Below are positions 1 to 64,000 of a stretch of DNA of 64,000 nucleotides, in pieces. Position 1 is the first letter of the stretch, and each line of letters opens with the position of its first letter. Origin of the DNA: Halostella salina. GTDB lineage: Archaea > Halobacteriota > Halobacteria > Halobacteriales > Natronoarchaeaceae. The notes under the pieces were generated by a model that ran no database searches, had not been told where the DNA came from, and was given only the letters and a program-made list of their open reading frames with translations. Position numbers and translations under genes: made by a program. Location: contig NZ_RCIH01000001.1 of assembly GCF_003675855.1 (NCBI RefSeq), positions 310,001-374,000 of the forward strand. Direction: 5' to 3'.

Positions 1-698
1 AACGGCGCGCGCAGCGTCGGGTGCACGTCGAAGCCGGCACGGGTCATGACGGCGACGATGCGCTCGTCGTCGGGGTCGGCTTCGGGGTCGTCGGGCGTGG
101 GGTCGGCATCGTGGACCTCCTCGGCCCCGTCGAGGACGGAGACGGGGCTGGTCAGCGGCGCGTCGAACATCTCCTCTAACTCCATGGCGACCTCGACGGA
201 GGCGTTCATGCCGTCCTCGTACTTCGAGACGGTGCGCCTAGAGACGCCGAGTTCGGAGGCCAGCTGGCCGAGGCTCCACCCCTTCTCCTCGCGCTCGTCG
301 GCGAGCACGTCGCTGTCGATGTTGACGTAGAGGCCGCCGGGCGCGGCGTAGATGAGCGGCGGCACCTCCTCGACGAACAGGTTCATCGCGGTGTCCGGGC
401 TCATCACCGGGACGCCGTGGCGGAAGTACACCACGTCCGGCTCCAGTTCCTCGTCGCGGGTGCGCAGGCCGACGACCATCGGTGTGCCGTTGAGATACGT
501 GCCGAGCCGGCGCATCTCCGCGCCGGTCGCGCCGTCGAACGCGTCGATGTTGGCGAGGATCTTCAGCAACACGAGGTCCTCGCCGCGGCGCGCGGCGATG
601 TCGAAGCTCTTCGGCCGGATCGCACACCGGTCGCTCACCGTGAAGCCGGCGTCCTCGAGCATGGCCGTGACGTTGCCGACCAGAGCGGACCGGGACAT
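1..698 (-). CDS. HTH-type transcriptional regulator, 3' end cut by the window
   Basis: About 232 residues are visible, beginning [18 protein letters not shown], and the frame runs off the left edge. The N-terminal half looks like the nuclease-like domain found in a haloarchaeal family of putative HTH regulators. A Cro/CI-type helix-turn-helix follows at about residues 133-155 ([18 protein letters not shown]), and then an acidic linker. DNA binding is therefore well supported, but the regulated genes are unknown. The ATG at 698 was chosen because a TATA-like patch (721-729) lies about 25 nt upstream, as expected for a leaderless transcript. It is divergent from tiaS. Confidence 0.8.
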
Positions 699-720
699 AC
701 CCGTACGTAAGCGATTCATC

Positions 721-729
721 GCATATAGG
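721..729 (-). promoter_or_regulatory. TATA-like box for the HTH regulator
   Basis: Read on the minus strand this is CCTATATGC, 23-31 nt upstream of the ATG at 698. That spacing fits a leaderless haloarchaeal promoter. Assigned by position and composition only. Confidence 0.45.
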
Positions 730-846
730 CGTTGTGCCGAAGCGATCCCGGCCACTGCGGGCGATTTTCGGCTCACGAGCCGACAGTTACTTGTGCTCTC
801 GGCGGACCCGAAAGCGGTTACACCGCCCCCGCCGTACCTGTCCGCG

Positions 847-2115
847 ATGACAGTCGTCGGCATCGACGACACCGACTCCCGCGAGCGCGGGATGTGCACG
901 ACGTACGTCGCCCGCGAGGTGGCCGACCGGATCCGCGGGGCCGGCGGGACCGTCGAGCGACTGCTCCTGGTGCGCCTGAACCCCGCAGTCGAGCACAAGA
1001 CCCGTGGCAACGCCGCGCTCGCCGTCCACGTCGACGCCGACCCCGAGACGGCTTTCGCGGTCGCCCGCGAGGAACTCGACGCCGCGGCCGAGACCGACGA
1101 CCCGAACACCAACCCCGGCCTCGTCGTCGCGCCCGGCGACCCCGCCGACGTGCCCGACGACGTGGCCGCCTTCGCCCGCGACGCGATGCGGGACCACCAC
1201 GGAGTGGCGGACGCGACCGCGCTCGCCGACGCCCGTGGCTACCGCCGCGCCGGCTGGAAGAATGCCCGCGGGACGGTCGGCGCGCTGGCCGCCGTCGGCG
1301 CGTGGCGGGCGGTCCCCGAGTGGACCTACGAGTACATCTCCTACCGCCGCGCCGACGCACGCGGAACGCCCCGCGAGGTCGACCTCGACTCGGTGTTCGC
1401 TGCGGCCGACGACGCCTACCCCGACGCCTGGGACACCGTCGACCGCGGCGAGGGCGAGGCGGTCTGCGTCCCGCACACGCCCGGCCCGATCCTACACGGA
1501 ATTCGCGGCGACGACCCCGACACGGTGCGTGCGGTCGCCGAGCGGATCGAGAGCGAACCGGTCGAGTCGACGGCGCTGTTCCACACGAACCAGGGGACCG
1601 ACGCCCACCTCCGGGACGCCGCGCTGGCCGACGCCAGCGACGGTCGCTCGTACCGCGTCGACGGGACGGTCGCCGACCCACCCGAGACCCGCGAGGGCGG
1701 CCACGTGTTCCTGACGCTCGCCGAGGGCGACGCCGAACTTCCCTGCGCCGCCTTCGAGCCGACGAAGCGGTTCCGCGACCGCGTCCGCGCGCTCCGCGTC
1801 GGCGACCGGATCACCGCCTGCGGCGAGGTGAGCGACGGGACGCTCAAGCTGGAGAAGCTCGCCGTCCGCGACCTGAATGCGATCGAACTCGTCACGCCCG
1901 ACTGCCCCGACTGCGGCCGATCGATGGAGAGCGCCGGCGCGGACCAGGGCTACCGCTGCCGGGACTGTGGGACGAGCGCGCCCGGCAAGGTCGAGCGGCC
2001 GGTCGACCGCGACCTCGAACCGGGCTGGTACGAGGTGCCGCCGTGTGCGCGGCGGCATATTGCGAAACCCTTGGTTCGTGGCGGGTTCGATGCGCCGACC
2101 CATCCCGAGCGGTGA
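847..2115 (+). CDS. tiaS: tRNA(Ile2) 2-agmatinylcytidine synthetase TiaS
   Basis: This 422-residue protein matches TiaS, the archaeal enzyme that joins agmatine to C34 of the CAU-anticodon tRNA-Ile in an ATP-dependent reaction so that it reads AUA. Visible features are the N-terminal GIDDTDS motif (residues 5-11), a central conserved stretch [17 protein letters not shown] near residue 134, an OB-fold-like region around 290-345 and a C-terminal zinc ribbon with CPDC and CRDC pairs. An upstream in-frame extension to 352 is possible, but ATG 847 directly precedes the conserved N-terminus. It ends 28 bp from the convergent lipoprotein gene. The enzyme is cytosolic and essential for decoding in archaea. 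Confidence 0.93.
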
Positions 2116-2143
2116 ATCGGTCCAGTCACGACTGCCGCTACTC

Positions 2144-3412
2144 CTACCCGACCGCCATCACCGACCCGTCCCAGCTACCGACGAACAGCCGGCCACCGGC
2201 GACGGCCATCGTCGCGGCCGGCGACGGGAGCGACAGCGACCACTCCGCGGTCCCGCCGGCGCGGTCGAACGCGTGCAACCGCGGGTCGGAGGGGCCGTCG
2301 GCGGCCGCGGTGGCGACGTACACCGAGTTCGCCGTCGCGACGGGCGAGGCCCACACGGTGCGGTTCGGGAACCGCTTCGTCCACGAACGGTCGCCGGCGT
2401 GCGAGTACCGACCGACGTGCGCCGTCACCGTTCCGTCGTCGGTGCTCGCCCAGACCACGGACACCGACTCGGGCGTCACGGCCGGCGGCGGCACCTGGTG
2501 GCCGAGCGACGCCTGCCACTCGACCGCGCCCTCCTCCAGCGCGTCGAGCGTGACCGGCGGCGTCGGCGTCACCCGCCCGGAGGCGTCCCGGCCGCCGTAG
2601 TACACCGCGTCGCTCGCGGCGACGGCGTGGACCTGCGGGCTGATCGGCGTTTCGCTCGTCCAGTTCCGGCCCGGCGGGTCGCCGAGCAACCGCTCTACGG
2701 TTCCGCGCCGCACGTCGACCGCACAGGCGGGCGACCCCGCCGTTCCGCCGAGGTAGAGTTCCGTCCCCCGGACCGCGGGTGCCGGGTCGCGGTTCCCGCC
2801 CAGGTCTATCGACCAGCGCCGGTCGCCGTCCGCGAGCGCGTCGAGTCGCCCGTGTGGCGGCGTCGTCGACCCCTCTGTCCCGTAGTTCAAGGTGGCGTAC
2901 ACGGCGTCGTCCGTGGCGACGACCGGGCGGAACCGCGGGCCGAGCACCTCGTCGTACGTGACCGTCCAGCGACGTTCCCCGTTCGTTCGGTCGAACGCCC
3001 GCACTCGCGGCACGCCGCCGTCGACGCTGCCGGCGTACACCGCCCCGTCGGTGACCGCTGGCCCGTACACCGCCTCGCTCCGTGCTGCCCGCCACGAGTG
3101 GTCGCCGGTGGCGGCCTCGAGCGCAACGAGGCCGTCGCCGCCGACGTACAGCGTCCCGTCCGCGACGACCGGCGAGGGAGCGCCGTAGCCGTATCGTCGT
3201 CCGTCCGTCACCCTTCGGGTCCACTCGACGGACGGGTCGGGCCCCGGGCCGACGGCTGCGGGGACGTGGTTGCTGTTGGTCGTGTCGTGGGCGTGGAGGG
3301 GCCAGTCGCCGTGGTCGCGGCGGGTCGTCACGGGGTCCGGGGTTCCCGAACACCCGGCGAAGGCGCTCGTGACGCCGACGGCCGCCGCGGCGAGGAACCG
3401 TCGTCTGTTCAT
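2144..3412 (-). CDS. PQQ-type beta-propeller lipoprotein, exported
   Basis: 422 residues. The N-terminus MNRRRFLAAAAVGVTSAFAG combines a twin-arginine motif with a lipobox ending in Cys, so the protein is probably exported folded and lipid-anchored outside the cell. The rest consists of repeated propeller blades of the PQQ/BamB type, for example PVVADGTLYVGGDGLVAL, SPVATANSVYVATAAADG and VAGGRLFVGSWDG. No catalytic residues are evident, and such proteins usually bind other proteins or serve as an exported propeller domain of unknown role. It is divergent from the inositol-monophosphatase gene across 145 bp. Function beyond fold is not assigned. Confidence 0.8.
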   Translation of the reverse strand: MNRRRFLAAAAVGVTSAFAGCSGTPDPVTTRRDHGDWPLHAHDTTNSNHVPAAVGPGPDPSVEWTRRVTDGRRYGYGAPSPVVADGTLYVGGDGLVALEAATGDHSWRAARSEAVYGPAVTDGAVYAGSVDGGVPRVRAFDRTNGERRWTVTYDEVLGPRFRPVVATDDAVYATLNYGTEGSTTPPHGRLDALADGDRRWSIDLGGNRDPAPAVRGTELYLGGTAGSPACAVDVRRGTVERLLGDPPGRNWTSETPISPQVHAVAASDAVYYGGRDASGRVTPTPPVTLDALEEGAVEWQASLGHQVPPPAVTPESVSVVWASTDDGTVTAHVGRYSHAGDRSWTKRFPNRTVWASPVATANSVYVATAAADGPSDPRLHAFDRAGGTAEWSLSLPSPAATMAVAGGRLFVGSWDGSVMAVG

Positions 3413-3557
3413 TTCGTGTTCGTCGTCGCCCGGCGGTTCCGGGCGGACGGGTAAGTGTATTTTGCCTGCCGAACGCTAGCGGGAAGAAGTCGCGCGTGGC
3501 CGGTAACTGCCGCAGTCGGACCGGGGCTATTTTCCCGCCGGCGGCCGGACGCCCGCC

Positions 3558-4358
3558 ATGGACGAGATCGAACGCGCCGACGTCGCCGTCGCCGCAGCGC
3601 GCGAGGGTGCGAGCGTCGCCGCCGACTACTTCCGGACGGACGTGCCCGTCGAGATGAAAGACGGGAAGACCGACGTGGTGACCCGCGCCGACCGCGAGGC
3701 ACAGGAACGGGTCATCGAGACGATCCGCGAGACGTTCCCCGACGCGACGGTCGTCGGCGAGGAGGACGACGCGCCGACGGTCGTCCCCGACGACGGCCCC
3801 GCCTTCGTCGTTGACCCCATCGACGGGACGAACAACTTCGTGCGCGACATCCCGATCTGGTGTACGAGCGTCGCGGCCGTCGTCGACGGCGAGCCGATCG
3901 CCGCGGCGACGGTCGTGCCGCCGACGGGCGACGAGTACATCGCCCGGGACGGCGAGACACGGTTCAACGGCGAGCCGGTGACGGTCAGCGACCGGACGGA
4001 TCCCCAGGCGAGCACGGTCTGCCCGACACTCTGGTGGGGGCTCGACCGCCGCGACGAGTACGCCGCCGCCGCGACCGGCGTGGTCGAGCGCTTCGCCGAC
4101 CTGCGGCGCTACGGCTCGGCACAGGTCTCCTTCGGCTACGTCGCCTCGGGCGCGCTGGACGGGATCTTCTCGAACCTCCAAGGGAACCCGTGGGACACCG
4201 TCGCCGGGGCGCATCTGGTCCGGCAGGCCGGCGGGCGCGTCACCGACCTGGAGGGGGAGCACTGGCGACACGACAGCACGGGCGTCGTCGTGTCGAACGG
4301 CGGGATCCACGACGAGTTGCTGGCCGTGGCCCGCGAAGCCGACGCCGCACGCGAGTGA
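3558..4358 (+). CDS. inositol monophosphatase family protein
   Basis: 266 residues, the usual size for this Mg2+-dependent phosphatase family (inositol-1-phosphatase, archaeal fructose-1,6-bisphosphatase, CysQ). The metal-binding motifs are present: VVGEED at about residues 64-69, DPIDGTNNF at 86-94 and PWDTVAG near 211-217. In archaea these enzymes often act on both inositol phosphate and fructose 1,6-bisphosphate, so gluconeogenesis is one possible role, and the substrate cannot be fixed from sequence. The ATG at 3558 has a CTATTTT patch about 25-31 nt upstream. Cytosolic. Confidence 0.88.
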   Translation: MDEIERADVAVAAAREGASVAADYFRTDVPVEMKDGKTDVVTRADREAQERVIETIRETFPDATVVGEEDDAPTVVPDDGPAFVVDPIDGTNNFVRDIPIWCTSVAAVVDGEPIAAATVVPPTGDEYIARDGETRFNGEPVTVSDRTDPQASTVCPTLWWGLDRRDEYAAAATGVVERFADLRRYGSAQVSFGYVASGALDGIFSNLQGNPWDTVAGAHLVRQAGGRVTDLEGEHWRHDSTGVVVSNGGIHDELLAVAREADAARE

Positions 4359-4419
4359 CGGCGCTCCCGGACGGACGAAACTGAAGCGCCGAAAGACGGG
4401 AGAAAACGGGAACTTCGCG

Positions 4420-5406
4420 TTACTTCCAGATCGACTCGGCCATCCGCTGTGGGAACTCCTTGAGCAGCGTCAGGAACCCCTTGCTGTCGCTCTCGCCGCC
4501 GCGCAGGTACGACCGGGTGCGCTGGCTGATCATCTCGACGGAGATGACGAGCATGAGGATAACGAGAATGGTCGCCATCATGTTCGTGTAGTGGAACAGC
4601 TGGCGTTCGAGCAGGAGCACGTACCCCAGGCCGCCGCCGCCGATAAGCCCCATCGTGACGGCGATGCGGGTGTTGATCTCGAAGATGTACAGCGCCCACG
4701 CGATGAAGGGCGTGAACACCTGCGAGAGCATCCCGAACACGACCGTCTGCGGTCCGTCGGCACCCGTCGACCGGATGCCCTCGATCGGGCCGTCCTCGAT
4801 CTCCTCGAGTTCGTCGGTGAACAGGCGACCGAGGTTCCCCATCGTGTCGGTGCCGATGGCGAGCGTCGCCGTGAACGGCGTCACGCCGCCGAGCGGGATG
4901 TAGATGAGCGCCCACACGAGCGCCGGGATGGCGCGGATGGTGGACATGATACCACGGAAGATGAAGTTAAAGGGGAACGGCGTCACGCGCTCGGACCCGA
5001 GCACGCCGAGGATGAGCGCACCCGGGAAGCCGAGGACGGTCCCGGCAAAGCCCATCGACAGCGTGATGATGGCCTGCTGGAACAGGTTCCGCGCCTGGAT
5101 GAACTCCCAGTAGGCCCCCATGTCGATGAAGGGGATGCCGAAGTACGTCGCCGGGGGGAAGAACTGGCCGAGCGCGGCCGTGAACTCGGGCCAGTACCGA
5201 ACGATCTCGCCGATGGTGAAACCGACCTCCGACAGCGCCCGCTGGAAGAGGATCCCGAACACAACCAGTCCGATGCCCATCAGCACCCGGCGGATCGTCC
5301 GGGAGCGCTTGAGCGCGTTCAGCTGGTCCTCGGCCGGCTCCGTGGCGGCGGTCCCGAAGCCGAAGTACGCGAGCAGCCCCCGGTCCGACCCGTCGTCCGT
5401 GCTCAT
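4420..5406 (-). CDS. phnE: phosphonate-type ABC transporter permease PhnE
   Basis: 328 residues with several hydrophobic membrane segments and the cytoplasmic coupling loop typical of PhnE (EIEDGPIEGIRSTGA, about residues 200-216). The N-terminus carries roughly 50 extra hydrophilic residues compared with short bacterial PhnE proteins. Its ATG overlaps the stop codon of phnC by 4 nt (ATGA), so the two are translated as a coupled pair in a phnD-phnC-phnE operon. It should form the membrane channel for a phosphonate, phosphite or phosphate-ester substrate. No C-P lyase genes are visible nearby. Confidence 0.9.
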   Translation of the reverse strand: MSTDDGSDRGLLAYFGFGTAATEPAEDQLNALKRSRTIRRVLMGIGLVVFGILFQRALSEVGFTIGEIVRYWPEFTAALGQFFPPATYFGIPFIDMGAYWEFIQARNLFQQAIITLSMGFAGTVLGFPGALILGVLGSERVTPFPFNFIFRGIMSTIRAIPALVWALIYIPLGGVTPFTATLAIGTDTMGNLGRLFTDELEEIEDGPIEGIRSTGADGPQTVVFGMLSQVFTPFIAWALYIFEINTRIAVTMGLIGGGGLGYVLLLERQLFHYTNMMATILVILMLVISVEMISQRTRSYLRGGESDSKGFLTLLKEFPQRMAESIWK

Positions 5407-6161
5407 GCTACCGCCTCCTCGCTGTCGTTCTCACGGGTAATGCTCGTCTCCTTGCCGTAGATCCGGTCGACGGCGTCGATCGTGAGGTCGTCGAGGTCGC
5501 CGTCGAACACCTTCTCGCCCTCTTTCAGCCCGATGAACCGGTCCCCGAACTCGCGGGCGATGTTCACCTGGTGGAGACTGGCGACGGTCGTGATGTCGCG
5601 CTCGTCGGCGGCGGTGCGGAGGTAGCCCATCACGGTCTCGGCGCTCGCCGGATCGAGGCTCGCGACCGGCTCGTCGGCGAGCAGCGTCGTCGGCTGCTGG
5701 ACCAGCGCCCGGGCGATGCCGACACGCTGCTGTTGCCCGCCGCTCATGCTGTCGGCGCGCTGTCCGGACTCCTCCAGCAGGCCGACCGTCTCCAGCGCTC
5801 GAAGCGCCTCAAGCTTGTCCTCGTGGTCGTTCCACTGGAAGAGGCTCCGGAGGAAGCCGGTGCGGTTCAGCGATCCCGAGAGCGCGTTCGAGTACGCGCT
5901 CATCTGCTCGATGATGTTGTGCTGCTGGAACACCATCGCGACGTCGTTGCGCTGGCCGACGACCTCCTCACCGTCGATAGTGATTCGGCCGTCTGTCGGG
6001 GAGGTGAGACCGTTAAGACAGCGTAACAGCGTCGACTTTCCCGCGCCGGAGGTCCCGAGGAGGATCACGAACTCCCCGTCGTCGACCGAGAACGAGACGT
6101 CGTCGATGGCCTGGACGTCCCCGTAAGACTTGCTCAGGTTTTCTACTCGAATAGTTCCCAT
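5403..6161 (-). CDS. phnC: phosphonate-type ABC transporter ATP-binding protein PhnC
   Basis: 252 residues with all ABC ATPase motifs: Walker A GTSGAGKST (36-44), the signature SGGQQQRVGIARA and Walker B LLADEPVASLDP. It resembles PhnC most, and its position between a PhnD-type binding protein and a PhnE-type permease supports that. It powers import of an organophosphonate or related phosphorus compound at the cytoplasmic face. The gap to phnD is 75 bp and A/T-rich, so an internal promoter is possible. It overlaps phnE by 4 nt. Confidence 0.92.
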   Translation of the reverse strand: MGTIRVENLSKSYGDVQAIDDVSFSVDDGEFVILLGTSGAGKSTLLRCLNGLTSPTDGRITIDGEEVVGQRNDVAMVFQQHNIIEQMSAYSNALSGSLNRTGFLRSLFQWNDHEDKLEALRALETVGLLEESGQRADSMSGGQQQRVGIARALVQQPTTLLADEPVASLDPASAETVMGYLRTAADERDITTVASLHQVNIAREFGDRFIGLKEGEKVFDGDLDDLTIDAVDRIYGKETSITRENDSEEAVA

Positions 6162-6236
6162 CGTTGGCTACTCTAACTTTGACGGATAATGAATGCTGTT
6201 AACTCGTTCGATACGGGCAAAACGTGTTGATCGGGG

Positions 6237-7208
6237 TTACTGCCCGAGTTCGACGCCCAGCGTGTCGATGACTTCCTGGACCGGCTGGTAGTCGTCGACG
6301 GAGCCTTCGGCAAGCCCCGTGAACCAGAGCTGCTCCTCGGCGTCCTCTTCGATGAGGTCGTCCTCCTCGGCGTTCAGCAGCGCGTCGATGACGCGCCCTT
6401 TCACGTCCTCGTCAAGTCCGGAGCGGGCGAGGATGGGGGCACGCGGGATCGGCTGTGACGTGGCCAGCAGCTGGAACTCCTGCTCGTCGGTCGCGGAGCC
6501 CGCACTGTCGAACTCGGCCGACTTCTCCTGGAACCGTTCGGGGAACTGGTCCGCCGGAACGTGCGGGGTCGACACGAACGCGCCCGTGCCAGCGGCGACG
6601 ACCGGGTCGCGGTTGATGAGCGTCTCGCGGGCGGTCGCGTGGTCCGACCACTGCCCGGAGAAGTCCTCCGGCTCGCCGTTGGGGGCGTTACCGGTGTCCA
6701 GCCCGGCCTCGCTCAGCATGTACAGCGGGAACAGCGAGCCGCTGGTCGACAGCGCGTCAGCGAAGGCGATCGTCTCGCCCTCCAGGTCGGCCAGCTCGTT
6801 GATGTCGTTGTCCGGCAGCGTCGTGATCGTCGAGAAGTACTGGGCCGCACCGTACGCGATGCGGATACCGGCGACCTCCGCGACGTCCTGCTCGCCGGCC
6901 TGCAGCGCGATGGCGGGCGCGGCGTCGGCCACGTCGGTCTGCTCGCTTTTGAGCGCCTGTAGCACCGCGGCGTAGTCGGCCGCGACTGTGGATTCGATCG
7001 TGACGTCTGCCTCGTCTTCGAGGTAGTTGAACAGCGGCTGATACTGCTGCTGGATGTCCACGTCGGACTCCGCGGGCGTGAGCGAGAACGTGATCGAACT
7101 CGAGTCGCCCCCGCTGCTGCCGCCCGTGAGGTCACCGATACAGCCAGCACTGAACGCGACCGTTCCGGCCGCACCGACGCCCTTGAGGAATTTTCGCCGA
7201 TCTGTCAT
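6237..7208 (-). CDS. phnD: phosphonate ABC transporter substrate-binding lipoprotein PhnD
   Basis: 323 residues from the ATG at 7208, where MTDRRKFLKGVG gives a twin-arginine motif followed by a lipobox (FSAGCIG). An upstream frame extension to 7328 would bury this signal and is rejected. The mature part is a periplasmic-binding-protein type 2 fold of the PhnD/SsuA kind, with the typical SALKSEQTDVADA-like region early in the domain. It should be lipid-anchored outside the membrane and hand substrate to PhnE/PhnC. A TATA-like box (7237-7245) lies about 30 nt upstream and is probably the operon promoter. Confidence 0.9.
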   Translation of the reverse strand: MTDRRKFLKGVGAAGTVAFSAGCIGDLTGGSSGGDSSSITFSLTPAESDVDIQQQYQPLFNYLEDEADVTIESTVAADYAAVLQALKSEQTDVADAAPAIALQAGEQDVAEVAGIRIAYGAAQYFSTITTLPDNDINELADLEGETIAFADALSTSGSLFPLYMLSEAGLDTGNAPNGEPEDFSGQWSDHATARETLINRDPVVAAGTGAFVSTPHVPADQFPERFQEKSAEFDSAGSATDEQEFQLLATSQPIPRAPILARSGLDEDVKGRVIDALLNAEEDDLIEEDAEEQLWFTGLAEGSVDDYQPVQEVIDTLGVELGQ

Positions 7209-7236
7209 AGGGACGTGCGGAAATTCGAAGGTTAAC

Positions 7237-7245
7237 AAATAAAGT
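7237..7245 (-). promoter_or_regulatory. TATA-like box of the phnDCE operon
   Basis: The minus strand reads CTTTATTTG, 29-37 nt upstream of the phnD ATG, in a clearly A/T-rich patch of an otherwise GC-rich region. Positional inference. Confidence 0.55.
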
Positions 7246-7361
7246 TTGCTATTATCGGTACATAGACCATGGAAGACCACAGTTCGGAGAAAGCGTGGTG
7301 ACGAAGGATAATGACTGCGAGGCGACATCCGCGCCGTCGGCGAGTTCCGGCCGACCCCGGG

Positions 7362-8555
7362 TCAGAGCGTCTTCATGCCGCTGCCGGTCAGCGGCACGAC
7401 CACGTCGTCGTCCTCGTCGACGACGCCGCGGCGACGGTACTCCGCGAGCGCGGCGGGCGCGATCGCGCTTGTCGGTTCGACGTAGAAGCCGGCGCGGTGG
7501 AGCCGGTCCAGACTCCCCTCGACCGCGTCGGCGTCCAGCGCGACCGCGTCGCCGTCGGTGTCGCGGATGGCGTCGACGATCTGGTCGTGGCGGGCCGGCT
7601 CCCGAATGTGGATCCCGTCGACGATGTCGTTCGGGTCGTCGTCGTCCTCGTCGCGGTCGAGCGCGGCCGTCAGCTCCGACCCGTCGTTTTCGGCCTCGAC
7701 GGGGTCGCTCCCCAGTTCCTCGGCGATCGGCGCGTAGCCGGTGCCCTGCGCGCCGAGCAGGCGCGGCTCGGCGTCGGTGATGCCGGCCTCGCGGAGCGCG
7801 CGGAAGCCGCGGTACGCGCCGAGCAGGAGCGTCCCGTGACCGAGCGGGAGGACGACGGCGTCGGGAACCGTCCACTCACGCTGGGCGGCCACCTCGAACG
7901 CGAACGTCATCGTGCCGGCGTAGAACGCCGGGTTCCAGGCGTGGCTGGCGTACCAGCCCTCGCCGGACTGGTGGGGGGCGTCGCCGAGGCCCGCCGCGTT
8001 CCCGTCGCCCTCGACGGCGTCGAGACAGGCCTCGGTGACGGCCTCCCGGTCACCCTCGACCCGGACCGGACGCGCGCCGGCGCGCTGGATGGCGACGAGC
8101 TTGGACTGCTTGATGTCGGCGGGTACGTATATCTCCGCGTCCAGCCCGGCGCGGGCGGCGTAGGTTGCGATCGCGGCCCCGGCGTTGCCGGAGGAGTCCT
8201 CGATCACGGTGTCGACGCCGAGTTCGACCGCACGCGAGAGGACGGTCGTCGCGCCGCGGTCCTTGTAGCTCCCCGTGGGGAACACGTACTCCAGCTTGAA
8301 CTGGGCGTCCCACTCGGGAGCGTCGACGAGCGGCGTGAACCCCTCGCCGAGGGTCACCTGCCGGCTCACCGGCAGGAACTCGAAGAACGTCCACAGCCCC
8401 CGCCGGGTGTCGAGCTTCGAAAACGGCGGCGGGCTGCCGTCGGGCCGCGGCTGGACGGCGAAGTCGAGCGCGTGGCCGCAGGCACAGCGCCACGGCTCCG
8501 TCGGCCCGGCCTCGTACTCGGTGCCGCAGGCGCGGCAGTGCAGGTCCGCCGGCAT
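7362..8555 (-). CDS. threonine synthase-like PLP-dependent enzyme
   Basis: 397 residues of fold type II PLP enzyme. A zinc-ribbon-like N-terminus carries CRAC and CAC (residues 7-10 and 24-26). The PLP lysine is Lys98 in GSYKDRG, the phosphate-binding loop is SSGNAG (121-126), and the C-terminus ends PLTGSGMKTL as in threonine synthases. It probably converts O-phosphohomoserine to threonine or a related beta/gamma-replacement substrate. Haloarchaea often have several paralogues, so this may not be the main ThrC. Its ATG shares one base with the stop of the upstream aspartoacylase-type gene, so they are likely co-translated. Confidence 0.8.
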   Translation of the reverse strand: MPADLHCRACGTEYEAGPTEPWRCACGHALDFAVQPRPDGSPPPFSKLDTRRGLWTFFEFLPVSRQVTLGEGFTPLVDAPEWDAQFKLEYVFPTGSYKDRGATTVLSRAVELGVDTVIEDSSGNAGAAIATYAARAGLDAEIYVPADIKQSKLVAIQRAGARPVRVEGDREAVTEACLDAVEGDGNAAGLGDAPHQSGEGWYASHAWNPAFYAGTMTFAFEVAAQREWTVPDAVVLPLGHGTLLLGAYRGFRALREAGITDAEPRLLGAQGTGYAPIAEELGSDPVEAENDGSELTAALDRDEDDDDPNDIVDGIHIREPARHDQIVDAIRDTDGDAVALDADAVEGSLDRLHRAGFYVEPTSAIAPAALAEYRRRGVVDEDDDVVVPLTGSGMKTL

Positions 8556-9511
8556 CAGTACTCGTCCACGTCGGTGGCGACCGAGCAGACGTACTCGCCG
8601 GTCGCGACCTGGGGCAATCTGCGGGAGCGCCAGAATATCCCGCTGCTGTCCGCCTGCACCTCCGCCTTCCGCGTTCCGAACGTGTCCGTCACGTAAAACA
8701 GCGTGTCGCCGGCGCTGACGCGGTCGCCGAGGTCGCGCTCGTACCGGACCAGCCCGCCGACGGGCGAGCCGAACTGGTCGAAGCCGCTGGCGCGGACCTG
8801 CGGCTCGACGTCGGCGGTGCCGTCGAGGAAGCCGTAGTGTCGCAGGACGTTGAACACGCCGTCGACGCCGACGCGGATGCTCCGCTCGTCCCAGCCGACC
8901 GAGCCGCCCAGTTCGGGGTCGATCGTCGGGATCCCCTCGTCGGGGGCGGCCCGGGCGAGCTGGCCGTCCGGTCCCTTCTGGTCGAGCACGTAGCCGGCCC
9001 CGAACGCCTTCGCAAGCTCAAGACAGTCCGCGTGGGCGCGGTGGCGCTTGCCACAGCGGACGCGCACCTCGTCTATCATCCGGCTCGTCGACCCCTGGTG
9101 GAGGTCGAGGATGAGGTCGGCGCGGGTCGCCGCATCGAACGTCGCCGCCGCGATACGCTCGCTCGACGTGCCCGACTCGTCCCCGGGGTACGCGCGGTTC
9201 ATCTTCGTGTCGTCGATCGGGTTGCGGTGCTCTGCCACCTGGAACCCGTGGTAGTTGACGATCCCGACGACCAGCACCTGCCCGGCGATCTCGGCGGGGT
9301 CCAGCTGGGGCACGACCCGCTGGACGACGCCGACGCCGTTCAGTTCGTCCCCGTCGCTGGCCGCCTGCACGTACAGGGTCTTGCCCGACGCCGCACCGTT
9401 TACCACCGCGACCGGGAGCTTCGCGGGGCTCCCGTCCCGTGTCTCGCCGACGCGGAGCCGCCCCGTGTCCATCTCGCCCGGGGCGGCACTCGCCGTTCCC
9501 AACGTCGTCAT
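8555..9511 (-). CDS. succinylglutamate desuccinylase/aspartoacylase family protein
   Basis: 318 residues from ATG 9511, which gives MTTLGTASAAPGEMDTG. Longer in-frame starts lack conserved sequence. The family comprises zinc carboxypeptidase-fold deacylases. NRAYPG (105-110) and DLHQG (136-140, His138) match family motifs, and the C-terminus has a lipoyl-like all-beta domain. At the first zinc site, where AstE/AspA proteins have HGDE, this protein reads SDGDE (52-56), so one expected His is replaced. It overlaps the threonine-synthase-like gene by one base. Substrate unknown. Confidence 0.75.
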   Translation of the reverse strand: MTTLGTASAAPGEMDTGRLRVGETRDGSPAKLPVAVVNGAASGKTLYVQAASDGDELNGVGVVQRVVPQLDPAEIAGQVLVVGIVNYHGFQVAEHRNPIDDTKMNRAYPGDESGTSSERIAAATFDAATRADLILDLHQGSTSRMIDEVRVRCGKRHRAHADCLELAKAFGAGYVLDQKGPDGQLARAAPDEGIPTIDPELGGSVGWDERSIRVGVDGVFNVLRHYGFLDGTADVEPQVRASGFDQFGSPVGGLVRYERDLGDRVSAGDTLFYVTDTFGTRKAEVQADSSGIFWRSRRLPQVATGEYVCSVATDVDEY

Positions 9512-9623
9512 TGCCGGATCGTCGGAGTGATACGCCTTAGGGGTTCGGACTTTCCGTCGCCGAACGCGTCCGCCGACGGTCCGGAACGATGCCGATTTGA
9601 CCCCGGAGCCCCCACGTTCGACC

Positions 9624-9914
9624 GTGTCCGACGACGTCCCCGACCGGCCGCCGATGGTGCAGTTCATGCTGGCGCTGAACGTGCCGCGCAACGCGAAACT
9701 AAGCGCCGTCGCCGGCGTCGCCTTCGCCGCGGTCCTCTACGGCTTCTTCGTCGTCGCGCCCGCCGTCCTGCCGGGCGTCCCCGCCCGCGGTCGTTCGCCG
9801 GTGCTGTATCTCACGCTCGCCTTCGTCGCCGCGGTGACGACGGCACTGCTGCTCGTCACCGTTCTGACGGTCGTCTCGGCCGTGCGGTTCGCCCGGGAGG
9901 ACGACGAGTACTGA
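9624..9914 (+). CDS. small haloarchaeal membrane protein
   Basis: 96 residues from a GTG at 9624 (first residues SDDVPDRPPMVQFML). It has two hydrophobic segments, roughly residues 30-52 and 62-86, separated by a short PARGRSP loop, and an acidic C-terminus. It resembles an uncharacterised membrane family of haloarchaea, and I assign no function. The ATG at 9654 is an alternative start that would remove ten residues. It ends 10 bp from the convergent PhoU/RCK gene. Confidence 0.6.
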   Translation: MSDDVPDRPPMVQFMLALNVPRNAKLSAVAGVAFAAVLYGFFVVAPAVLPGVPARGRSPVLYLTLAFVAAVTTALLLVTVLTVVSAVRFAREDDEY

Positions 9915-9924
9915 CGCCGGGGGG

Positions 9925-11121
9925 TCAGCTCACGAGCTCCGCCAGCCGGTCCGCGCCGGTCCGCGTCCCCTTCGCGAGGATCACGTCGCCGCCGTTCAGC
10001 CGGGTTTCGGGGCCGGGCGACACCACCCAGTCGTCGTCGCCCTCGCCCGGCCGGCGGACGGCGATGACGCGGGTGCCGGTCTCGGTCTTCACCTCGCGCT
10101 CGCCCAGGGTGACGCCGTCGAGTTCGCTCCCGGGCGTGACGGTCAGCCGGACGATCACCTCGTCGCTCTCCAGCACCGCCTCCGTGACGACCGGGTGCGC
10201 GCCGATCCCCCGGAGGACGCCCTCGGAGATCTCCAGCGCGGCGTCGCTGATCTCCTCCGTGCTGGTGCCGATCCGGACCAGCCCGCGGAGCGCCACGGGG
10301 TCGTCGACCCGGGCCGCCGCCCGCAGCGTCCACGCCTCGAACCGGGACTGGAGGGCGTCGACCTCGGCTTCCAGTTCGGCGACCTCGCCCGCCACCTCCT
10401 CGCTGTCGAACAGCACCGAGCCGTACGCCAGGTCGACGGCGAGTTCGCTCATGTTCTTCATCAGGACGATGGAGTCGACCGCGCGGTCGAGGTCGTCGAT
10501 GCCCGCGTCCGTCGGCTCCGGCGGGCTGTAGGCGGTCCGGGTCGCCGTCCCGTACACCGTCGAGATGCCGTCGTCGGGGCCGCGGAGCAACACCACGTCG
10601 CCGCCGTCGAGCCGGGTCTCCCGGTCGGGGTTCAGCAGCCAGTCGCCGCCTCGCCTGATCGCGATCACCCGGACGCCGGTCTCCGTTTCGAGGTTGATCC
10701 CGCCGAGCGTCCGGCCGGCGTACTCGCTGTCCTCGTGGACCGTCGCGCGGACCAGCGTCTCGACGGCCTCGGGCAGCGCCGTCCGCAGTGCGTCGGGCAG
10801 CCCGACCTCCTCCAGCACGACCGCCGCGATGTCGCCCGCGGCGTCGCTGATCCCCTCGGCCGCGCCGACGACGCCGAGGACGGGCGCGAGCTGCTCGGCG
10901 TCGTCGACGCTCCGGGCGGCCATCAGCAGGCTCATCCGCGTCCGGAGCTGGAGCACGTCCATCCGCTCTTCGAGCGTCAGCACCTCCTCGGCCAGGTCGT
11001 CGCTCCCTAAAAGCACCGCCGAGTACGAGAGGTCGATGAGCAGCTCCGCGGTGTCTTTCATCTCCGCGAGCAGTTCCTTGACGCTCGCGGGTTCGTACTC
11101 GACCGCGCCGGGGGCGTCCAT
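9925..11121 (-). CDS. PhoU/RCK_C (TrkA-C) potassium-channel regulatory protein
   Basis: 398 residues from ATG 11121 (a second ATG at 11136 would add five). The protein is a two-fold repeat. Each half has a PhoU-like helical segment (TAELLIDLSYSAVLLGS; SELAVDLAYGSVLFDS) followed by a TrkA-C/RCK_C domain (TGVRVIAIRRGGDWLLNP; TGTRVIAVRRPGEGDDDW, then LNGGDVILAKG). Such proteins are cytosolic partners of Trk/Ktr-type K+ transport or channels, and the RCK_C domains bind nucleotides such as c-di-AMP in some relatives. No channel gene is adjacent. It is divergent from the HAD gene. Confidence 0.8.
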   Translation of the reverse strand: MDAPGAVEYEPASVKELLAEMKDTAELLIDLSYSAVLLGSDDLAEEVLTLEERMDVLQLRTRMSLLMAARSVDDAEQLAPVLGVVGAAEGISDAAGDIAAVVLEEVGLPDALRTALPEAVETLVRATVHEDSEYAGRTLGGINLETETGVRVIAIRRGGDWLLNPDRETRLDGGDVVLLRGPDDGISTVYGTATRTAYSPPEPTDAGIDDLDRAVDSIVLMKNMSELAVDLAYGSVLFDSEEVAGEVAELEAEVDALQSRFEAWTLRAAARVDDPVALRGLVRIGTSTEEISDAALEISEGVLRGIGAHPVVTEAVLESDEVIVRLTVTPGSELDGVTLGEREVKTETGTRVIAVRRPGEGDDDWVVSPGPETRLNGGDVILAKGTRTGADRLAELVS

Positions 11122-11238
11122 GCCCCGGCCTTGCATGGCTCCGGAGAAAAGCGTTGCCCGCCGCCGTCCAAGACGCCGGTCGCGGCCGTCCCCACCGCGG
11201 TCCCAACGCCTTTGCGACCGCGCGTGCCACCTCTTCAC

Positions 11239-11922
11239 ATGGCACTCGACACCGACGCCGTCGAGGCGGTGGCGTTCGACTCCTACGGGACGCTCGTCGA
11301 CCCCGGATCGGTGACGGACGCGCTCGGCGAGCACGTCGACGACCCCGAACTGGTCGCCGAGCGCTGGCGGACCCGGTCGCTGGAGTACGCCTTCGTCGCC
11401 ACGTCGACCGGCGAGTACGACACCTTCTACGAGCTGAACCGCCACGCGCTGCGGCAGGCGCTTCACACCGTCGATGCCGACCTCTCGGCCGACGAGCGCG
11501 ACGAGGTGCTCGCGGCCTACCACGACCTGACCGTCTTCGACGACGTCCGGCCCGGGATGGAGCGGCTCGCCGACGCCGGCTACGACCTGTACGTGCTCTC
11601 GAACGGGAACCCCGAGATGCTCGACTCGATGGCCGACAGCGTCGGTCTCGACGGGCTCGTCGAGGAGTACGTCAGCGCCGACGAGATCCGCCGGTTCAAG
11701 CCGGCACCCGAGATCTACGAGCACGGCGCGGAGCGCATCGGCGTGCCGCCCGAGCGCGTCGCGTTCGTCGCGGCGGGCTGGTGGGACGTACCGGGCGCGC
11801 TCCACGCCGGGATGCAGGGTGTCTGGGTGAACCGGGCGGACGACATCTGGGGCCCCTACGAGGTCGAACCGGACCTGACCGTGGCGGCGTTCGACGAACT
11901 GGCCGACGAACTCGACGCGTAG
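11239..11922 (+). CDS. haloacid dehalogenase type II-like hydrolase
   Basis: 227 residues beginning MALDTDAVEAVAFDSYGTLV. Asp14 in FDSYGTLVD is the HAD nucleophile. LSNGNPEML matches motif II, the RFKPAPEIY lysine matches motif III, and AAGWWDVPGA replaces the usual VGDxxxD-type motif IV with the variant seen in L-2-haloacid dehalogenases. It is probably a C-Cl or phosphoester hydrolase in the cytosol, substrate unknown. ATG 11239 follows a T-rich patch about 28 nt upstream. A longer in-frame start at 11131 lacks conserved sequence. Confidence 0.8.
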   Translation: MALDTDAVEAVAFDSYGTLVDPGSVTDALGEHVDDPELVAERWRTRSLEYAFVATSTGEYDTFYELNRHALRQALHTVDADLSADERDEVLAAYHDLTVFDDVRPGMERLADAGYDLYVLSNGNPEMLDSMADSVGLDGLVEEYVSADEIRRFKPAPEIYEHGAERIGVPPERVAFVAAGWWDVPGALHAGMQGVWVNRADDIWGPYEVEPDLTVAAFDELADELDA

Positions 11923-12053
11923 TCGCTGGCCCCGTCGCTGTCCGCCGGCGTACCGACGTGTCGCGGTCCCTGCCGTGATCGTTCGTTGGCTCACGCGGGA
12001 GCTGACGCGGGAAACGATAATGCTTTTCCGGGATGGTGAGCAACTCTCACGGT

Positions 12054-13193
12054 ATGTCCGACGAGCTGAAGAAGGGGCTTGAGGGTGTGCTTGTCGCGGA
12101 GTCCGGGCTGAGCCACATCGACGGCGACGAGGGTCGTCTCGTCTACCGCGGCTACGCCATCGAGGACCTGGCACGGGAGGCGAGCTACGAGGAGGTCCTC
12201 TACCTGCTCTGGCACGGCCACCTCCCGGACGCGGGGGAGCTCGCCACGTTCGCCGACGAGATGGCGGCCGAGCGCGAGGTCGACGACGGCGTGCTGGCGA
12301 CCGTCCGGGAGCTCGCCGAGCAGGACGAGGACCCGATGGCCGCGCTCCGGACCGCGGTGTCGATGCTCTCTGCCTACGACCCGGACGACTCCGACCACGC
12401 GCCGGACGACCGGGAAGCCAACCTCCGGAAGGGCCGCCGGCTCACCGCGAAGATCCCGACGATCCTCGCAGCGTACAACCGGATCCGGAACGGGCAAGAG
12501 CCCGTCGCACCCCGGGAGGACCTCGACCACGCCGCGAACTTCCTCTACATGCTGAACGGCGAGGAGCCCGACGACGTGCTCGCCGAGACGTTCGACATGG
12601 CGCTGGTGCTCCACGCCGACCACGGCCTGAACGCCTCGACGTTCGCCGCGATGGTCACCTCCAGCACGCTCGCGGACCTGCACAGCGCCGTCACCTCCGC
12701 CATCGGGACGCTGTCGGGCGGCCTGCACGGCGGCGCGAACCAGAACGTGATGCGGATGCTGAAGGAGGTCGACGACAGCGACAAGGAGCCGGTGACGTGG
12801 GTCGAGGACGCGCTAGACGAGGGTCGGCGCGTCCCCGGCTTCGGCCACCGCGTGTACAACGTCAAGGACCCCCGCGCGAAGATCCTCGGCGAGGAGTCCG
12901 AGGCGCTCGGCGAGGCCGCCGGCGACACGAAGTGGTACGAGTACAGCGTCGCCATCGAGGAGTACATGGCCGAGGAGAAAGGCATCGCGCCCAACGTCGA
13001 CTTCTACTCCGCCTCGACGTACTACCAGATGGGCATCCCGATCGACATCTACACCCCCATCTTCGCGATGAGCCGCGCCGGCGGCTGGATCGCTCACGTG
13101 CTCGAACAGTACGAGGACAACCGCCTCATCCGGCCGCGCGCCCGGTACGTCGGTGCCGAGAGCGAGGAGTTCGTCCCGGTCGACGAGCGCTGA
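12054..13193 (+). CDS. citrate synthase
   Basis: 379 residues beginning MSDELKKGLEGVLVAESG. It condenses oxaloacetate and acetyl-CoA at the entry to the citric acid cycle. The family signature GFGHRVYNVKDPRA and the LHADHGLNASTFAAMV stretch supply the active-site histidines, and SASTYYQMGIP contributes near the C-terminus. The length is normal for the short archaeal/Gram-positive type. The ATG at 12054 is preferred over the in-frame ATG at 12033 because homologous proteins start at this motif and an A/T patch (12014-12022) lies about 32-40 nt upstream. Confidence 0.95.
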   Translation: MSDELKKGLEGVLVAESGLSHIDGDEGRLVYRGYAIEDLAREASYEEVLYLLWHGHLPDAGELATFADEMAAEREVDDGVLATVRELAEQDEDPMAALRTAVSMLSAYDPDDSDHAPDDREANLRKGRRLTAKIPTILAAYNRIRNGQEPVAPREDLDHAANFLYMLNGEEPDDVLAETFDMALVLHADHGLNASTFAAMVTSSTLADLHSAVTSAIGTLSGGLHGGANQNVMRMLKEVDDSDKEPVTWVEDALDEGRRVPGFGHRVYNVKDPRAKILGEESEALGEAAGDTKWYEYSVAIEEYMAEEKGIAPNVDFYSASTYYQMGIPIDIYTPIFAMSRAGGWIAHVLEQYEDNRLIRPRARYVGAESEEFVPVDER

Positions 13194-13223
13194 TACGGTC
13201 GATACTTTTCCGATCCGCGACCC

Positions 13224-13240
13224 TGTGGGATACTCCCACA
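13224..13240. other. short perfect hairpin after citrate synthase
   Basis: TGTGGGA-TAC-TCCCACA: a 7-bp perfect inverted repeat with a 3-nt loop, 31 nt after the citrate synthase stop. It could be a 3'-end structure or a protein-binding dyad. It sits in a 322-bp gap (13194-13515) that otherwise shows no convincing gene, apart from a TATA-like patch near 13432 that may serve the next gene. Confidence 0.4.
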
Positions 13241-13515
13241 TCACACACACCTCCGTTCGGGACGCGCCCGGTAACCGGCTACTACCCCGGATCCCGAAAC
13301 GTTTCAAAACCGCTTCTTGCGTACGCTGTCGGTTGGTATCGACCGTAATCGAGTATTACTGCAGCCGAACGATGCGGCCGCGATCGACGACGAAGTAAGC
13401 ATCAACTACTCGCCACGTCGTCGCACTAGCCGCCGTATAACCAAGTCCGTCAAGCCGCTTGTGGTGAACCGGGGGAGGGGGAAGAGTCCCGGACGCGGAC
13501 GCGACGCAACCAACC

Positions 13516-13704
13516 ATGAGCACGAACACGCCGACAACCGATTCGGGGTCGCCTGGGGAGGAACTACACGCCGTTACCGTGGCGAACGACGGGGAGCCGG
13601 ACGAGTGTACGCTCTACCCGCGAGGGAGCACCGGTCTCGACCGGATGTCGACGTGGATCACGGCCGAGGGCGGGGCGTTCGTCGACCTCGACTCGGTCAG
13701 GTAG
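13516..13704 (+). CDS. small haloarchaeal DUF7511-like protein
   Basis: 62 residues. After a Ser/Thr-rich start, the core has the pattern LHAVTVANDGEPDECTLYP followed by WITAEGGAFVDLDSVR, which I recognise as the small haloarchaeal DUF7511 type of unknown function. It has no signal peptide or membrane segment. Codon use and acidity match its neighbours, supporting a real gene. It stands alone between citrate synthase and ilvA, and a TATA-like GTATAACC near 13432 would give a 5' leader of about 55 nt. Confidence 0.65.
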   Translation: MSTNTPTTDSGSPGEELHAVTVANDGEPDECTLYPRGSTGLDRMSTWITAEGGAFVDLDSVR

Positions 13705-13930
13705 TCCGTGTGACTCCGTGCCGAACGACGCCCGACGGACGGGCGTCGGACGGGCGCACGACGCCGATTTGATCCCGACGCTGTCGTCCGGTTTCACTTT
13801 CACCCTACACACCTGAGCTTTATGCTTCATCCCGTGCCTCCGTAGGACGCACGCCACACGCACCGTGCATTCCCCTCTCCCCTTTGGCCACCGCATCCCC
13901 AGTCGCGTCGCCGTCGGTCACACAGTTTCC

Positions 13931-13940
13931 TAAATCATTA
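13931..13940 (+). promoter_or_regulatory. TATA-like box of ilvA
   Basis: TAAATCATTA, 26-35 nt upstream of the ilvA ATG. The rest of the 261-bp gap 13705-13965 shows no convincing gene. A second T-rich patch, GCTTTATGC, occurs near 13814-13822 without an obvious target. Confidence 0.5.
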
Positions 13941-13965
13941 ACCACGCGGAGCAGAAGGCTCGACC

Positions 13966-15177
13966 ATGCTCGATATTTCGGACGTTCGCGAGGCCCGCGA
14001 ACGGGTGTCCGAGACGGCACGCCGGACGCCGCTCGACTACTCCCACACCTTCTCGACGATGACCGGTGCGGAGGTGTCCCTGAAACTGGAGAACTTCCAG
14101 CGGACGGGGTCGTTCAAGATCCGCGGGGCGACGAACCGGATCAAGACGCTTACGGACGCCGAAAAAACTGCGGGCGTCGTCACGGCCAGCGCGGGCAACC
14201 ACGCGCAGGGCGTCGCGCTTGCCGCCTCGCGGGTCGGGGTCGACTCGAAGATCGTCATGCCGGAGAACGCGCCGATCTCCAAGATCAAGGCGACGCGGAG
14301 CTACGGCGCTGAGGTGGTGCTCCACGGCGCGGACTACGACGAGGCGGCCGAGCGCGCCCACGAGATAGAGCGCGCGGAGGACCGGACGTACGTCCACGCG
14401 TTCGACGACGAGATGGTGATGGCCGGTCAGGGGACGATCGGCCTGGAGATCGTCGAGGACTGCCCGGAGGTCGACACCGTCGTCGTCCCCATCGGCGGCG
14501 GCGGGCTGATCAGCGGTATCGCCACCGCGGTCAAGGCGTACGACCCCGAGATCCGGGTGGTCGGCGTACAGGCCGAAGGGGCATCCTCCGTCGCCACCTC
14601 GCTGCAGAAGGGCGCGATCCACGAACTCGACGCCGTCGACACGATCGCGGACGGTATCGCCACCCGGAGCGTCGGCGAACGCCCGTTCGAGGTGATCCAG
14701 GAGCGCGTCGACGAGGTCGCCACGGTGCCCGACGGCGACATCGCCATGGCGATCACCCATCTGCTCGAACGCTCGAAGACGATGGTGGAGGGCGCGGGTG
14801 CGGTCCCGCTGGCGGCGGTGCTGGAGGGCCACCTCGACTACGACGAGGACGAGGTCATCGTCCCCGCGCTCTGTGGCGGGAACATCGACCTGAACATGCT
14901 AACGACGGTGATCATGCGCGGCCTGGTTGAGACCGGCCGGTACCTGAAGGTGCGCACCGTCCTGGAGGACCAGCCCGGATCCCTTGAGAACCTGCTCGAA
15001 GTCATCGCCGACATGCGCGCGAACATCTACGCCATCCAGCACGACCGCACCTCCCGGGAGATCGGCATGAGCGACACGGAGGTCGAACTCGACCTGGAGA
15101 CCCGCGGTCCCGAGCACGTCGACCGCTTGCTGGCGGAGCTGCGGGACCAGGGGTACGAGGTCGACGTGCTGGTGTAG
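13966..15177 (+). CDS. ilvA: threonine ammonia-lyase (threonine dehydratase)
   Basis: 403 residues. This PLP enzyme deaminates threonine to 2-oxobutanoate, the first step towards isoleucine. The PLP lysine is Lys51 in GSFKIRGA. SAGNHAQG and the glycine loop IGGGGLISG bind cofactor phosphate. A C-terminal ACT domain (from about residue 330, RTVLEDQPGSLENLLEVIAD) suggests amino-acid feedback. The ATG 13966 begins at the conserved N-terminus and has a TATA-like patch upstream. ridA follows 55 bp downstream on the same strand, and its product handles the reactive enamine released by this enzyme. Confidence 0.93.
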   Translation: MLDISDVREARERVSETARRTPLDYSHTFSTMTGAEVSLKLENFQRTGSFKIRGATNRIKTLTDAEKTAGVVTASAGNHAQGVALAASRVGVDSKIVMPENAPISKIKATRSYGAEVVLHGADYDEAAERAHEIERAEDRTYVHAFDDEMVMAGQGTIGLEIVEDCPEVDTVVVPIGGGGLISGIATAVKAYDPEIRVVGVQAEGASSVATSLQKGAIHELDAVDTIADGIATRSVGERPFEVIQERVDEVATVPDGDIAMAITHLLERSKTMVEGAGAVPLAAVLEGHLDYDEDEVIVPALCGGNIDLNMLTTVIMRGLVETGRYLKVRTVLEDQPGSLENLLEVIADMRANIYAIQHDRTSREIGMSDTEVELDLETRGPEHVDRLLAELRDQGYEVDVLV

Positions 15178-15200
15178 CCGTCGGCCGCCGAAGCTACTGA

Positions 15201-15209
15201 CCTTTAAGT
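15201..15209 (+). promoter_or_regulatory. TATA-like box of ridA
   Basis: CCTTTAAGT, 24-32 nt upstream of the ridA ATG in the short gap after ilvA. It suggests ridA can be transcribed separately from ilvA. Confidence 0.45.
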
Positions 15210-15232
15210 CCCCACCGGCCGACGGTTTCGGC

Positions 15233-15613
15233 ATGAAACGCGTCATCGAGACACCCGACGCCCCCGCCGCAGTGGGCGCGTACAGTCAGGGAACGACGGA
15301 CGGATCGATCGTCTTTACCGCGGGCCAGATCCCCATGACGGCCGACGGCGACCTGCTCGACGACGAGTCAATCACCGTCCAGACGCGGCAGGCGCTGGAG
15401 AACGTCTCGGCTATCCTCGAGGAGGAGGGCGCGACGGTCGAGGACGCCCTGAAGGTGACGGTGTACATGGACGACATCGACGACTTCGACGAGATGAACG
15501 AGGCGTACAAGGAGTACTTCCTCGACAACCCGCCCGCCAGAAGCGCCGTCGAGGTCGCCGCCCTGCCGAAGGGCGTCGGCGTCGAGATCGAGGCGATCGC
15601 CACGCTCGATTGA
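15233..15613 (+). CDS. ridA: RidA family reactive enamine/imine deaminase
   Basis: 126 residues, the standard length of RidA (YjgF/YER057c). Members hydrolyse 2-aminoacrylate and 2-aminocrotonate, enamines released by PLP dehydratases, to keto acids and ammonia. The substrate-binding Arg is Arg103 in PARSAVEV, and Glu120 lies in the VGVEIEAIA motif near the C-terminus. GAYSQG and FTAGQIP near the N-terminus are also typical. It forms a trimer in the cytosol in known relatives. Its place just downstream of ilvA matches its role. Confidence 0.93.
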   Translation: MKRVIETPDAPAAVGAYSQGTTDGSIVFTAGQIPMTADGDLLDDESITVQTRQALENVSAILEEEGATVEDALKVTVYMDDIDDFDEMNEAYKEYFLDNPPARSAVEVAALPKGVGVEIEAIATLD

Positions 15614-15644
15614 CCGCGACGCCCGCCGCCCGGAGCGACGCAGC

Positions 15645-15851
15645 ATGAGACCTCGTGTCAAGTCCAGCCTCCTCTGGGGCGTCGTCGGTGCGCTCGCCTT
15701 CCTCGTGCTGTATCAGGGGTACCTGCTGTTCGACGGGGAGGGGGTTCCGGTGCCCGCGGTCGCGGCCGTCGCGGTCGCGGTCGCGACGGGGGCGACTACC
15801 CTCTCCTATCTCGGGGAGGGCTGGCTGGCCGGACGGAACGGAAGGGTTTAA
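15645..15851 (+). CDS. small haloarchaeal membrane protein
   Basis: 68 residues starting MRPRVKSSLLWGVVGALAF. There are two hydrophobic spans, about residues 8-27 and 34-54, then a short polar tail GWLAGRNGRV. It begins 32 bp after ridA on the same strand and ends 30 bp before tRNA-Ser. No catalytic motif is visible and the function is unknown. Coding is supported by membrane-like composition and codon bias. Confidence 0.55.
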   Translation: MRPRVKSSLLWGVVGALAFLVLYQGYLLFDGEGVPVPAVAAVAVAVATGATTLSYLGEGWLAGRNGRV

Positions 15852-15880
15852 ACGGTCCTCCCGATTACACCCGAGTGCGT

Positions 15881-15962
15881 GCCAGGATGGCCGAACGGCA
15901 AGGCGCACGCCTGGAAAGCGTGTTCCCTTTCGGGATTCTGGGTTCAAATCCCAGTCCTGGCG
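15881..15962 (+). tRNA. tRNA-Ser (GGA anticodon)
   Basis: 82 nt type II tRNA. Acceptor arm GCCAGGA pairs with TCCTGGC, and the discriminator base is G. The anticodon stem CACGC/GCGTG encloses loop CTGGAAA, so the anticodon is GGA, reading UCC and UCU. A long variable arm (TGTTCCCTTTCGGGATT) and the T-loop GGTTCAAATCC follow. No intron, and CCA is not encoded. Upstream of it lies a small membrane protein gene. The 260-bp stretch downstream (15963-16222) holds no gene that I can support, only a 9-bp stem (16063-16071 with 16080-16088). Confidence 0.95.
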
Positions 15963-16222
15963 TTTCCTCGACCGTAATCCGAACGCGGAGCGACTGCAAC
16001 GGATAGGCCTCTCGTCGGTGGGCCTCTAGTCCCGGCGTTTTCGTATCGACAAAATATCGTCCCGGACAGCGGCGGCCGGCGCTGTCCGTCGGTGACGGCC
16101 CGGCCGTCGCGGCGGTTGCGGGTCGACGGGACGGCCGGCGACGGGGTGCGTGGAGCGTGTGAACTATGCGGTGGCCGCAGGTGTCGCCGGACGGTCCCGT
16201 CGGCGTGGTCGGGCCGGCGCGG

Positions 16223-16336
16223 TCACGGTCGAACCTCGACCGGGTTCTCGACCGCGATCCACTGCCCGGCACGCGCCGGGTCCCGGATCTCGAACCACCC
16301 GCTTTCGCAGACGACGGCTTCGCAGTTGTCGGTCAT
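16223..16336 (-). CDS. 37-residue haloarchaeal small protein
   Basis: A very short frame encoding MTDNCEAVVCESGWFEIRDP, then ARAGQWIAVENPVEVRP. The pattern Cys-Glu-Ser-Gly-Trp-Phe-Glu-Ile-Arg-Asp-Pro followed by a Trp-Ile-Ala segment looks like a small conserved haloarchaeal family, though I cannot name it firmly. It is acidic, with two cysteines and no membrane segment. A perfect 9-bp dyad (16342-16366) sits 5 nt upstream of the ATG. A longer frame exists on the other strand but looks like a GC-rich shadow. Confidence 0.5.
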   Translation of the reverse strand: MTDNCEAVVCESGWFEIRDPARAGQWIAVENPVEVRP

Positions 16337-16341
16337 ACCCA

Positions 16342-16366
16342 CCGGGTGACTTGGTCCGTCACCCGG
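16342..16366. promoter_or_regulatory. perfect 9-bp dyad, possible operator
   Basis: CCGGGTGAC and GTCACCCGG separated by 7 nt (TTGGTCC). It lies between the divergent 37-residue gene (ATG 16336) and the SRAP gene (ATG 16484), immediately in front of the former. Either a repressor site or a 5' hairpin. Confidence 0.4.
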
Positions 16367-16483
16367 CCGTGGCTACGGTCGAACCCACCTTCAGTACACG
16401 CCGAATAACGACGCGACGCGCCCCGAAGGCCCCGACTACCGCCGAACGCGGGAGTTTTCCCCCAGCAGGACCGACGGGTGGTC

Positions 16484-17212
16484 ATGTGTGGTCGCTACAG
16501 CCTGTTCGCCCCGCGAGAGGACGTGGCCGACCTGCTCGGCGTCGACCCCGGGGCGGCGACGGCGGTCGAACCGCGGTACAACATGGCCCCCGGTCAGGAC
16601 CTCCCCGTCGTGCGCGACGCCGCCGCCGACCGCGTCGAACGCCTTCGCTGGGGGCTGGTACCCCCCTGGGCCGACGACGACGGGTCGGGACTGATCAACG
16701 CCCGAGCGGAGACCGTCGCGGACAAGCCGAGCTTTCGGGACGCGTTCGCACAGTCCCACGCGGCCGACGGCCCGCGGGCCGGGCGGTGTCTCGTTCCCGC
16801 TGACGGGTTCTACGAGTGGGTCGAAACCGACGGCGGGAAACGGCCCTACCGCGTCGCGTTCGAGGACGACCGGCCGTTCCTGATGGCCGGCCTCTGGGCG
16901 ACGTGGGAGACCGAAGTGGAACAGGTGGGTCTCGACGCGTTCGGCGACGGCGACCCGGAGACGGAGACACGACGCGTCGACTCCTTCACCGTCGTCACGA
17001 CCGAACCGAACGACCTCGTCGCCGACCTCCACCACCGGATGGCGGTCATCCTCGACGACGACGCGGCCGAGCGGTGGCTCACCGCCGACCCCGACGACGC
17101 GCTCGACCTGCTCGACACGTATCCGGCCGACGAGATGCGTGCCTACCCGGTGTCGACCGCCGTCAACGACCCGTCGAACGACTCGCCGGCGCTCGTCGAA
17201 CCCGCCGACTAG
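16484..17212 (+). CDS. SOS response-associated peptidase (SRAP/YedK/HMCES) family protein
   Basis: 242 residues starting MCGRYSLFAP. After removal of Met1, Cys2 is the residue that in YedK/HMCES forms a thiazolidine crosslink with abasic sites in single-stranded DNA. The other active-site residues are visible: Asn72 in NARAE, Glu111 in GFYEW and His184 in HHRM. The protein therefore likely shields abasic sites during replication. ATG 16484 is chosen over an ATG two codons upstream because Cys must be residue 2. A T-rich patch (GAGTTTTCC) lies about 28 nt upstream. Confidence 0.93.
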   Translation: MCGRYSLFAPREDVADLLGVDPGAATAVEPRYNMAPGQDLPVVRDAAADRVERLRWGLVPPWADDDGSGLINARAETVADKPSFRDAFAQSHAADGPRAGRCLVPADGFYEWVETDGGKRPYRVAFEDDRPFLMAGLWATWETEVEQVGLDAFGDGDPETETRRVDSFTVVTTEPNDLVADLHHRMAVILDDDAAERWLTADPDDALDLLDTYPADEMRAYPVSTAVNDPSNDSPALVEPAD

Positions 17213-17337
17213 ACACATATAAAGAGCGGCGGCGGCTCCGGATCACCCGTGGTAGCGCCGCGGTACCGAATGACATGGTGCTACCCACCGAACGGCTCCC
17301 TGCTTGCGATTAAACGGAACAGTAAGTTACGGCGCGC

Positions 17338-17360
17338 TGTCGTCGATCGGATCGACAACA
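17338..17360. promoter_or_regulatory. near-perfect 23-bp palindrome upstream of the thermosome TATA box
   Basis: Arms 17338-17348 and 17350-17360 pair at 10 of 11 positions around a single central G, with core TCGATC-G-GATCGA. It ends 3-5 nt before the A/T box of the thermosome gene, where a regulator or TFB could be influenced. Candidate heat-response operator. Confidence 0.45.
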
Positions 17361-17363
17361 CAA

Positions 17364-17373
17364 TCTTTATATA
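17364..17373 (+). promoter_or_regulatory. TATA box of the thermosome gene
   Basis: TCTTTATATA, 28-37 nt upstream of the ATG at 17401. One of the strongest TATA-like boxes in the window. A GAGGTGA sequence (17392-17398) lies only 2 nt from the ATG, too close for a normal Shine-Dalgarno, so a leaderless or nearly leaderless mRNA is likely. Confidence 0.7.
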
Positions 17374-17400
17374 GAATCACATTCATACTTCGAGGTGACT

Positions 17401-19053
17401 ATGAGCCAGCGAATGCAGCAGGGGCAGCCGATGATCGTAATGAGCGAGGAGTCCCAGCGCGTCAAGGACCAGGACGCGCAGAACTACAACATCTCCGCGG
17501 CGCGTGCGGTGGCGGAGGCGGTTCGCTCCACGCTCGGCCCGAAAGGAATGGACAAGATGCTCGTCGACTCGATGGGTGACGTGACCATCACGAACGACGG
17601 CGTCACCATCCTCCAGGAGATGGACATCGACAACCCGACGGCCGAGATGATCATCGAGGTCGCCGAGACACAGGAGGACGAGGCCGGTGACGGCACCACG
17701 ACGGCCGTCGCCATCGCCGGTGAGCTCCTGAAGAACGCCGAGGACCTCCTCGAACAGGACATCCACCCGACGGCGATCATCCGCGGGTTCCACCTCGCAA
17801 GCGAGCAGGCCCGCGAGGAGGTCAACAACGTCGCCGAGGACGTCGACGCCGACGACGAGGAGCTGCTCCGCTCCGTCGCCGAGACGTCGATGACCGGCAA
17901 GGGCGCGGAGCTGAACAAGGAGCATCTCTCCCAGCTCATCGTCGACGCCGTCTCGGCAGTCACCGTCGACGACACGCCCGACCTGGAGTTCCTCAACATC
18001 GAGACCCAGACCGGCCGCTCGGCCGGCGAGTCCGAGCTGATCAACGGCGGCACCGTCAGCAAGGACCCCGTCCACGACGACATGCCCACGTCCGTCGAGG
18101 ACGCCGACGTCCTCCTGCTCGACCAGGCCATCGAGGTCGAGGAGACCAACGTCGACACCGAGGTCTCCGTGACGGACCCCGACCAGCTCCAGCAGTTCCT
18201 CGACCAGGAGGAGGAGCAGCTCAAGGAGAAGGTCGACAAGATCGCCGCCTCCGGCGCTGACGTCGTCTTCTGCCAGAAGGGCATCGACGACCTCGCCCAG
18301 CACTACCTCGCGAAGGAGGGCATCCTCGCCGTCCGCCGCGCGAAGAAGTCCGACATCGAGTTCCTCAAGGAGGTCGTCGGCGCGAACATCGTCTCCGACC
18401 TCAACAGCCTCTCCGCGGACGACCTCGGCTTCGGCGACGTGACCCGCGACGCCGAGGACGAGCTGTTCTACGTCACGGGCGAGGACACCCACGGCGTGAC
18501 GCTCATCCTCCGCGGCTCGACCGACCACGTGGTCGACGAGCTGGAGCGCGGCGTCAACGACGCGCTCGACGTCGTCGCCCAGACCGTCTCCGACGGCCGC
18601 GTCGTCGCCGGCGGCGGTGCCATCGAGGTCGAGGTCGCCAGCCGCCTGCGCGACTTCGCCGACGGCGTCGAGGGCCGCGAGCAGCTGGCCGTCGAGGCGT
18701 TCGCCGACTCGCTGGAGCTCGTCCCGCGCGTCCTCGCCGAGAACGCCGGGCTGGACTCCATCGACACGCTCGTCGACCTGCGCGCCGACCACGAGGCCGG
18801 CGACGTCCGCGCGGGCCTGAACGTGTTCTCCTCCAGCGTCGAGGACACCTTTGACGCCGGCGTCGTCGAGCCCGCACACGCCAAGGAGCAGGCGCTCTCG
18901 TCTGCCACCGAGGCCGCGAACCTCGTGCTCAAGATCGACGACATCATCTCCGCCGGCGACCTCTCGACCGACAAGGAGGACGACGAGGCCGGCGGCCCCG
19001 GCGGTGCCGGCGGCATGGGCGGCATGGGCGGCGGCATGGGCGGCATGATGTAA
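17401..19053 (+). CDS. thermosome (group II chaperonin) subunit
   Basis: 550 residues of archaeal chaperonin of the CCT/TCP-1 type. It builds double-ring folding chambers in the cytosol. The ATP site motifs are [14 protein letters not shown] (43-56), GDVTITNDG and GDGTTT (97-102). The C-terminus ends in the typical Gly/Met-rich flexible tail ([14 protein letters not shown]). The start MSQRMQQGQ is preceded by a strong TATA box and a palindrome. No other chaperonin gene is adjacent, so hetero-oligomer partners would be elsewhere. A TATA-like ACATATAAA at 17214-17222, 50 nt before a doubtful 34-codon frame, lies in the 188-bp gap upstream. Confidence 0.97.
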
Positions 19054-19285
19054 ACTCGGCTCACACCGACTACATCACCCCCTGACTGCTGTTCCGTTCG
19101 CTCACCGATCTGTTGCGATCCGATTTTTCCCGCGGTACCGATGGCCCGTACGTCGGAGACTTAACGGTCGGTACTGCGTCGGCGATGTCGCTGCGCGATG
19201 CCTGTCACGACAACGTGGCCGGGAGCGCGTGCCGCGAACGGACGTGAGCGGCCGCGCGAGGACGCGGAACGCGGCTGGGACTCCA

Positions 19286-19382
19286 GCGCGTGTCGGCCGC
19301 CGAGGCCGACCGCGCAACACAGGCTGTCCTGGTGGATAACGAAGGGCGAGCGAGGCGCTTCCCAAGCGCCGAGCGAGGGCTT
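19286..19382 (+). ncRNA. possible structured non-coding RNA, part of a 405-bp gap
   Basis: No convincing gene occurs between 19054 and 19458. From 19286 the sequence folds into successive hairpins: GCGCG(T)GTCGGCC with GGCCGACCGCGC (19286-19315, 12 bp, one bulge) and GGCGCTT-CCC-AAGCGCC (19354-19370), the latter flanked by two GAGCGAGG-like direct repeats. A TATA-like ACTTAACG occurs near 19159-19166 on the plus strand. A transcript running into the long hairpin at 19383-19458 is possible. Strand and boundaries are guesses. Confidence 0.25.
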
Positions 19383-19458
19383 TACCGTCGGCTGTACGTC
19401 TACGAAGGATCTCGGCACCAGAGGTGCCGAGTCCTTCGGGCCGGTACAGCCGGCGGTA
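19383..19458. other. 76-nt two-stem palindrome abutting the lrp stop codon
   Basis: Outer stem of 15 pairs (19383-19397 with 19444-19458, one G-T wobble), 5x5 internal loop, inner stem of 16 pairs with one bulged base (19403-19419 with 19423-19438), and loop AGA. Its right edge touches the lrp TAA codon at 19459-19461, so in lrp mRNA the hairpin starts directly after the stop. Probably a 3' structure or terminator of lrp. The plan matches the elements at 29036 and 57441, but the sequence does not. Confidence 0.7.
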
Positions 19459-19917
19459 TTAGTCCTGGATATCCAGTTCGAACTGCTCGTTCTCGCTGGC
19501 GGCGTCCAGTACGACGCTGGTGTTGCTCTCGTTGATGTCCGGGTCCGTCAGCAGTTTCTTGATCTGGGCGTTCATCCCGTCGGTGTCCTGGAACTTGCCG
19601 ATGGCGATGATGTCGTAGTTGCCGGTGACCTCGTACACGCTTATCATCTGCTTGTGGCCCTCGAGCCGGCCGGTGATGTCCGGGAGGGCGTTCCCCTCGA
19701 CTTTCAGCTGGATGATCGCCGTCACGTCGTAGCCGAGCGCGCTGTAGTCGACGACCGGTGTGTACCCGTCGATGACGCCCTCCTCCTCCAGGTCCGAGAG
19801 GTGGTTCGACACCGTCGTCACCGAGACGTCCAGTTCCTCGCCGAGGCTCCGCAGGCTCGCGCGACCGTCGTTCAAAAGTGCATTCACTAGCTCCGCGTCG
19901 AGATTTTCGTACGTCAT
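19459..19917 (-). CDS. lrp: Lrp/AsnC family transcriptional regulator
   Basis: 152 residues: N-terminal winged helix-turn-helix ([23 protein letters not shown]) and a C-terminal RAM/ACT-like ligand-binding domain ([20 protein letters not shown]). These regulators form dimers or octamers that respond to amino acids. The gene is divergent from glnA across about 126 bp, an arrangement that suggests local control of glutamine synthetase and autoregulation. A TATA-like GTTAAATT (19947-19954) lies 30-37 nt upstream of the ATG. A long hairpin begins right after the stop codon. Confidence 0.9.
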
Positions 19918-19946
19918 TACTTCGGGGGTCGTTCTCCAGGCATTAG

Positions 19947-19954
19947 AATTTAAC
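19947..19954 (-). promoter_or_regulatory. TATA-like box of lrp
   Basis: GTTAAATT on the minus strand, 30-37 nt upstream of the lrp ATG, within an A/T-rich section (19944-19975) of the lrp-glnA intergenic region that may also hold Lrp sites. For glnA, TTTAGTAG (20006-20013) is a weaker candidate. Confidence 0.45.
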
Positions 19955-20043
19955 GAATATCCAATTTCATCCGTATAGGGGAAGAATTGCGCAGAGGGAC
20001 AGGACTTTAGTAGTAGGCATATTTGACTACGGTGACGAGAAAG

Positions 20044-21411
20044 ATGACAACCGGAAATCTTGCAGACGAGGCCGATGGCCTCACCGAGGCGGAGGAAGCG
20101 GTGTTAGAGGAGATCGAGGAGGAGAACGTCAAGTTCGTCCGGCTGCAGTTCACCGACATCACCGGCACGGTCAAGAACGTCTCCATCCCGGCGGGGCAGG
20201 TCGAGAAAGCGTTCAAAGAGGGCATCTGGTTCGACGGCTCCTCGATCGAGGGGTTCGTCCGGATCCAGGAGTCGGACATGCGCCTCGAACCCGACCCCGA
20301 GACGTTCGCGGTCCTCCCGTGGCGGACCGACGACAACGCGGCCAGCGCCCGTCTCATCTGTGACGTGGCAAACACCGACGGGACGCCGTTCGAGGGCGGC
20401 CCACGGCAGGTCCTGAAAAGCGTCATTGAGCGCGCCGAGTCGATGGGCTACGAGATCTCCATCGGTCCCGAGCCGGAGTTCTTCCTGTTCGAGAAGGACG
20501 AGCACGGGAAGGCGACGACAAATCCCCACGACTCCGGCGGCTACTTCGACCTCGCGCCCAAGGACCTCGCGTCCGACGTGCGCCGCGAGATCATCTTCAC
20601 GCTGGAGGACATGGGCTTCGAGATCGAGGCCAGCCACCACGAGGTCGCCGAGGGCCAACACGAGATCAACTTCAAGTACGACGACGCGCTGGGCACGGCC
20701 GACAACATCGCGACGTTCCGCGCGGTCGTCCGCGCCGTCGCCGAGCAGCACGACCTGCACGCGACGTTCATGCCCAAGCCGATCGGCGAGATCAACGGCT
20801 CCGGCATGCACAGCCACATCTCGCTGTTCGACGAGGACGGCAACGCCTTCGCCGACGACGACGACGAGTTCAACCTCTCGGAGCTCGCGTACAACTTCAT
20901 GGGCGGCGTCCTGAACCACGCCCAGGCGTTCACGGCCGTCACGAACCCGACCGTCAACTCCTACAAGCGCCTCGTCCCCGGTTACGAGGCCCCGGTGTAC
21001 ATCGCGTGGTCCGACGTGAACCGCTCGGCGCTGATCCGCGTCCCCGACGCGGCCGGCACGAGCGCCCGGTTCGAGATCCGCAGCCCGGACCCGTCGTGTA
21101 ACCCCTACCTCGCGTACGCCGCGGTCATCTCCGCCGGCCTGGAGGGCATCGAGAACGACGCCGACCCCGGCGACCCGGTCCGCGAGGACATCTACGAGTT
21201 CGACGACGAGAAGCGGGAGGAGTACGGCATCGAGACGCTCCCCCCGAACCTCGGCGCGGCCGTCGACGCCCTGGAGGAGGACGAGGTCATCACCGAAGCG
21301 CTGGGCGACCACGTCAGCGAGAAGTTCGCCGAGGCGAAGAACGCCGACTACGCGGACTACAAGACCCACGTCAGCTCGTGGGAGGAGGAGAAGTACCTGG
21401 AGAAGTTCTAA
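20044..21411 (+). CDS. glnA: glutamine synthetase
   Basis: 455 residues from ATG 20044. It forms glutamine from glutamate, ammonia and ATP and is the main entry point for ammonia. Family motifs present are [45 protein letters not shown] (substrate loop and catalytic His), and the RIPDAAG-like segment reading [24 protein letters not shown] at 20023 or GTG at 20032 could add a few residues, but [12 protein letters not shown] is the most likely N-terminus. Divergent from lrp, whose product probably controls it. It ends 10 bp from the convergent PAP2 gene. Confidence 0.96.
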
Positions 21412-21421
21412 CTCGGCCGAC

Positions 21422-22297
21422 CTACGCTTTTTTCGTCCGGACGACTGCACCGGGTGCGACGATGATACCGCCGACGCCCAGCGCCGCCACCGCGACGACT
21501 GCCACCCGCGGCAGCGGGACGACGAGCCAGAGCGCCGCGACCGCACCGAGCACAGCGGCCGTGACGAGCGCGTAGCCGACGCCGACGGTCGATCGGGGCC
21601 ACGGCTCCGCCGGGACCGCCACGAGGTGCCACGCGGCCAGCGCGCCGGCGGCCGCGCCGAACGCTGCGAGCGGGTCCGTCGCGCCGCCGCTGACCGCGAC
21701 CGCGACGACCCCCGCGACCGTCGCCGCGCCGAACGCGAGCGCCGGCCCGTCCTCGACGCGGTCGACGGCGGCCGCTATCCCCGCCAAATACGCCGCGCCG
21801 ACGGCCACGCCGGCGACCACGTCGACCAGGTAGTGGACGCCAAGCACCAGCCGCGAGAGGGAGATGACGACGACCAGCCCCCCTGCGGCGGCGAACCGCT
21901 GCCGGCGGGTTCCCACGTCGGTCCACAGGGCCAGCGCGCCCCACACTGCGGCGCTGCCGACCGCGTGGCCGCTCGGGAAGCCGTAGCTCTCGGCGCTGAC
22001 GGTCTCGGCGTACACCGGTTCGAACGCGGCCGGCACCGCCGCCGGTAGCGCTGGCGGCGCGACTGGGGGCCGGGGGAGCGCGAAGGCGTGCTTGAGCGCC
22101 AGCGTCAGCGCCACCGCGCCGAGCGCGACCCCGACGATCCGGGCGGCGCGGTCGCGGTCCCAGTACCAGTACAGCAGTGAGAGGATCAGGACGTACAGCC
22201 AGATGTCGCCCAGCTGGGTCACCAGCGCGAAGGCGGCCGCGACGCTCTCGGGCAGCAGTTCGCGGAGGGCGTCGACCGCCGCGCCACCGCGGCTCAT
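21422..22297 (-). CDS. PAP2 superfamily membrane phosphatase
   Basis: 291 residues, largely hydrophobic, with about eight candidate membrane spans. The three phosphatase motifs are complete: K69 to R76 in KHAFALPRP, PSGH (108-111), and SRLVLGVHYLVDV (148-160) with the catalytic His155. The active site should face the outside of the membrane. Substrates in this family are lipid phosphates or isoprenyl diphosphates. Its start codon overlaps the stop of the upstream YihY-type gene by 4 nt, so the two probably form an operon. Confidence 0.88.
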   Translation of the reverse strand: MSRGGAAVDALRELLPESVAAAFALVTQLGDIWLYVLILSLLYWYWDRDRAARIVGVALGAVALTLALKHAFALPRPPVAPPALPAAVPAAFEPVYAETVSAESYGFPSGHAVGSAAVWGALALWTDVGTRRQRFAAAGGLVVVISLSRLVLGVHYLVDVVAGVAVGAAYLAGIAAAVDRVEDGPALAFGAATVAGVVAVAVSGGATDPLAAFGAAAGALAAWHLVAVPAEPWPRSTVGVGYALVTAAVLGAVAALWLVVPLPRVAVVAVAALGVGGIIVAPGAVVRTKKA

Positions 22298-23589
22298 GAG
22301 CGCCAGTCGCCGACCGCGTTCCGCAGGCGACCGGGCAGGCCGAGCACCGAAAGTCCCGCGCCCACCAGCATCATCAGGACGTAGAGGCCGAGCGTCGACA
22401 GCCAGACGACGAGCATGGCGAGGATCGCCCAGCCGCCCGACAGCAGGTAGAACGCGCCGATCGTCATCGCGGTGCCGTACAGCAGGACGAGGTACGGCCC
22501 CCAGCCGCGGGCGTGGCCCCGTCGGACCCGCCTGCGGACGTACCGTTTCAGGTCGTGCTCTATCTCCTCGCGGTGGACCGTCCGGTCCTCGATATCGTCC
22601 TCGAACGCCGCCAGCTCCTCGCGGAGCCGCTCGACCTCGGCTTCGAGGTCCTCCCCGTCGTCCGCTTCCTCGTCGTCCGCGCCGGGAGCCGTGTCAGGGT
22701 CGTCAGCCGATGGTCCACCGGTCGCGGCCGTGTCGTCCTCCTCGGTCATCGGTCGGGTCGTCCGTAACTGTCGACCGCCCGGGTGTTGTACTTGCCGGTC
22801 CGCCCGGTCGGCGTACCCGGTCCTGACGGCGTTGACCACCGCACCGAGCATGAGCAGTATCGCGCCGACGTACAGCCACGTCACCAGCAGCAGGACGCCG
22901 CCGAGGACGCCGTAGGCGGCGTACGCGTCGGCGCTGGCGGCGTACACGCGGAACCCGGTGCCGAGCACCGTCCACCCGGTCGCAGCGAGGACGGCCCCCG
23001 GCAGGGCGTCCCGGAGCGACAGCGGTACGTTCGGGAACACGTAGTACAGCGGGAGGAAGACGACGACGAGCGTGAGAAAGCCCGCCAGCGACGCCAGCTC
23101 GCCCGCGAACGGGCCGCCGAGGACGGCGACCGCCGCGGCGACGCCGGCGACCGCGGCTCCGCCCGCGCCGACCGCGAACAGGACGACCGCGCCGTCGCGC
23201 AGTTCGGTGACCAGCGTCCCCTCGTCGGTCGTGCCGAACACCTGCGAGAACGCGCTGTCGAGGCCGCGGAACACCTTCAGACCGCCCCACAGCAGCCCGC
23301 CGACGCCGACGAGCGTCGCGCCGCCCCGGCCGGCGTCGGCCGTCAGCGCGTCCCGGATCAGGTCCGCCCCGGTCGGCGTGAGGAGCTGGTCGGCGGTAGC
23401 GACGACCGCATCGGCAAGCGCGTCGCCGCCCAGCACGCTCGCCACGACCAGCGCGAGCAACAGCAGCGGCACCAGCGAGACGAAGGCGTAGTACGCGATG
23501 CCGGCTGCCAGGAACGTGACCTGTCGCTCCCGCACGACGGCGACGACGCTCCGCACGAATCCGACGGCTCCAGTGACGCTCCGGCGCAC
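22294..23589 (-). CDS. YihY/BrkB-family membrane protein with an extra C-terminal membrane domain
   Basis: 431 residues. Residues 1 to about 260 are a YihY-type domain of six or so membrane spans (AAGIAYYAFVSLVPLLLL; LLWGGLKVFRGLDSAFSQVF). An acidic linker (TEEDDTAATGG onward) and a charged coiled-coil-like stretch (DLEAEVERLREELAAFEDD) follow, and then two further hydrophobic spans near residues 355-420. The family is poorly understood and is not a proven RNase despite older names. It overlaps the PAP2 gene by 4 nt, and a role in envelope lipid handling is inference. Confidence 0.78.
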   Translation of the reverse strand: MRRSVTGAVGFVRSVVAVVRERQVTFLAAGIAYYAFVSLVPLLLLALVVASVLGGDALADAVVATADQLLTPTGADLIRDALTADAGRGGATLVGVGGLLWGGLKVFRGLDSAFSQVFGTTDEGTLVTELRDGAVVLFAVGAGGAAVAGVAAAVAVLGGPFAGELASLAGFLTLVVVFLPLYYVFPNVPLSLRDALPGAVLAATGWTVLGTGFRVYAASADAYAAYGVLGGVLLLVTWLYVGAILLMLGAVVNAVRTGYADRADRQVQHPGGRQLRTTRPMTEEDDTAATGGPSADDPDTAPGADDEEADDGEDLEAEVERLREELAAFEDDIEDRTVHREEIEHDLKRYVRRRVRRGHARGWGPYLVLLYGTAMTIGAFYLLSGGWAILAMLVVWLSTLGLYVLMMLVGAGLSVLGLPGRLRNAVGDWRS

Positions 23590-23664
23590 GACGGACCCTT
23601 CGCCGGCCGGACACTAATGGCTCGCGCTCCCGACGGGGGCGACGTGGTCTCGACCTGTGCCGGC

Positions 23665-24774
23665 TTACTCGTGGGCGGTCGCCTCACGGATCGCCGCCAC
23701 GTCGGCGTCGGTCTTGAACGTCGTCCCGCCGTAGTGGGCGCGGGAGGCCGCGTAGCCCGCCTCGCGCAGTTGGTCGAGGAACGCGTCCATTCCGGCGGCG
23801 GGGCGGCTCCACTGCTTGCAGAGCCGATGCTGGTCGTAGTGGGTCGGCTCGTCGAGTTCGGCTTCGAGCGTGTCGAGGAGGTCGCGGGCTCTCCCGGCCG
23901 TGCCCATGTCGTCGCTCACCGCGTCCCGAACGGCCGCGACGAACTCGTGCTCCCGCAGCGAGCCGAGCCAGACCGGCCCGGCCGTCGTGACGCGCTCGCC
24001 GCCGCAGTGTGGGCAGTCGTCCAGCGGGTCCGCGATCAGGCCGCGCTCGGTCTCGCGGTAGAGGCAGTCCTCGCAGTGGTAGACGTGGCCGAGTTCGTCC
24101 ACGGCGGCGTTGGCGTCGGTCGCACGGTGCTCCAGTTCGAGGTACGTCCGGGCGTAGTGGTTCGTCGCGTGGGACAGCAGCGGGCGGACGCCCACGTCGT
24201 AGCGCGCGGCGGTCCGGGCCAGCGCCGAGACGAGCACGCGCAGGCCCATCTCGCCGTGGTAGTCGGTGTTGCGCGGCACGGCGCTGTACTTGCGGACGCC
24301 GCTGTCGAAATGCGCGCCACAGAGCGGCGCGGTGTCGGTTGCGGTGACACAGACCAGGTTCCGCGCGTTGGCGAACGCGGCGTCGGCGTACGGGATCGGC
24401 GTCCCGAACGGGTCGATGTCGACCACGTCGAACAGCTCCTCGTGCATGAGTGCGTTCGCGTCGCGCTGCACGGCTTCGCCGTCGAGGTCGTTCGCGGCGA
24501 GGTTGCGCTCACAGAGGGCGACGGCGTCTCCGTCCACGTCACAGAGCGTCGCGTCCCACCCCTCGGCGGCGGCCCGAACGCCGCGGATGCCGCTTGCCGC
24601 CATCGCGTCGAGGTACGAGTCGGCCCGCGGCTCGCGCTCGCCGTACGCCCGCAGGACGGCGACGGTGAGGTCCCGGTTCAGCTCCTGCACCGGGTTGAAA
24701 AACACCGCGTCGTCGATGCCCTCGCTCTCCTGCTCGGGGACCTCGATCTCGACCCCGCCTTCCCGGACGTGCAT
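23665..24774 (-). CDS. trm1: tRNA (guanine(26)-N2)-dimethyltransferase Trm1
   Basis: 369 residues from ATG 24774 ([19 protein letters not shown]). The upstream extension has no conserved sequence. Trm1 transfers two methyl groups from SAM to G26 at the D-arm/anticodon-arm junction of tRNAs. Motifs are [12 protein letters not shown], the SAM-binding [15 protein letters not shown] and the catalytic VDIDPFGTP near residue 120, while two zinc-binding pairs (CEDC, CPHC) lie in the second half. The 354 bp between this gene and the next one hold a long palindrome (24896-24995). Confidence 0.93.
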
Positions 24775-24895
24775 ACTCGCCCTCGCCGCGCCGCCGCCGT
24801 AAGCGATGCGGATCGCCGGTCGGCAGGCCCGGGCGGCGCTCGCTACGCTCGCCCGGCTGGCCGTCGCCCGCTCGAACAACTTCCCGGGTGGGACT

Positions 24896-24995
24896 GAAAG
24901 GGGCCGCGCGCTCGCCAGCCGAGGCGACGCAAGCACCGCAGGCCGACGGCCGAGGAGCGCAGCGAGCCGCAGGCGGCGAGCGCGCGGGGGCTTTC
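24896..24995. repeat. 100-nt GC-rich palindromic element
   Basis: The ends GAAAG (24896-24900) and CTTTC (24991-24995) pair. After a 5x5 internal loop, GCGCGCTCGCC (24906-24916) pairs perfectly with GGCGAGCGCGC (24975-24985). The 58-nt interior is GC-rich and itself partly self-complementary. It lies in the 354-bp gap between trm1 (minus) and the SWIM gene (plus), which contains no gene that I can support. Confidence 0.5.
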
Positions 24996-25128
24996 GGGGC
25001 GATCGTACTCACCGGCCACGCCGTCACGTTCGCGGGCGACGGCTCCTTACTTGATCCCCGACACCGAACCTGTTTTGTCGGGGGCCTCCCTACGCCGGGA
25101 CAGTGATCGGACGCGACGGCGGCCCGGG

Positions 25129-25485
25129 GTGGCGACGGTGACCCGCGTCGAGGAGTGGCAGGCCGCGCTGGCGGAGGCCGGCGAGCTGACGCCCGACGCG
25201 GTCAGCCGCATCACCGCCGTCCACGGCGACCGCGGCGTCCGCGCCATCGAGGCCGTCTCCGAGGGTCGGGTGAAGGAGTACCGCGACTTCACCGTCGTCG
25301 TCGGCCACCGCGAGGAGTACGTCGTCGAGGACGGCGGCTGCACCTGCAAGGACAGCGAGTACAACCTCGACCCCGAGGATCCCACCGAACTCTGCTGGCA
25401 CACGCTCGCGGTCGCCATCGCCGAACGCATCGGCGCGGTCGAGCACCACGACATGTGGTACTCGGAGGTCAGAGAATTCCTCTAA
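25129..25485 (+). CDS. SWIM zinc-finger protein
   Basis: 118 residues from a GTG at 25129; GTG 25138 is an alternative. The SWIM motif is complete: CTC, then CWH 16 residues later. SWIM fingers bind nucleic acids or proteins, and in archaea this small stand-alone type is of unknown role. The preceding part (RVKEYRDFTVVVGHREEYVVEDGG) is a conserved beta-rich lead-in. It is convergent with the SOUL gene across a region packed with hairpins. Confidence 0.8.
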   Translation: MATVTRVEEWQAALAEAGELTPDAVSRITAVHGDRGVRAIEAVSEGRVKEYRDFTVVVGHREEYVVEDGGCTCKDSEYNLDPEDPTELCWHTLAVAIAERIGAVEHHDMWYSEVREFL

Positions 25486-25496
25486 AGAAAGCCCTT

Positions 25497-25663
25497 GCGC
25501 GCCGCTGGCGCGGCGCGCTGCGCCCTTTTCATGTCCGCCGCCAGAATCGCTGCGCGATTCTCGCTAAGGCCCGCTAGTCTGCGCGAGCGCTGACGGTCGT
25601 CAGCGCACGCTTCGGGTGCCTGCCCTCCCCCGGACGCTCGCCCGCGGCGCGAAAGCGCGCCGC
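25497..25663. other. cluster of four strong hairpins between convergent genes
   Basis: Four perfect inverted repeats follow one another: GCGCGCCGC/GCGGCGCGC (25497-25518, loop 4), AGAATCGC/GCGATTCT (25543-25561, loop 3), GCGCTGACG/CGTCAGCGC (25587-25606, loop 2) and GCGGCGC/GCGCCGC (25644-25663, loop 6). The 209-bp region separates the 3' ends of a plus-strand and a minus-strand gene, so a bidirectional 3'-end or terminator region is plausible. Confidence 0.6.
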
Positions 25664-25694
25664 GCGCTCGCGCTGGCCGCGTGGCAATGTCGGG

Positions 25695-26309
25695 CTACGC
25701 TATCTCGACCGCAACCTCGTTCCTCCGGAGGAACGGCGGCGTCAGGGGGTCGTCGTAGCGCAGGAGGAACGGCTCCCCCTGCGGTTGCAGTTCGTGGGCC
25801 GCGAGCGTGTCGAGCAGTTCGCGCTCGTACTTCCGGACGCGCGCCGCCGAGGCCGTCCACGAGAAGGACGTGACGGCCAGCTTTCTGGTGTCCTCGACGA
25901 CCAGTTCGACCGCCGGATCCGTCGGCTCCGGGGCCGTCTCCGGCGTGTACTCGCCGGGGAGGTAGAACGCCATCGTCACGCCCGTCTCCGTCTCGGTCGA
26001 GCGGACCGGCGCGGTCATGGCGACCTCGGCCCCCTCGGTGCGCACCGGCGCGGTCATCGCTACCTCGTCGCCGGCCCGGTTCTCCCCCGCGATGTAGCCG
26101 GCCAGCCGCCGGAACGCCGCCCGCTCGGTCCCGGCGGTCGTCTCGGCCAGCACCGTCCGCGGGTAGCGCCTGATCTCGACGCCGTCGACCGTCCGGACGG
26201 TCGCGTACCGGACGCGGTCGGTCGCCGCCGCGAGGTAGAGGCTCCGCCCGATCCACGCCGCTGCGAGGCCGCCCGCTGCGGCCAGCGCCCACTTCGTTGC
26301 CCTGTGCAT
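25695..26309 (-). CDS. SOUL family heme-binding-type protein, membrane-anchored
   Basis: 204 residues from ATG 26309. One N-terminal hydrophobic span (about residues 7-27) suggests a membrane anchor. The SOUL/HBP domain follows, with VEIRRYPRTVLAETTAG, a repeated MTAPVR motif (twice, about 13 residues apart), the MAFYLPGEYTPETAPEPTD stretch and a C-terminal PPFLRRNEVAVEI. SOUL proteins bind heme or porphyrins in some organisms, and the role in haloarchaea is not known. It starts 56 bp from the hisH stop, same strand. Confidence 0.85.
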   Translation of the reverse strand: MHRATKWALAAAGGLAAAWIGRSLYLAAATDRVRYATVRTVDGVEIRRYPRTVLAETTAGTERAAFRRLAGYIAGENRAGDEVAMTAPVRTEGAEVAMTAPVRSTETETGVTMAFYLPGEYTPETAPEPTDPAVELVVEDTRKLAVTSFSWTASAARVRKYERELLDTLAAHELQPQGEPFLLRYDDPLTPPFLRRNEVAVEIA

Positions 26310-26365
26310 GGACGCCCTACGTCGCGAACGTACAAAACCAGCACCGTGGGTCGCCACCGCCGAGG

Positions 26366-27028
26366 CTACGCGTCGGCGCAGATATCGACGAAGTTCCGCA
26401 GGATCGTCAGCCCCGTCTCGCCGCTCTTCTCCGGGTGGAACTGCGTGCCGAACACGTTGCCGGCCTCGCTGGCGACGATGCTCGGGAACGCGGTCCCGTA
26501 GTCGGTCGTCGCCACCACCGCGTCGGCGTCGTCAGGCTGGGCGTAGTAGGAGTGGACGAAGTAGGCGTACTCCCCATCGACGCCGTCGACCAGCGGATGG
26601 TCGCGCTCGACGGAAAGTTCGTTCCAGCCCATGTGGGGCACTTTGCGGTCGCCGTCGAACCGGACGTTCGTCCCGGGGACGAGGGCGAGGCCCTGCACAT
26701 CGCCCTGGCCGGCGCGTTTGGCCTCCTCGCTGCTGGTCAGGAGCATCTGCATCCCGAGACAGATCCCGAAGACGGGCTGGCCGCGCTCGGCGGCGTCGAC
26801 GAGCGCCTCGCGGTACGGCCCGGCGTTCTCGACGCCCTCGCGGAACGCGCCGACGCCCGGGAGCACGATGCCGTCCGCCTCGGCGAACGTGCCGGGATCG
26901 TCCGAGACCGTCACGTCCGCACCGGCGCGCTCCAGCCCTCTGGTCACGCTCCGGAGGTTCCCGAGGCCGTAGTCGACGACGACGACCGACGCCGTCGCCT
27001 GGGTCGCCGTCTGCGTCTGCTGGCTCAT
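26366..27028 (-). CDS. hisH: imidazole glycerol phosphate synthase, glutaminase subunit HisH
   Basis: 220 residues from ATG 27028. It releases ammonia from glutamine for HisF in histidine synthesis. The class I glutamine amidotransferase triad is visible: Cys90 in FGICLGMQ, and the His-x-Glu pair in TQFHPEKSG near residues 199-201. VDYGLGNLRSV at the N-terminus is typical of HisH. No other his genes are adjacent. The longer start at 27055 lacks conserved residues. Confidence 0.95.
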   Translation of the reverse strand: MSQQTQTATQATASVVVVDYGLGNLRSVTRGLERAGADVTVSDDPGTFAEADGIVLPGVGAFREGVENAGPYREALVDAAERGQPVFGICLGMQMLLTSSEEAKRAGQGDVQGLALVPGTNVRFDGDRKVPHMGWNELSVERDHPLVDGVDGEYAYFVHSYYAQPDDADAVVATTDYGTAFPSIVASEAGNVFGTQFHPEKSGETGLTILRNFVDICADA

Positions 27029-27066
27029 GGCCGAACGTTGGCGGAGGCGGGGCAAGTCGCTTTCCC

Positions 27067-27729
27067 TTACACGACCTCGCGGAGTTCCGTCAGGTCCGCG
27101 ACCGTGTGGGTCGGCTCGCGCTCCAGCGGCTCCGGGTCGTGGTTCGGGCGGTCGACGTAGACGGAGTCGATCCCGGCGGCGTGGGCCGCCACCACGTCGG
27201 TCGCGCTGTCGCCGACGTACAGCGCGCGGTCGGCGTCGAGCGCGGCCAGCGCGTCCTCGATCAGGTCCGGTTCGGGCTTCTTCCGGGCGACGCCCGCGAC
27301 CGACATCTCGCGGCCGATCGCCGGGTCGAACCGGCCGGCGAGGTCGTAGTGGTCGACGATGAACTCGATAGTCGGGTGCTGGTTGTTGCTCACGATGGCA
27401 CAGTCCGCGTCGAACTCGTCGACGACGGCCACGTCGTCGTACAGCGCCTTCCCGCCGTTCTCGATGGCCTCGCGCTGAGCGCGCAGGACGTGGTGCTCGC
27501 GGCGCTCCCAGAACGCCTCGTGGTCGACGCCGTAGGTCTCGCAGATTGCGTCGAGGTCGTCCATCCGCCCCCGCATGCAGTAGTCGACGTGGTCCGGATC
27601 GGGGTCCGCGATGCCCACGTCCCGGAACGCCGCGCGGACCGCGGGCGCGATGACATCGGGCGTCGACCGCTCGACGATCACGCCGTCGTTGTCGAACAGG
27701 ACCGCGTCGTAGCTGGTGGCGTCTCCCAT
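27067..27729 (-). CDS. HAD-superfamily hydrolase, phosphatase-like
   Basis: 220 residues. Motif I is LFDNDGVIV with Asp13 and Asp15 as nucleophile and acid/base. Motif II is AIVSNNQ, motif III the Lys in RKKPEPD, and motif IV YVGDSATDV. A helical cap between motifs I and II places it with phosphoglycolate phosphatase/beta-phosphoglucomutase relatives. Substrate unknown. Same strand as hisH, 38 bp upstream of it, so co-transcription is possible. Confidence 0.85.
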   Translation of the reverse strand: MGDATSYDAVLFDNDGVIVERSTPDVIAPAVRAAFRDVGIADPDPDHVDYCMRGRMDDLDAICETYGVDHEAFWERREHHVLRAQREAIENGGKALYDDVAVVDEFDADCAIVSNNQHPTIEFIVDHYDLAGRFDPAIGREMSVAGVARKKPEPDLIEDALAALDADRALYVGDSATDVVAAHAAGIDSVYVDRPNHDPEPLEREPTHTVADLTELREVV

Positions 27730-27786
27730 TCGACCGCGGCTAGGGACCGGACGGCGATATATCCCGCGCTCGGACGTCGGGCCGTG

Positions 27787-28383
27787 TCAGAACTCCCCGA
27801 GCCGAGACTGGCCGCCCTCGCCCGCCCCCTCGCCGGCGAGGTCGGCCGCGGTCGCGATCGTCTCCTCGAACGTCCCGCGCTGGCTCCGGTCGTACAGCGT
27901 CGCTGCCGGGTGGACACAGACGAGCACGCGCCGCGGCTCGCCCGCAATCCGCACGTCCGACAGGTTGCCGGCCTCCTTGGTCACCGCCACGTCGCGTCCG
28001 AGCAGGTGCTGACTCGGCACCTTCCCGAGCGTGACGACAACCTCGGGGTCGACGGCGTCGATCTCGGATTCGAGATACCCGCGGCAGTTCGACAGTTCCT
28101 CCGTCGTCGGGTCGCGGTTCTCCGGCGGGCGACACCTGACGCAGTTGGTGATCCGGACCGCCCCGCGCTCCAGCCCAGCCTCCAGCAGCACCTCGTCCAG
28201 CACGTCGCCGCTCCGGCCGACGAACGGCTCGCCCTGCTCGTCCTCGTTGGCTCCCGGCGCTTCGCCGACGAACAGCACGTCGGCGTCCGCCGGGCCGGTC
28301 CCGTTGACGATCCGACTCCGGGACTCGCAGAGCGCAGGGCAGCGCTCGCAGTCCGTGACCGTCAGTCCGTCCATCCCGTCCAT
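27787..28383 (-). CDS. uracil-DNA glycosylase, iron-sulfur (type 4-like)
   Basis: 198 residues from ATG 28383. It removes uracil formed by cytosine deamination. The cysteines that hold the 4Fe-4S cluster are present: CERC near the N-terminus, CVRC and SNC in the middle. The catalytic motif is [12 protein letters not shown], followed by PFVGRSGD. The second motif is VCVHPAATL near the C-terminus. It lies 57 bp upstream of the HAD gene on the same strand, with a UPF0215 gene 69 bp further upstream. Confidence 0.92.
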
Positions 28384-28452
28384 ACCGTCACGTTCGCCCG
28401 CCCCCACTATGCTCTTCGGGTTCGTCCGCCGTCGGCGGTCGTCGGTGCCACG

Positions 28453-29034
28453 TCACCCCGGGCCGACCCCGTCGCCCGGGTCCCGCCGCCGCAGGTCGTC
28501 CCCCGCACGCGCCGCCAGCCGTGCCACGCGGAGCGGCTCGGGGCGGCCGCCCGCCGGCGTGAACGCGCGGACGACGCGGGCGGCCTCGTCGTCGTCGACG
28601 CCGACGCTCCGGACGAACACCGTATCCCCGTCCACCTCGACCTGCCGACGCGGCGGCAGCGCCTCGTACGCCGCCAGCCGGCGGTCCAGCGCGTCGCCGT
28701 CGAACGCCTCACGGAGCGACGGCTCCAGCCCGTCGCTGTCCTCGAACGTGACCGCGAGGGCGGGGCGCTCGGTCGCGGCGTGGACGCGCTCCAGGTCGAC
28801 GACGTTGTACCACGCCAGCGCGACGCCGGCCACCAGCACGTAGCGTACGTCCTCGCGGTCCAGCCGCTCCCAGAGGTCGACGGTCCCGGCGGTCGCGTCG
28901 CTCCCGCCCACGGTGCACGAAGAAAACGCGAACCCGTCGACGACGCGGGACGCCCGGACGACCGCGCCGGCCAGCGTGCTCCGGTCGCCGCGGTACGATT
29001 CGGCCACGCCGAGCGCCCGCGTTCCGGGTTTCAT
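28453..29034 (-). CDS. UPF0215/DUF99 family protein, endonuclease V-like
   Basis: 193 residues from the second of two consecutive ATGs (29034); the first adds one Met. [27 protein letters not shown] and [15 protein letters not shown] are typical of the archaeal DUF99 family, described as endonuclease V-like by fold. Activity has not been shown for this group as far as I know. The 5' end is unusual because the ATG directly adjoins a long palindrome that reaches back to the stop codon of the upstream gene. Confidence 0.85.
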
Positions 29035-29035
29035 C

Positions 29036-29117
29036 ATAGTGTTCGCTCTCGTCACGTATCGGTGGTCGCCGGTGTCGGAGCTGGCGACTACCGGTACACA
29101 GTGAGAGCGAACACTAT
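29036..29117. repeat. 82-nt two-stem palindrome filling a stop-to-start gap (element A)
   Basis: Outer stem ATAGTGTTCGCTCTC (29036-29050) with GAGAGCGAACACTAT (29103-29117), 15 perfect pairs; 5x5 internal loop; inner stem 29056-29070 with 29083-29097, 15 pairs including two G-T; 12-nt loop. On the minus strand it starts at the last base of the DUF5786 TGA codon and ends within the first ATG of the UPF0215 gene. The same design and terminal sequences occur at 57441-57521. Confidence 0.8.
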
Positions 29118-29302
29118 CAGCTCGCGTCGCTCTCCTTGATGTCCTTCAGTCGGTCGATCAGTTCGTCGCTCGACGCCCCGATCTCGAACTCGACATCGCC
29201 GTCGTGGTCGTTTGCCCCTGTCGCTACCCCGTCGTCATCGTCGATGTCGGCGTCGATGTTCTGGTTCTCTTGTTCCGATTCGTCGTAGCTCCCGAAACCC
29301 AT
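29117..29302 (-). CDS. small acidic DUF5786 protein
   Basis: 61 residues from ATG 29302 (MGFGSYDESEQENQNIDADI). The MGFGSYDESEQ start and the closing SSDELIDRLKDIKE match the haloarchaeal DUF5786 family of unknown function. Highly acidic, no cysteines, no membrane segment. A TATA-like run lies about 30-37 nt upstream. The stop codon is the first element of a long palindrome that links it to the UPF0215 gene. Confidence 0.8.
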   Translation of the reverse strand: MGFGSYDESEQENQNIDADIDDDDGVATGANDHDGDVEFEIGASSDELIDRLKDIKESDAS

Positions 29303-29330
29303 GCTACACACGTCACTAACGACTTCGACC

Positions 29331-29340
29331 TAAAAAATTC
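29331..29340 (-). promoter_or_regulatory. TATA-like box of the DUF5786 gene
   Basis: The minus strand reads GAATTTTTTA, 29-38 nt upstream of the ATG at 29302. It may also drive the UPF0215 gene through the palindrome. Confidence 0.5.
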
Positions 29341-29432
29341 CTCGCAGGCGACAACCCGGTGGTATTTTCGATGAATCGACCGGGACCGCTCGGTCCCGCA
29401 CCGTTTTCCCGGTCGACCACCCACTGTGACGC

Positions 29433-30044
29433 ATGGAGGTCGTCAACGTCACCGCGGACGCGGACACGTTCACCTGCAACGCCTACCTCGCCCTCGGCGA
29501 GCGAACGACGCTGGTCGACGCCGGGTCGATGCCGGGCGTGGTCGACCGGATCCGCGAGGCAACCGCCGGCGTGGATGCCGTCGTGCTGACCCACCAGCAC
29601 GGCGACCACGTCGAGGAACTCGACGCCGTCGTCGATGCGTTCGACCCCGAGGTCGTCGCGTACGCCGACCACCCCCACCGGACGCGGGCGATCGACGACG
29701 GCGACGAGGTGGTCGTCGGCGACGAGCGGACCGAGGTGGTGTTCACGCCCGGCCACGCCGACGACCACGTCTCGCTGGTCGGCCCGGAGAGCATCTTCAG
29801 CGGCGACGTGGTCGTCCACGACGACGGCGCGTTCGACTACGGGAGCTTCGGCCGGACCGACTACCCCGGCCAGTCCCGTGAGGCACTCATCGACAGCATC
29901 GAGCGCATCCTCGACCGACTCCCGGACGGCGTCGAACACATGTACGCCGGCCACGGGGGCGTGTTCCACGGCGACGTCCGGGACGTGATCGAGACGGCGC
30001 TGTCGCGGGCGGAAAAGCGCGAGCCGAAGTACCCTGACGAGTAG
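29433..30044 (+). CDS. MBL-fold metallo-hydrolase (glyoxalase II-like)
   Basis: 203 residues. The metal-binding motif THQHGDH is at residues 53-59, with further ligands in FTPGHADDHV, FSGDVVV and YAGHGG. This short single-domain layout resembles hydroxyacylglutathione hydrolase-like proteins, and substrate is not predictable. It is divergent from the DUF5786 gene, with A/T patches around 29362. It ends 41 bp from the convergent rpl40e. Confidence 0.82.
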   Translation: MEVVNVTADADTFTCNAYLALGERTTLVDAGSMPGVVDRIREATAGVDAVVLTHQHGDHVEELDAVVDAFDPEVVAYADHPHRTRAIDDGDEVVVGDERTEVVFTPGHADDHVSLVGPESIFSGDVVVHDDGAFDYGSFGRTDYPGQSREALIDSIERILDRLPDGVEHMYAGHGGVFHGDVRDVIETALSRAEKREPKYPDE

Positions 30045-30085
30045 CGCGGCTGGCCGGCGGCGAACGAAGCGGAAAAACGACCGAG

Positions 30086-30235
30086 TTACGCGCTGCGGGA
30101 CTCCTTCGCCTTCGGGCGGAGGTTCCCGTAGCCGCACTTCCGGCACTTGTCGGTCCGCTTGGGGTTGCGGGCGTTACAGCGCATGCAGATCATCTTGTCG
30201 AGGATTCGCCCCTCCGCTTTGTCGAACGTAGCCAT
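30086..30235 (-). CDS. rpl40e: 50S ribosomal protein L40e
   Basis: 49 residues ([20 protein letters not shown], then [20 protein letters not shown]). Two zinc-binding pairs, Cys17/Cys20 and Cys31/Cys34, match L40e, and the basic C-terminus [10 protein letters not shown] is typical. A TATA-like box (30256-30265) lies about 25-30 nt upstream, in the 48-bp gap to tsr3. The pairing with tsr3, a ribosomal RNA modification gene, fits a ribosome-assembly cluster. Confidence 0.95.
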
Positions 30236-30255
30236 ACCCGCCCGTTGCCAGCGGC

Positions 30256-30265
30256 CGGATAAAAG
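30256..30265 (-). promoter_or_regulatory. TATA-like box of rpl40e
   Basis: The minus strand reads CTTTTATCCG, 21-30 nt upstream of the rpl40e ATG, suggesting transcription independent of tsr3. Confidence 0.5.
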
Positions 30266-30283
30266 GGTTTCCGAGTGCGCTCG

Positions 30284-30778
30284 CTACTCCTCGGCGAGGT
30301 ACTCGTCCTGAACGGCCACCACCTCGGCCGAGTCCTCGCAGTCCGCGTACCGTTCGAGGGGTTCGGCGTTCAGCTGCAAGAACGTCTCGCCCCACGTGAA
30401 CTTCGAGAGGATCCGTTCGGCGTGCTCGCGTTCGCCGAGGATCGTCAGCCCGGCGGCCAGCGCCTCGACGGTCGTCAGGCGGAACGGCTTCCCGTAGTTG
30501 ACGGGGTTGGCGGCGACGAGGAAGGGGAGCGCCCGGTGTTCGCCCGGCAGGTCGAACATCGCCTCGCCGGCCGTCTCCCACGAGCAGTCGAGCGCGACGA
30601 GCCGTCCGGCGTCGGCGTCGGCCGGCGACAGCGCCCGCTCCGCGTGGGGGTTCAGCACGACGCCGTACGGCGTCGCCCCCGCCGTCGGATGGAGTTCGGC
30701 CAGGTCGAAGCGGTCGAGCTTCCGGGCCGTGCATTTGTCGGGGTCGTCGTCGCCCTCGTACAGGACGTGCAGGTCCAC
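30284..30778 (-). CDS. tsr3: Tsr3 (DUF367) 16S rRNA aminocarboxypropyltransferase
   Basis: 164 residues from a GTG at 30778 (reading [20 protein letters not shown]). A TTG at 30805 would extend it into sequence without conservation. Tsr3 transfers the 3-amino-3-carboxypropyl group of SAM to the hypermodified uridine of small-subunit rRNA. Typical motifs are [31 protein letters not shown] and [11 protein letters not shown]. It is followed by rpl40e 48 bp downstream on the same strand. Confidence 0.92.
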
Positions 30779-30883
30779 GCGTCGGCGTAGACGGGTGGCC
30801 GGCAAAAACGCTCGGACTCCGCCGCCGGACGCCGGCGAGGCGGCGGGAGAACAGTTAAGGGAGCAGCGTCACCCGGTGCCCGT

Positions 30884-31768
30884 ATGATCGAGGTCGGAGA
30901 CGACGCCCCATCGTTCCGGCTGCCGGGTACAGTCGACGGCGAGTTCGCCGAGTTCGCGCTGGACGACTACGTCGGCGAGTCGATCGTCGTCCTGGTGTTT
31001 TACCCCGCGGACTTCAGCCCGACCTGTACCGACGAGCTGTGTAGCCTCCGGGACTTCGACGTGGTCGCCCTCCGGAACGAGGTGACGATCCTCGGCATCT
31101 CGGGCGACAGCGCGTACAGCCACCGGGCGTTCGCCGAGGAGTACGGCCTCGGGTTCCCGCTGTTGTCCGACTCCCTCGGCGACGTCGCGGCGAAGTACGG
31201 CGTCCGCCACGACGAGTTCCGCGGCCACGCGCACCGCCCACAGCGGTCGGTGTTCGTCGTCGACGTGTCCGGGACCGTCCAGTACATCTGGGTCGCGGAC
31301 GCGACGGTGGAGCTACCGGATCTGGACGCCGTCCGCGACGCGATCGAGTCGGTGCAGGACGACGGCGTTGCGATCGAACGCTACCGGACCGCGGGGAATC
31401 ACTATCGGTACGGCCGTTCGGAGTTCGACGCGGCCCGGGAGCGCTACGAGGCGGCCGGGAGCGACGACGCGGGCGACTGGGCCGCCGCGGCCGACGGGTT
31501 CGAGGAGGCGGAGGGGTACTTCGACTCGGCGGTGGGTTCCTTCGCCGCCGCAGAGCGGTTCGGGTCCGGTCCGATCGCGGACAGCGCGGCGACGGCTGGC
31601 GATGTCGCTGACGCGTATCGGCGGGCAGCGAAGTGGTTCTCGGAGTCGGCGGACTACTACGCCGACGGCCGCCCCGACCTGGGCGACGAGTACCGCGAGG
31701 ACGCGGCCGACGCGCTGGCGTCGGTCGAGGACGAGTCGGTCCCGGACCTGTACGCGCTCGGTCAGTGA
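30884..31768 (+). CDS. peroxiredoxin (AhpC/BCP type) with C-terminal helical extension
   Basis: 294 residues. Residues 1 to about 155 form a thioredoxin-fold peroxiredoxin with peroxidatic Cys48 in PADFSPTCTDELC and a second Cys53, as in the BCP/PrxQ class, which reduces peroxides with thiol donors. The remaining about 135 residues are Ala-, Tyr- and Glu-rich helices with repeat-like spacing (YRYGRSEFDAARERYEAAG; EEAEGYFDSAVGSFAAAERF; AYRRAAKWFSESADYYADG), resembling TPR/helical-bundle architecture. This tail is unusual for the family. Confidence 0.85.
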   Translation: MIEVGDDAPSFRLPGTVDGEFAEFALDDYVGESIVVLVFYPADFSPTCTDELCSLRDFDVVALRNEVTILGISGDSAYSHRAFAEEYGLGFPLLSDSLGDVAAKYGVRHDEFRGHAHRPQRSVFVVDVSGTVQYIWVADATVELPDLDAVRDAIESVQDDGVAIERYRTAGNHYRYGRSEFDAARERYEAAGSDDAGDWAAAADGFEEAEGYFDSAVGSFAAAERFGSGPIADSAATAGDVADAYRRAAKWFSESADYYADGRPDLGDEYREDAADALASVEDESVPDLYALGQ

Positions 31769-31796
31769 CCGACCCGCGGTCGGCTGACCGACGGTA

Positions 31797-31958
31797 TCAC
31801 CGCCGGAGTACGCCGACCGCGACACCGACCGACGGCAGGGACACCAGCAGGAGCGCGAGGATCCCGCCGAACCAGACCGAGACGACGTTGAGCCCGAGCA
31901 GCGTGATCAGGATGACCGCCTTCTGGTTGATGGAGAGCATGCGCGCCGGTTCGGCCAT
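31797..31958 (-). CDS. 53-residue membrane protein
   Basis: A short gene encoding MAEPARMLSINQKAVILITL, then a continuous hydrophobic span to VGVAVGVLRR. About 35 residues are hydrophobic, enough for one long or two short membrane helices. Codon use fits coding sequence. It is divergent from the NTF2-like gene (68 bp) and convergent with the peroxiredoxin (28 bp). Function unknown. Confidence 0.55.
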   Translation of the reverse strand: MAEPARMLSINQKAVILITLLGLNVVSVWFGGILALLLVSLPSVGVAVGVLRR

Positions 31959-32026
31959 GGGCGGCAAACCGTCTTCGGTCCCGGGCGACCGACGGGTTTT
32001 CCAGCCCCCCGGCCGCAGTGGGGAGC

Positions 32027-32359
32027 ATGGCCGACGCCGAGGCGACGGTCCGGGCGTACTACGCCGCGCTCGACGAGGGGGCGTACGGCGACCTCGAGTC
32101 GCTGCTCGCGCCCGACTTCGTCCAGCACCGACCGGACCGGACGTTCGAGGGCCGCGAGGCGTTCGTCGCGTTCATGCGCGACGACCGGCCGATGACCGAC
32201 ACGACACACGAGCTGCTGACCGTGTTCGTCGCCGGCGACGCCGTCGCGGTTCGCGGCCGCCTGCTCGACGCCGACGGCGAACCGCTGTTCCCCTTCGTCG
32301 ACGTCCACGAACTGGACGGTGACGGCCGGATCGAGCGCCTGGAGACGTTCACGCGGTGA
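32027..32359 (+). CDS. NTF2/SnoaL-like fold protein
   Basis: 110 residues from ATG 32027 (MADAEATVRAYYAALDEGAY). The pattern of an N-terminal helix followed by FVQHRPDRTFEGREAFVAFM and HELLTVFVAGDAVAVRGR matches the nuclear transport factor 2/SnoaL cone-shaped fold. Proteins of this size are ester or small-molecule handlers of diverse function, so the role is open. It is convergent with serS (6 bp apart). Confidence 0.75.
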   Translation: MADAEATVRAYYAALDEGAYGDLESLLAPDFVQHRPDRTFEGREAFVAFMRDDRPMTDTTHELLTVFVAGDAVAVRGRLLDADGEPLFPFVDVHELDGDGRIERLETFTR

Positions 32360-32365
32360 GCGCCC

Positions 32366-33748
32366 CTACTCCCGCTCGCCCGCACCAAGGGCGCTCTCGC
32401 CGACGGGGTCCTCACCCTCGATGACCTCCTGGCCGCCCATGTACGGGCGGAGCGCCTCCGGCACCGTGACGGTGCCGTCCTCGTTCTGGTAGTACTCCAT
32501 GACGGCGACCATCACGCGCGGAACGGCCAGCCCCGACCCGTTCAGCGTGTGGAGGTACTCGGCGCTCTCGTGGCGCTCCGGCCGGTAGCGCAGGCCGGCG
32601 CGGCGCGCCTGGAAGTCCTCGAAGTTCGAGACGCTGGAGACCTCTAGCCAGCGCCCGCCTTCCTCGGGGCCGTCGTCCATGTCGTCGCCCGGTGCCCACA
32701 CCTCGATGTCGTACTTTTTGGCCTGGGTAAAGCCCATGTCGCCGGTGCACATGTCCAGCACGCGGTAGGGGAGGCCCAGACGGTCCAGCACTTCCTCGGC
32801 CTCGCCGAGCAGGCCCTCCAGCCGGTCGTAGCTCTCGTCGGGGCGGACGAAGTTGACGAGTTCGACCTTGTGGAACTGGTGGACGCGGACGTACCCCCGG
32901 GTCTCGGTGCCGTGCTCGCCGGCCTCGCGCCGGAAGTTCGGCGAGAACGCCTGGTGTTTGACGGGGAGGTCGTCGTCCAGCAGGATCTCGTCGCGGTACA
33001 TGTTCGTCACCGGTACCTCGGCGGTCGGCAGGAGCCAGAGGTCGTCGTCGTCGTACTCGTCGTCCTGCCGCGCGCCGACGCGGTAGGCGTCGTCGGCGAA
33101 CTTCGGGAGCTGTCCCGTCCCCCGCATCGACTCGCTGTTGACGGGGATCGGCGGGAGCACGTCGTCGTACCCCTGCTCGCGGTGCACGTCGAGCATGAAC
33201 TGGACCAGCGCGTGCTCCAGCCGCGCGCCGGCCCCCTTGACGAACTGGAAGCCGCCGCCGGTCACCTTCGCGCCGCGCTCGAAGTCGAGCACGTCCAGTT
33301 CCTCGCCGAGGTCGTAGTGGGGGACGACCTCGTCGGGCAGGTCCCGCAGGTCGTCGAACCCCTCGCGGTAGCGCTCGACGTTGTCGCTCTCGTCGTCGCC
33401 GACCGGGACGCTCTCGTGGGGGACGTTCGGCAGTGCGAGCATGCGCTCGTCGAGTTCTGCGGCGAGTTCGTCGGCGCGCTCCTCGACCGACTCCAGTTCG
33501 GCCTTGAGTTCGCTGGAGCGCTCGATTGCCTCCTGAGCCGCCTCCTCCTTGCCCTCCTGTTTCAGCTCCCCGATGCGGCTCGACACCTCGTTGCGCTCGT
33601 GGCGCAGGTCGTCGCCGCGGGCCTTCAGCTCGCGCCACTCCTCGTCCAGCGCGAGCACCTCGTCGACATCGACGCCGTCGACCCCCTTGCGGTCGACGGC
33701 CTGCCGGACCTCGTCGGGGTGCTCGCGTAGATACGTCCGGTCGAGCAT
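32366..33748 (-). CDS. serS: seryl-tRNA synthetase
   Basis: 460 residues of class II synthetase. It charges tRNA-Ser, one copy of which lies in this window. The N-terminal long coiled-coil arm (about residues 30-105, rich in EEWRELKARGDDLRHE-like heptads) binds the tRNA variable arm. Class II motifs 2 and 3 appear as FRREAGEHGTETRGYVRVHQ and TLNGSGLAVPRVMVAVMEYY. A T-rich patch (33775-33782) lies about 30 nt upstream of the ATG. This is the common bacterial/haloarchaeal form, not the methanogen-specific type. Confidence 0.97.
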   Translation of the reverse strand: MLDRTYLREHPDEVRQAVDRKGVDGVDVDEVLALDEEWRELKARGDDLRHERNEVSSRIGELKQEGKEEAAQEAIERSSELKAELESVEERADELAAELDERMLALPNVPHESVPVGDDESDNVERYREGFDDLRDLPDEVVPHYDLGEELDVLDFERGAKVTGGGFQFVKGAGARLEHALVQFMLDVHREQGYDDVLPPIPVNSESMRGTGQLPKFADDAYRVGARQDDEYDDDDLWLLPTAEVPVTNMYRDEILLDDDLPVKHQAFSPNFRREAGEHGTETRGYVRVHQFHKVELVNFVRPDESYDRLEGLLGEAEEVLDRLGLPYRVLDMCTGDMGFTQAKKYDIEVWAPGDDMDDGPEEGGRWLEVSSVSNFEDFQARRAGLRYRPERHESAEYLHTLNGSGLAVPRVMVAVMEYYQNEDGTVTVPEALRPYMGGQEVIEGEDPVGESALGAGERE

Positions 33749-33890
33749 TGTTGTCCGTGGGTTCTCGACGCCGTGGCAAAACCGTGTCGGAACTGTGGGA
33801 CGCCGTCACGGTGGCGGGGCGTCGGTCGCGGCCGCCGGGGTCCGACCGGCCACCCCACGCTTATGCGCCGGCGGTCCCCAGTAGGGACGT

Positions 33891-34622
33891 ATGTCCGACC
33901 GTTTCCACGCGTCCCGCCGCGGGGTGCTGACGGCGACCGCCGCGGCGCTTGCGGTCCCCGCTGTCGTCGGGGCGCGCTCGGCGACCGAGGCCGACACACA
34001 GACCGAGACGTTTCGGCTGGCGAGCGACCTCGACGGCTGGCGGGGCGTCGCCCCCGCCGCGATCGAGGGCGAGATGAACCCGACGCTGTCGCTGACGCCG
34101 GGCGAGGAGTACGAGATCGTCTGGGAGAACGCCGACGGCGTCTCACACAACCTGTACGTCGAGGACGGGAGCGGCGACGCGGTCGCCAGCACCGAGACGG
34201 TCGGCGAGGAGGGCGCGACCCGCTCGGTGACGTTCACCGCGACCGAGGCCGTCGCGACGTACCGCTGTCGCATCCACGGGTCGATGACGGGCGACGTGCA
34301 GGTCGGGTCGGAGACGACGACCACAACGACCGAAGACGGCGGGACCGACACGACCCAGGCGTCGGACACGACCGGCGTCGACGGCGGAACGACCACGACC
34401 GACACGGCCGAAACGACGGCCGACGGAGGCGACGACGGCACGGACGCCACGGACGGCGACGGCGGAGCGGGTGACGACGGCAGCGACGGATCCGGGGACG
34501 GCGACGACAGGGAGGACGGCGGCGACGGCTCCAGCGACTCCGGCGGACAGCCCGGGTTCGGCGTCGCCGCGGCGGTCGCGGGGCTGGCCGGCGCGCTCGG
34601 CCTGCGGCGTCGGCGACGCTGA
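33891..34622 (+). CDS. copper-binding (halocyanin/plastocyanin-like) surface protein with PGF-CTERM-like tail
   Basis: 243 residues. The start MSDRFHASRRGVLTATAAAL is a twin-arginine signal. A cupredoxin domain follows with candidate type 1 copper ligands His86 (SHNLY), Cys126, His129 and Met132 (YRCRIHGSM), suggesting electron transfer outside the cell. A Thr/Asp/Gly-rich linker of about 75 residues (possible O-glycosylation) ends in QPGFGVAAAVAGLAGALGLR and an Arg-rich end, a PGF-CTERM-type signal normally processed by archaeosortase and lipid-anchored. Confidence 0.85.
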   Translation: MSDRFHASRRGVLTATAAALAVPAVVGARSATEADTQTETFRLASDLDGWRGVAPAAIEGEMNPTLSLTPGEEYEIVWENADGVSHNLYVEDGSGDAVASTETVGEEGATRSVTFTATEAVATYRCRIHGSMTGDVQVGSETTTTTTEDGGTDTTQASDTTGVDGGTTTTDTAETTADGGDDGTDATDGDGGAGDDGSDGSGDGDDREDGGDGSSDSGGQPGFGVAAAVAGLAGALGLRRRRR

Positions 34623-34689
34623 CCGGGTCGGGACGGTGTCACGTGCCGCGGCACGAGGTTTTTTGCCGCCCGGGGGCGGCGGTTTTCCC

Positions 34690-35604
34690 ATGGACGCGGG
34701 AGACGTTCGGCGGGTGACGACGGGCGACTGCACTGACCTGTACTACGTCGACACCGGGATGTACGGCACCGCGGAGTACGGCTCGGTGTACGTGGTCGAC
34801 GACGAGCGGCCGGCCATCGTGGACACGGGGATCGGGACGAACTACGAGCGTATCCTCGACGCGCTGGCGGAGGCCGGGATCGACCCCGAGGAACTGGCCG
34901 TCATCGCGGTGACGCACGTCCACCTCGACCACGCGGGCGGCGCGGGCTTTCTCGCCGACGCGTGCCCGAACGCCGAGGTGTACGTCCACGAGCGCGGCGC
35001 GCGCCACCTCGCGGACCCCTCGCGGCTCTGGGAAGGGACCAAACAGGCCGTCGGCGACCAGATCGAGTTCTACACCGAACCGGAGCCGGTGCCCGAGGAC
35101 CGGATCACCGAACTCACTGACGGCGACGCGATCGATCTGGGCGAGCACGAACTGATCGCCCAGCACGCACCGGGACATGCCCCCCACCAGGTCGTGTTCG
35201 AGGACCCCGCCAACGACGCCGTCTTCACCGCGGACGCCGCCGGGATCTGGGTACCGTCCATCGACGAGATCAAGGAGACGACGCCGCCGCCGCAGTTCGA
35301 CCTGGAGGCGGCGCTGGCCGACGCCGAGATGCTGGTGGCGATGGAGCCGGAGACGCTGCTCTTCGCCCACTTCGGCCCCACCGAGGCCGACGGCGTGCTC
35401 GCCGAGTACACCGACGTGCTCACCGACTGGGTCGGAGCCGTCGAGCGAAAGCGCGCGGAACTCCCCAATGACGAGGCGGTGATCGACCACTTCGTCGAGC
35501 GCACATCGATGGACCGCGTGTGGGGCGAGCGGAAGGCAAGCGGCGAGACGGCGATGAACGTCCGCGGCGTCCTGGCGTATCTGGACCGCCGGGACGACGA
35601 GTAG
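34690..35604 (+). CDS. MBL-fold metallo-hydrolase
   Basis: 304 residues from ATG 34690. The motif THVHLDHAGG is at residues 75-84, with later ligands in APGHAPHQ, VFTADAAG and FAHFGPT. The additional C-terminal region (from about residue 225) contains helices and a conserved-looking RTSMDRVWGERKASGE segment. The length and layout fit the large group of MBL hydrolases without assigned substrate. It follows the copper protein by 67 bp on the same strand. Confidence 0.8.
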   Translation: MDAGDVRRVTTGDCTDLYYVDTGMYGTAEYGSVYVVDDERPAIVDTGIGTNYERILDALAEAGIDPEELAVIAVTHVHLDHAGGAGFLADACPNAEVYVHERGARHLADPSRLWEGTKQAVGDQIEFYTEPEPVPEDRITELTDGDAIDLGEHELIAQHAPGHAPHQVVFEDPANDAVFTADAAGIWVPSIDEIKETTPPPQFDLEAALADAEMLVAMEPETLLFAHFGPTEADGVLAEYTDVLTDWVGAVERKRAELPNDEAVIDHFVERTSMDRVWGERKASGETAMNVRGVLAYLDRRDDE

Positions 35605-35627
35605 GTCGCGGGCGCATCCGTCGTTGC

Positions 35628-35647
35628 GAGTAAACGGCCGTTCACTC
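35628..35647. promoter_or_regulatory. 20-bp near-perfect palindrome, possible operator
   Basis: GAGTAAACGGCCGTTCACTC pairs at 9 of 10 positions, with core AACGGCCGTT. It ends 16 nt before the TATA-like box of the first acyl-CoA synthetase gene, a position suited to a repressor or activator, perhaps one that senses acyl-CoA. Confidence 0.45.
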
Positions 35648-35663
35648 CCCCGCGGTTCCATCA

Positions 35664-35672
35664 TGATTTATC
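35664..35672 (+). promoter_or_regulatory. TATA-like box of the first acyl-CoA synthetase gene
   Basis: TGATTTATC, 26-34 nt upstream of the ATG at 35698. Confidence 0.5.
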
Positions 35673-35697
35673 CCCCGCGGCCCCGCTTTCGGTTCGT

Positions 35698-37647
35698 ATG
35701 AGTTGGCGGGACGCGGAACGCGAGTACACCGACGAGGTCATCGGGGAGACGCCGCTGCCGCGCATGTTCGAGGACGCCGCGGCGAGACACCGGCAGCGGC
35801 CGGCCCAGCAGTACAAGGGGGGCATCCACGACCGCTCGCTCACCGGGACCGTCCTCGCGGCGGCCCCCGACGGGGAGTTCCGGAGCCTGTCGTACGACGA
35901 CGTGCGCTCCATCGTGCGGAACCTCGCGGCGGGCTTTCGCGACCTCGGGATCGGCACGGACGACCGCGTCGCAATCTACGCCCAGACCCGCATGGAGTGG
36001 GCGCAGTGTGACTTCGCCCTGCTCGCGGCGGGCGCGGTCGTGACGACGGTGTACAAGGGGTCATCGCGGTCGCAGGTCCGGTACCTGCTCGACGACCCGG
36101 ACGCCGACGCCGTCGTCGTGGAGGGGCGCGAGCAGCTCGACTCCGTGCTGGCCGTGGCGGACGACCTGGACCTCTCGGCCATCGTGACGATGGACGCCGT
36201 CGACAGCGACCGCGACGACGTGTACACGCTGGCCGAGGTCCACGAGCGCGGCGCGACGGCGTACGACCCCAACGAGTACGAGTCGTGGGTCGACGCCCGC
36301 GACCCCGACGACCTGGCGAGCCTCATCTACACCTCCGGCACCACCGGCCAGCCGAAGGGCGTCAAGCTCACCCACCGGAACTTCCGGTCGAACGTCAACG
36401 GGATCCGCAAGCGGTACGCTGACCGCCCGGACCGGGACGGCGGCCCGACGATAGACCAGGACACCAAGACGGTCTCGTTCCTGCCGCTTGCCCACGTGTT
36501 CGAGCGGACGGCCGGCCACTTCGTCATGTTCGCCAGCGGGGCCTGCGTCGCCTACGCGGAAAGCCCGGACACGCTCCGCGACGACTTCCAGGCCGTCGAG
36601 CCGACCTCGGCGACGAGCGTACCGCGGGTGTACGAGAAGATCTACGACGCGATCCGCGAGCAGGCCAGCGAGTCCGACATGAAGGAGCGGATCTTCGAGT
36701 GGGCGACCGACGTGGGCCGGGCGTATCACGAGGCCGACAGTCCGGGCGTCGCGCTCCGGGGGAAGAAGGCCGTCGCGGACCGCCTCGTCTTCGACCAGGT
36801 GAAAGACGCGCTCGGCGGGAACGTCGAGTTCCTGATCAGCGGCGGCGGGAGCCTCTCGCCGGACCTCTGTGCGCTGTACCACGGGATGGGCCTGCCGATC
36901 TACGAGGGGTACGGCCTCACCGAGACCGCGCCGGTCGTCGCGGTCAACCCGCCGGACCACCCGCAGGTCGGCACCATCGGCCCGCCGCTCCCCGACGTTG
37001 ACACGCGGATCGACGACTCGGTCGTTCCCGAGGAGCAGTTCGCCGACGCCGAGGGCGAGGTGGGCGAACTGCTGGTACGGGGGCCGAACGTGACCGAGGG
37101 GTACTGGAACAAGCCCGAGGAGACCGACGCCGCCTTCACCGCGGCCGAGGACGGCGAGGGCCGCTGGTTCCGAACCGGCGACATCATCCAGCGACGCCCG
37201 GACGACTACCTCACGTTCAAGGAGCGCGCGAAGCAGTTGCTCGTCCTCTCGACGGGGAAAAACGTCGCGCCCGCCCCCATCGAGGACGCCTTCGCCGCCA
37301 GCGAAGTCGTCGAGCAGTGCATGGTGATGGGCGACGGCGAGAAGTTCGTCAGCGCCCTGCTGGTGCCGAACGTCGACACGGTTCGGGCGTGGGCCGACGA
37401 GGAGGGGATCGACCTGCCCGACGACCGCGCGGCGATCTGTCGCGACGACCGCGTCCACGAGTTCGTGCAGGAAGAGGTCGACCGGATCAACGAGCAGTTC
37501 GAGTCCCACGAGCGGATCAAGCAGTTCCGCCTCGTCCCCGAGGAGTTCACCGAGGACAACGACCTGCTGACGCCGACGATGAAGAAGAAGCGCCGGAACA
37601 TCCTCGACCGCTTCGCCGACGAGATAGAGTCGATATACGAGGAGTAG
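35698..37647 (+). CDS. long-chain acyl-CoA synthetase (AMP-binding), copy 1
   Basis: 649 residues of the ANL superfamily. The adenylation loop YTSGTTGQPKG is at about residues 211-221, and the YEGYGLTETAPVV and WFRTGDI motifs bind AMP and position the hinge, with a final Lys in DNDLLTPTMKKKR. This eukaryote/actinobacterial FadD15-like type activates long-chain fatty or isoprenoid acids to CoA thioesters via an acyl-adenylate. It is closely similar to the gene that follows, so the two arose by tandem duplication. Confidence 0.9.
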   Translation: MSWRDAEREYTDEVIGETPLPRMFEDAAARHRQRPAQQYKGGIHDRSLTGTVLAAAPDGEFRSLSYDDVRSIVRNLAAGFRDLGIGTDDRVAIYAQTRMEWAQCDFALLAAGAVVTTVYKGSSRSQVRYLLDDPDADAVVVEGREQLDSVLAVADDLDLSAIVTMDAVDSDRDDVYTLAEVHERGATAYDPNEYESWVDARDPDDLASLIYTSGTTGQPKGVKLTHRNFRSNVNGIRKRYADRPDRDGGPTIDQDTKTVSFLPLAHVFERTAGHFVMFASGACVAYAESPDTLRDDFQAVEPTSATSVPRVYEKIYDAIREQASESDMKERIFEWATDVGRAYHEADSPGVALRGKKAVADRLVFDQVKDALGGNVEFLISGGGSLSPDLCALYHGMGLPIYEGYGLTETAPVVAVNPPDHPQVGTIGPPLPDVDTRIDDSVVPEEQFADAEGEVGELLVRGPNVTEGYWNKPEETDAAFTAAEDGEGRWFRTGDIIQRRPDDYLTFKERAKQLLVLSTGKNVAPAPIEDAFAASEVVEQCMVMGDGEKFVSALLVPNVDTVRAWADEEGIDLPDDRAAICRDDRVHEFVQEEVDRINEQFESHERIKQFRLVPEEFTEDNDLLTPTMKKKRRNILDRFADEIESIYEE

Positions 37648-37692
37648 CGCCCGCCCGGTCCCGTCCGCGTTCCTGTCAAGAAACAGTAAAAC

Positions 37693-37702
37693 GATTTATA
37701 AT
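37693..37702 (+). promoter_or_regulatory. TATA-like box of the second acyl-CoA synthetase gene
   Basis: GATTTATAAT, 27-36 nt upstream of ATG 37729, one of the best TATA-like boxes here. TTGAC-n6-GTCAA (37711-37726) lies between it and the start codon and may be a repressor site. Confidence 0.6.
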
Positions 37703-37728
37703 GTAGTAGGTTGACTGATACGTCAATC

Positions 37729-39729
37729 ATGGCCTGGCAGGAGGCGGAACGCGAGTACACGGACGAGGTGATCGGGGAGACACCGCTCCCGCGGGCGTTC
37801 GAGGACGCAGTCGAGCGACACGGGGCCAAACCAGCCCAGCAGTACAAGGGGGGGATCTACGACCGGGCGCTCGTCGGGACGGCGGTCGACGCGGCGCCGG
37901 ACGGCGAGTACGCGACGATCACCTACGACGAGATGCGGGGGATCGTCGCCCGACTGGCGGCTGGCTTCCGTGCGCTCGGCGTCGACGGGGGCGACCGCGT
38001 CGGGATGTTCGCCGCGACCCGGATGGAGTGGGCGCAGTGTGACCTCGCGCTGCTCTCGGCCGGCGCGGCCGTGACGACGGTGTACAAGAGTTCCTCGCCC
38101 GACCAGGTGCGGTACCTGCTGGACGACCCCGGCGCGTCGGGCGTCGTCGTCGAGAACGAGGAACTGCTGGAGCGGGTGCTGTCGGTCAGCGACGCGCTCG
38201 ACCTGCGCTTTGCCATCGTGATGGACGACGTCGGCGAGGAGTACGCCGACGAGGACGGGGTGTACACGCTGGACGAGGTGTACGAGCAGGGCGCGGAGCG
38301 GTTCGACGAGGACGACTACGCCTCGTGGATCGACGACCTGGAACCGGACGACCTGGCGAGTCTCGTGTACACGAGCGGGACCACCGGCCAGCCGAAGGGC
38401 GTCCAGCTCACCCACCGGAACCTCCGGGCGAACGTCAACCAGCTGCGCAAGCGCTACGGCCCGCGTCCCGACAAGCCGAACAGTATGGCCGTCATGGACG
38501 CCGGCACCACGACGGTGTCGTATCTCCCGCTCGCCCACATCTTCGAGCGGACGACCGGCCACTTCTACCCCTTCTCCAGCGGGGGCTGTGTGGCCTACGC
38601 CGAGAGCCCGGACACGCTCAAGGAGGACTTCAAAACCGTCGAGCCCGACGGCGCGACGAGCGTGCCGCGGGTGTACGAAAAGATCTACGACGCGATCCGC
38701 GAGCAGGCCAGCGAGTCCGACTTCAAGCAGCGGATCTTCGAGTGGGCGACCGACGTGAGCCGGGCGTACTACCGGGCTGACAGGCCCGGCTACGGCCTCC
38801 GCGCGAAGCTGTGGCTCGCCGACAAGCTCGTGTTCAGCGACGTGAAGGCGGCGCTTGGGGGCAACATCGAGTGGCTCTCCAGCGGCGGCGGCACGCTCTC
38901 CGAGGAGCTCTGTACCCTGTACCACGGGATGGGCCTGCCGATCTACGAGGGGTACGGCCTCACCGAGGCCGCGCCGGTCGTCTCAACGAACCCCATCGAG
39001 GAGCCGAAACTCGGCACCATCGGCCCGCCGTTGCCCGGCGTCGAGGTGAAGATAGACAAGACCGTCGTCCCGGAGTCGGAGTTCACCGACGCGCTCGGCG
39101 ACGTGGGCGAACTGCTGGTGCGCGGCCCGAACGTCACCGAGGGGTACTGGAACAAGCCCGAGGAGACCGCCGCGGCGTTCGTCGACGCCGAGGACGGCGG
39201 CGACCCCTGGTTCCGCACCGGCGACATCGTCCAGCAGCGACCCGACGACTACCTCGTTTTCCGGGAGCGCGCGAAACAGATCGTCGTCCTCTCGACGGGG
39301 AAAAACGTCGCGCCGACGCCGATCGAGGACGCCTTCGCCGCCAGCGACGTGATCGAACAGGTGATGGTCACCGGCGACGGCGAGAAGTTCATCGGGGCGC
39401 TGGTCGTGCCGAACTTCGAGGCGCTCCGGGCGGCGGCGGAGGCCGAGGGCGTCGACGTGCCGGAGACGCCCGCGGCGATGTGCGAGCACGACGGCGTTCG
39501 CGAGGTGATCGAGGCGGAGGTCGAGGCGGTCAACGAGCGGTTCGAACCCCACGAGCGGATCAAGCAGTTCCGCCTCGTCCCCGAGGAGTTCACCGAGGAC
39601 AACGACCTGCTCACGCCGTCGATGAAGAAAAAGCGCGGCCACATCCGCGAGCGGTACCAGCACCTCGTCGACGACATCTACGGGGCCGACGGGGCGGCCG
39701 ACGAGCGCACGCCCGAGGCGGCCGACTGA
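37729..39729 (+). CDS. long-chain acyl-CoA synthetase (AMP-binding), copy 2
   Basis: 666 residues from ATG 37729 (MAWQEAEREYTDEVIGETPL). Same ANL motifs as copy 1: YTSGTTGQPKG, YEGYGLTEAAPVV, WFRTGDI and DNDLLTPSMKKKR. The two copies are closely alike throughout (for example REYTDEVIGETPLPR near the N-terminus and RIKQFRLVPEEFTEDNDLL near the C-terminus), while the substrate-pocket region and the tail (GAADERTPEAAD) diverge. A separate promoter suggests different expression and perhaps different chain-length preference. Confidence 0.9.
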   Translation: MAWQEAEREYTDEVIGETPLPRAFEDAVERHGAKPAQQYKGGIYDRALVGTAVDAAPDGEYATITYDEMRGIVARLAAGFRALGVDGGDRVGMFAATRMEWAQCDLALLSAGAAVTTVYKSSSPDQVRYLLDDPGASGVVVENEELLERVLSVSDALDLRFAIVMDDVGEEYADEDGVYTLDEVYEQGAERFDEDDYASWIDDLEPDDLASLVYTSGTTGQPKGVQLTHRNLRANVNQLRKRYGPRPDKPNSMAVMDAGTTTVSYLPLAHIFERTTGHFYPFSSGGCVAYAESPDTLKEDFKTVEPDGATSVPRVYEKIYDAIREQASESDFKQRIFEWATDVSRAYYRADRPGYGLRAKLWLADKLVFSDVKAALGGNIEWLSSGGGTLSEELCTLYHGMGLPIYEGYGLTEAAPVVSTNPIEEPKLGTIGPPLPGVEVKIDKTVVPESEFTDALGDVGELLVRGPNVTEGYWNKPEETAAAFVDAEDGGDPWFRTGDIVQQRPDDYLVFRERAKQIVVLSTGKNVAPTPIEDAFAASDVIEQVMVTGDGEKFIGALVVPNFEALRAAAEAEGVDVPETPAAMCEHDGVREVIEAEVEAVNERFEPHERIKQFRLVPEEFTEDNDLLTPSMKKKRGHIRERYQHLVDDIYGADGAADERTPEAAD

Positions 39730-39857
39730 CGGAAACGACCGCCTGAATGGGTGGTCTTTTCCCGCGGACGGTCATTGTCACAGTCGATGGACTGGTCGAG
39801 CCGACAAGCGACGGCAAGGGTCGCCGCTTCCATGTCGCTGCTGCGGGGTGACCGCCG

Positions 39858-41756
39858 GTGACCGCGATCCTCGCGGCCGGTCCCGAGGGCGGGTCGAACC
39901 TGCTCGCCGTCGTCGCGCTGATCATTGGTCTGGGCGTCGTCTCGCAGATGCTCGCCGCCCGGTACCGCGTCCCGAGCGTCATCTTTCTGATCACGGCCGG
40001 TATCGTCGCCGGCCCGGAGGTGCTCGACCTGTTCGACCCCGACGCCTTCGGCGGGGCCGTCTCGGCCATCGTCGGCGTCAGCGTCGCCATCATCGTGTTC
40101 GAGGGGGCGTTCAACCTCCGGATCGACAAGCTCCGGGAGGCCCCCTCGGCGGCGGTCCGCCTCGTGACCGTCGGCGCGCTGATCGCCTTCGTCGGCACGA
40201 CGGTCACGGTCCGCTTTGCCCTCGGTGCCGACTGGAGTGTCGCCATGGTCGTCGGGTCGCTGCTGGTGGCGACCGGCCCGACCGTCGTCACGCCGATACT
40301 GGAGGTCGTCGCCGTCCGGGACCGCGTCGCCGCGGCGCTGGAGACGGAGGGGATCGTCAACGACGTGACCGCGGCCATCTTCGCGGTCGTCGCCTTCGAG
40401 GCGCTCGCGCTGTCGGACGCGACGCCGGTCGACTACGTCTACCTGTTCGTCGAACGGCTCGGCGTCGGGCTGCTCGTCGGCCTGGTCGTCGCGGGCGTGC
40501 TCTGGTACGTCCTCACTCACGTGGACCTCTCGCGGGGGAACGCCCCACAGACCGCCCGACTGCTCGTGCTCGCCGGTGCCATCGTCGCCTTCGGCGTCGC
40601 GTCGACGATCCGGAGCGAGGCGGGCGTCGCCGCCGTCGCCGCCTCGGGGGTCCTCCTCGGGAACCTCGACATCCCCTACGAGACCGACATCGAGGAGTTC
40701 AAGGGCGACCTGACGCTCATCGTCCTCTCCTTCGTCTTCATCGTGCTCGCGGCGCTGCTGGAGTTCGACAAGCTCCTCGCGCTCGGTGCGGGCGGGATAG
40801 TTGTCGTGCTGGTCGTCACGCTGGTGTTGCGGCCGCTGCTCGTCTTTCTCTCGACGACCGGCGACCGCTTCACCAGAAACGAGAAGCTGTTCGTCAGCTT
40901 CGTCGGGCCGCGCGGCATCATCCCGGCGTCGGTCGCCACCCTGTTCGCGCTCGAACTGAGCAACCCCGAATCCGTGCCGTACAACCCGGCCGGCGCGGAC
41001 ATCCTCGTGGGGACCGTCTTCCTCGTCATCCTCGTCACCGTCGTGTTTCAGGCCGGGCTCGCGAGGCAGATAGCCGAATACTTCGAAGTGATACCAATGC
41101 GTGTACTCATCGTCGGAGGCGGGAAGGTGGGCCGGTCGCTCGCCGAACGCCTCGAAGACCGCGGAGAGGACGTCGTCCTCATCGAGCAGGACGCGGACAT
41201 CGTCGAACGCTCCCGAAACGAGGGTTACACCGTCCACCACGGCGACGGGACCGACACGGAGGTGTTGCGCTCGGCCGGGGCGGAGAACGCCAAGATAGTC
41301 GCCGCGGCCACGGGCGACGACGACGCGAACCTGCTGGTTGCACAGCTCGCAAGCTCGAAGTTCGACGTCGACACCGTGCTGGCCCGGGCGAACAACCCGG
41401 ACAACGTCGACGCGTTCGAGGACCTGGGCGTCCGGACCATCTCGGCGTCGATGGCGACGGCGTGGGCGATGGACAACGTCATCGAGCGCCCCGCCCTGTC
41501 GAACTGGATGACCGAACTCGGCCGGACCGGCGACGTACAGGAGATCGAGGTGACCGCCGAGGACCTGGTCGGCAAGACGATCGCACAGCTCGACGACGAA
41601 CTCCCCAAGGGCGTCCTCATCGCGCTCGTCGGCCGGGAGGACGACCACCACGTCCCCGACGGCGACTTCACGCTCCGGCAGGGCGACCACATCACGTTCC
41701 TCGGTCGGACCGAGGCGGTCCACGAGGCGCTGGAGCGCTGTCACCCCCACGACTGA
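39858..41756 (+). CDS. cation:proton antiporter with RCK (TrkA) domains
   Basis: 632 residues from a GTG at 39858. Residues 1 to about 410 are a CPA-type membrane domain with roughly 12 spans (VIFLITAGIVAGPEVLDLF; VVGSLLVATGPTVVTPIL; FVGPRGIIPASVATLF). Residue 414 starts an RCK_N/TrkA-N NAD-binding domain (MRVLIVGGGKVGRSLAERL) and an RCK_C domain ends the protein (LRQGDHITFLGRTEAVHEAL). This layout fits a K+/H+ or Na+/H+ antiporter gated by a cytosolic nucleotide sensor, important in a salt-in organism. Confidence 0.88.
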   Translation: MTAILAAGPEGGSNLLAVVALIIGLGVVSQMLAARYRVPSVIFLITAGIVAGPEVLDLFDPDAFGGAVSAIVGVSVAIIVFEGAFNLRIDKLREAPSAAVRLVTVGALIAFVGTTVTVRFALGADWSVAMVVGSLLVATGPTVVTPILEVVAVRDRVAAALETEGIVNDVTAAIFAVVAFEALALSDATPVDYVYLFVERLGVGLLVGLVVAGVLWYVLTHVDLSRGNAPQTARLLVLAGAIVAFGVASTIRSEAGVAAVAASGVLLGNLDIPYETDIEEFKGDLTLIVLSFVFIVLAALLEFDKLLALGAGGIVVVLVVTLVLRPLLVFLSTTGDRFTRNEKLFVSFVGPRGIIPASVATLFALELSNPESVPYNPAGADILVGTVFLVILVTVVFQAGLARQIAEYFEVIPMRVLIVGGGKVGRSLAERLEDRGEDVVLIEQDADIVERSRNEGYTVHHGDGTDTEVLRSAGAENAKIVAAATGDDDANLLVAQLASSKFDVDTVLARANNPDNVDAFEDLGVRTISASMATAWAMDNVIERPALSNWMTELGRTGDVQEIEVTAEDLVGKTIAQLDDELPKGVLIALVGREDDHHVPDGDFTLRQGDHITFLGRTEAVHEALERCHPHD

Positions 41757-41793
41757 GAGAACGGCTATGAGAGCGCCCCGACCATCGACTCCG

Positions 41794-42546
41794 TCAGTCC
41801 GCGGTCGCCGGCTCCTCGGTCACTTCGAGGAACGCGTCCTCCAGGCTCCGGCGCTCGCCGGACTCGGCCTGTCGCTTTAGCTCGTCGGGCGCGCCCTCGG
41901 CAACGAGCCGCCCGTCGTGGAGGACGCCGACGCGGTCGGCGAGTTCGTCGACCACGGGGAGGATATGCGTCGAGAGGAAGACGGTCATCTCGCGGTCCGC
42001 GAGGTCGGCGATCGTCTCCCGCATCGTCCGGGCGGCCCGGGGGTCCAGCCCGCTGGTCGGCTCGTCGAGAAAGGCGACGGCCGGCCGGTGGAGAACCGCC
42101 TGAATGACGCCCGTCTTCTGGCGCATCCCCTTCGAGTACGCGCCGATCCGCTTGTCCGCATCGTCGGCGAGGTCGAACCGCGAGAGCAGGCTCTCGATGC
42201 GCTCGCTCGCCTCGTCCTCCGGGATGTCCCGGAGCCCGGCGACGTACTCAAGCTGCTCGCGACCGGTCAGCTCGTCGTACAGCGGGGGCTCCTCGGGGAG
42301 ATAGCCGATGTGGGGCGTGACGCGGTCGCGCGTTCGCACGTCGTGGCCGGCGACCTCGGCCGTTCCGGAGGTGGGGCGGACCAGCGTCGCCAGCATGCGC
42401 ATCGTCGTCGTCTTCCCCGCGCCGTTCGGGCCGAGGAAGCCGTACACGGTGCCGGCGGGGATCGACAGCGAGACGTCGTCGACCGCGAGCGTGTCGTCGT
42501 AGCGCTTCGTGAGGGCGTCGGTTCGGATCGCGGGGCCGTCGCTCAT
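41794..42546 (-). CDS. ABC-2-type ABC transporter ATP-binding protein
   Basis: 250 residues from ATG 42546 (MSDGPAIRTDALTKRYDDTL). Walker A is GPNGAGKTT (39-47), the signature-like YSKGMRQKTGVIQA is near residue 135 and Walker B is AFLDEPTSGLDP. The C-terminus is of the drug/lantibiotic exporter or NatA-like type. The expected ABC-2 permease is not adjacent: the gene is followed by a convergent antiporter gene and preceded by rps19e. The permease must be elsewhere. Confidence 0.85.
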   Translation of the reverse strand: MSDGPAIRTDALTKRYDDTLAVDDVSLSIPAGTVYGFLGPNGAGKTTTMRMLATLVRPTSGTAEVAGHDVRTRDRVTPHIGYLPEEPPLYDELTGREQLEYVAGLRDIPEDEASERIESLLSRFDLADDADKRIGAYSKGMRQKTGVIQAVLHRPAVAFLDEPTSGLDPRAARTMRETIADLADREMTVFLSTHILPVVDELADRVGVLHDGRLVAEGAPDELKRQAESGERRSLEDAFLEVTEEPATAD

Positions 42547-42584
42547 GGGTGACGGTTCGGCGACCGAAATGAAAACCGTTTGGC

Positions 42585-43040
42585 TTACGCGTACCGTTCG
42601 AGTTCGGGGCGGTCGAGGTCCTCGAGTACCTCGCCGGCCGTCTCGTCGAGCAGGCTGCGGCCCTCGGCGGTGATGCGGCGGCCCTCGCCGTCGGCGGTCT
42701 CGACGAGGTCCTCCTCCTCCAGGTCCTGCAGGATGGTGCGGATGACGTTCTTGCTGCCGTCGGTCCGCTTGGCCGGGGAGACGCGGTAGCGGTTCGAACC
42801 GCGCTTCGTGCCGCCGTACTCGGTCGAGAGGCGCTCGATGCCGACCGGGCCGTCCGTGGCGACCTTGCGGAGCAGGCTCGCGGCGCGCACGGCGTAGAAG
42901 TCCTCCTGCTCGGGCGGCAGTTCGCGGTCGACGCCGGTCTTGGCGAACTTGCCCCACTGCGGTTCCTCGACTCGGTCCTCCAGTTCGTCGGCGAGCGCGT
43001 CGATGAGCGCGTCCGCCGGCACGTCGTACAGCGTTGTCAT
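42585..43040 (-). CDS. rps19e: 30S ribosomal protein S19e
   Basis: 151 residues of the archaeal/eukaryotic-specific small-subunit protein S19e. Typical features are LYDVPADALIDALADEL at the start, FYAVRAASLLRKVATDGPVG, GGTKRGSNRYRVSPAKRTDG and a winged-helix end. It works in small-subunit assembly. The ATG at 43040 has a TATA-like box (43063-43070) 23-30 nt upstream. The ABC ATPase gene starts 38 bp downstream on the same strand. Confidence 0.97.
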   Translation of the reverse strand: MTTLYDVPADALIDALADELEDRVEEPQWGKFAKTGVDRELPPEQEDFYAVRAASLLRKVATDGPVGIERLSTEYGGTKRGSNRYRVSPAKRTDGSKNVIRTILQDLEEEDLVETADGEGRRITAEGRSLLDETAGEVLEDLDRPELERYA

Positions 43041-43062
43041 AGCATTCCGTTCCCCCGCGCGG

Positions 43063-43070
43063 CATTTAAG
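43063..43070 (-). promoter_or_regulatory. TATA-like box of rps19e
   Basis: CTTAAATG on the minus strand, 23-30 nt upstream of the rps19e ATG. Confidence 0.5.
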
Positions 43071-43100
43071 AGCATCGTATTGGGCCGAAACCCCGCGGCC

Positions 43101-44129
43101 TCAGCCCCCGCCGGTCGCGCCCGACGCGACCGCGACCCCGCCGCCGATCGCCGTCGAGAGCAGGTACGTCGCCGCGCGGTGGAGGACGACGGCGGCGCTG
43201 ACCGTCGCCAGCGCCAGTCCGGTCGTCGGCACGAGCAGGGCGGCAAGCACCGCCTCGATCCCGCCCAGTCCGCCGGGGAGCGGCGTCACGCCGGCGACGC
43301 TGCCCAGCGGGATGACGAGCATCACCGCGCCGAAGGAGACGGCGTGGCCGAGCGCGTACAGCGAGAGCCACAGCGAACACATCTGGGCCAGCCACCCGAG
43401 CGCGGAGAAGCCGAGCGCGACCAGCAGCGTCCGGCGGTCGGCCCCGACGCGCTCTATCGTCCGGAAGAACCCCTCGATCCGGCGTTCGAGCGCGTCGGCG
43501 GTCGGCGGCGACCGGCGGGGGATCACCCGGCTGATCCCCCGGATGACGGGCGTCACGACCCGGACGGCGGCCTGTTCGACGCGGTAGCGGTGTCGCCAGC
43601 CGACGTACGCCAGCGCTGGCAGCGCCACCGCAAGCGCCCCGACGGAGGCCGCGGCGTATCCGAGACGCGCGTCGAACGTCACCTCCGTCGCCATGTACGC
43701 GACGCCCATGAGGGCAAAGCCGATCGAGGGGACGAAGTTCAGCGCGTCGACGCTCGCGATCGCGGCCAGCGACGTCTCGTACTCGCTGTCGGTCGCCCGC
43801 GAGATGAGCAGGGCGGTGACCGGCTCGCCGCCGGCCTGTCCGAACGGCGTGACGTTGTTCGCGAACATCGCCCCGGCGAACACCAGAAACGACCGCGGGA
43901 CCGACAGCTGGATGTCGAGCCCGCCGAGGACGGTCCGGAGCGCGAGCCCCCACGCGAGGAGCCAGCACAGCGCCACGGCGACCATCGCGCCGACCACCGG
44001 CAGGCTCGCCTGTCCCAGCGCCGCGAGCACGTCCTCGAACCCGGCCACCCACAGCAGGACCCCGAGCAGCCCCAGCGCGCCGACGAACCCGACGACCTTC
44101 GCCCGCGTGCTCCCGTTCCCGTCGCTCAT
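43101..44129 (-). CDS. lysylphosphatidylglycerol synthase TM-region / UPF0104 membrane protein
   Basis: 342 residues from ATG 44129 (MSDGNGSTRAKVVGFVGALG), with about seven to eight hydrophobic segments. SFLVFAGAMFANNVTPFGQAG and VTPLPGGLGGIEAVLAALLV are hallmarks of the UPF0104/LPG-synthase transmembrane family. In archaea members include AglD-type C-terminal regions, and others are proposed lipid flippases. There is no soluble transferase domain here. It is divergent from thiL across 97 bp. Confidence 0.8.
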   Translation of the reverse strand: MSDGNGSTRAKVVGFVGALGLLGVLLWVAGFEDVLAALGQASLPVVGAMVAVALCWLLAWGLALRTVLGGLDIQLSVPRSFLVFAGAMFANNVTPFGQAGGEPVTALLISRATDSEYETSLAAIASVDALNFVPSIGFALMGVAYMATEVTFDARLGYAAASVGALAVALPALAYVGWRHRYRVEQAAVRVVTPVIRGISRVIPRRSPPTADALERRIEGFFRTIERVGADRRTLLVALGFSALGWLAQMCSLWLSLYALGHAVSFGAVMLVIPLGSVAGVTPLPGGLGGIEAVLAALLVPTTGLALATVSAAVVLHRAATYLLSTAIGGGVAVASGATGGG

Positions 44130-44226
44130 GCTACCCGTTGGGGGCGTGGGGCAGTTGAACCCTCCGACCGCACGCCGACGCTGCCGACACCGGACGGTTT
44201 TTCGCCCGGGGCCCGAATGCGCCCGT

Positions 44227-45102
44227 ATGGACGAACGGACGGCGCTGACGCTGCTCGGCGACGCCGTCGTGGCGGCCGGCGACGACGCGGCCGTCGTCGA
44301 CGGGCAGGTGCTGACGACGGATATGCTCCACGAGCGGACGGACTTCCCGGCGGGAACGACCCGGTACACCGCGGGCTGGCGGGCGGTCGGCGCGTCGCTG
44401 TCGGACGTGGCGGCGATGGGGGCCGACCCGGTCGCGGCAGTCGCCGCGTACGCCGCCCCCGGCTTCGACCGCGAGGAACTCCGCGCGTTCGTCGACGGCG
44501 CGACGGCCGTCTGCGAGCGCGTCGGCGCGGCGTACGTCGGCGGCGACCTTGACGAACACGACGAGTTCACGGTCGCGACGACGGCGCTGGGCGACGCCGA
44601 CGACCCGGTCCGGCGGCACGGTGCGAGTCCCGGCGAGCGCGTCTGTGTCACCGGGACGTTCGGCCGGAGCGCCGCGGCGCTCCGGCTGTTCGACCGGGGC
44701 GAGGTCGAACGCGCGAACGACCTGTTCCGGTTCGAACCGCGGGCGGCTGCCGGCCGGGCCGTCGCCCCCCACGCGACCGCGATGCTGGACTCCAGCGACG
44801 GGCTGGCCCGGTCGCTCCACCAGCTCGCGGCGGCGAGCGACTGCGGGTTCGCGGTCGAGGCGGACGCGGTGCCGGTCGACGGGGCGGTCGACGAGGTGGC
44901 CGCGGACGCGGCCGAGCGGCGGGAACTCGGCTTTTTCTTCGGCGAGGACTTCGAACTGGTGTTCACCGTCCCCGAGGACGCGCTTCCGGCGATCCGGACG
45001 GAGTCACCCACGCCGGTGTCCACGATCGGCCGCGTCACCGAGAGTGGGGTCACGCTCGACGACGAGCCGCTACCGGATCGTGGTTTCACGCACGGCGAGT
45101 AG
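44227..45102 (+). CDS. thiL: thiamine-monophosphate kinase
   Basis: 291 residues from ATG 44227. It phosphorylates thiamine monophosphate to the active diphosphate. Motifs of the PurM/ThiL-type ATP fold are present: GDDAAVVDG (18-26), TTDMLHERTDF, VGASLSDVAAMGADP, YVGGDLDEHDEF, and the C-terminal LDSSDGLARSLHQLA. A T-rich patch (44197-44204) lies about 25-30 nt upstream. It ends 26 bp from the convergent protease gene. No other thi gene is nearby. Confidence 0.93.
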   Translation: MDERTALTLLGDAVVAAGDDAAVVDGQVLTTDMLHERTDFPAGTTRYTAGWRAVGASLSDVAAMGADPVAAVAAYAAPGFDREELRAFVDGATAVCERVGAAYVGGDLDEHDEFTVATTALGDADDPVRRHGASPGERVCVTGTFGRSAAALRLFDRGEVERANDLFRFEPRAAAGRAVAPHATAMLDSSDGLARSLHQLAAASDCGFAVEADAVPVDGAVDEVAADAAERRELGFFFGEDFELVFTVPEDALPAIRTESPTPVSTIGRVTESGVTLDDEPLPDRGFTHGE

Positions 45103-45128
45103 GCTGTCCGGACGGGAACCCGTAGTTC

Positions 45129-46232
45129 TCAGCCCGCGTACGCGATCGGGACCGGCGTGAAACAGAGCGCGCCGAGGACGAAGGTGAGCGCGCCGACCGC
45201 CAGCCGCGGCGTGTCGAGCGACTCGTCGTGGACGGGCGTCGCCGGGCCGGCGAAGGCGATCACGGCGGCGAACACGCCCCAGAACGCCCACAGGAAGGTG
45301 GCGTTGCTCGCCGCGTCGGCGACGTAGTGGAGGTAGCCGGCCAGCCCGAACAGCCCCGCCGGCACCAGCGCGGCGACCGTCTCCTGCCGGTTGCCGGCCA
45401 TCGCCCGGACGATGTGGCCGCCGTCCAACTGGCCGACCGGGAGCAGGTTCAGGAACGTGACGAACATCCCGACCCAGCCGCCGACGACGACCGGGTTGAC
45501 CGACTGGCCGGCCGGGAAGTACAGTTGCTGGCCGGTCAGTTCGGCGAGGGCGACGAGCAGCGGCGGGTAGCCCAGATCGTACGGGATCGCCCCCGGCGGG
45601 ATGTCGACCGGCGGGAGGTACAGGCCGACGGTCGTGACGGCGACGGTCGCCACCAGGCCGGCGAGCGGCCCGGCGACGCCGATGTCGAACAGCGCCTTCC
45701 GGTCGGGCATCTGGCCTTTCATCCGGATCACCGCGCCCATCGTCCCGACCAGCGTCGGCACCGGCAGGAAGTACGGTAGCGACGCGTTGACGCCGTGATA
45801 GCGGCTCATAACGTAGTGGCCCAGTTCGTGGACGCCGAGGACGCCCATGATCGCCACGGAGAACGGCCAGGCGCGAAACAGCGACAGCGGGTCGGCGCTC
45901 AGGTCGAAGCCGTACCACCACACCGCACCGGTAAACAGCGTCGAGAACACCGTGGCGACCGCCAGCACGACGTTCGTCCATGGGATCCCGTCCACGCCCA
46001 CGTCTACCGGCTCCGCGACCAGCACGAACTCGCCGGTCCGTCGGGTCAGCTGTACCTCGTACCCGCGTTCGCGGAACCGGGGCCACACCCGTTCCATCAG
46101 CTCGTCCGCCGGCACCAGGGGATCGCCGAAGTACACCAGCCGCTCGCCGTCGGTGCGAACCTCGTAGACCCGGAAGAACGCGTCGAACGCGTCGACGGGG
46201 GGACCGGCGTCCGGGTCGTCGATCTCCGCCAT
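45129..46232 (-). CDS. site-2 protease family (M50) metalloprotease
   Basis: 367 residues. The zinc motif HELGH (135-139) lies in one membrane segment, and the second metal ligand region, FLNLLPVGQLDGGHI, in a later one. The N-terminal about 85 residues form a soluble domain (VYEVRTDGERLVYFGDPLVP) found in haloarchaeal and plant EGY-like site-2 proteases. It cuts membrane-spanning substrates within the bilayer. No substrate gene can be inferred from its neighbours (thiL and a DUF7123 gene). Confidence 0.88.
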   Translation of the reverse strand: MAEIDDPDAGPPVDAFDAFFRVYEVRTDGERLVYFGDPLVPADELMERVWPRFRERGYEVQLTRRTGEFVLVAEPVDVGVDGIPWTNVVLAVATVFSTLFTGAVWWYGFDLSADPLSLFRAWPFSVAIMGVLGVHELGHYVMSRYHGVNASLPYFLPVPTLVGTMGAVIRMKGQMPDRKALFDIGVAGPLAGLVATVAVTTVGLYLPPVDIPPGAIPYDLGYPPLLVALAELTGQQLYFPAGQSVNPVVVGGWVGMFVTFLNLLPVGQLDGGHIVRAMAGNRQETVAALVPAGLFGLAGYLHYVADAASNATFLWAFWGVFAAVIAFAGPATPVHDESLDTPRLAVGALTFVLGALCFTPVPIAYAG

Positions 46233-46325
46233 TGGCGTTTTTACGGTTCGAAGGGTGATAAGCCCAATGACGGCGTGGGGATGGGGGCTGTCGGGGCGGT
46301 CGATCAGGGCGTTCTTCGCCGGGGA

Positions 46326-46580
46326 TCAGGCGGGTTCGACGCGCCAGGTCGTCGCGCTCGTGTACGACCACTTCTCGACTTCGAGGCCGCCGGCCGAGTC
46401 GCTCAGCTTGACCATCAGCGCGCCGATCTCCTTGGGCGAGAGACCGACCTCGTCCGCGATGAACTTGCTCTTGAAGTACAGCTCCCCGTCTTTCGCCTTG
46501 GACCGGAGGAACTGCTTGAGACGCTCTTCCTTGCTGTCTGTCGAGGGCTCCTCACCGGAGGGCTGCGTGGTAGCGCTCAT
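46326..46580 (-). CDS. small DUF7123-like winged-helix protein
   Basis: 84 residues. After a polar start, EERLKQFLRSKAKDGELYFK and ADEVGLSPKEIGALMVKLSD suggest a compact winged-helix fold, and the sequence fits the haloarchaeal DUF7123 family. DNA binding is plausible but unproven. A TATA-like box (46618-46627) lies about 38-47 nt upstream. The gene stands between the M50 protease and mobB-moaE, all on the minus strand. Confidence 0.75.
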   Translation of the reverse strand: MSATTQPSGEEPSTDSKEERLKQFLRSKAKDGELYFKSKFIADEVGLSPKEIGALMVKLSDSAGGLEVEKWSYTSATTWRVEPA

Positions 46581-46617
46581 TGTGTTGTCGCCTCGCTCAC
46601 CGCTTGGACCGGGAATA

Positions 46618-46627
46618 TGTTATAAAG
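46618..46627 (-). promoter_or_regulatory. TATA-like box of the DUF7123 gene, in an A/T-rich gap
   Basis: CTTTATAACA on the minus strand, 38-47 nt upstream of the ATG at 46580. The surrounding gap, 46581-46818, is unusually A/T-rich for this window (for example TTTTATCC near 46685 and CATATCTAATG near 46743) and shows no gene I can support. Confidence 0.5.
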
Positions 46628-46818
46628 GAAGGTTGCTTTGGCCTGTTTCGGACGCTTTTAGCTCAGTACAGGGTTTTCGCGGGATTTTATCCGGATGTAT
46701 CACCTTTCACGAGCGGCTCAGAACTGCCAAGACGTTTTACAACCATATCTAATGTCTTATTCGTGCGTCGGGGTCCAGCTGGGATCAGGCCACCGATCCG
46801 CCCGGCGAAACGCGTCGA

Positions 46819-47646
46819 TCACCGCTGGTGGACCCAGAACTCGTCCCCCACAGTCACCTCCTTCTTGAAGATCGGCACGTCCTCCTTGAGCCGGTCGATG
46901 CCGTCCTCGACCGTCTCGAACGCCTCTTCGCGGTGGCCCGCGAGCACGACCACGAAGACGATGTCCTCGCCGTACTCGATGGTGCCCGTCCGGTGGTGCA
47001 TGAGCACCTCGTGGACGCCGTCGCGGGCCTCCAGTTCCGCACGGAGTGCGTCGAGTCGTTCCTGGGCGACGCCCTCGTACTTCTCGAACTCCAGCGCCTC
47101 GGTCGGGTCGTCGTCGTCGTGCTCTTTTGCCCGGACGCGGCCAGTGAACGTCGCTATCGCACCGGCCTTCTCGGCGTCCGGTGACCGTTTCGCCTCGGCG
47201 ACGAGCGAGCCGAGCGACTCGTACGGCTCCACGTCGTCGAGCGCCGCGACGACGGCGTCGGGGTCCACGTCGTCGGCCGTTTCGCCGGTCGCCACGGCCG
47301 CCCCGCGGTGGTCGCGCCCGCCGAGCACGACCTGCGGCAGGTCGGCATCGCTGAACCCCTCGACGACCGCGTAGTCGTGGTCCGCCGCGAGGTCGTCCAG
47401 CGTCGCCGTGAGTCCCCGGTCGTCGCCCGTTGCAAACCACCCGTCGTCGTCGGTGATCCCGTACGTCTCGGCCGCACCGGCGGCGCGGTGGCGCGCGGTG
47501 TCTTTCCCCTCGGTGTCCACGTCCGGGGCGTGGGTCAGGTGCTTGACCGTCGCGACTCGCCCCTCGTCCCGGAGCCGTGCGACCAGCCGCTCAACCAGCG
47601 TCGTCTTCCCGCTGTCGGAGGGCCCGACGACACCGACTACGTTCAT
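46819..47646 (-). CDS. MobB-MoaE fusion (molybdenum cofactor biosynthesis)
   Basis: 275 residues. The N-terminal third is a MobB-type GTPase with P-loop GPSDSGKTT (8-16) and ALKHLTHAP-like THAPDVDTEGKD. From about residue 145 the protein is MoaE, the catalytic subunit of molybdopterin synthase, with IATFTGRVRAKE, VLMHHRTGTIEYGE and the lysine-bearing DRLKEDVPIFKKEV near the end. It therefore couples sulfur insertion into precursor Z with guanylation of molybdopterin. moaD and moaA are not adjacent. Confidence 0.88.
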   Translation of the reverse strand: MNVVGVVGPSDSGKTTLVERLVARLRDEGRVATVKHLTHAPDVDTEGKDTARHRAAGAAETYGITDDDGWFATGDDRGLTATLDDLAADHDYAVVEGFSDADLPQVVLGGRDHRGAAVATGETADDVDPDAVVAALDDVEPYESLGSLVAEAKRSPDAEKAGAIATFTGRVRAKEHDDDDPTEALEFEKYEGVAQERLDALRAELEARDGVHEVLMHHRTGTIEYGEDIVFVVVLAGHREEAFETVEDGIDRLKEDVPIFKKEVTVGDEFWVHQR

Positions 47647-47686
47647 ACCGGTTCCTCGGTTCCGGTCCCGCTTGTACCCTTCGGCA

Positions 47687-48943
47687 TCACCGGCGCGCGC
47701 CCGCGACGAGCGTCAGCAACGCGGCGACGGCGGCGAGGACGCCGAACCCGTCGAGCCCCCCACCGTCGGACGATTCGTCGCCGGTCGTCGTTTCCGTGCG
47801 CTCGACGCGGATCGTCGCGCGCTCGCCGTTCACGACCGCCTGGTACGTGCCCGCCGCGAGGATCCGCCTGTCGAACGCGACCGTCCGGTTCTCGCCCGGT
47901 TCGACGGTCACGTTCCGCACGGCCACGGTCTCGCCGAACAGCCGGAGCGGGACCCGAACCGTCTCCTCGCTCGCACGCTCGTTGACGACCGTCGCCCGGA
48001 TCGCAACTGCCTCGCCGGCCGAGACCGGCGTCCGGTTGACCGCTACGTCCGTGACGCCGACAGTCCCGTCCGACCCCTCGCCGTCGTTTCCGTCAGTCTC
48101 GTTCGACTGGCTGAGTCTACCGCGGTCAGGAGGATCACTACCGTCATCGGTGGTCTCGCCGTCCGCGGGTTCGGTTGGGCTGTCGCCGTCCGCGGTCCCG
48201 TCGCCGTCCGGCATCGACGAACGCTCGCTGGATCCGGATTCGTCGCCGTCCGGACCGTCGGTAGGCTCGTCGTCCACCGTGCCGGTCGCGTTCGTGGGGC
48301 TGTTCACCGATTCGTCCGGGGTGCTGACGTCGTCCCCGGCATCGGCACTTCCGTCGTCCTCGCCAGCCGATCCGTCGTTGCTTCCGCCCCCGTCCTGTGC
48401 TCTATCGTCCCCGGCTGCCGGACCGCTGTCGTCGCTCTCCCGCCCGTCGTCGCCCTCGGCGTCGTCGGCCGGCTCGCGTGCGTCCGTCCGATCGTCGTTC
48501 TCCGACGGTTCGGCGTCGTCCGGTTGGCCGGTGTCGTCAGGTGGCCCAGCATCGTCCGGCGACCCGAAATCATCCGGCGGGCCGGCGTCGTCGGGTGGTC
48601 CTGCATCGTCGGGCGGCCCGGCGTCAGCCGGCGGTCCCGAACCGGCGTCATCGTCGTCGTCCGCCTCGGCTTCGTCTTCCTCGTCGTCCTCGTCCGGCGT
48701 CACTCGGTCACCTTCATCGGCTTCGTCCTCCTCATCGTCGTCCTCGTCGTCTTCGTCGTCCTCATCGTCCTCGTCGTCTTCGTCGTCCTCATCGTCCTCG
48801 TCGTCTTCGTCGTCCTCATCGTCCTCGTCGTCCTCCTGAACGATCGACACGCTGTCGGTGCCGACGCCGCCCGCGGCTGCCGGGCCGGCGACCGCACCGA
48901 CGAGGAGCGCGACACACAGCAGGACCGCGGCGATCCGACTCAT
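47687..48943 (-). CDS. Asp/Glu-rich secreted surface protein with C-terminal anchor
   Basis: 418 residues. An N-terminal signal peptide (MSRIAAVLLCVALLVGAVAG) is followed by long acidic repeats (DED-type, about residues 37-60, then PPDD units around 100-140) and an acidic Ser/Gly linker. Residues about 295-385 look like a CARDB/immunoglobulin-like domain (VNRTPVSAGEAVAIRATVVN; VTVEPGENRTVAFDRR). The C-terminus GLDGFGVLAAVAALLTLVAG with Arg is a PGF-CTERM-like anchor. Likely a cell-surface protein adapted to salt, ligand unknown. Confidence 0.75.
   Translation of the reverse strand: MSRIAAVLLCVALLVGAVAGPAAAGGVGTDSVSIVQEDDEDDEDDEDDEDDEDDEDDEDDEDDEDDEDDDEEDEADEGDRVTPDEDDEEDEAEADDDDDAGSGPPADAGPPDDAGPPDDAGPPDDFGSPDDAGPPDDTGQPDDAEPSENDDRTDAREPADDAEGDDGRESDDSGPAAGDDRAQDGGGSNDGSAGEDDGSADAGDDVSTPDESVNSPTNATGTVDDEPTDGPDGDESGSSERSSMPDGDGTADGDSPTEPADGETTDDGSDPPDRGRLSQSNETDGNDGEGSDGTVGVTDVAVNRTPVSAGEAVAIRATVVNERASEETVRVPLRLFGETVAVRNVTVEPGENRTVAFDRRILAAGTYQAVVNGERATIRVERTETTTGDESSDGGGLDGFGVLAAVAALLTLVAGARR
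48746..48826 (+). repeat. three tandem copies of a 27-bp unit inside the Asp-rich gene
   Basis: Copies at 48746-48772, 48773-48799 and 48800-48826 are identical and encode nine acidic residues each (Glu/Asp run) on the minus strand. The number can easily change by slippage, so length variation between strains is expected. Confidence 0.9.
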
Positions 48944-49065
48944 CGAGTTCCCGGTGCTACCACGTCGAACGGGATTGTAATGACGGGCCCACAGTCGGAA
49001 ACCGGAGCTTTATCGCGCCGTTCGGCTGGCGGAACGCCGTGCTCCCGCGCCCCGGAGTTGGCAAC

Positions 49066-49073
49066 CCTTAAGA
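49066..49073 (+). promoter_or_regulatory. TATA-like box of the pyrH-lysS operon
   Basis: CCTTAAGA, 27-34 nt upstream of the pyrH ATG. It probably drives pyrH and the overlapping lysS. Confidence 0.5.
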
Positions 49074-49099
49074 GCGCGACCGGGCTACTCGGCGATAGC

Positions 49100-49819
49100 A
49101 TGAAAGTGGTCGTTTCTATCGGCGGGAGCGTGCTCGCGCCCGACCTCGGGTCGGAGCGGGTCAGCGAGCACGCGGCCGTCATCGAGGCGCTCGCCGACGA
49201 GGGGTGTTCGGTCGGCGCGGTCGTCGGGGGCGGCGGCGTCGCCCGCGAGTACATCGGGACAGCGCGGGATCTGGGGGCCAACGAGATCCAGCTGGACCAG
49301 ATCGGTATCGACGTGACGCGGCTGAACGCGCGCCTGCTCATCGCGGCGCTGGGTGGCGACGCGGTGCCCGCGCCGGCCGAGGACTACGAGGAGGCCGGCG
49401 AGGCGATGCGCCGCGGCGACATCTGCGTGATGGGCGGCGTGACGCCGGCACAGACGACCGACGCCGTCAGCGCGGCGCTGGCGGAGTACGTCAACGCCGA
49501 CCTGCTCGTGTACGCGACGAGCGTCCCCGGCGTGTTCAGCGCCGATCCGAACGAGACCGACGACGCCCAGCAGTACGCGCAGCTGTCCGCGGGCGAACTG
49601 GTCGACGTGATCGCCGACCTGGACATGAACGCCGGCAGCTCCGCGCCGGTCGACCTGCTCGCCGCGAAGATCATCGAGCGCTCCGGCGTCCGCACGGTCG
49701 TCCTCGACGGCACCGACCCGTCGCGGATCGCGGCGGCGGTCCGCTACGGCGACCACGAGGGGACCGACGTGGTCCCCGAGGGTGCGGGCGACGAGCCGAC
49801 GTACTGGGCCGAGGGATGA
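49100..49819 (+). CDS. pyrH: UMP kinase
   Basis: 239 residues, amino-acid kinase fold, archaeal type of UMP kinase that makes UDP. Motifs are MKVVVSIGGSVL at the start, AVVGGGGVAREYI, IDVTRLNARLLIAALG and TPAQTTDAVSA. The short length is normal for archaeal PyrH. A TATA-like box lies upstream, and the stop overlaps the lysS ATG (ATGA), so the genes are translated in tandem. Confidence 0.94.
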   Translation: MKVVVSIGGSVLAPDLGSERVSEHAAVIEALADEGCSVGAVVGGGGVAREYIGTARDLGANEIQLDQIGIDVTRLNARLLIAALGGDAVPAPAEDYEEAGEAMRRGDICVMGGVTPAQTTDAVSAALAEYVNADLLVYATSVPGVFSADPNETDDAQQYAQLSAGELVDVIADLDMNAGSSAPVDLLAAKIIERSGVRTVVLDGTDPSRIAAAVRYGDHEGTDVVPEGAGDEPTYWAEG

Positions 49820-51510
49820 GTGACGCGCGCGACCCGTACACGCTCCAGGGGGCCGAGGGGCGACACGCGTTCTGGGCCGACGCGATCGCGGACGAGATAG
49901 AAGCTCGCGACCCCGACGAGCCGATCGTCATCAAGGGCGGTATCTCGCCGTCCGGCGTTCCCCATCTGGGCAACGTCAACGAGATCATGCGGGGCTACGT
50001 CGTCGCCGAGGCGCTCCGCGACCGCGGCCACGAGGTCCGGCAGGTGTTCACCGCCGACGACCGCGACCCGCTCCGAAAGCTCCCCCGGACGCTCGCCGAC
50101 CTGGACGGGAACCTCGTCGACCTGGGGGAGGTCGACGCCGGCGCGCTCGGGCGCAACCTCGGGCGGCCGTACACGGACATCCCCGACCCCTTCGGCTGCT
50201 GTGACTCCTACGGCGACCACTTCTCGTCGCTGATCGCCGAGAGCGCCGACCTGCTGGATGTCCCCCTCGACGTCGTGTCGAACACTGACCTGTACGAGTC
50301 CGGCGAGTTCGCGGACGCAACCCGGACCGTCCTTGACCGCGCGGACCGCGCCCGCGAGGTGCTCGCGCAGTACCAGGACAAGGTCGACGGGGAGTACGTG
50401 CCGTTCAACCCCATCTGCGCGGACTGCGGGAAGATCACCGAGACGGTGACCGCGGTCGACGTCGAAGCAGGAACCGTCGACTACGTCTGCACCGACATGG
50501 AGGCCGGCGACCGGACGATCGAGGGCTGTGGCCACGAGGGCACCGCGACGTTCCGCGAGGGGAAGCTCCCGTGGCGGTTCGAGTGGCCCGCCCAGTGGGA
50601 GCTGCTCGGCGTCGACTTCGAGCCGTTCGGCAAGGACCACGCCGAAGGGTCCTGGCCCAGCGGCGAGGAGATCGCCCGCGAGGTGTTCGAGTTCGAGCCG
50701 CCGGTCCCGATGACCTACGAGTGGTTCACCCTCAACGGCGAGCCGTTCTCCTCCTCCGAGGGGAACGTCATCCTCGTCTCGGACGTGCTGGAACTGCTGG
50801 AACCCGAAGTTCTCCGGTACTTCTTCACGAAGGACCCGACGACTGCCCGGGACTTCGACGTGGAGCGGCTCGACCAGCTGGTCGACGAGTTCGACGCCGT
50901 CGAGGCGGCGTACTTCGGCGAGGGCGACGCCGACGAGGACGAACGCGCGTTCGCGGAGCGGGCGTACCCGATCGCGGTCGACGGGGCGGCTACCGCCGCC
51001 AGTCCGGAGCGCGCCAGCGGGCGCGCGGACGACGTCCGCGAGGACCGGATCCGCCTGCCGTACACGTTCGCGGCGGTGCTGGGCATGACTGACGACCCCG
51101 ACCTCCGCGAGGAGATCGCACGGCGAGAGGGCCACATCCCGGACGACGCGCCCGACTGGGCCGTCGAGGACGCGCTGGCCCGCGTCGAGCGCGCCCGCAA
51201 CTGGGCGCGCCGTACGGACAACGCCTTCAACTACGAACTCAAGCGCCGCGAGATGCCCGACGTGGATCTGGACGACGCCACCGCCGCGGCGCTCGACGAC
51301 CTCGCCGACTTCGTCGAGGACGAGGACGACCCCGAGGCGATCCAGGGGGAGATCTACGAGACGGCGAAACGTCACGACGTTCCGGTCGGCGACTTCTTCT
51401 CCGTCGGCTACCGGCTGTTCTTCGACGAGGACCAGGGGCCGAAGCTCGGTCCGTTCCTGGCGAAGCTGGACCGGACGTTCGTGCTGGAGCGGCTCCGCCG
51501 CGAGCGCTGA
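49816..51510 (+). CDS. lysS: lysyl-tRNA synthetase, class I
   Basis: 564 residues of the class I form of LysRS found mainly in archaea and few bacteria, unrelated to class II LysRS. The HIGH-like motif is PSGVPHLGN (45-53), and the KMSKS-like loop is FSSSEGNVI (about 309-317). Zinc-binding cysteines occur in CADC and in CTDMEAGDRTIEGC. It attaches lysine to tRNA-Lys in the cytosol. It overlaps pyrH by 4 nt. Confidence 0.96.
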   Translation: MSDARDPYTLQGAEGRHAFWADAIADEIEARDPDEPIVIKGGISPSGVPHLGNVNEIMRGYVVAEALRDRGHEVRQVFTADDRDPLRKLPRTLADLDGNLVDLGEVDAGALGRNLGRPYTDIPDPFGCCDSYGDHFSSLIAESADLLDVPLDVVSNTDLYESGEFADATRTVLDRADRAREVLAQYQDKVDGEYVPFNPICADCGKITETVTAVDVEAGTVDYVCTDMEAGDRTIEGCGHEGTATFREGKLPWRFEWPAQWELLGVDFEPFGKDHAEGSWPSGEEIAREVFEFEPPVPMTYEWFTLNGEPFSSSEGNVILVSDVLELLEPEVLRYFFTKDPTTARDFDVERLDQLVDEFDAVEAAYFGEGDADEDERAFAERAYPIAVDGAATAASPERASGRADDVREDRIRLPYTFAAVLGMTDDPDLREEIARREGHIPDDAPDWAVEDALARVERARNWARRTDNAFNYELKRREMPDVDLDDATAAALDDLADFVEDEDDPEAIQGEIYETAKRHDVPVGDFFSVGYRLFFDEDQGPKLGPFLAKLDRTFVLERLRRER

Positions 51511-51594
51511 CCGGCTGCTGCGCGTGAGACCGACGCCCGCCGGCGACTCGGGGAAACCAAACCCATTTGACTCGGCCGCCCCTGCGATGGCACA

Positions 51595-53382
51595 ATGAGT
51601 ACGCTGACGTGGGTGCTCGCCGGCATCGTCGCCTACTGGCTGGTGGTGTTGCTGCTGCGACGCCGCGGCCTGCTGCCCGACTACGTCGGCACGCAGGGGC
51701 CGATCATGACCCTCCACACGAAGCGCGGCCGTGACTTCCTCGACTGGGCCGCCGGCCCGAAGCGGTTCTGGCGCGCCTGGTCGAACTTCGGGATCGGGAT
51801 CGCCCTCGTGTTGATGGTCGGCTCGTTCCTGTTCCTGCTGTTTGGCGCGTTCACGGCGCTCCAGCAGACGGAGACGACGGCGGCCAACCAGCCCCGGAAC
51901 GTGCTGGTCATCCCCGGCGTCAACGACTTCCTCCCGCTGGCGGTCGCCCCGGAGATCGTCACCGGGCTCGCGGTCGGCCTCATCGTCCACGAGGGCGGCC
52001 ACGGCCTGCTCTGTCGCGTTGAGGACATCGAGATCGACTCGATGGGACTGGCCCTGCTCGCCATCATCCCCGTCGGCGCGTTCGTCGAACCCGACGAGGA
52101 GAGCCAGCGGTCGGTCGACCGCGGCGGCCGGACGCGGATGTTCGCCGCCGGCGTCACCAACAACTTCGCCGTGACGGTGATCGCCTTCGCGCTCCTGTTC
52201 GGTCCGGTGGTGGGCTCTATCGGCGTCGCCTCCGGCGCGGCGGTCGGCGGGAGCCTTCAGGGGTCCCCGGCGAAGGCGGCCGACATCGGCTACGGCGACC
52301 GGATCACGGCGGTCGAGGGACAGCCCATCGAGTCGAACGGCGACCTCACGGCCGTCCTCGACAACGAGAGCGCGCGGGAGGTGACGGTGGAGGTCAACGG
52401 CGAGGACCGCCGGACGGTCAGTCGTTCGGTGCTCGTCACCGGCGTCCTCCCCGACGGGCCCGTGGACATCGACCGCGGCGCGACGATACGCGCCGTCAAC
52501 GGGACGCCGGTGTACACGGAGCGTGCCTTCGACGATGCGGTCGCCGAACGGGCGGTCGTCCGCGCCACAGTCGCGGAGAACGACACGGTCCGGAACGTCA
52601 CGTTCCCCGTCGGCGCGTACGCACAGGTCGCCGGGGACGGGCCGCTCGCCGGCACCGAGGCCAGCGCCGGCGACGAACTCGTCATCGTCCGGCTGAACGA
52701 CGACCGGATCACCTCGCTCTCGGACCTGACCGACTGGCTGGACGACACGTCGCCCGGCGACGAGGTCAGGATGGTCGCCTACCGGGGCGGCGAGCGCGTG
52801 ACGTACAACGTCACGCTGGCGGAGCATCCCCGTGACGACACGGGCTTTATCGGCATCACGCGGCTGGCAACCGGAACGACCGGGCTCACGGTCAGCGACT
52901 TCGGCATCCGGGAGTATCCGGCCGGCCAGTTCCTCGGCCTGCTCGGCGGCGACGGCGGTGATGCGATCCCGCTGCTCTCCGGCCCGGTCGCCTCCTTCTT
53001 CGGCAAGGTCGTCTTCACCCTGTTCATGCCGCTGGGGTCGCTCGCCGGCTTCGCGTTCCCCTTCGCGGGCTTTACGAACCCGGTGACGAACTTCTACGTC
53101 GTCGAGGGGCCGCTCGCCTTCCTCGGCGGCGGCGTGTTCGCGCTCGCGAACGTGCTGTTCTGGACCGGCTGGATCAACGTCCAGCTCGGCTTCTTCAACT
53201 GTATCCCGGCGTTCCCGCTGGACGGCGGGCGGATCCTCCGGACGAGCACGGAGGCGGTCGTCTCCAGACTCCCCCTGGAGTCGTCCCACGAACTCACCCG
53301 GACGGTGACGACCACGGTGGGGATGACGATGTTCGTCGCGTTCCTGCTGCTGGTGTTCGGGCCGCAGCTCGTGGCCGGGTAG
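51595..53382 (+). CDS. site-2 protease family (M50) protein with PDZ-like domains
   Basis: 595 residues. The HExxH zinc motif is HEGGH (132-136) in a membrane segment, and the second motif is NCIPAFPLDGGRIL (about 534-547). Between them lies a large extracytoplasmic region with two PDZ-like units (about 230-300 and 355-435: DIGYGDRITAVEGQPIESNG; DELVIVRLNDDRITSLSDL). Several membrane spans flank it. This is an intramembrane protease of the RseP/S2P type with a regulatory PDZ tandem. It starts 84 bp after lysS. Confidence 0.88.
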   Translation: MSTLTWVLAGIVAYWLVVLLLRRRGLLPDYVGTQGPIMTLHTKRGRDFLDWAAGPKRFWRAWSNFGIGIALVLMVGSFLFLLFGAFTALQQTETTAANQPRNVLVIPGVNDFLPLAVAPEIVTGLAVGLIVHEGGHGLLCRVEDIEIDSMGLALLAIIPVGAFVEPDEESQRSVDRGGRTRMFAAGVTNNFAVTVIAFALLFGPVVGSIGVASGAAVGGSLQGSPAKAADIGYGDRITAVEGQPIESNGDLTAVLDNESAREVTVEVNGEDRRTVSRSVLVTGVLPDGPVDIDRGATIRAVNGTPVYTERAFDDAVAERAVVRATVAENDTVRNVTFPVGAYAQVAGDGPLAGTEASAGDELVIVRLNDDRITSLSDLTDWLDDTSPGDEVRMVAYRGGERVTYNVTLAEHPRDDTGFIGITRLATGTTGLTVSDFGIREYPAGQFLGLLGGDGGDAIPLLSGPVASFFGKVVFTLFMPLGSLAGFAFPFAGFTNPVTNFYVVEGPLAFLGGGVFALANVLFWTGWINVQLGFFNCIPAFPLDGGRILRTSTEAVVSRLPLESSHELTRTVTTTVGMTMFVAFLLLVFGPQLVAG

Positions 53383-53403
53383 GGCGACGGCGGCCGACCG
53401 CCG

Positions 53404-53922
53404 TCAGTCGGGGTCGATCCCGTGGCGCTCGTTGAACGCCTCGGGCGTCTCCTCGATCCGGTCGAACTCGTCGAAGTAGTGTTCGTGATGGCGGATCATC
53501 TGCTCGACGATCCAGGCGCTGAACTCCTCGTCGAACCGCCAGGCGTTCTCGACGGGCGGCACGTCGAACCGGTCGTCGGTGGCGAAGCCGACGTACACGT
53601 GGTAGAACCCGAGGATCACGTCGGCGAACTCCTTTGCCTTGTCGGCGCTCTCCTCGCGCTTCTCGGTCAGTTCCTCGCGGCCGTCGTCGGTGAGTTCGAA
53701 GTACTTGCGGTCGGGTTCGTCCTCTCGCTCGATGCGCTCGGCCCAGCCCTTCTCTTCGAACTTGTAGAGAATGGGGTAGACGGAGCCGTACGACGGCTCC
53801 CAGTGGCCGCCGCTTATCTCCTCTATCTCCTTTAGAATCTCGTATCCGTACCGCGGTTTCTCCGCCAGCAGTTCGAGCACGACGTACGAGATCAGGCCTT
53901 TCGGCGGACCGCTCTTCCGCAT
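53404..53922 (-). CDS. PadR family transcriptional regulator
   Basis: 172 residues. The winged helix is VVLELLAEKPRYGYEILKEI followed by the wing (SYGSVYPILYKFEEKGWAER), and the C-terminal helical dimerisation part extends to DPD. The extra about 60 residues after the DNA-binding domain are typical of the two-domain PadR type. Target genes are unknown, and the neighbours are a convergent M50 protease and a small membrane protein. A T-rich patch (53946-53954) lies about 26-32 nt upstream of the ATG. Confidence 0.88.
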   Translation of the reverse strand: MRKSGPPKGLISYVVLELLAEKPRYGYEILKEIEEISGGHWEPSYGSVYPILYKFEEKGWAERIEREDEPDRKYFELTDDGREELTEKREESADKAKEFADVILGFYHVYVGFATDDRFDVPPVENAWRFDEEFSAWIVEQMIRHHEHYFDEFDRIEETPEAFNERHGIDPD

Positions 53923-53985
53923 TGGCGGCTCTTTCCCGTGGTGCGGGTGAAAGGGTTTCGGTCACTCCCGGCCGCGGGCCGCGGA

Positions 53986-54453
53986 TCAGCCGCCGCGGTC
54001 CCCCTGGTCGGTGCCGGTCGCGTCGTCCGCCCTCTCCGTGTCGGGCTCGTCGGCGTCAGTCCTGTCAGCATCGGTTTCGTCGGCCATTCCGGCAGCGTCG
54101 GCGGTCTCGCCGGCCGCCGTCCCCTCGTCGTCGGTCGCCGTCCCGCCTGCCGGACCGTCCGAGCGAGGCGTCGTCCCGGACGCCGGAGCGCGGTCCCGAC
54201 CGTCCAGCTGAAGCGCCCGGCGGACGACGTACAGGAGGACGACGCCGCTTCCGACCGCGAGGACGAACTGGGTCGCCAGCGCGAACAGCCCGCCGAGCGC
54301 GGTCGGGCCGGCCAGTGTGGCAAGGGAAAACGGGAGGACGGCGACGCCGACGACGAGTACGACGAGCTTGGCGATCGGTATCGCCTCGTACATGATGCGG
54401 TCGAAGTCCAGTTCGCCCGTCTCCGGCTCGATGAACGGCGGCGTGGAGGGCAT
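53986..54453 (-). CDS. haloarchaeal membrane protein with acidic cytoplasmic tail
   Basis: 155 residues. Two hydrophobic spans (about residues 28-50 and 55-80) follow an N-terminal stretch reading PPFIEPETGELDFDRIMYEA. The C-terminal half is disordered and rich in Asp, Thr, Gly and Ala. The FDRIMYEAIPIAKL start is a recognisable but unnamed haloarchaeal family pattern. It lies between a PadR gene and the HemQ-type gene, minus strand, no visible catalytic motif. Confidence 0.6.
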   Translation of the reverse strand: MPSTPPFIEPETGELDFDRIMYEAIPIAKLVVLVVGVAVLPFSLATLAGPTALGGLFALATQFVLAVGSGVVLLYVVRRALQLDGRDRAPASGTTPRSDGPAGGTATDDEGTAAGETADAAGMADETDADRTDADEPDTERADDATGTDQGDRGG

Positions 54454-54570
54454 CGCCCGACCGTTCAGTCCGCCGGAGTATCAGCTTTGTCACTGGACCG
54501 CGGTGCGTGGCCGACTCTGGCGGCGCGAACGAACGGTAAGGTCCTTACTCCACGCGTCCGAACCGCCGGT

Positions 54571-56325
54571 ATGGACCGACGCGACCCGCCGCCGACCGAA
54601 GAGGGCTGGTACGTGCTCCACGACCTCCGGACGATCGACTGGGACGCCTGGCGCGAGGCGTCCGCCCGGAAGCAGGAGCGCGCAGTCGACGAGGGCGTCG
54701 AGTATCTGGAGGGCGTCACGGGCGTCGACGGGGACGACGGCGACTCCGCCGTCTTCAGCGTCGTCGGGCACAAGGCCGACCTCATGCTCGTCCACCTGCG
54801 CCCGACGCTGGACGACCTGAACGCCCTCGAACGGCGCTTCGAGGGCACTGCCCTCGCCGAGTTCACCGAGCGCGCCAGCTCCTACGTCTCCGTCACGGAG
54901 GCATCGGGCTACACCGAGCGCGCCCGCGACTACTTCGACGGCGAAGTCGACGAGGACTCCGGCCTCGCCCAGTACATCCAGGCGCGGCTCCACCCCGACC
55001 TCCCCGACGCTGGCTACGTCAGCTTCTACCCGATGAGCAAGCGCCGGGACCCCGAGTACAACTGGTACGACCTGCCCTTCGACGAGCGTGCCGAGCACAT
55101 GGAGCGCCACGGCGACATCGGCCGGGAGTACGCCGGCAAGGTGTCCCAGATCATCTCCGGCAGCGTCGGCCTGGACGACTGGGAGTGGGGGGTCACGCTG
55201 TTCGGCGACGACCTGACCGACGTGAAGGACCTGCTGTACGAGATGCGGTTCGACCCCTCCTCGTCGAAGTTCGCCGAGTTCGGCCAGTTCTACGTCGGCC
55301 GCCGGTTCCCGCCCGGCGACCTCGACGCGCTGCTGGCCGGCGAGCAGGTGCCGACCGACGAGGGCGACGACGCCGACGCCGCTGGCGACTCGGCCGTCAC
55401 CGCGGCACTCGACGCGCTCGGCGTCGACGCCGACGCGCCCGACGGCGCACACGGCCTGGTCCTGCGCTCGGACGCCGACGCCGAGGCGGTCCGCGAGGAG
55501 GTCGACGGCCTCCGGGGCAACTTCGAACACTACGACACGCACATTCTGACCGAGGTCCACGCGGACGACGACGGGACGGCGGTCGTCTCGCTGTGGGAGA
55601 CCGAGAGCGCCGCCGACACGGCGCAGGGCTTCCTCGAGGAACTGCCGGGCGTGACCGACACGACTGCCGGCCCGCTCGCGGGCGACGGCGGTGCCGACGC
55701 GACTGACGACGAGGACGACGAGGGCGACGCCGAGAGCATCCGCGAGGAGCTCGCGGATCTGGACATCTACGCGGGCAAGCCCCACGGCGAGGACGTGTAC
55801 GCGCTGACGCTGTACTCCGAGGCCGACCCGGAGGAACTCCAGACGGAGGTCGACGACCTCTCGGACGGGTTCGACCGCTACGACACCCACATCAAAACCG
55901 CCGTCTACAAGGCCGAAGGCGCTGATCCGGCGGTCGTCTCCCTGTGGGAAACCGAGAGCGCCGCCGACACCGCCAGCGACTTCCTCGCCGACCTGCCCGG
56001 GATCGTCCGGCAGGCCGGCGACAGGGCGGACGACGACGATACCGCCTTCGGCACGATGGGGATGTTCTACACCGTCAAGCCAGACTACCGCGAGGAGTTC
56101 GGCGACCAGTTCGAGACGGTCGGCGAGCTGCTGGCCGACATGGATGGCCACCGCGAGACGAACCTCTACGAGAACCGCGAGGACGAAAACGACATGTTCA
56201 TCGCCTCCCGCTGGGACTCGAAGGAGGACGCGATGGCCTTCTTCCGGAGCGACGCCTTCGGCGACACCGTCGAGTGGGGCCGCGACGTGCTCGCCGACCG
56301 ACCGCGCCACGTGTTCCTGGCGTAG
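54571..56325 (+). CDS. multi-domain HemQ/chlorite dismutase-like protein with duplicated middle domain
   Basis: 584 residues. Residues 1 to about 255 are a HemQ/Cld-type coproheme-binding domain with ERHGDIGREYAGKVSQI (proximal ligand probably His180) and GLDDWEWGVTLFGDDL. Two roughly 85-residue copies follow (about 290-370 and 388-475), each ending YDTHI...VVSLWETESAADTA...LPG. The C-terminal about 95 residues form an antibiotic-biosynthesis-monooxygenase-like domain (GMFYTVKPDYREEFGDQFE). HemQ in archaea is thought to work in heme synthesis; the middle copies have no known role. Start at ATG 54571. Confidence 0.85.
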   Translation: MDRRDPPPTEEGWYVLHDLRTIDWDAWREASARKQERAVDEGVEYLEGVTGVDGDDGDSAVFSVVGHKADLMLVHLRPTLDDLNALERRFEGTALAEFTERASSYVSVTEASGYTERARDYFDGEVDEDSGLAQYIQARLHPDLPDAGYVSFYPMSKRRDPEYNWYDLPFDERAEHMERHGDIGREYAGKVSQIISGSVGLDDWEWGVTLFGDDLTDVKDLLYEMRFDPSSSKFAEFGQFYVGRRFPPGDLDALLAGEQVPTDEGDDADAAGDSAVTAALDALGVDADAPDGAHGLVLRSDADAEAVREEVDGLRGNFEHYDTHILTEVHADDDGTAVVSLWETESAADTAQGFLEELPGVTDTTAGPLAGDGGADATDDEDDEGDAESIREELADLDIYAGKPHGEDVYALTLYSEADPEELQTEVDDLSDGFDRYDTHIKTAVYKAEGADPAVVSLWETESAADTASDFLADLPGIVRQAGDRADDDDTAFGTMGMFYTVKPDYREEFGDQFETVGELLADMDGHRETNLYENREDENDMFIASRWDSKEDAMAFFRSDAFGDTVEWGRDVLADRPRHVFLA

Positions 56326-56331
56326 CGCCGG

Positions 56332-57396
56332 TCAGGCGTCGGCCAGCGGGAGCGCGACGTTGAACACGCTCCCCTGATTCCCGTTGTCCTCGACCCATAT
56401 CTCGCCGCCGTACCCCTCGACCAGCGTCCGTGCGAGATAGAGACCGAGCCCCGTCCCCGGGCTCTCCAGCCCCTTCTCGCCGCGCCCGAAGATCACCTCC
56501 TTCCGGTCGTCGGGCACCGACGGGCCGTTGTCCGCGACCGTCACGAGGGCGACGCCGTCGCGGACCGCGACCGCGACCGCGATCTCGGGGAGGTCGGTGT
56601 CGTTGTGGACGACCGCGTTCTGCAGGAGGTTGTGGAAGACGGATTCGAGCATGTCGTCCGCGCTGACCCGTACGTTCTGTCCGAGACCGTAGGCGGTGAT
56701 CGCGACGCGGTCGTGTTTCGCACGGACCGTCTCGACCGCCGACCCGACCACGTCGGTCACCGACACCGGCCGGCGCTCGGGACCGTCCTCGAGCATCGTG
56801 TTGGTGAGGTCCCGAGCGGTCGTCGTGAGTTCGATCGCCTCCGTCACCGACAGCAGGATGTCGTCGAGATGGTCCGCACCCTCGTCGTCGACGTGGTCCG
56901 CCAGCATCTCGGCCCGCCCGCGAACGATCTGCATCTCGTTGCGGAGGTCGTGGCGGACCACCTGGTTCAGCATCTCCAGCTTCTCCCGCTTTCGCTCCCG
57001 CTCCTCGCGCCGCCGCCGCTGCTCGGTGATGTCGCGGACGAACCCGCCGGTGCTGACCATCTCGCCGTCCTCGTAGATCGGCTCGCCGTAGGCCCACACC
57101 CACCGACCGTACTCCTCGTCGGGGTTGACGCGGTACTCCAGTTCCGTGGATTCCTCGTTAGCCATCTCCATCATCGCCTCCCGGACGCGCTCGCGGTCGT
57201 CCGGGTGGACGCCGTCGAGGAAGTTCGTCGGATCGTCGTACACGCGCTCTCGCGACAGTCCCCAGATGTCCTCGAAGGCGTCGCTGACGTACAGCGTCTC
57301 AGACCAGTCCGGGCCGGTCAGGTAGATGCAGTCGGGGCTACTCTGTCCGAGTTGGTCGAGCAGCTGTTTCGCCTCGACGGGGGCCAGTCCGTCCAT
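56332..57396 (-). CDS. PAS domain sensor histidine kinase
   Basis: 354 residues, no membrane segment, so a soluble kinase. A PAS domain (about 15-125, PDCIYLTGPDWSETLYVSDA; ELEYRVNPDEEYGRWVWAYG) is followed by a HisKA-type dimerisation helix with His149 in VVRHDLRNEMQIVRG, and an ATPase domain with N box FHNLLQNAVVHND, G1 box VADNGPSVP and GTGLGLYLARTL. It probably phosphorylates an unlinked response regulator. A long palindrome lies 45 nt upstream of its ATG. Confidence 0.92.
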   Translation of the reverse strand: MDGLAPVEAKQLLDQLGQSSPDCIYLTGPDWSETLYVSDAFEDIWGLSRERVYDDPTNFLDGVHPDDRERVREAMMEMANEESTELEYRVNPDEEYGRWVWAYGEPIYEDGEMVSTGGFVRDITEQRRRREERERKREKLEMLNQVVRHDLRNEMQIVRGRAEMLADHVDDEGADHLDDILLSVTEAIELTTTARDLTNTMLEDGPERRPVSVTDVVGSAVETVRAKHDRVAITAYGLGQNVRVSADDMLESVFHNLLQNAVVHNDTDLPEIAVAVAVRDGVALVTVADNGPSVPDDRKEVIFGRGEKGLESPGTGLGLYLARTLVEGYGGEIWVEDNGNQGSVFNVALPLADA

Positions 57397-57440
57397 TTTC
57401 TAGACAGTATGACCATCGCTACAAAAACCCGATGGCCCTC

Positions 57441-57521
57441 ATAGTGTTTATTCTCACTGTTTACCGGTGCTCGCCGTCACTGTACAGGCGAGCACCGGTA
57501 ATTGGCGAGAATAAACACTAT
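57441..57521. repeat. 81-nt two-stem palindrome at a stop codon (element B)
   Basis: Outer stem ATAGTGTTTATTCTC (57441-57455) with GAGAATAAACACTAT (57507-57521), 15 perfect pairs; 5x5 internal loop; inner stem 57461-57475 with 57487-57501, 15 perfect pairs; 11-nt loop. It starts at the last base of the TGA stop of the HVO_2922-type gene and precedes the kinase ATG by 44 nt. Compared with the element at 29036, three outer-stem pairs changed in a compensatory way. Confidence 0.82.
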
Positions 57522-58045
57522 CACTCCGGGACCAGTTCCACCTCGCCGCCGGGTGCGTTTGCCTGCACGCTCCGGAGCCCCTGCTCGGCGTTCCGCCTCG
57601 AGGAGTAGCCCTGCCCGCCGTCGGCGATGACGTTGCCGTTGTCGTGGCGGAGCCGCCAGCGCCAGTCCCCCGCCCGGTCGCGGTACAGTTCGAACCGCGC
57701 CTTCGACTCCTCGACGGTCGGCTGTTCGTCGGCGAACGGGTCCGCCGGAAGCGCATCCGCCGGCTCGCGGTCGGTCTGTGCGTCGGCCGTCCCCTCGGCG
57801 CGCTCGGCGAGGTCGACCCCCTCGACCGCCCGGTCGACGTCCGGCGGCGATTCACGCTCGTCGCTCCCGACGGCGTCCTCGACCGCGGCCGCGACCGTTT
57901 CCGCGTCGACCCGCAACACGCCGTCGACGCCCGGGGCCGAGAGGTCCGTCGTCACCGTCCCGTCCCCCGCCGAGGCCAGTTCGAGTTCGTTCTCGTCGAC
58001 TTCGACCTCAAGCGTCGCCGAGACGCTGACCGTGTTCTCACCCAT
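57521..58045 (-). CDS. HVO_2922/DUF1508 family protein
   Basis: 174 residues from ATG 58045. The C-terminal about 60 residues (ESKARFELYRDRAGDWRWRL, RHDNGNVIADGGQGYSSRR) are a YegP/DUF1508 unit of the haloarchaeal HVO_2922 type, a small beta-rich fold of unknown function. The N-terminal part (SVSATLEVEVDENELELAS) is acidic. A TATA-like GGTTAACC (58070-58077) lies 25-32 nt upstream. The next 266 bp (58046-58311) hold no supportable gene. Confidence 0.85.
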   Translation of the reverse strand: MGENTVSVSATLEVEVDENELELASAGDGTVTTDLSAPGVDGVLRVDAETVAAAVEDAVGSDERESPPDVDRAVEGVDLAERAEGTADAQTDREPADALPADPFADEQPTVEESKARFELYRDRAGDWRWRLRHDNGNVIADGGQGYSSRRNAEQGLRSVQANAPGGEVELVPE

Positions 58046-58311
58046 GCGTACTACTGGGTCGACGACGGGGTTAACCGTTCGCCCGGCGTGAAGTGAAAGT
58101 GAAAATCCGGAGGGGAACCGATTCGCAGTCGTGCGGTTTCGATCGGAAACGGTGGGGTTCGGGATCCGGTGTGCGATCCGGGACGTTCGTCCGTTCAGTC
58201 CCCGATGCAAAAGTACAGGAGATCACGGTCTCGCGACGGGACGCTCAACCGATTAATCTCCTGCACTCACGAGCGCCGCGACCGCAGGTTCGGGATGAAA
58301 CCCTCACCCGT

Positions 58312-59370
58312 TCAGTCGCCGGCGCTCACCTTCTCCACGTCTGCCGCCTCGATGTCCTCGCCGCCGACCGACGACCGGAGGGCGTCCATCCCGTCGTCGC
58401 GGTCGACTCCGAAGTTGTCCTCGTGGAGGTCGGCGACGCGGGCCATCTCCTCGTCGCTCATCGCCGGCGTGTCCGGGGCGGCGGCCCACTCGTCGATGTC
58501 GTCGGTCGTGCGGAACGTCGGCGTCACGCTGGCGACCTCGTCGTGACCGAGCAGCCACTGGATGGCGGCCTGGCCCATCGTGCGCTCGCCGTCGCGTTCG
58601 AGGAAGCGCAGCGCGTCGACCTTCTCCCAGCCCGTCTCGTACCACTCGTCGGGGCGGTAGGCGCGGTGGTCGCCCTCGCCCAGCTCCGTCTCCGGGGTGA
58701 CCTGCTCGTTCAGCAGGCCCGAGGAGTGGGGGACGCGGGGGAGCAGGCTCGTGTCGGCGTCCAGTTCGCGGATGGTGTCGAGGAAGTGCTGGCCGGGAGC
58801 CTGTTCGAGCACGTTGAACACGACCTGCACGGCGTCGAACTCCTCCTCGACCGCGCGGTCGCCCTCGGCGAGCCAGCCGATGGAGGGGCCGAGCGCCCAG
58901 CCGACCGCGTCGACAACGTCCTCCTCCCGGAGTTCGTCCAGCGTCTCCAGCACGTCGTGGTCGACCTCGTCGACGTTGGCGTTGTGGAGCATCAGCAGGT
59001 CGAGACGCTCCATCCCGAGGCGGTCGAGGCTGCGGTCGACGGCGGTGCGGATCCACTCGCCGTCCATCCGTTTCGGCAGTTCGCCGTGGCCGGCCTGCGG
59101 GTTGTTGTAGAAGTCGTAGCCGACCTTGGTGCCGAGCGTCACCTCGCCGCGGCGGTCACGGAGCGCCTGGCCGACCAGCTCCTCGCTGTCGCCGTGGCCG
59201 TACACGTCGCCGGTGTCGAAGAACGTGACGCCCGCATCGAGCGCGTGGTGAATCATCTCGACGGCCTGCTCCTCGCTGCGGTCGCCCCACCAGTCCGTGC
59301 CGACGACCCACGCGCCGAACCCGACTTCGCTGACCTCGACGCCCGAATCGCCCAGCGTTCGGTAGTTCAT
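58312..59370 (-). CDS. aldo/keto reductase
   Basis: 352 residues from ATG 59370. The catalytic set of the AKR barrel is visible: Asp52 and Tyr57 in FFDTGDVYGHG, Lys82 in TLGTKVGYD and a His in LLMLHNANVD. The C-terminal part (SDEEMARVADLHEDNFGVDR) contacts NADP(H) in relatives. It is an oxidoreductase of unknown substrate. Divergent from the acyltransferase gene across 126 bp. A longer in-frame start at 59472 is not supported by conserved sequence. Confidence 0.9.
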   Translation of the reverse strand: MNYRTLGDSGVEVSEVGFGAWVVGTDWWGDRSEEQAVEMIHHALDAGVTFFDTGDVYGHGDSEELVGQALRDRRGEVTLGTKVGYDFYNNPQAGHGELPKRMDGEWIRTAVDRSLDRLGMERLDLLMLHNANVDEVDHDVLETLDELREEDVVDAVGWALGPSIGWLAEGDRAVEEEFDAVQVVFNVLEQAPGQHFLDTIRELDADTSLLPRVPHSSGLLNEQVTPETELGEGDHRAYRPDEWYETGWEKVDALRFLERDGERTMGQAAIQWLLGHDEVASVTPTFRTTDDIDEWAAAPDTPAMSDEEMARVADLHEDNFGVDRDDGMDALRSSVGGEDIEAADVEKVSAGD

Positions 59371-59496
59371 ATTCGGTCGTTTGGAGCGTGGCCACTTAGC
59401 GGGTGCGGATCCCGTGTGGGCCGTGCCCCGCCGCCCTCTGGTGCCGACCACACACAACCGAATCCATTTCAACGCGGCCCGCCAACGTGCTGGTCA

Positions 59497-60402
59497 ATGA
59501 CGAAGCGACACGTCTCGCTCCCGGCGGAGGCGGACGAGGGGGTCACGGCGTTCATCGAGGAGGTCGACGAGCGGCTGTCCGGCGACGAGGACACCTGCAC
59601 CGTCGTGCAGGACGTGCTGGTCGACCTCTACGGGGACCGCGAGGCGTACGAGCGCTGGCAGTCCGGCAAGGACGTGTCCAACGCCGAGCGCGTCCGCCTG
59701 CAGGGGTACGATCCGTGCAACGCGACGCTGGAGTCGGAGTACTACGCCGAGAAGGACGAGGAGCGCTTCGAGCGCTCGAAACACCTCCAGTGGCTCTGGC
59801 GGCAGTTCGACGCGACGCCGATGGCGGACAACGTCGAGTTCGCGCTGCGCTTCCGCCGGATGCTCGCCGACCACCTGTTCGACGACTGTGGGGAGAACTG
59901 CCGCTTCTTCAAGGGGATCACGTTCACCTACGGCCACAACATCACGGTCGGCGACAACGTGGTCGTCCACGACGACGTGCATCTGGACGACCGCGGGAAA
60001 CTCACGGTCGGCGACCGCGTCTCGATCAGCGACGGCGTCCACGTGTACAGCCACGACCACGACGTGGTCGACCAGACCGAAGTGCGCAACTACCACACGG
60101 TCATCGAGGACGACGCCCGCGTCACCTACGACGCGATGGTGCGGGCCGGCAACAGGGTCGGCCGGAACGCCGTCGTCGGCGCGCGCGGCGTCGTCCAGTC
60201 CGACGTGCCGGCCCACCACATCGCCGTCGGGATGCCGGCAAAGAGCATCAAGGTCAAGCCGGGCTGGGAGGACGAAGCGGTTCCGCTGGAGGGAGCGAAC
60301 GAGAACCGCCAGGAGGAGCGCCGCATCGAGTACGACCTGGACGACGGGATCGACGTGTTCGACGAGTTCGACCGGAACCTGTCGCCGCCGGGTCAGCGGT
60401 AG
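59497..60402 (+). CDS. hexapeptide-repeat acyltransferase
   Basis: 301 residues from ATG 59497. An N-terminal region of about 140 residues with Cys-containing DDCGENCRFFKG leads into a left-handed parallel beta-helix (YGHNITVGDNVVVHDDVHLD, KLTVGDRVSISDGVHVYSHD, AMVRAGNRVGRNAVVGARGV). VPAHHIAVGMPAKSIKVKPG is typical of sugar or maltose-O-acetyltransferase relatives. The acceptor is unknown. It ends overlapping the convergent sulfotransferase-like gene by 10 bp. Confidence 0.85.
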   Translation: MTKRHVSLPAEADEGVTAFIEEVDERLSGDEDTCTVVQDVLVDLYGDREAYERWQSGKDVSNAERVRLQGYDPCNATLESEYYAEKDEERFERSKHLQWLWRQFDATPMADNVEFALRFRRMLADHLFDDCGENCRFFKGITFTYGHNITVGDNVVVHDDVHLDDRGKLTVGDRVSISDGVHVYSHDHDVVDQTEVRNYHTVIEDDARVTYDAMVRAGNRVGRNAVVGARGVVQSDVPAHHIAVGMPAKSIKVKPGWEDEAVPLEGANENRQEERRIEYDLDDGIDVFDEFDRNLSPPGQR

Positions 60403-61709
60403 CGCCGCCACCCCCGCCGGACGCCGAGCACCGCGAAGTCGAGGACGATGGCGAGCGACGCGAGCGCGCCGGCTCCAAGCGTCACCAGGTGCGGCAACGC
60501 GATCCAGTTCGGGAGGACGAACCGCGCCCACGCTTCCATCTGTGCGGCCGTCTCCAGCACCGCCGACCGGTCCTCGGTCCGGTCGTTCAGCCGGGTTCCG
60601 GGCACCGTCTCGCCGTCCTCCTCGGGCACCGAGAGCCGGTCCGCCGAGTACGGCATCGCCAGCCGACCGTACTCCCAGACCACCTCGCCATGGTCGTTCA
60701 CCTCGATCACGCGGTTGTTGAACGTGTCGACGATCAGCGTGTTGCCGTTCGGGAGCCGGTCGGCGTCCCGGGGCCACAGGAGCAGGTCGCTCCCGCCGTA
60801 CTCCCACACCTTCGTTTCGTTCTCGACGTCGTACTCGACGACGCGGTCGTTCTCGCTGTCGGCGATAAGCACGGTTCCCCACTCATCCAGCCGGTGGGGG
60901 TTGTGCTGTTCGTACATCGTCCCGTGGTCGCCGGGTTCGCCGACCACGTCGACGATGTCGTTCGTCCCGGGGTCGACCTCGATGATCACGTCGAAGTTGC
61001 GGATCGAGAGCTGGAAGTTGCCGTTGTCCAGCCGGTCGATGTCGTTCATGTGGGTCCAGTCGGACTCGGGACCCTGCTTTTCGGGTCCGCCGTACTCCTC
61101 CCGGAACTCGGAGCCAGCTCCGAGATGTTCGTTCGCGTCCCACTCCCAGGTGATCGACCCGTTTTCGGCGACGGTGAACGCGCGGTTCTCGCCCATGTCG
61201 ATGACCGCCGTCTCGCCGTTTGCCAGCCGGTCCACGTCGTGGACCTCGTGGTGGCTGACGAACTCGTCGTACCAGGTGTGTCGCCAGACGACCTCCTTCT
61301 CGTCGTCGGTGAGCGTGTCGCCGTCGATCTCCAGCACGCGGTTGTGGACGCACTGCTCGGGCCGGATCCGGCGGTGTTCGGACGGGCAGTCCTCGCCGGG
61401 CACCTTCGTCGCGACCGCGACGAGCAGGTTGCCGTTGTCGAGCAGTTCGGAGTCGAACACCCGCGAGTTCGGGGGGTCGTACACCCACAGCCGTTCGCCC
61501 GCCGGCGTCACCTCCATCGCCTTCCCGTCGAAGTCGTCGCCGTAGCTCTGGACGCTGATCAGCGTGTTCCCCGGGTACAGTTCGTCGGGGTTCGATACGG
61601 CCGCACCCCCGGGACCGCCGCGGTCAGCGAGCGCGACCTGCAGGCCGAACAGCGCCGTGAGGACCAGCACGGCGGCGGAGAGCGCAAGCACGCGCGTCCG
61701 TCGATCCAT
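60393..61709 (-). CDS. arylsulfotransferase (ASST)-family membrane protein
   Basis: 438 residues. An N-terminal hydrophobic span (about 7-28) and a C-terminal one (about 400-425) bracket a six-bladed propeller-like domain with repeated NG-N blades (ELLDNGNLLVAVATKV; DRLDNGNFQLSIRNFDVIIE; DRLPNGNTLIVDTFNNRVIE) and HWDEYHD-like HEVHDVDRLANGET. It resembles PQQ-independent arylsulfotransferase-type proteins. The protein is likely anchored outside the cell. The catalytic His of true ASSTs cannot be assigned with confidence. Stop codon overlaps the acyltransferase stop. Confidence 0.75.
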   Translation of the reverse strand: MDRRTRVLALSAAVLVLTALFGLQVALADRGGPGGAAVSNPDELYPGNTLISVQSYGDDFDGKAMEVTPAGERLWVYDPPNSRVFDSELLDNGNLLVAVATKVPGEDCPSEHRRIRPEQCVHNRVLEIDGDTLTDDEKEVVWRHTWYDEFVSHHEVHDVDRLANGETAVIDMGENRAFTVAENGSITWEWDANEHLGAGSEFREEYGGPEKQGPESDWTHMNDIDRLDNGNFQLSIRNFDVIIEVDPGTNDIVDVVGEPGDHGTMYEQHNPHRLDEWGTVLIADSENDRVVEYDVENETKVWEYGGSDLLLWPRDADRLPNGNTLIVDTFNNRVIEVNDHGEVVWEYGRLAMPYSADRLSVPEEDGETVPGTRLNDRTEDRSAVLETAAQMEAWARFVLPNWIALPHLVTLGAGALASLAIVLDFAVLGVRRGWRRYR

Positions 61710-61789
61710 ACCCGCGAGTGTCGCGGCGGGGGCCTAACTCTGACGGTCCCGCGGCAACACACAAGTAGCCACGTCACATAGTACCACAC

Positions 61790-62110
61790 GTGAACGTACC
61801 AGGGTGGGCGCTGGCGTACGCGGGGGCATCCGTGGTCGTCTACCTGGTCCTGTACTACTACCTCCGGGGGGACGACGAGGGGTCGACGCGGGACCCGTTC
61901 GCCGACGAGAACGGCGGCGACTACTCGCCGGGGTCGCCGGTCGGTCCCGACCGGGGGGAGGCCGCGCGGGAGGGGCGGGACCCACACCGGGCGACGGCGG
62001 CGGACGGCGAGTCGGGTCGCCGCTGTCCCCACTGCGGCGCGCGAAACGACCCGGACCAGACGTACACGTACTGCCACCGCTGCGTGCAGCGCCTCGGCAT
62101 GACGCCGTAG
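61790..62110 (+). CDS. small zinc-ribbon membrane protein (DUF7577-like)
   Basis: 106 residues from a GTG at 61790. One hydrophobic span (about residues 5-25, WALAYAGASVVVYLVLYYYL) is followed by a polar linker and a C-terminal zinc ribbon, CPHC and CHRC about 18 residues apart. The pattern fits a haloarchaeal family of unknown function. It is divergent from the ASST-type gene and 76 bp before the next gene. Confidence 0.7.
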   Translation: MNVPGWALAYAGASVVVYLVLYYYLRGDDEGSTRDPFADENGGDYSPGSPVGPDRGEAAREGRDPHRATAADGESGRRCPHCGARNDPDQTYTYCHRCVQRLGMTP

Positions 62111-62186
62111 CCGATCCCGCCGCCGAACGGGGTCGCCCCGCCGCGGTCGCGGGTCGCTTTTCACCGACGCGTACCTATCCGACGCC

Positions 62187-62903
62187 ATGCCAAACGCGGT
62201 CGCGATCAACGTCGGCGCGAACACGACGCTCCCGGGGTTCCGCGGGCCGGTATTCCCGGACGGCTCCTTCGAGTACATCCCGATCCCGGAACGCGAACCG
62301 GCCGCCGAACCGCTGCCGACGTACGCCGACCTGAACCTGTCGACCGACGTGCCCGCCGACGTGCGCGATACCGCGGTCCACCTCGACCCCGAGTTCGCCG
62401 AGTACCCCGAGTGCGAGGCGTACACGTACGGCGACGAGCACGCCGTCAAGGCCGGCCCGCTCTCCGACCTCTCCGCCGGCGACTACGCGCTGTTCTACGC
62501 GACGCTGTCGACCGCCGGCGACCCTGCCGACTGGATGGCTCCGGAGTGGGGCGCGTACCTGATCGGCGCATTCCGCCTCGACCGCGACCCCGTCACCGAC
62601 TACGCGGCGCTCGGAAGCGACGAGCGCCCACGATTCGCCAACAACGCCCACGTCAAGCGCGAGACGGTCGACGCCGCGGTGCTCCTGTCGGGCGACCCCG
62701 ACGAATCGCGCCTGCTCGACCGCGCGGTACCGCTGTCGAGCCGAACCGCGGGTGCCGACCCGAACCGGCTCGTCACCGACCTCTCCGCGGACTCCGGCAA
62801 GGGACCGTGGTGGCGGCGACCGCTCCGGTTCGACGCGACGGCGACCGCGGAACTGCTCGACGTGGTCGACTCCGGGACGGTCGACCGCTGTTTCGCCGAC
62901 TGA
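62187..62903 (+). CDS. possible Nmad3-type nucleotide-modification-associated protein
   Basis: 238 residues from ATG 62187. The N-terminus VAINVGANTTLPGFRGPVFP followed by DGSFEYIPIPE recalls the Nmad3 pattern (short glycine-rich segment, Pro-Val/Ile-Phe-Pro-Asp-Gly and Pro-Ile-Pro-Glu), a domain linked by genomics to modified nucleotides. A central AHLDPEFAEYP-like stretch and GDYALFYATLS are also present. I recognise the family only tentatively. There is no adjacent DNA-modification cassette. It is convergent with the GH3 gene (28 bp). Confidence 0.5.
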   Translation: MPNAVAINVGANTTLPGFRGPVFPDGSFEYIPIPEREPAAEPLPTYADLNLSTDVPADVRDTAVHLDPEFAEYPECEAYTYGDEHAVKAGPLSDLSAGDYALFYATLSTAGDPADWMAPEWGAYLIGAFRLDRDPVTDYAALGSDERPRFANNAHVKRETVDAAVLLSGDPDESRLLDRAVPLSSRTAGADPNRLVTDLSADSGKGPWWRRPLRFDATATAELLDVVDSGTVDRCFAD

Positions 62904-62931
62904 CGCGGCGTCGGTCCGGGCGTCCGCCCGG

Positions 62932-64000
62932 TCAGTCCAGCGTCACCGACGCCGTCCCGCGGATGTCCCGGGAGGAGCGCCCCGCTGCGACCGTGTACGG
63001 TCCCGCCGGCGTCGTCCAGCCGGACCCCTCCTCGTAGTAGGCGAAGGCGTCGGGATGGAGGTCGACCGCCACCGTCGTACGCTCGCCCGGATCCAGCCGG
63101 ACCTTCTCGAACCCCGCGAGTTCGCGCTCCGGGCGGGAGACGGCCGGGTCGTCCTCGCCGACGTACGCCTGTACGACCTCCGTTCCCGCGCGCTCGGCGA
63201 CGTTCTCGACGGGGACCCGGAGCGTCACCTCGTCGCCGTTCCGTTCGACGGTCGGCGCGCCGTACTCGAACGCCGCGTACGACTCGCCGTGGCCGAACGG
63301 GAACGTCGGCTCGGTCCCCTCGCGGTCGAGGTAGCGGTAGCCGACGAACACGCCCTCGGCGTACTCCACGGCGTCGTCGCCCGGGAACGCGCCCGGTTCG
63401 GCCGTGGGGTACTGCTCCTCGGGTGCGAACGTGACCGGGAGGCGGCCGCCGGGGTCGGCGTCGCCGTACAGCACGGCCGCGAGCGCCTCGCCCTCGGCCT
63501 GCCCCGCGTACCACGCCCCGACGACGGCGTCGACGCGGTCCAGCCACGGCAGTTCGACCGGCCCGCCGCTCCGCACGACGACGACGGTCCGCTCGGCGGC
63601 CTCGGCGACGGCGGCGACGAGTTCGTCCTGCCGGCCGGGGAGGCGCAGGTCCTCGCGGTCCTTCCCCTCCGTCGTGTCGTCCTGCACGACGACGACCGCG
63701 CAGTCGGCGTCCGCGGCCGCCGCGACGGCCGCGTCGAAGTCGGCCGGCGGGGCGTCGTCGTCTTCGTCGTCTGCCCCCTCCTCCTCGCCGAACCCGGGGA
63801 TGTCGTCGAACAGCGACGACTCGGGGATCCGGTCGACCCCGCGTTCGAACGCGCAGTCGGCGGCGCGCTCGCGCAGCCCCTCGACCGGGCTGGTCTGCAC
63901 GAACGGCGTCACCTCGGAGGAGCCGCCCCCGCCCAGTTTCGCCTCGTCGGCGTTCGGCCCGACGACGGCCAGTTCGGCGTCGTCGGCCAGCGGGAGCGCG
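62932..64000 (-). CDS. glycoside hydrolase family 3 (beta-glucosidase-like), 5' end cut by the window
   Basis: About 356 residues, the C-terminal half of a GH3 enzyme. From the right edge it reads LPLADDAELAVVGPNADEAK then GGGGSSEVTPF, typical of the second GH3 alpha/beta domain, then VVVVQDDTTEGKDREDLRLP and LPVTFAPEEQYPT. The last about 110 residues form a fibronectin type III-like domain (VRLDPGERTTVAVDLHPDAF). The catalytic nucleophile domain lies outside the window. It should hydrolyse beta-linked sugars. No signal peptide information is available. Confidence 0.92.
   Translation of the reverse strand, partial: ALPLADDAELAVVGPNADEAKLGGGGSSEVTPFVQTSPVEGLRERAADCAFERGVDRIPESSLFDDIPGFGEEEGADDEDDDAPPADFDAAVAAAADADCAVVVVQDDTTEGKDREDLRLPGRQDELVAAVAEAAERTVVVVRSGGPVELPWLDRVDAVVGAWYAGQAEGEALAAVLYGDADPGGRLPVTFAPEEQYPTAEPGAFPGDDAVEYAEGVFVGYRYLDREGTEPTFPFGHGESYAAFEYGAPTVERNGDEVTLRVPVENVAERAGTEVVQAYVGEDDPAVSRPERELAGFEKVRLDPGERTTVAVDLHPDAFAYYEEGSGWTTPAGPYTVAAGRSSRDIRGTASVTLD

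Follow-up and report, generated by a model that had tools for sequence, protein, structure and literature searches.

The prokaryotic MITEs RUP, Correia/NEMIS and ERIC (PMC2229807, PMC10969869) are short, dispersed, gene-less elements with inverted terminal repeats, TA ends and a target duplication that are moved in trans. They resemble a family of haloarchaeal hairpins, probably also moved in trans, of which two members lie in the stretch of DNA analyzed here, a window of 64,000 nt from Halostella salina. Unlike those MITEs, however, the hairpin family is a single palindrome over its whole length, is fixed in size at 79–82 nt and moderate in GC content, duplicates TGA, prefers stop codons, has arms that covary by clade, and comes with no parent insertion sequence that we could find. 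Within the haloarchaea, the small mobile repeats SMR-A and SMR-B were described in Haloquadratum walsbyi, one of which, the SMR-B element HqIRS41, is 80 bp long (PMC3119063). The SMRs are likewise short, with inverted ends unrelated to known transposons and no known mobilizing enzyme; they are reported to leave the target unduplicated and to have other mobile elements as their insertion sites (PMC3119063), whereas the hairpin family duplicates TGA and sits at the stops of ordinary genes, and this separation from HqIRS40-43 and HqIRS55 is drawn from their published descriptions.

Three further groups invite comparison. The REP/BIME elements moved by RAYT transposases (PMC2817692, PMC3733652) are also palindromic, extragenic, mobile and present in many copies, but REPs are 20–40 bp long, carry GTAG or CGTC tags and depend on a Y1 transposase, whereas the hairpins measure about 80 bp, bear no tag, duplicate TGA and are carried by seven genomes in which PF01797 was not detected. 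The Rickettsia palindromic elements (RPEs; PMC10969869, PMC2229807) are palindromic repeats of 100–150 bp whose insertion is, as here, compatible with gene function; RPEs nevertheless insert in frame inside genes, while the hairpins shun gene interiors and occupy the stop codon. Finally, the PATEs (PMC3119063) share a haloarchaeal origin, palindromic ends and the lack of a transposase gene, but derive from IS605-type elements and have neither inverted terminal repeats nor duplications, both of which the hairpin family possesses. A search of the open-access literature, with subscription journals and supplementary tables outside its reach, returned no description of a haloarchaeal palindrome that targets TGA or stop codons.

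The hairpins form a real, widespread, stop-codon-seeking MITE-like family. We put the probability at roughly 0.85 that each is a non-autonomous, gene-less mobile element of haloarchaea, palindromic and about 80 bp long. The family amounts to mobile DNA present in roughly half the haloarchaeal genera that were sampled, and it illustrates a way for a selfish element to enter a compact genome, in that the stop codon it enters is duplicated and the protein is left intact. It also makes target choice testable: can transposition sense the ends of genes?

Element B, one of the two window copies, and its surroundings comprise the following features.

57441..57521, minus strand: element B, a palindromic mobile element of 81 nt (fold; family model, 95.9 bits; empty site in sister species G002)
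57442-57520, minus strand: inserted core of element B, TA...TA, 79 bp (empty site in G002)
57521..57523, minus strand: TGA that stops the upstream gene on the minus strand, the first copy of the 3-bp target duplication (sequence; gene call)
57439..57441, minus strand: second TGA copy of the target duplication, read as TCA on the plus strand (sequence; single TGA at the empty site of G002)
57521..58045, minus strand: host gene, entered at its stop codon and encoding a hypothetical protein (good coding score; relatives in 4 of 4 other genomes of the genus)
56332..57396, minus strand: next downstream gene in the same direction, predicted from its own sequence to be PAS/histidine-kinase-like (open reading frame list, coding score)

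Read directly, positions 57441-57521 form a near-perfect palindrome of 15 pairs, a 5x5 loop, 15 pairs and an 11-nt tip (15 + 5 + 15 + 11 + 15 + 5 + 15 = 81 nt), exactly the plan put forward in the original prediction, with the termini ATAGTGTT...AACACTAT. As single-stranded DNA the two strands fold at -31.9 and -33.9 kcal/mol, against about -7.9 for shuffled sequence (z about -11 and -12; 0 of 200 shuffles as good). The first base of the hairpin on the minus strand is the A of the TGA at 57521-57523, so the prediction that the element starts at a minus-strand stop codon holds as well. Its sister, element A, lies some distance away in the same window.

29036..29117, plus strand: element A, the second copy, 82 nt (family model, 84.9 bits; empty sites in G002 and G004)
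29037-29116, plus strand: inserted core of element A (empty sites in G002 and G004)
29117..29119, minus strand: TGA stop codon of the gene at 29117-29302 and first of the two TGA triplets that flank element A (sequence; gene call; empty-site comparison)
29034..29036, minus strand: second TGA at element A; its last base doubles as the first base of the ATG (29034-29032) with which the next gene ancestrally started (comparison with the empty TGATG of G002 and G004)

On the minus strand each of the two hairpins begins with the A of the TGA that stops a gene with a good coding score. The compensatory change reported for outer-stem positions 9-11 is present as described, with TAT opposite ATA in element B and CGC opposite GCG at 29036. 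The further statements that both copies follow one plan and that their inner stems differ throughout while pairing completely need qualification: element A is 82 nt long with a 12-nt tip, although the remaining layout matches, and differences between the inner stems are confined to several positions, with two wobble pairs in that of element A. Elements A and B head the list of the window's inverted repeats whose arms are separated by no more than 200 nt, and they are the only matches that the family model returns there up to E = 1. A separate inverted repeat at 24896-24995, with 30-nt arms that are 77% complementary and 40 nt apart, falls outside the family.

The match between elements A and B exceeds chance, because the same genome holds many more copies. 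An exact search with the 8-base end recovered further hairpins of identical plan, 11 same-plan copies from the Halostella genome were aligned by hand, and a first covariance model built from these 11 located the family at about 28 places in the 3.7-Mb draft, two of them occupied by identical copies. A second model, built from 62 copies, detected the family in 126 of 293 Halobacteriales genomes, representing 48 of 87 genera, with nearly all copies 79–82 nt long; in this survey a single genome could contribute no more than 15 copies to the count. A wider draw from the phylum produced no match outside the order Halobacteriales and doubles as a specificity control, and viral contigs and phages contained no match to the element or to the patterns tried. 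Halomicrobium katesii carries about 80 copies, many of them identical at unrelated sites and many intergenic. A second subfamily, of the ATACGGACGGTTGTAGGCGTTTACCC... type, coexists with the main one in this species (L166, L167 and others). At another locus (L175, 1988-2068) the internal loop is replaced by GGTGC/GCACC to give a fully paired variant that has TGA as one flank and TAA as its other. One H. katesii copy (L165, about 2001) is broken after ...GCAACTACGA by GAGGGTGTCATAGAACTGTTC, which resembles the end of an insertion sequence; judged from these letters, another mobile element may have inserted into the hairpin. On plasmid pHH126 of Haloarcula hispanica N601, an annotated CPBP protease gene has a family member at its stop codon (L291, 1501-1588); the host species is genetically tractable, which makes this copy handy for experiments.

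Comparisons of filled and empty sites show a dispersed, recently mobile family that inserts at TGA with a 3-bp repeat. Very often this TGA is the stop codon of a gene, and the host protein is then left unchanged, since the duplication restores the stop. H. katesii and H. mukohataei are 97–98% identical around shared sites, and one locus that is filled in the former (L149) and empty in the latter (L159) reads GCCGAG TGA GCGTC without the element and GCCGAG TGA (TACGG...CCGTA) TGA GCGTC with it. Sister species G002 lacks element B and reads GTCCCGGAG TGA GGGCG at the end of this gene; the target of the element was the stop codon ...GAG|TGA, and the host protein terminates in ...GPEVELVPE in the window and in ...AGGEVELVPE in G002. 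Element A is missing from both G002 and G004, in which the upstream stop overlaps the next start as TGATG. In the filled allele the first gene stops at one of the two TGAs, while the ATG of the second gene takes its A from the other; the duplication of TGA has therefore regenerated the stop–start overlap. Across the empty sites, a core of about 79 bp was inserted with a 3-bp duplication that is almost always TGA, and the intact direct repeats are TGA (TCA on the other strand) or, rarely, TAA. The elements are oriented about equally with respect to the TGA (30:26).

These junctions bear on two other types of movement. An IS200/IS605-type element or REP handled by a Y1 (HUH) transposase would cut 3' of TGA and carry a right end ...TGA of its own, so that no true duplication need have occurred; the empty site would look identical, a hairpin is present, and Y1 transposases and PATEs are common in haloarchaea (PMC3119063). 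A strand-specific enzyme would, however, fix the orientation of the element relative to TGA, at odds with the 30:26 count, and PF01797 was undetected in the carriers G002, G003, G004, G005, G035, G039 and G040. A strand-specific Y1 enzyme is thus unlikely to be the mover, and we hold the whole Y1 account improbable. An attC-like site of an integron or of another tyrosine-recombinase system is the least probable of the accounts considered, and very much so. Sites of the attC type are structured, poorly conserved hairpins at the ends of gene cassettes, which the family resembles in keeping its structure while its sequence varies and in its position at stop codons. Here, by contrast, nothing but the hairpin moves, and it does so with a 3-bp duplication, and the copies lie among ordinary chromosomal genes with no recurrent integrase gene seen beside them.

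The covariation that first drew attention to the pair of elements remains strong with 62 copies. In an alignment of these copies made from sequence only, standard pairs occupy 86.8% of cells, compared with 72.0 +- 0.6 after shuffling, and cells with double changes number 283 against 107 +- 9, a count reached in 0 of 500 shuffles, although kinship among the copies inflates such counts. The signal collapses when the partner is slid by one column. The outer arms vary by clade (TAGTGTTTGCTCTC, TAGGGACTGTTGTA, TACGGTTTATTGTA and others), and their partners match. That pairing is maintained, as was originally proposed, is therefore true of the family, but does not extend to maintenance at a given site: where two species share an occupied site, their copies have diverged without compensation (L072/L092, L060/L067 and L094/L065), and nothing was seen among shared copies to preserve inserted hairpins. 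Covariation on its own is no proof of an RNA or single-stranded hairpin, because two inverted ends served by one enzyme yield the same pattern. The matching of the arms is kept by the spread of copies with matched arms, both arms being the ends of a mobile element, and the family serves as a caution that strong covariation in a prokaryotic hairpin need not denote a conserved RNA, since the inverted ends of mobile DNA can produce it.

The same data weigh on the proposal that the hairpin is an RNA element of the host, positioned after the stop to stabilize or terminate the mRNA 3' end or to affect translation termination, with its pairing under selection. Strong covariation is what such an element would display, as are copies directly after stop codons and their enrichment at tight convergent gene pairs (22% vs 11%). 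Yet the copies common to two species decay uncompensated, the hairpin is missing from the same genes in sister species, both orientations are found and many H. katesii copies are intergenic, while Rfam 15 offered no family, only generic miRNA-hairpin matches far below the gathering scores. We accordingly regard a host RNA function as very improbable, and a conserved cis-acting RNA was rejected on the failure of pairing to be maintained at the orthologous sites listed above. Selection to hold the internal loop unpaired was likewise rejected, pairing in the 5x5 loop being at chance level (0.40 vs 0.43 shuffled), which gives no sign of selection on the loop as such. Across loci L144-L203 of H. 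katesii and H. mukohataei, the tip can face either way with respect to the asymmetric internal loop, reading TCTACTCCGTGGCGA in some copies and the reverse complement, TCGCCACGGAGTAGA, in others, and this flipped-looking inner part suggests recombination or hairpin processing between the arms.

The tie to stop codons noted for the window copies proved to be general. Within the own genus, 30 of 34 copies fall exactly on a stop codon, as do 29 of 38 from other genera and 33 of 64 from H. katesii (52–88%); 13.5, 10 and 9.1%, respectively, were expected under a null in which every TGA outside coding sequence is equally open and GC content is handled separately (p 1e-17 to 1e-22). The counts cover copies whose direct repeat is intact, all of them collected at family-bearing loci, and genes were called with a simple codon-score caller whose codon models were retrained for each group. 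A check independent of this caller came from the RefSeq annotation of plasmid pHmuk01, on which 7 of 12 copies end on the exact last base of a CDS.

pHmuk01, exact-stop copies at RefSeq CDS ends: L293 at 4681 and 21104; L294 at 9004 and 37714; L296 at 37704; L297 at 2421 and 8167

How much of this bias reflects insertion and how much survival is a question within the mobile-element reading. Were insertion to occur at any TGA, with only gene-sparing events remaining, one would expect what is in fact observed, namely that no copy lies inside a called gene, though about 70% of TGAs do, and that stops with a co-directional gene within 30 nt are avoided (3% vs 18%). Such avoidance of tight co-directional junctions, together with the preference for convergent pairs, implies that selection also acts. 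Survival alone nonetheless seems less probable than not, though a serious candidate, for GC-matched intergenic TGAs predict 7.7 stop insertions where 91 were observed, and TGAs within 60 nt after a stop outnumber the stop TGAs themselves (209 vs 143), yet few matches lie just downstream and most fall on the stop. The immediate context is weakly biased, with C before and G after (C-TGA-G); neither sequence context nor GC content explains the stop bias, and both were set aside as its source. We infer that the bias combines the loss of insertions inside genes and tight operons with an extra preference for stops, about 12-fold per site over GC-matched intergenic TGAs, to which active targeting or selection may give rise. 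At or near the same end of related genes in different genomes, different subfamily members were observed in the pairs L040/L152, L103/L145, L155/L128 and L041/L101. Recurrent matches at the same gene in distant genera are few, roughly as copy numbers predict, and look like chance.

It is enticing, if doubtful, to go further and suppose both that insertion is actively steered to stops and that the hairpin is recognized by its shape rather than its sequence. Under this joint and rather improbable proposal, the steering agent might be, for example, a transposase complex responsive to the termination of translation, to the 3' ends of mRNAs or to a protein bound there. The strict length of 79–82 nt and the conserved inner arms exceed what a simple pair of ends requires, and it may be the folded hairpin that is recognized. 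If steering were true, it would represent a new way for the mobile DNA of archaea to pick harmless target sites.

For the MITE-like element itself, the mechanism we favor is more conventional. A transposase supplied in trans would recognize two equivalent ends, each composed of an outer arm of about 15 bp, a 5-bp spacer and an inner arm of about 15 bp, would make cuts staggered by 3 bp in a CTNAG-like target and would insert the element. The ends would co-evolve with the transposase, and copies changed in one arm would either be mobilized less or be corrected by arm-to-arm copying in an extruded hairpin, either of which could generate the compensatory pattern. At about 80 bp the element has no room for an open reading frame, and its 15-bp outer arms stand as terminal inverted repeats. 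Against this account stands the failure to identify a parent element or a mobilizing enzyme. A search of three Halomicrobium genomes by end pattern yielded no autonomous element with the same ends, and the unpaired end-pattern matches inspected were variant or degraded copies. No gene recurs beside the copies, whose neighbors are ordinary chromosomal genes. The own-genome draft shows no DDE_Tnp_1 gene despite its two identical hairpin copies, though drafts often lose insertion sequence copies, and 30 DDE_Tnp_1 loci checked for inverted ends and 3-bp repeats gave nothing similar to the hairpin family. Members of the IS1031 group of the IS5 family typically enter TNA and duplicate 3 bp, but the loci checked yielded no parent of this type. 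In genome G253, a DDE_Tnp_1 insertion sequence (L219, 1442-2384) with inverted ends GACGGCTCTATTGA is flanked by a 3-bp TCA duplication; it uses the same type of target as the hairpin family, and its ends are unrelated.
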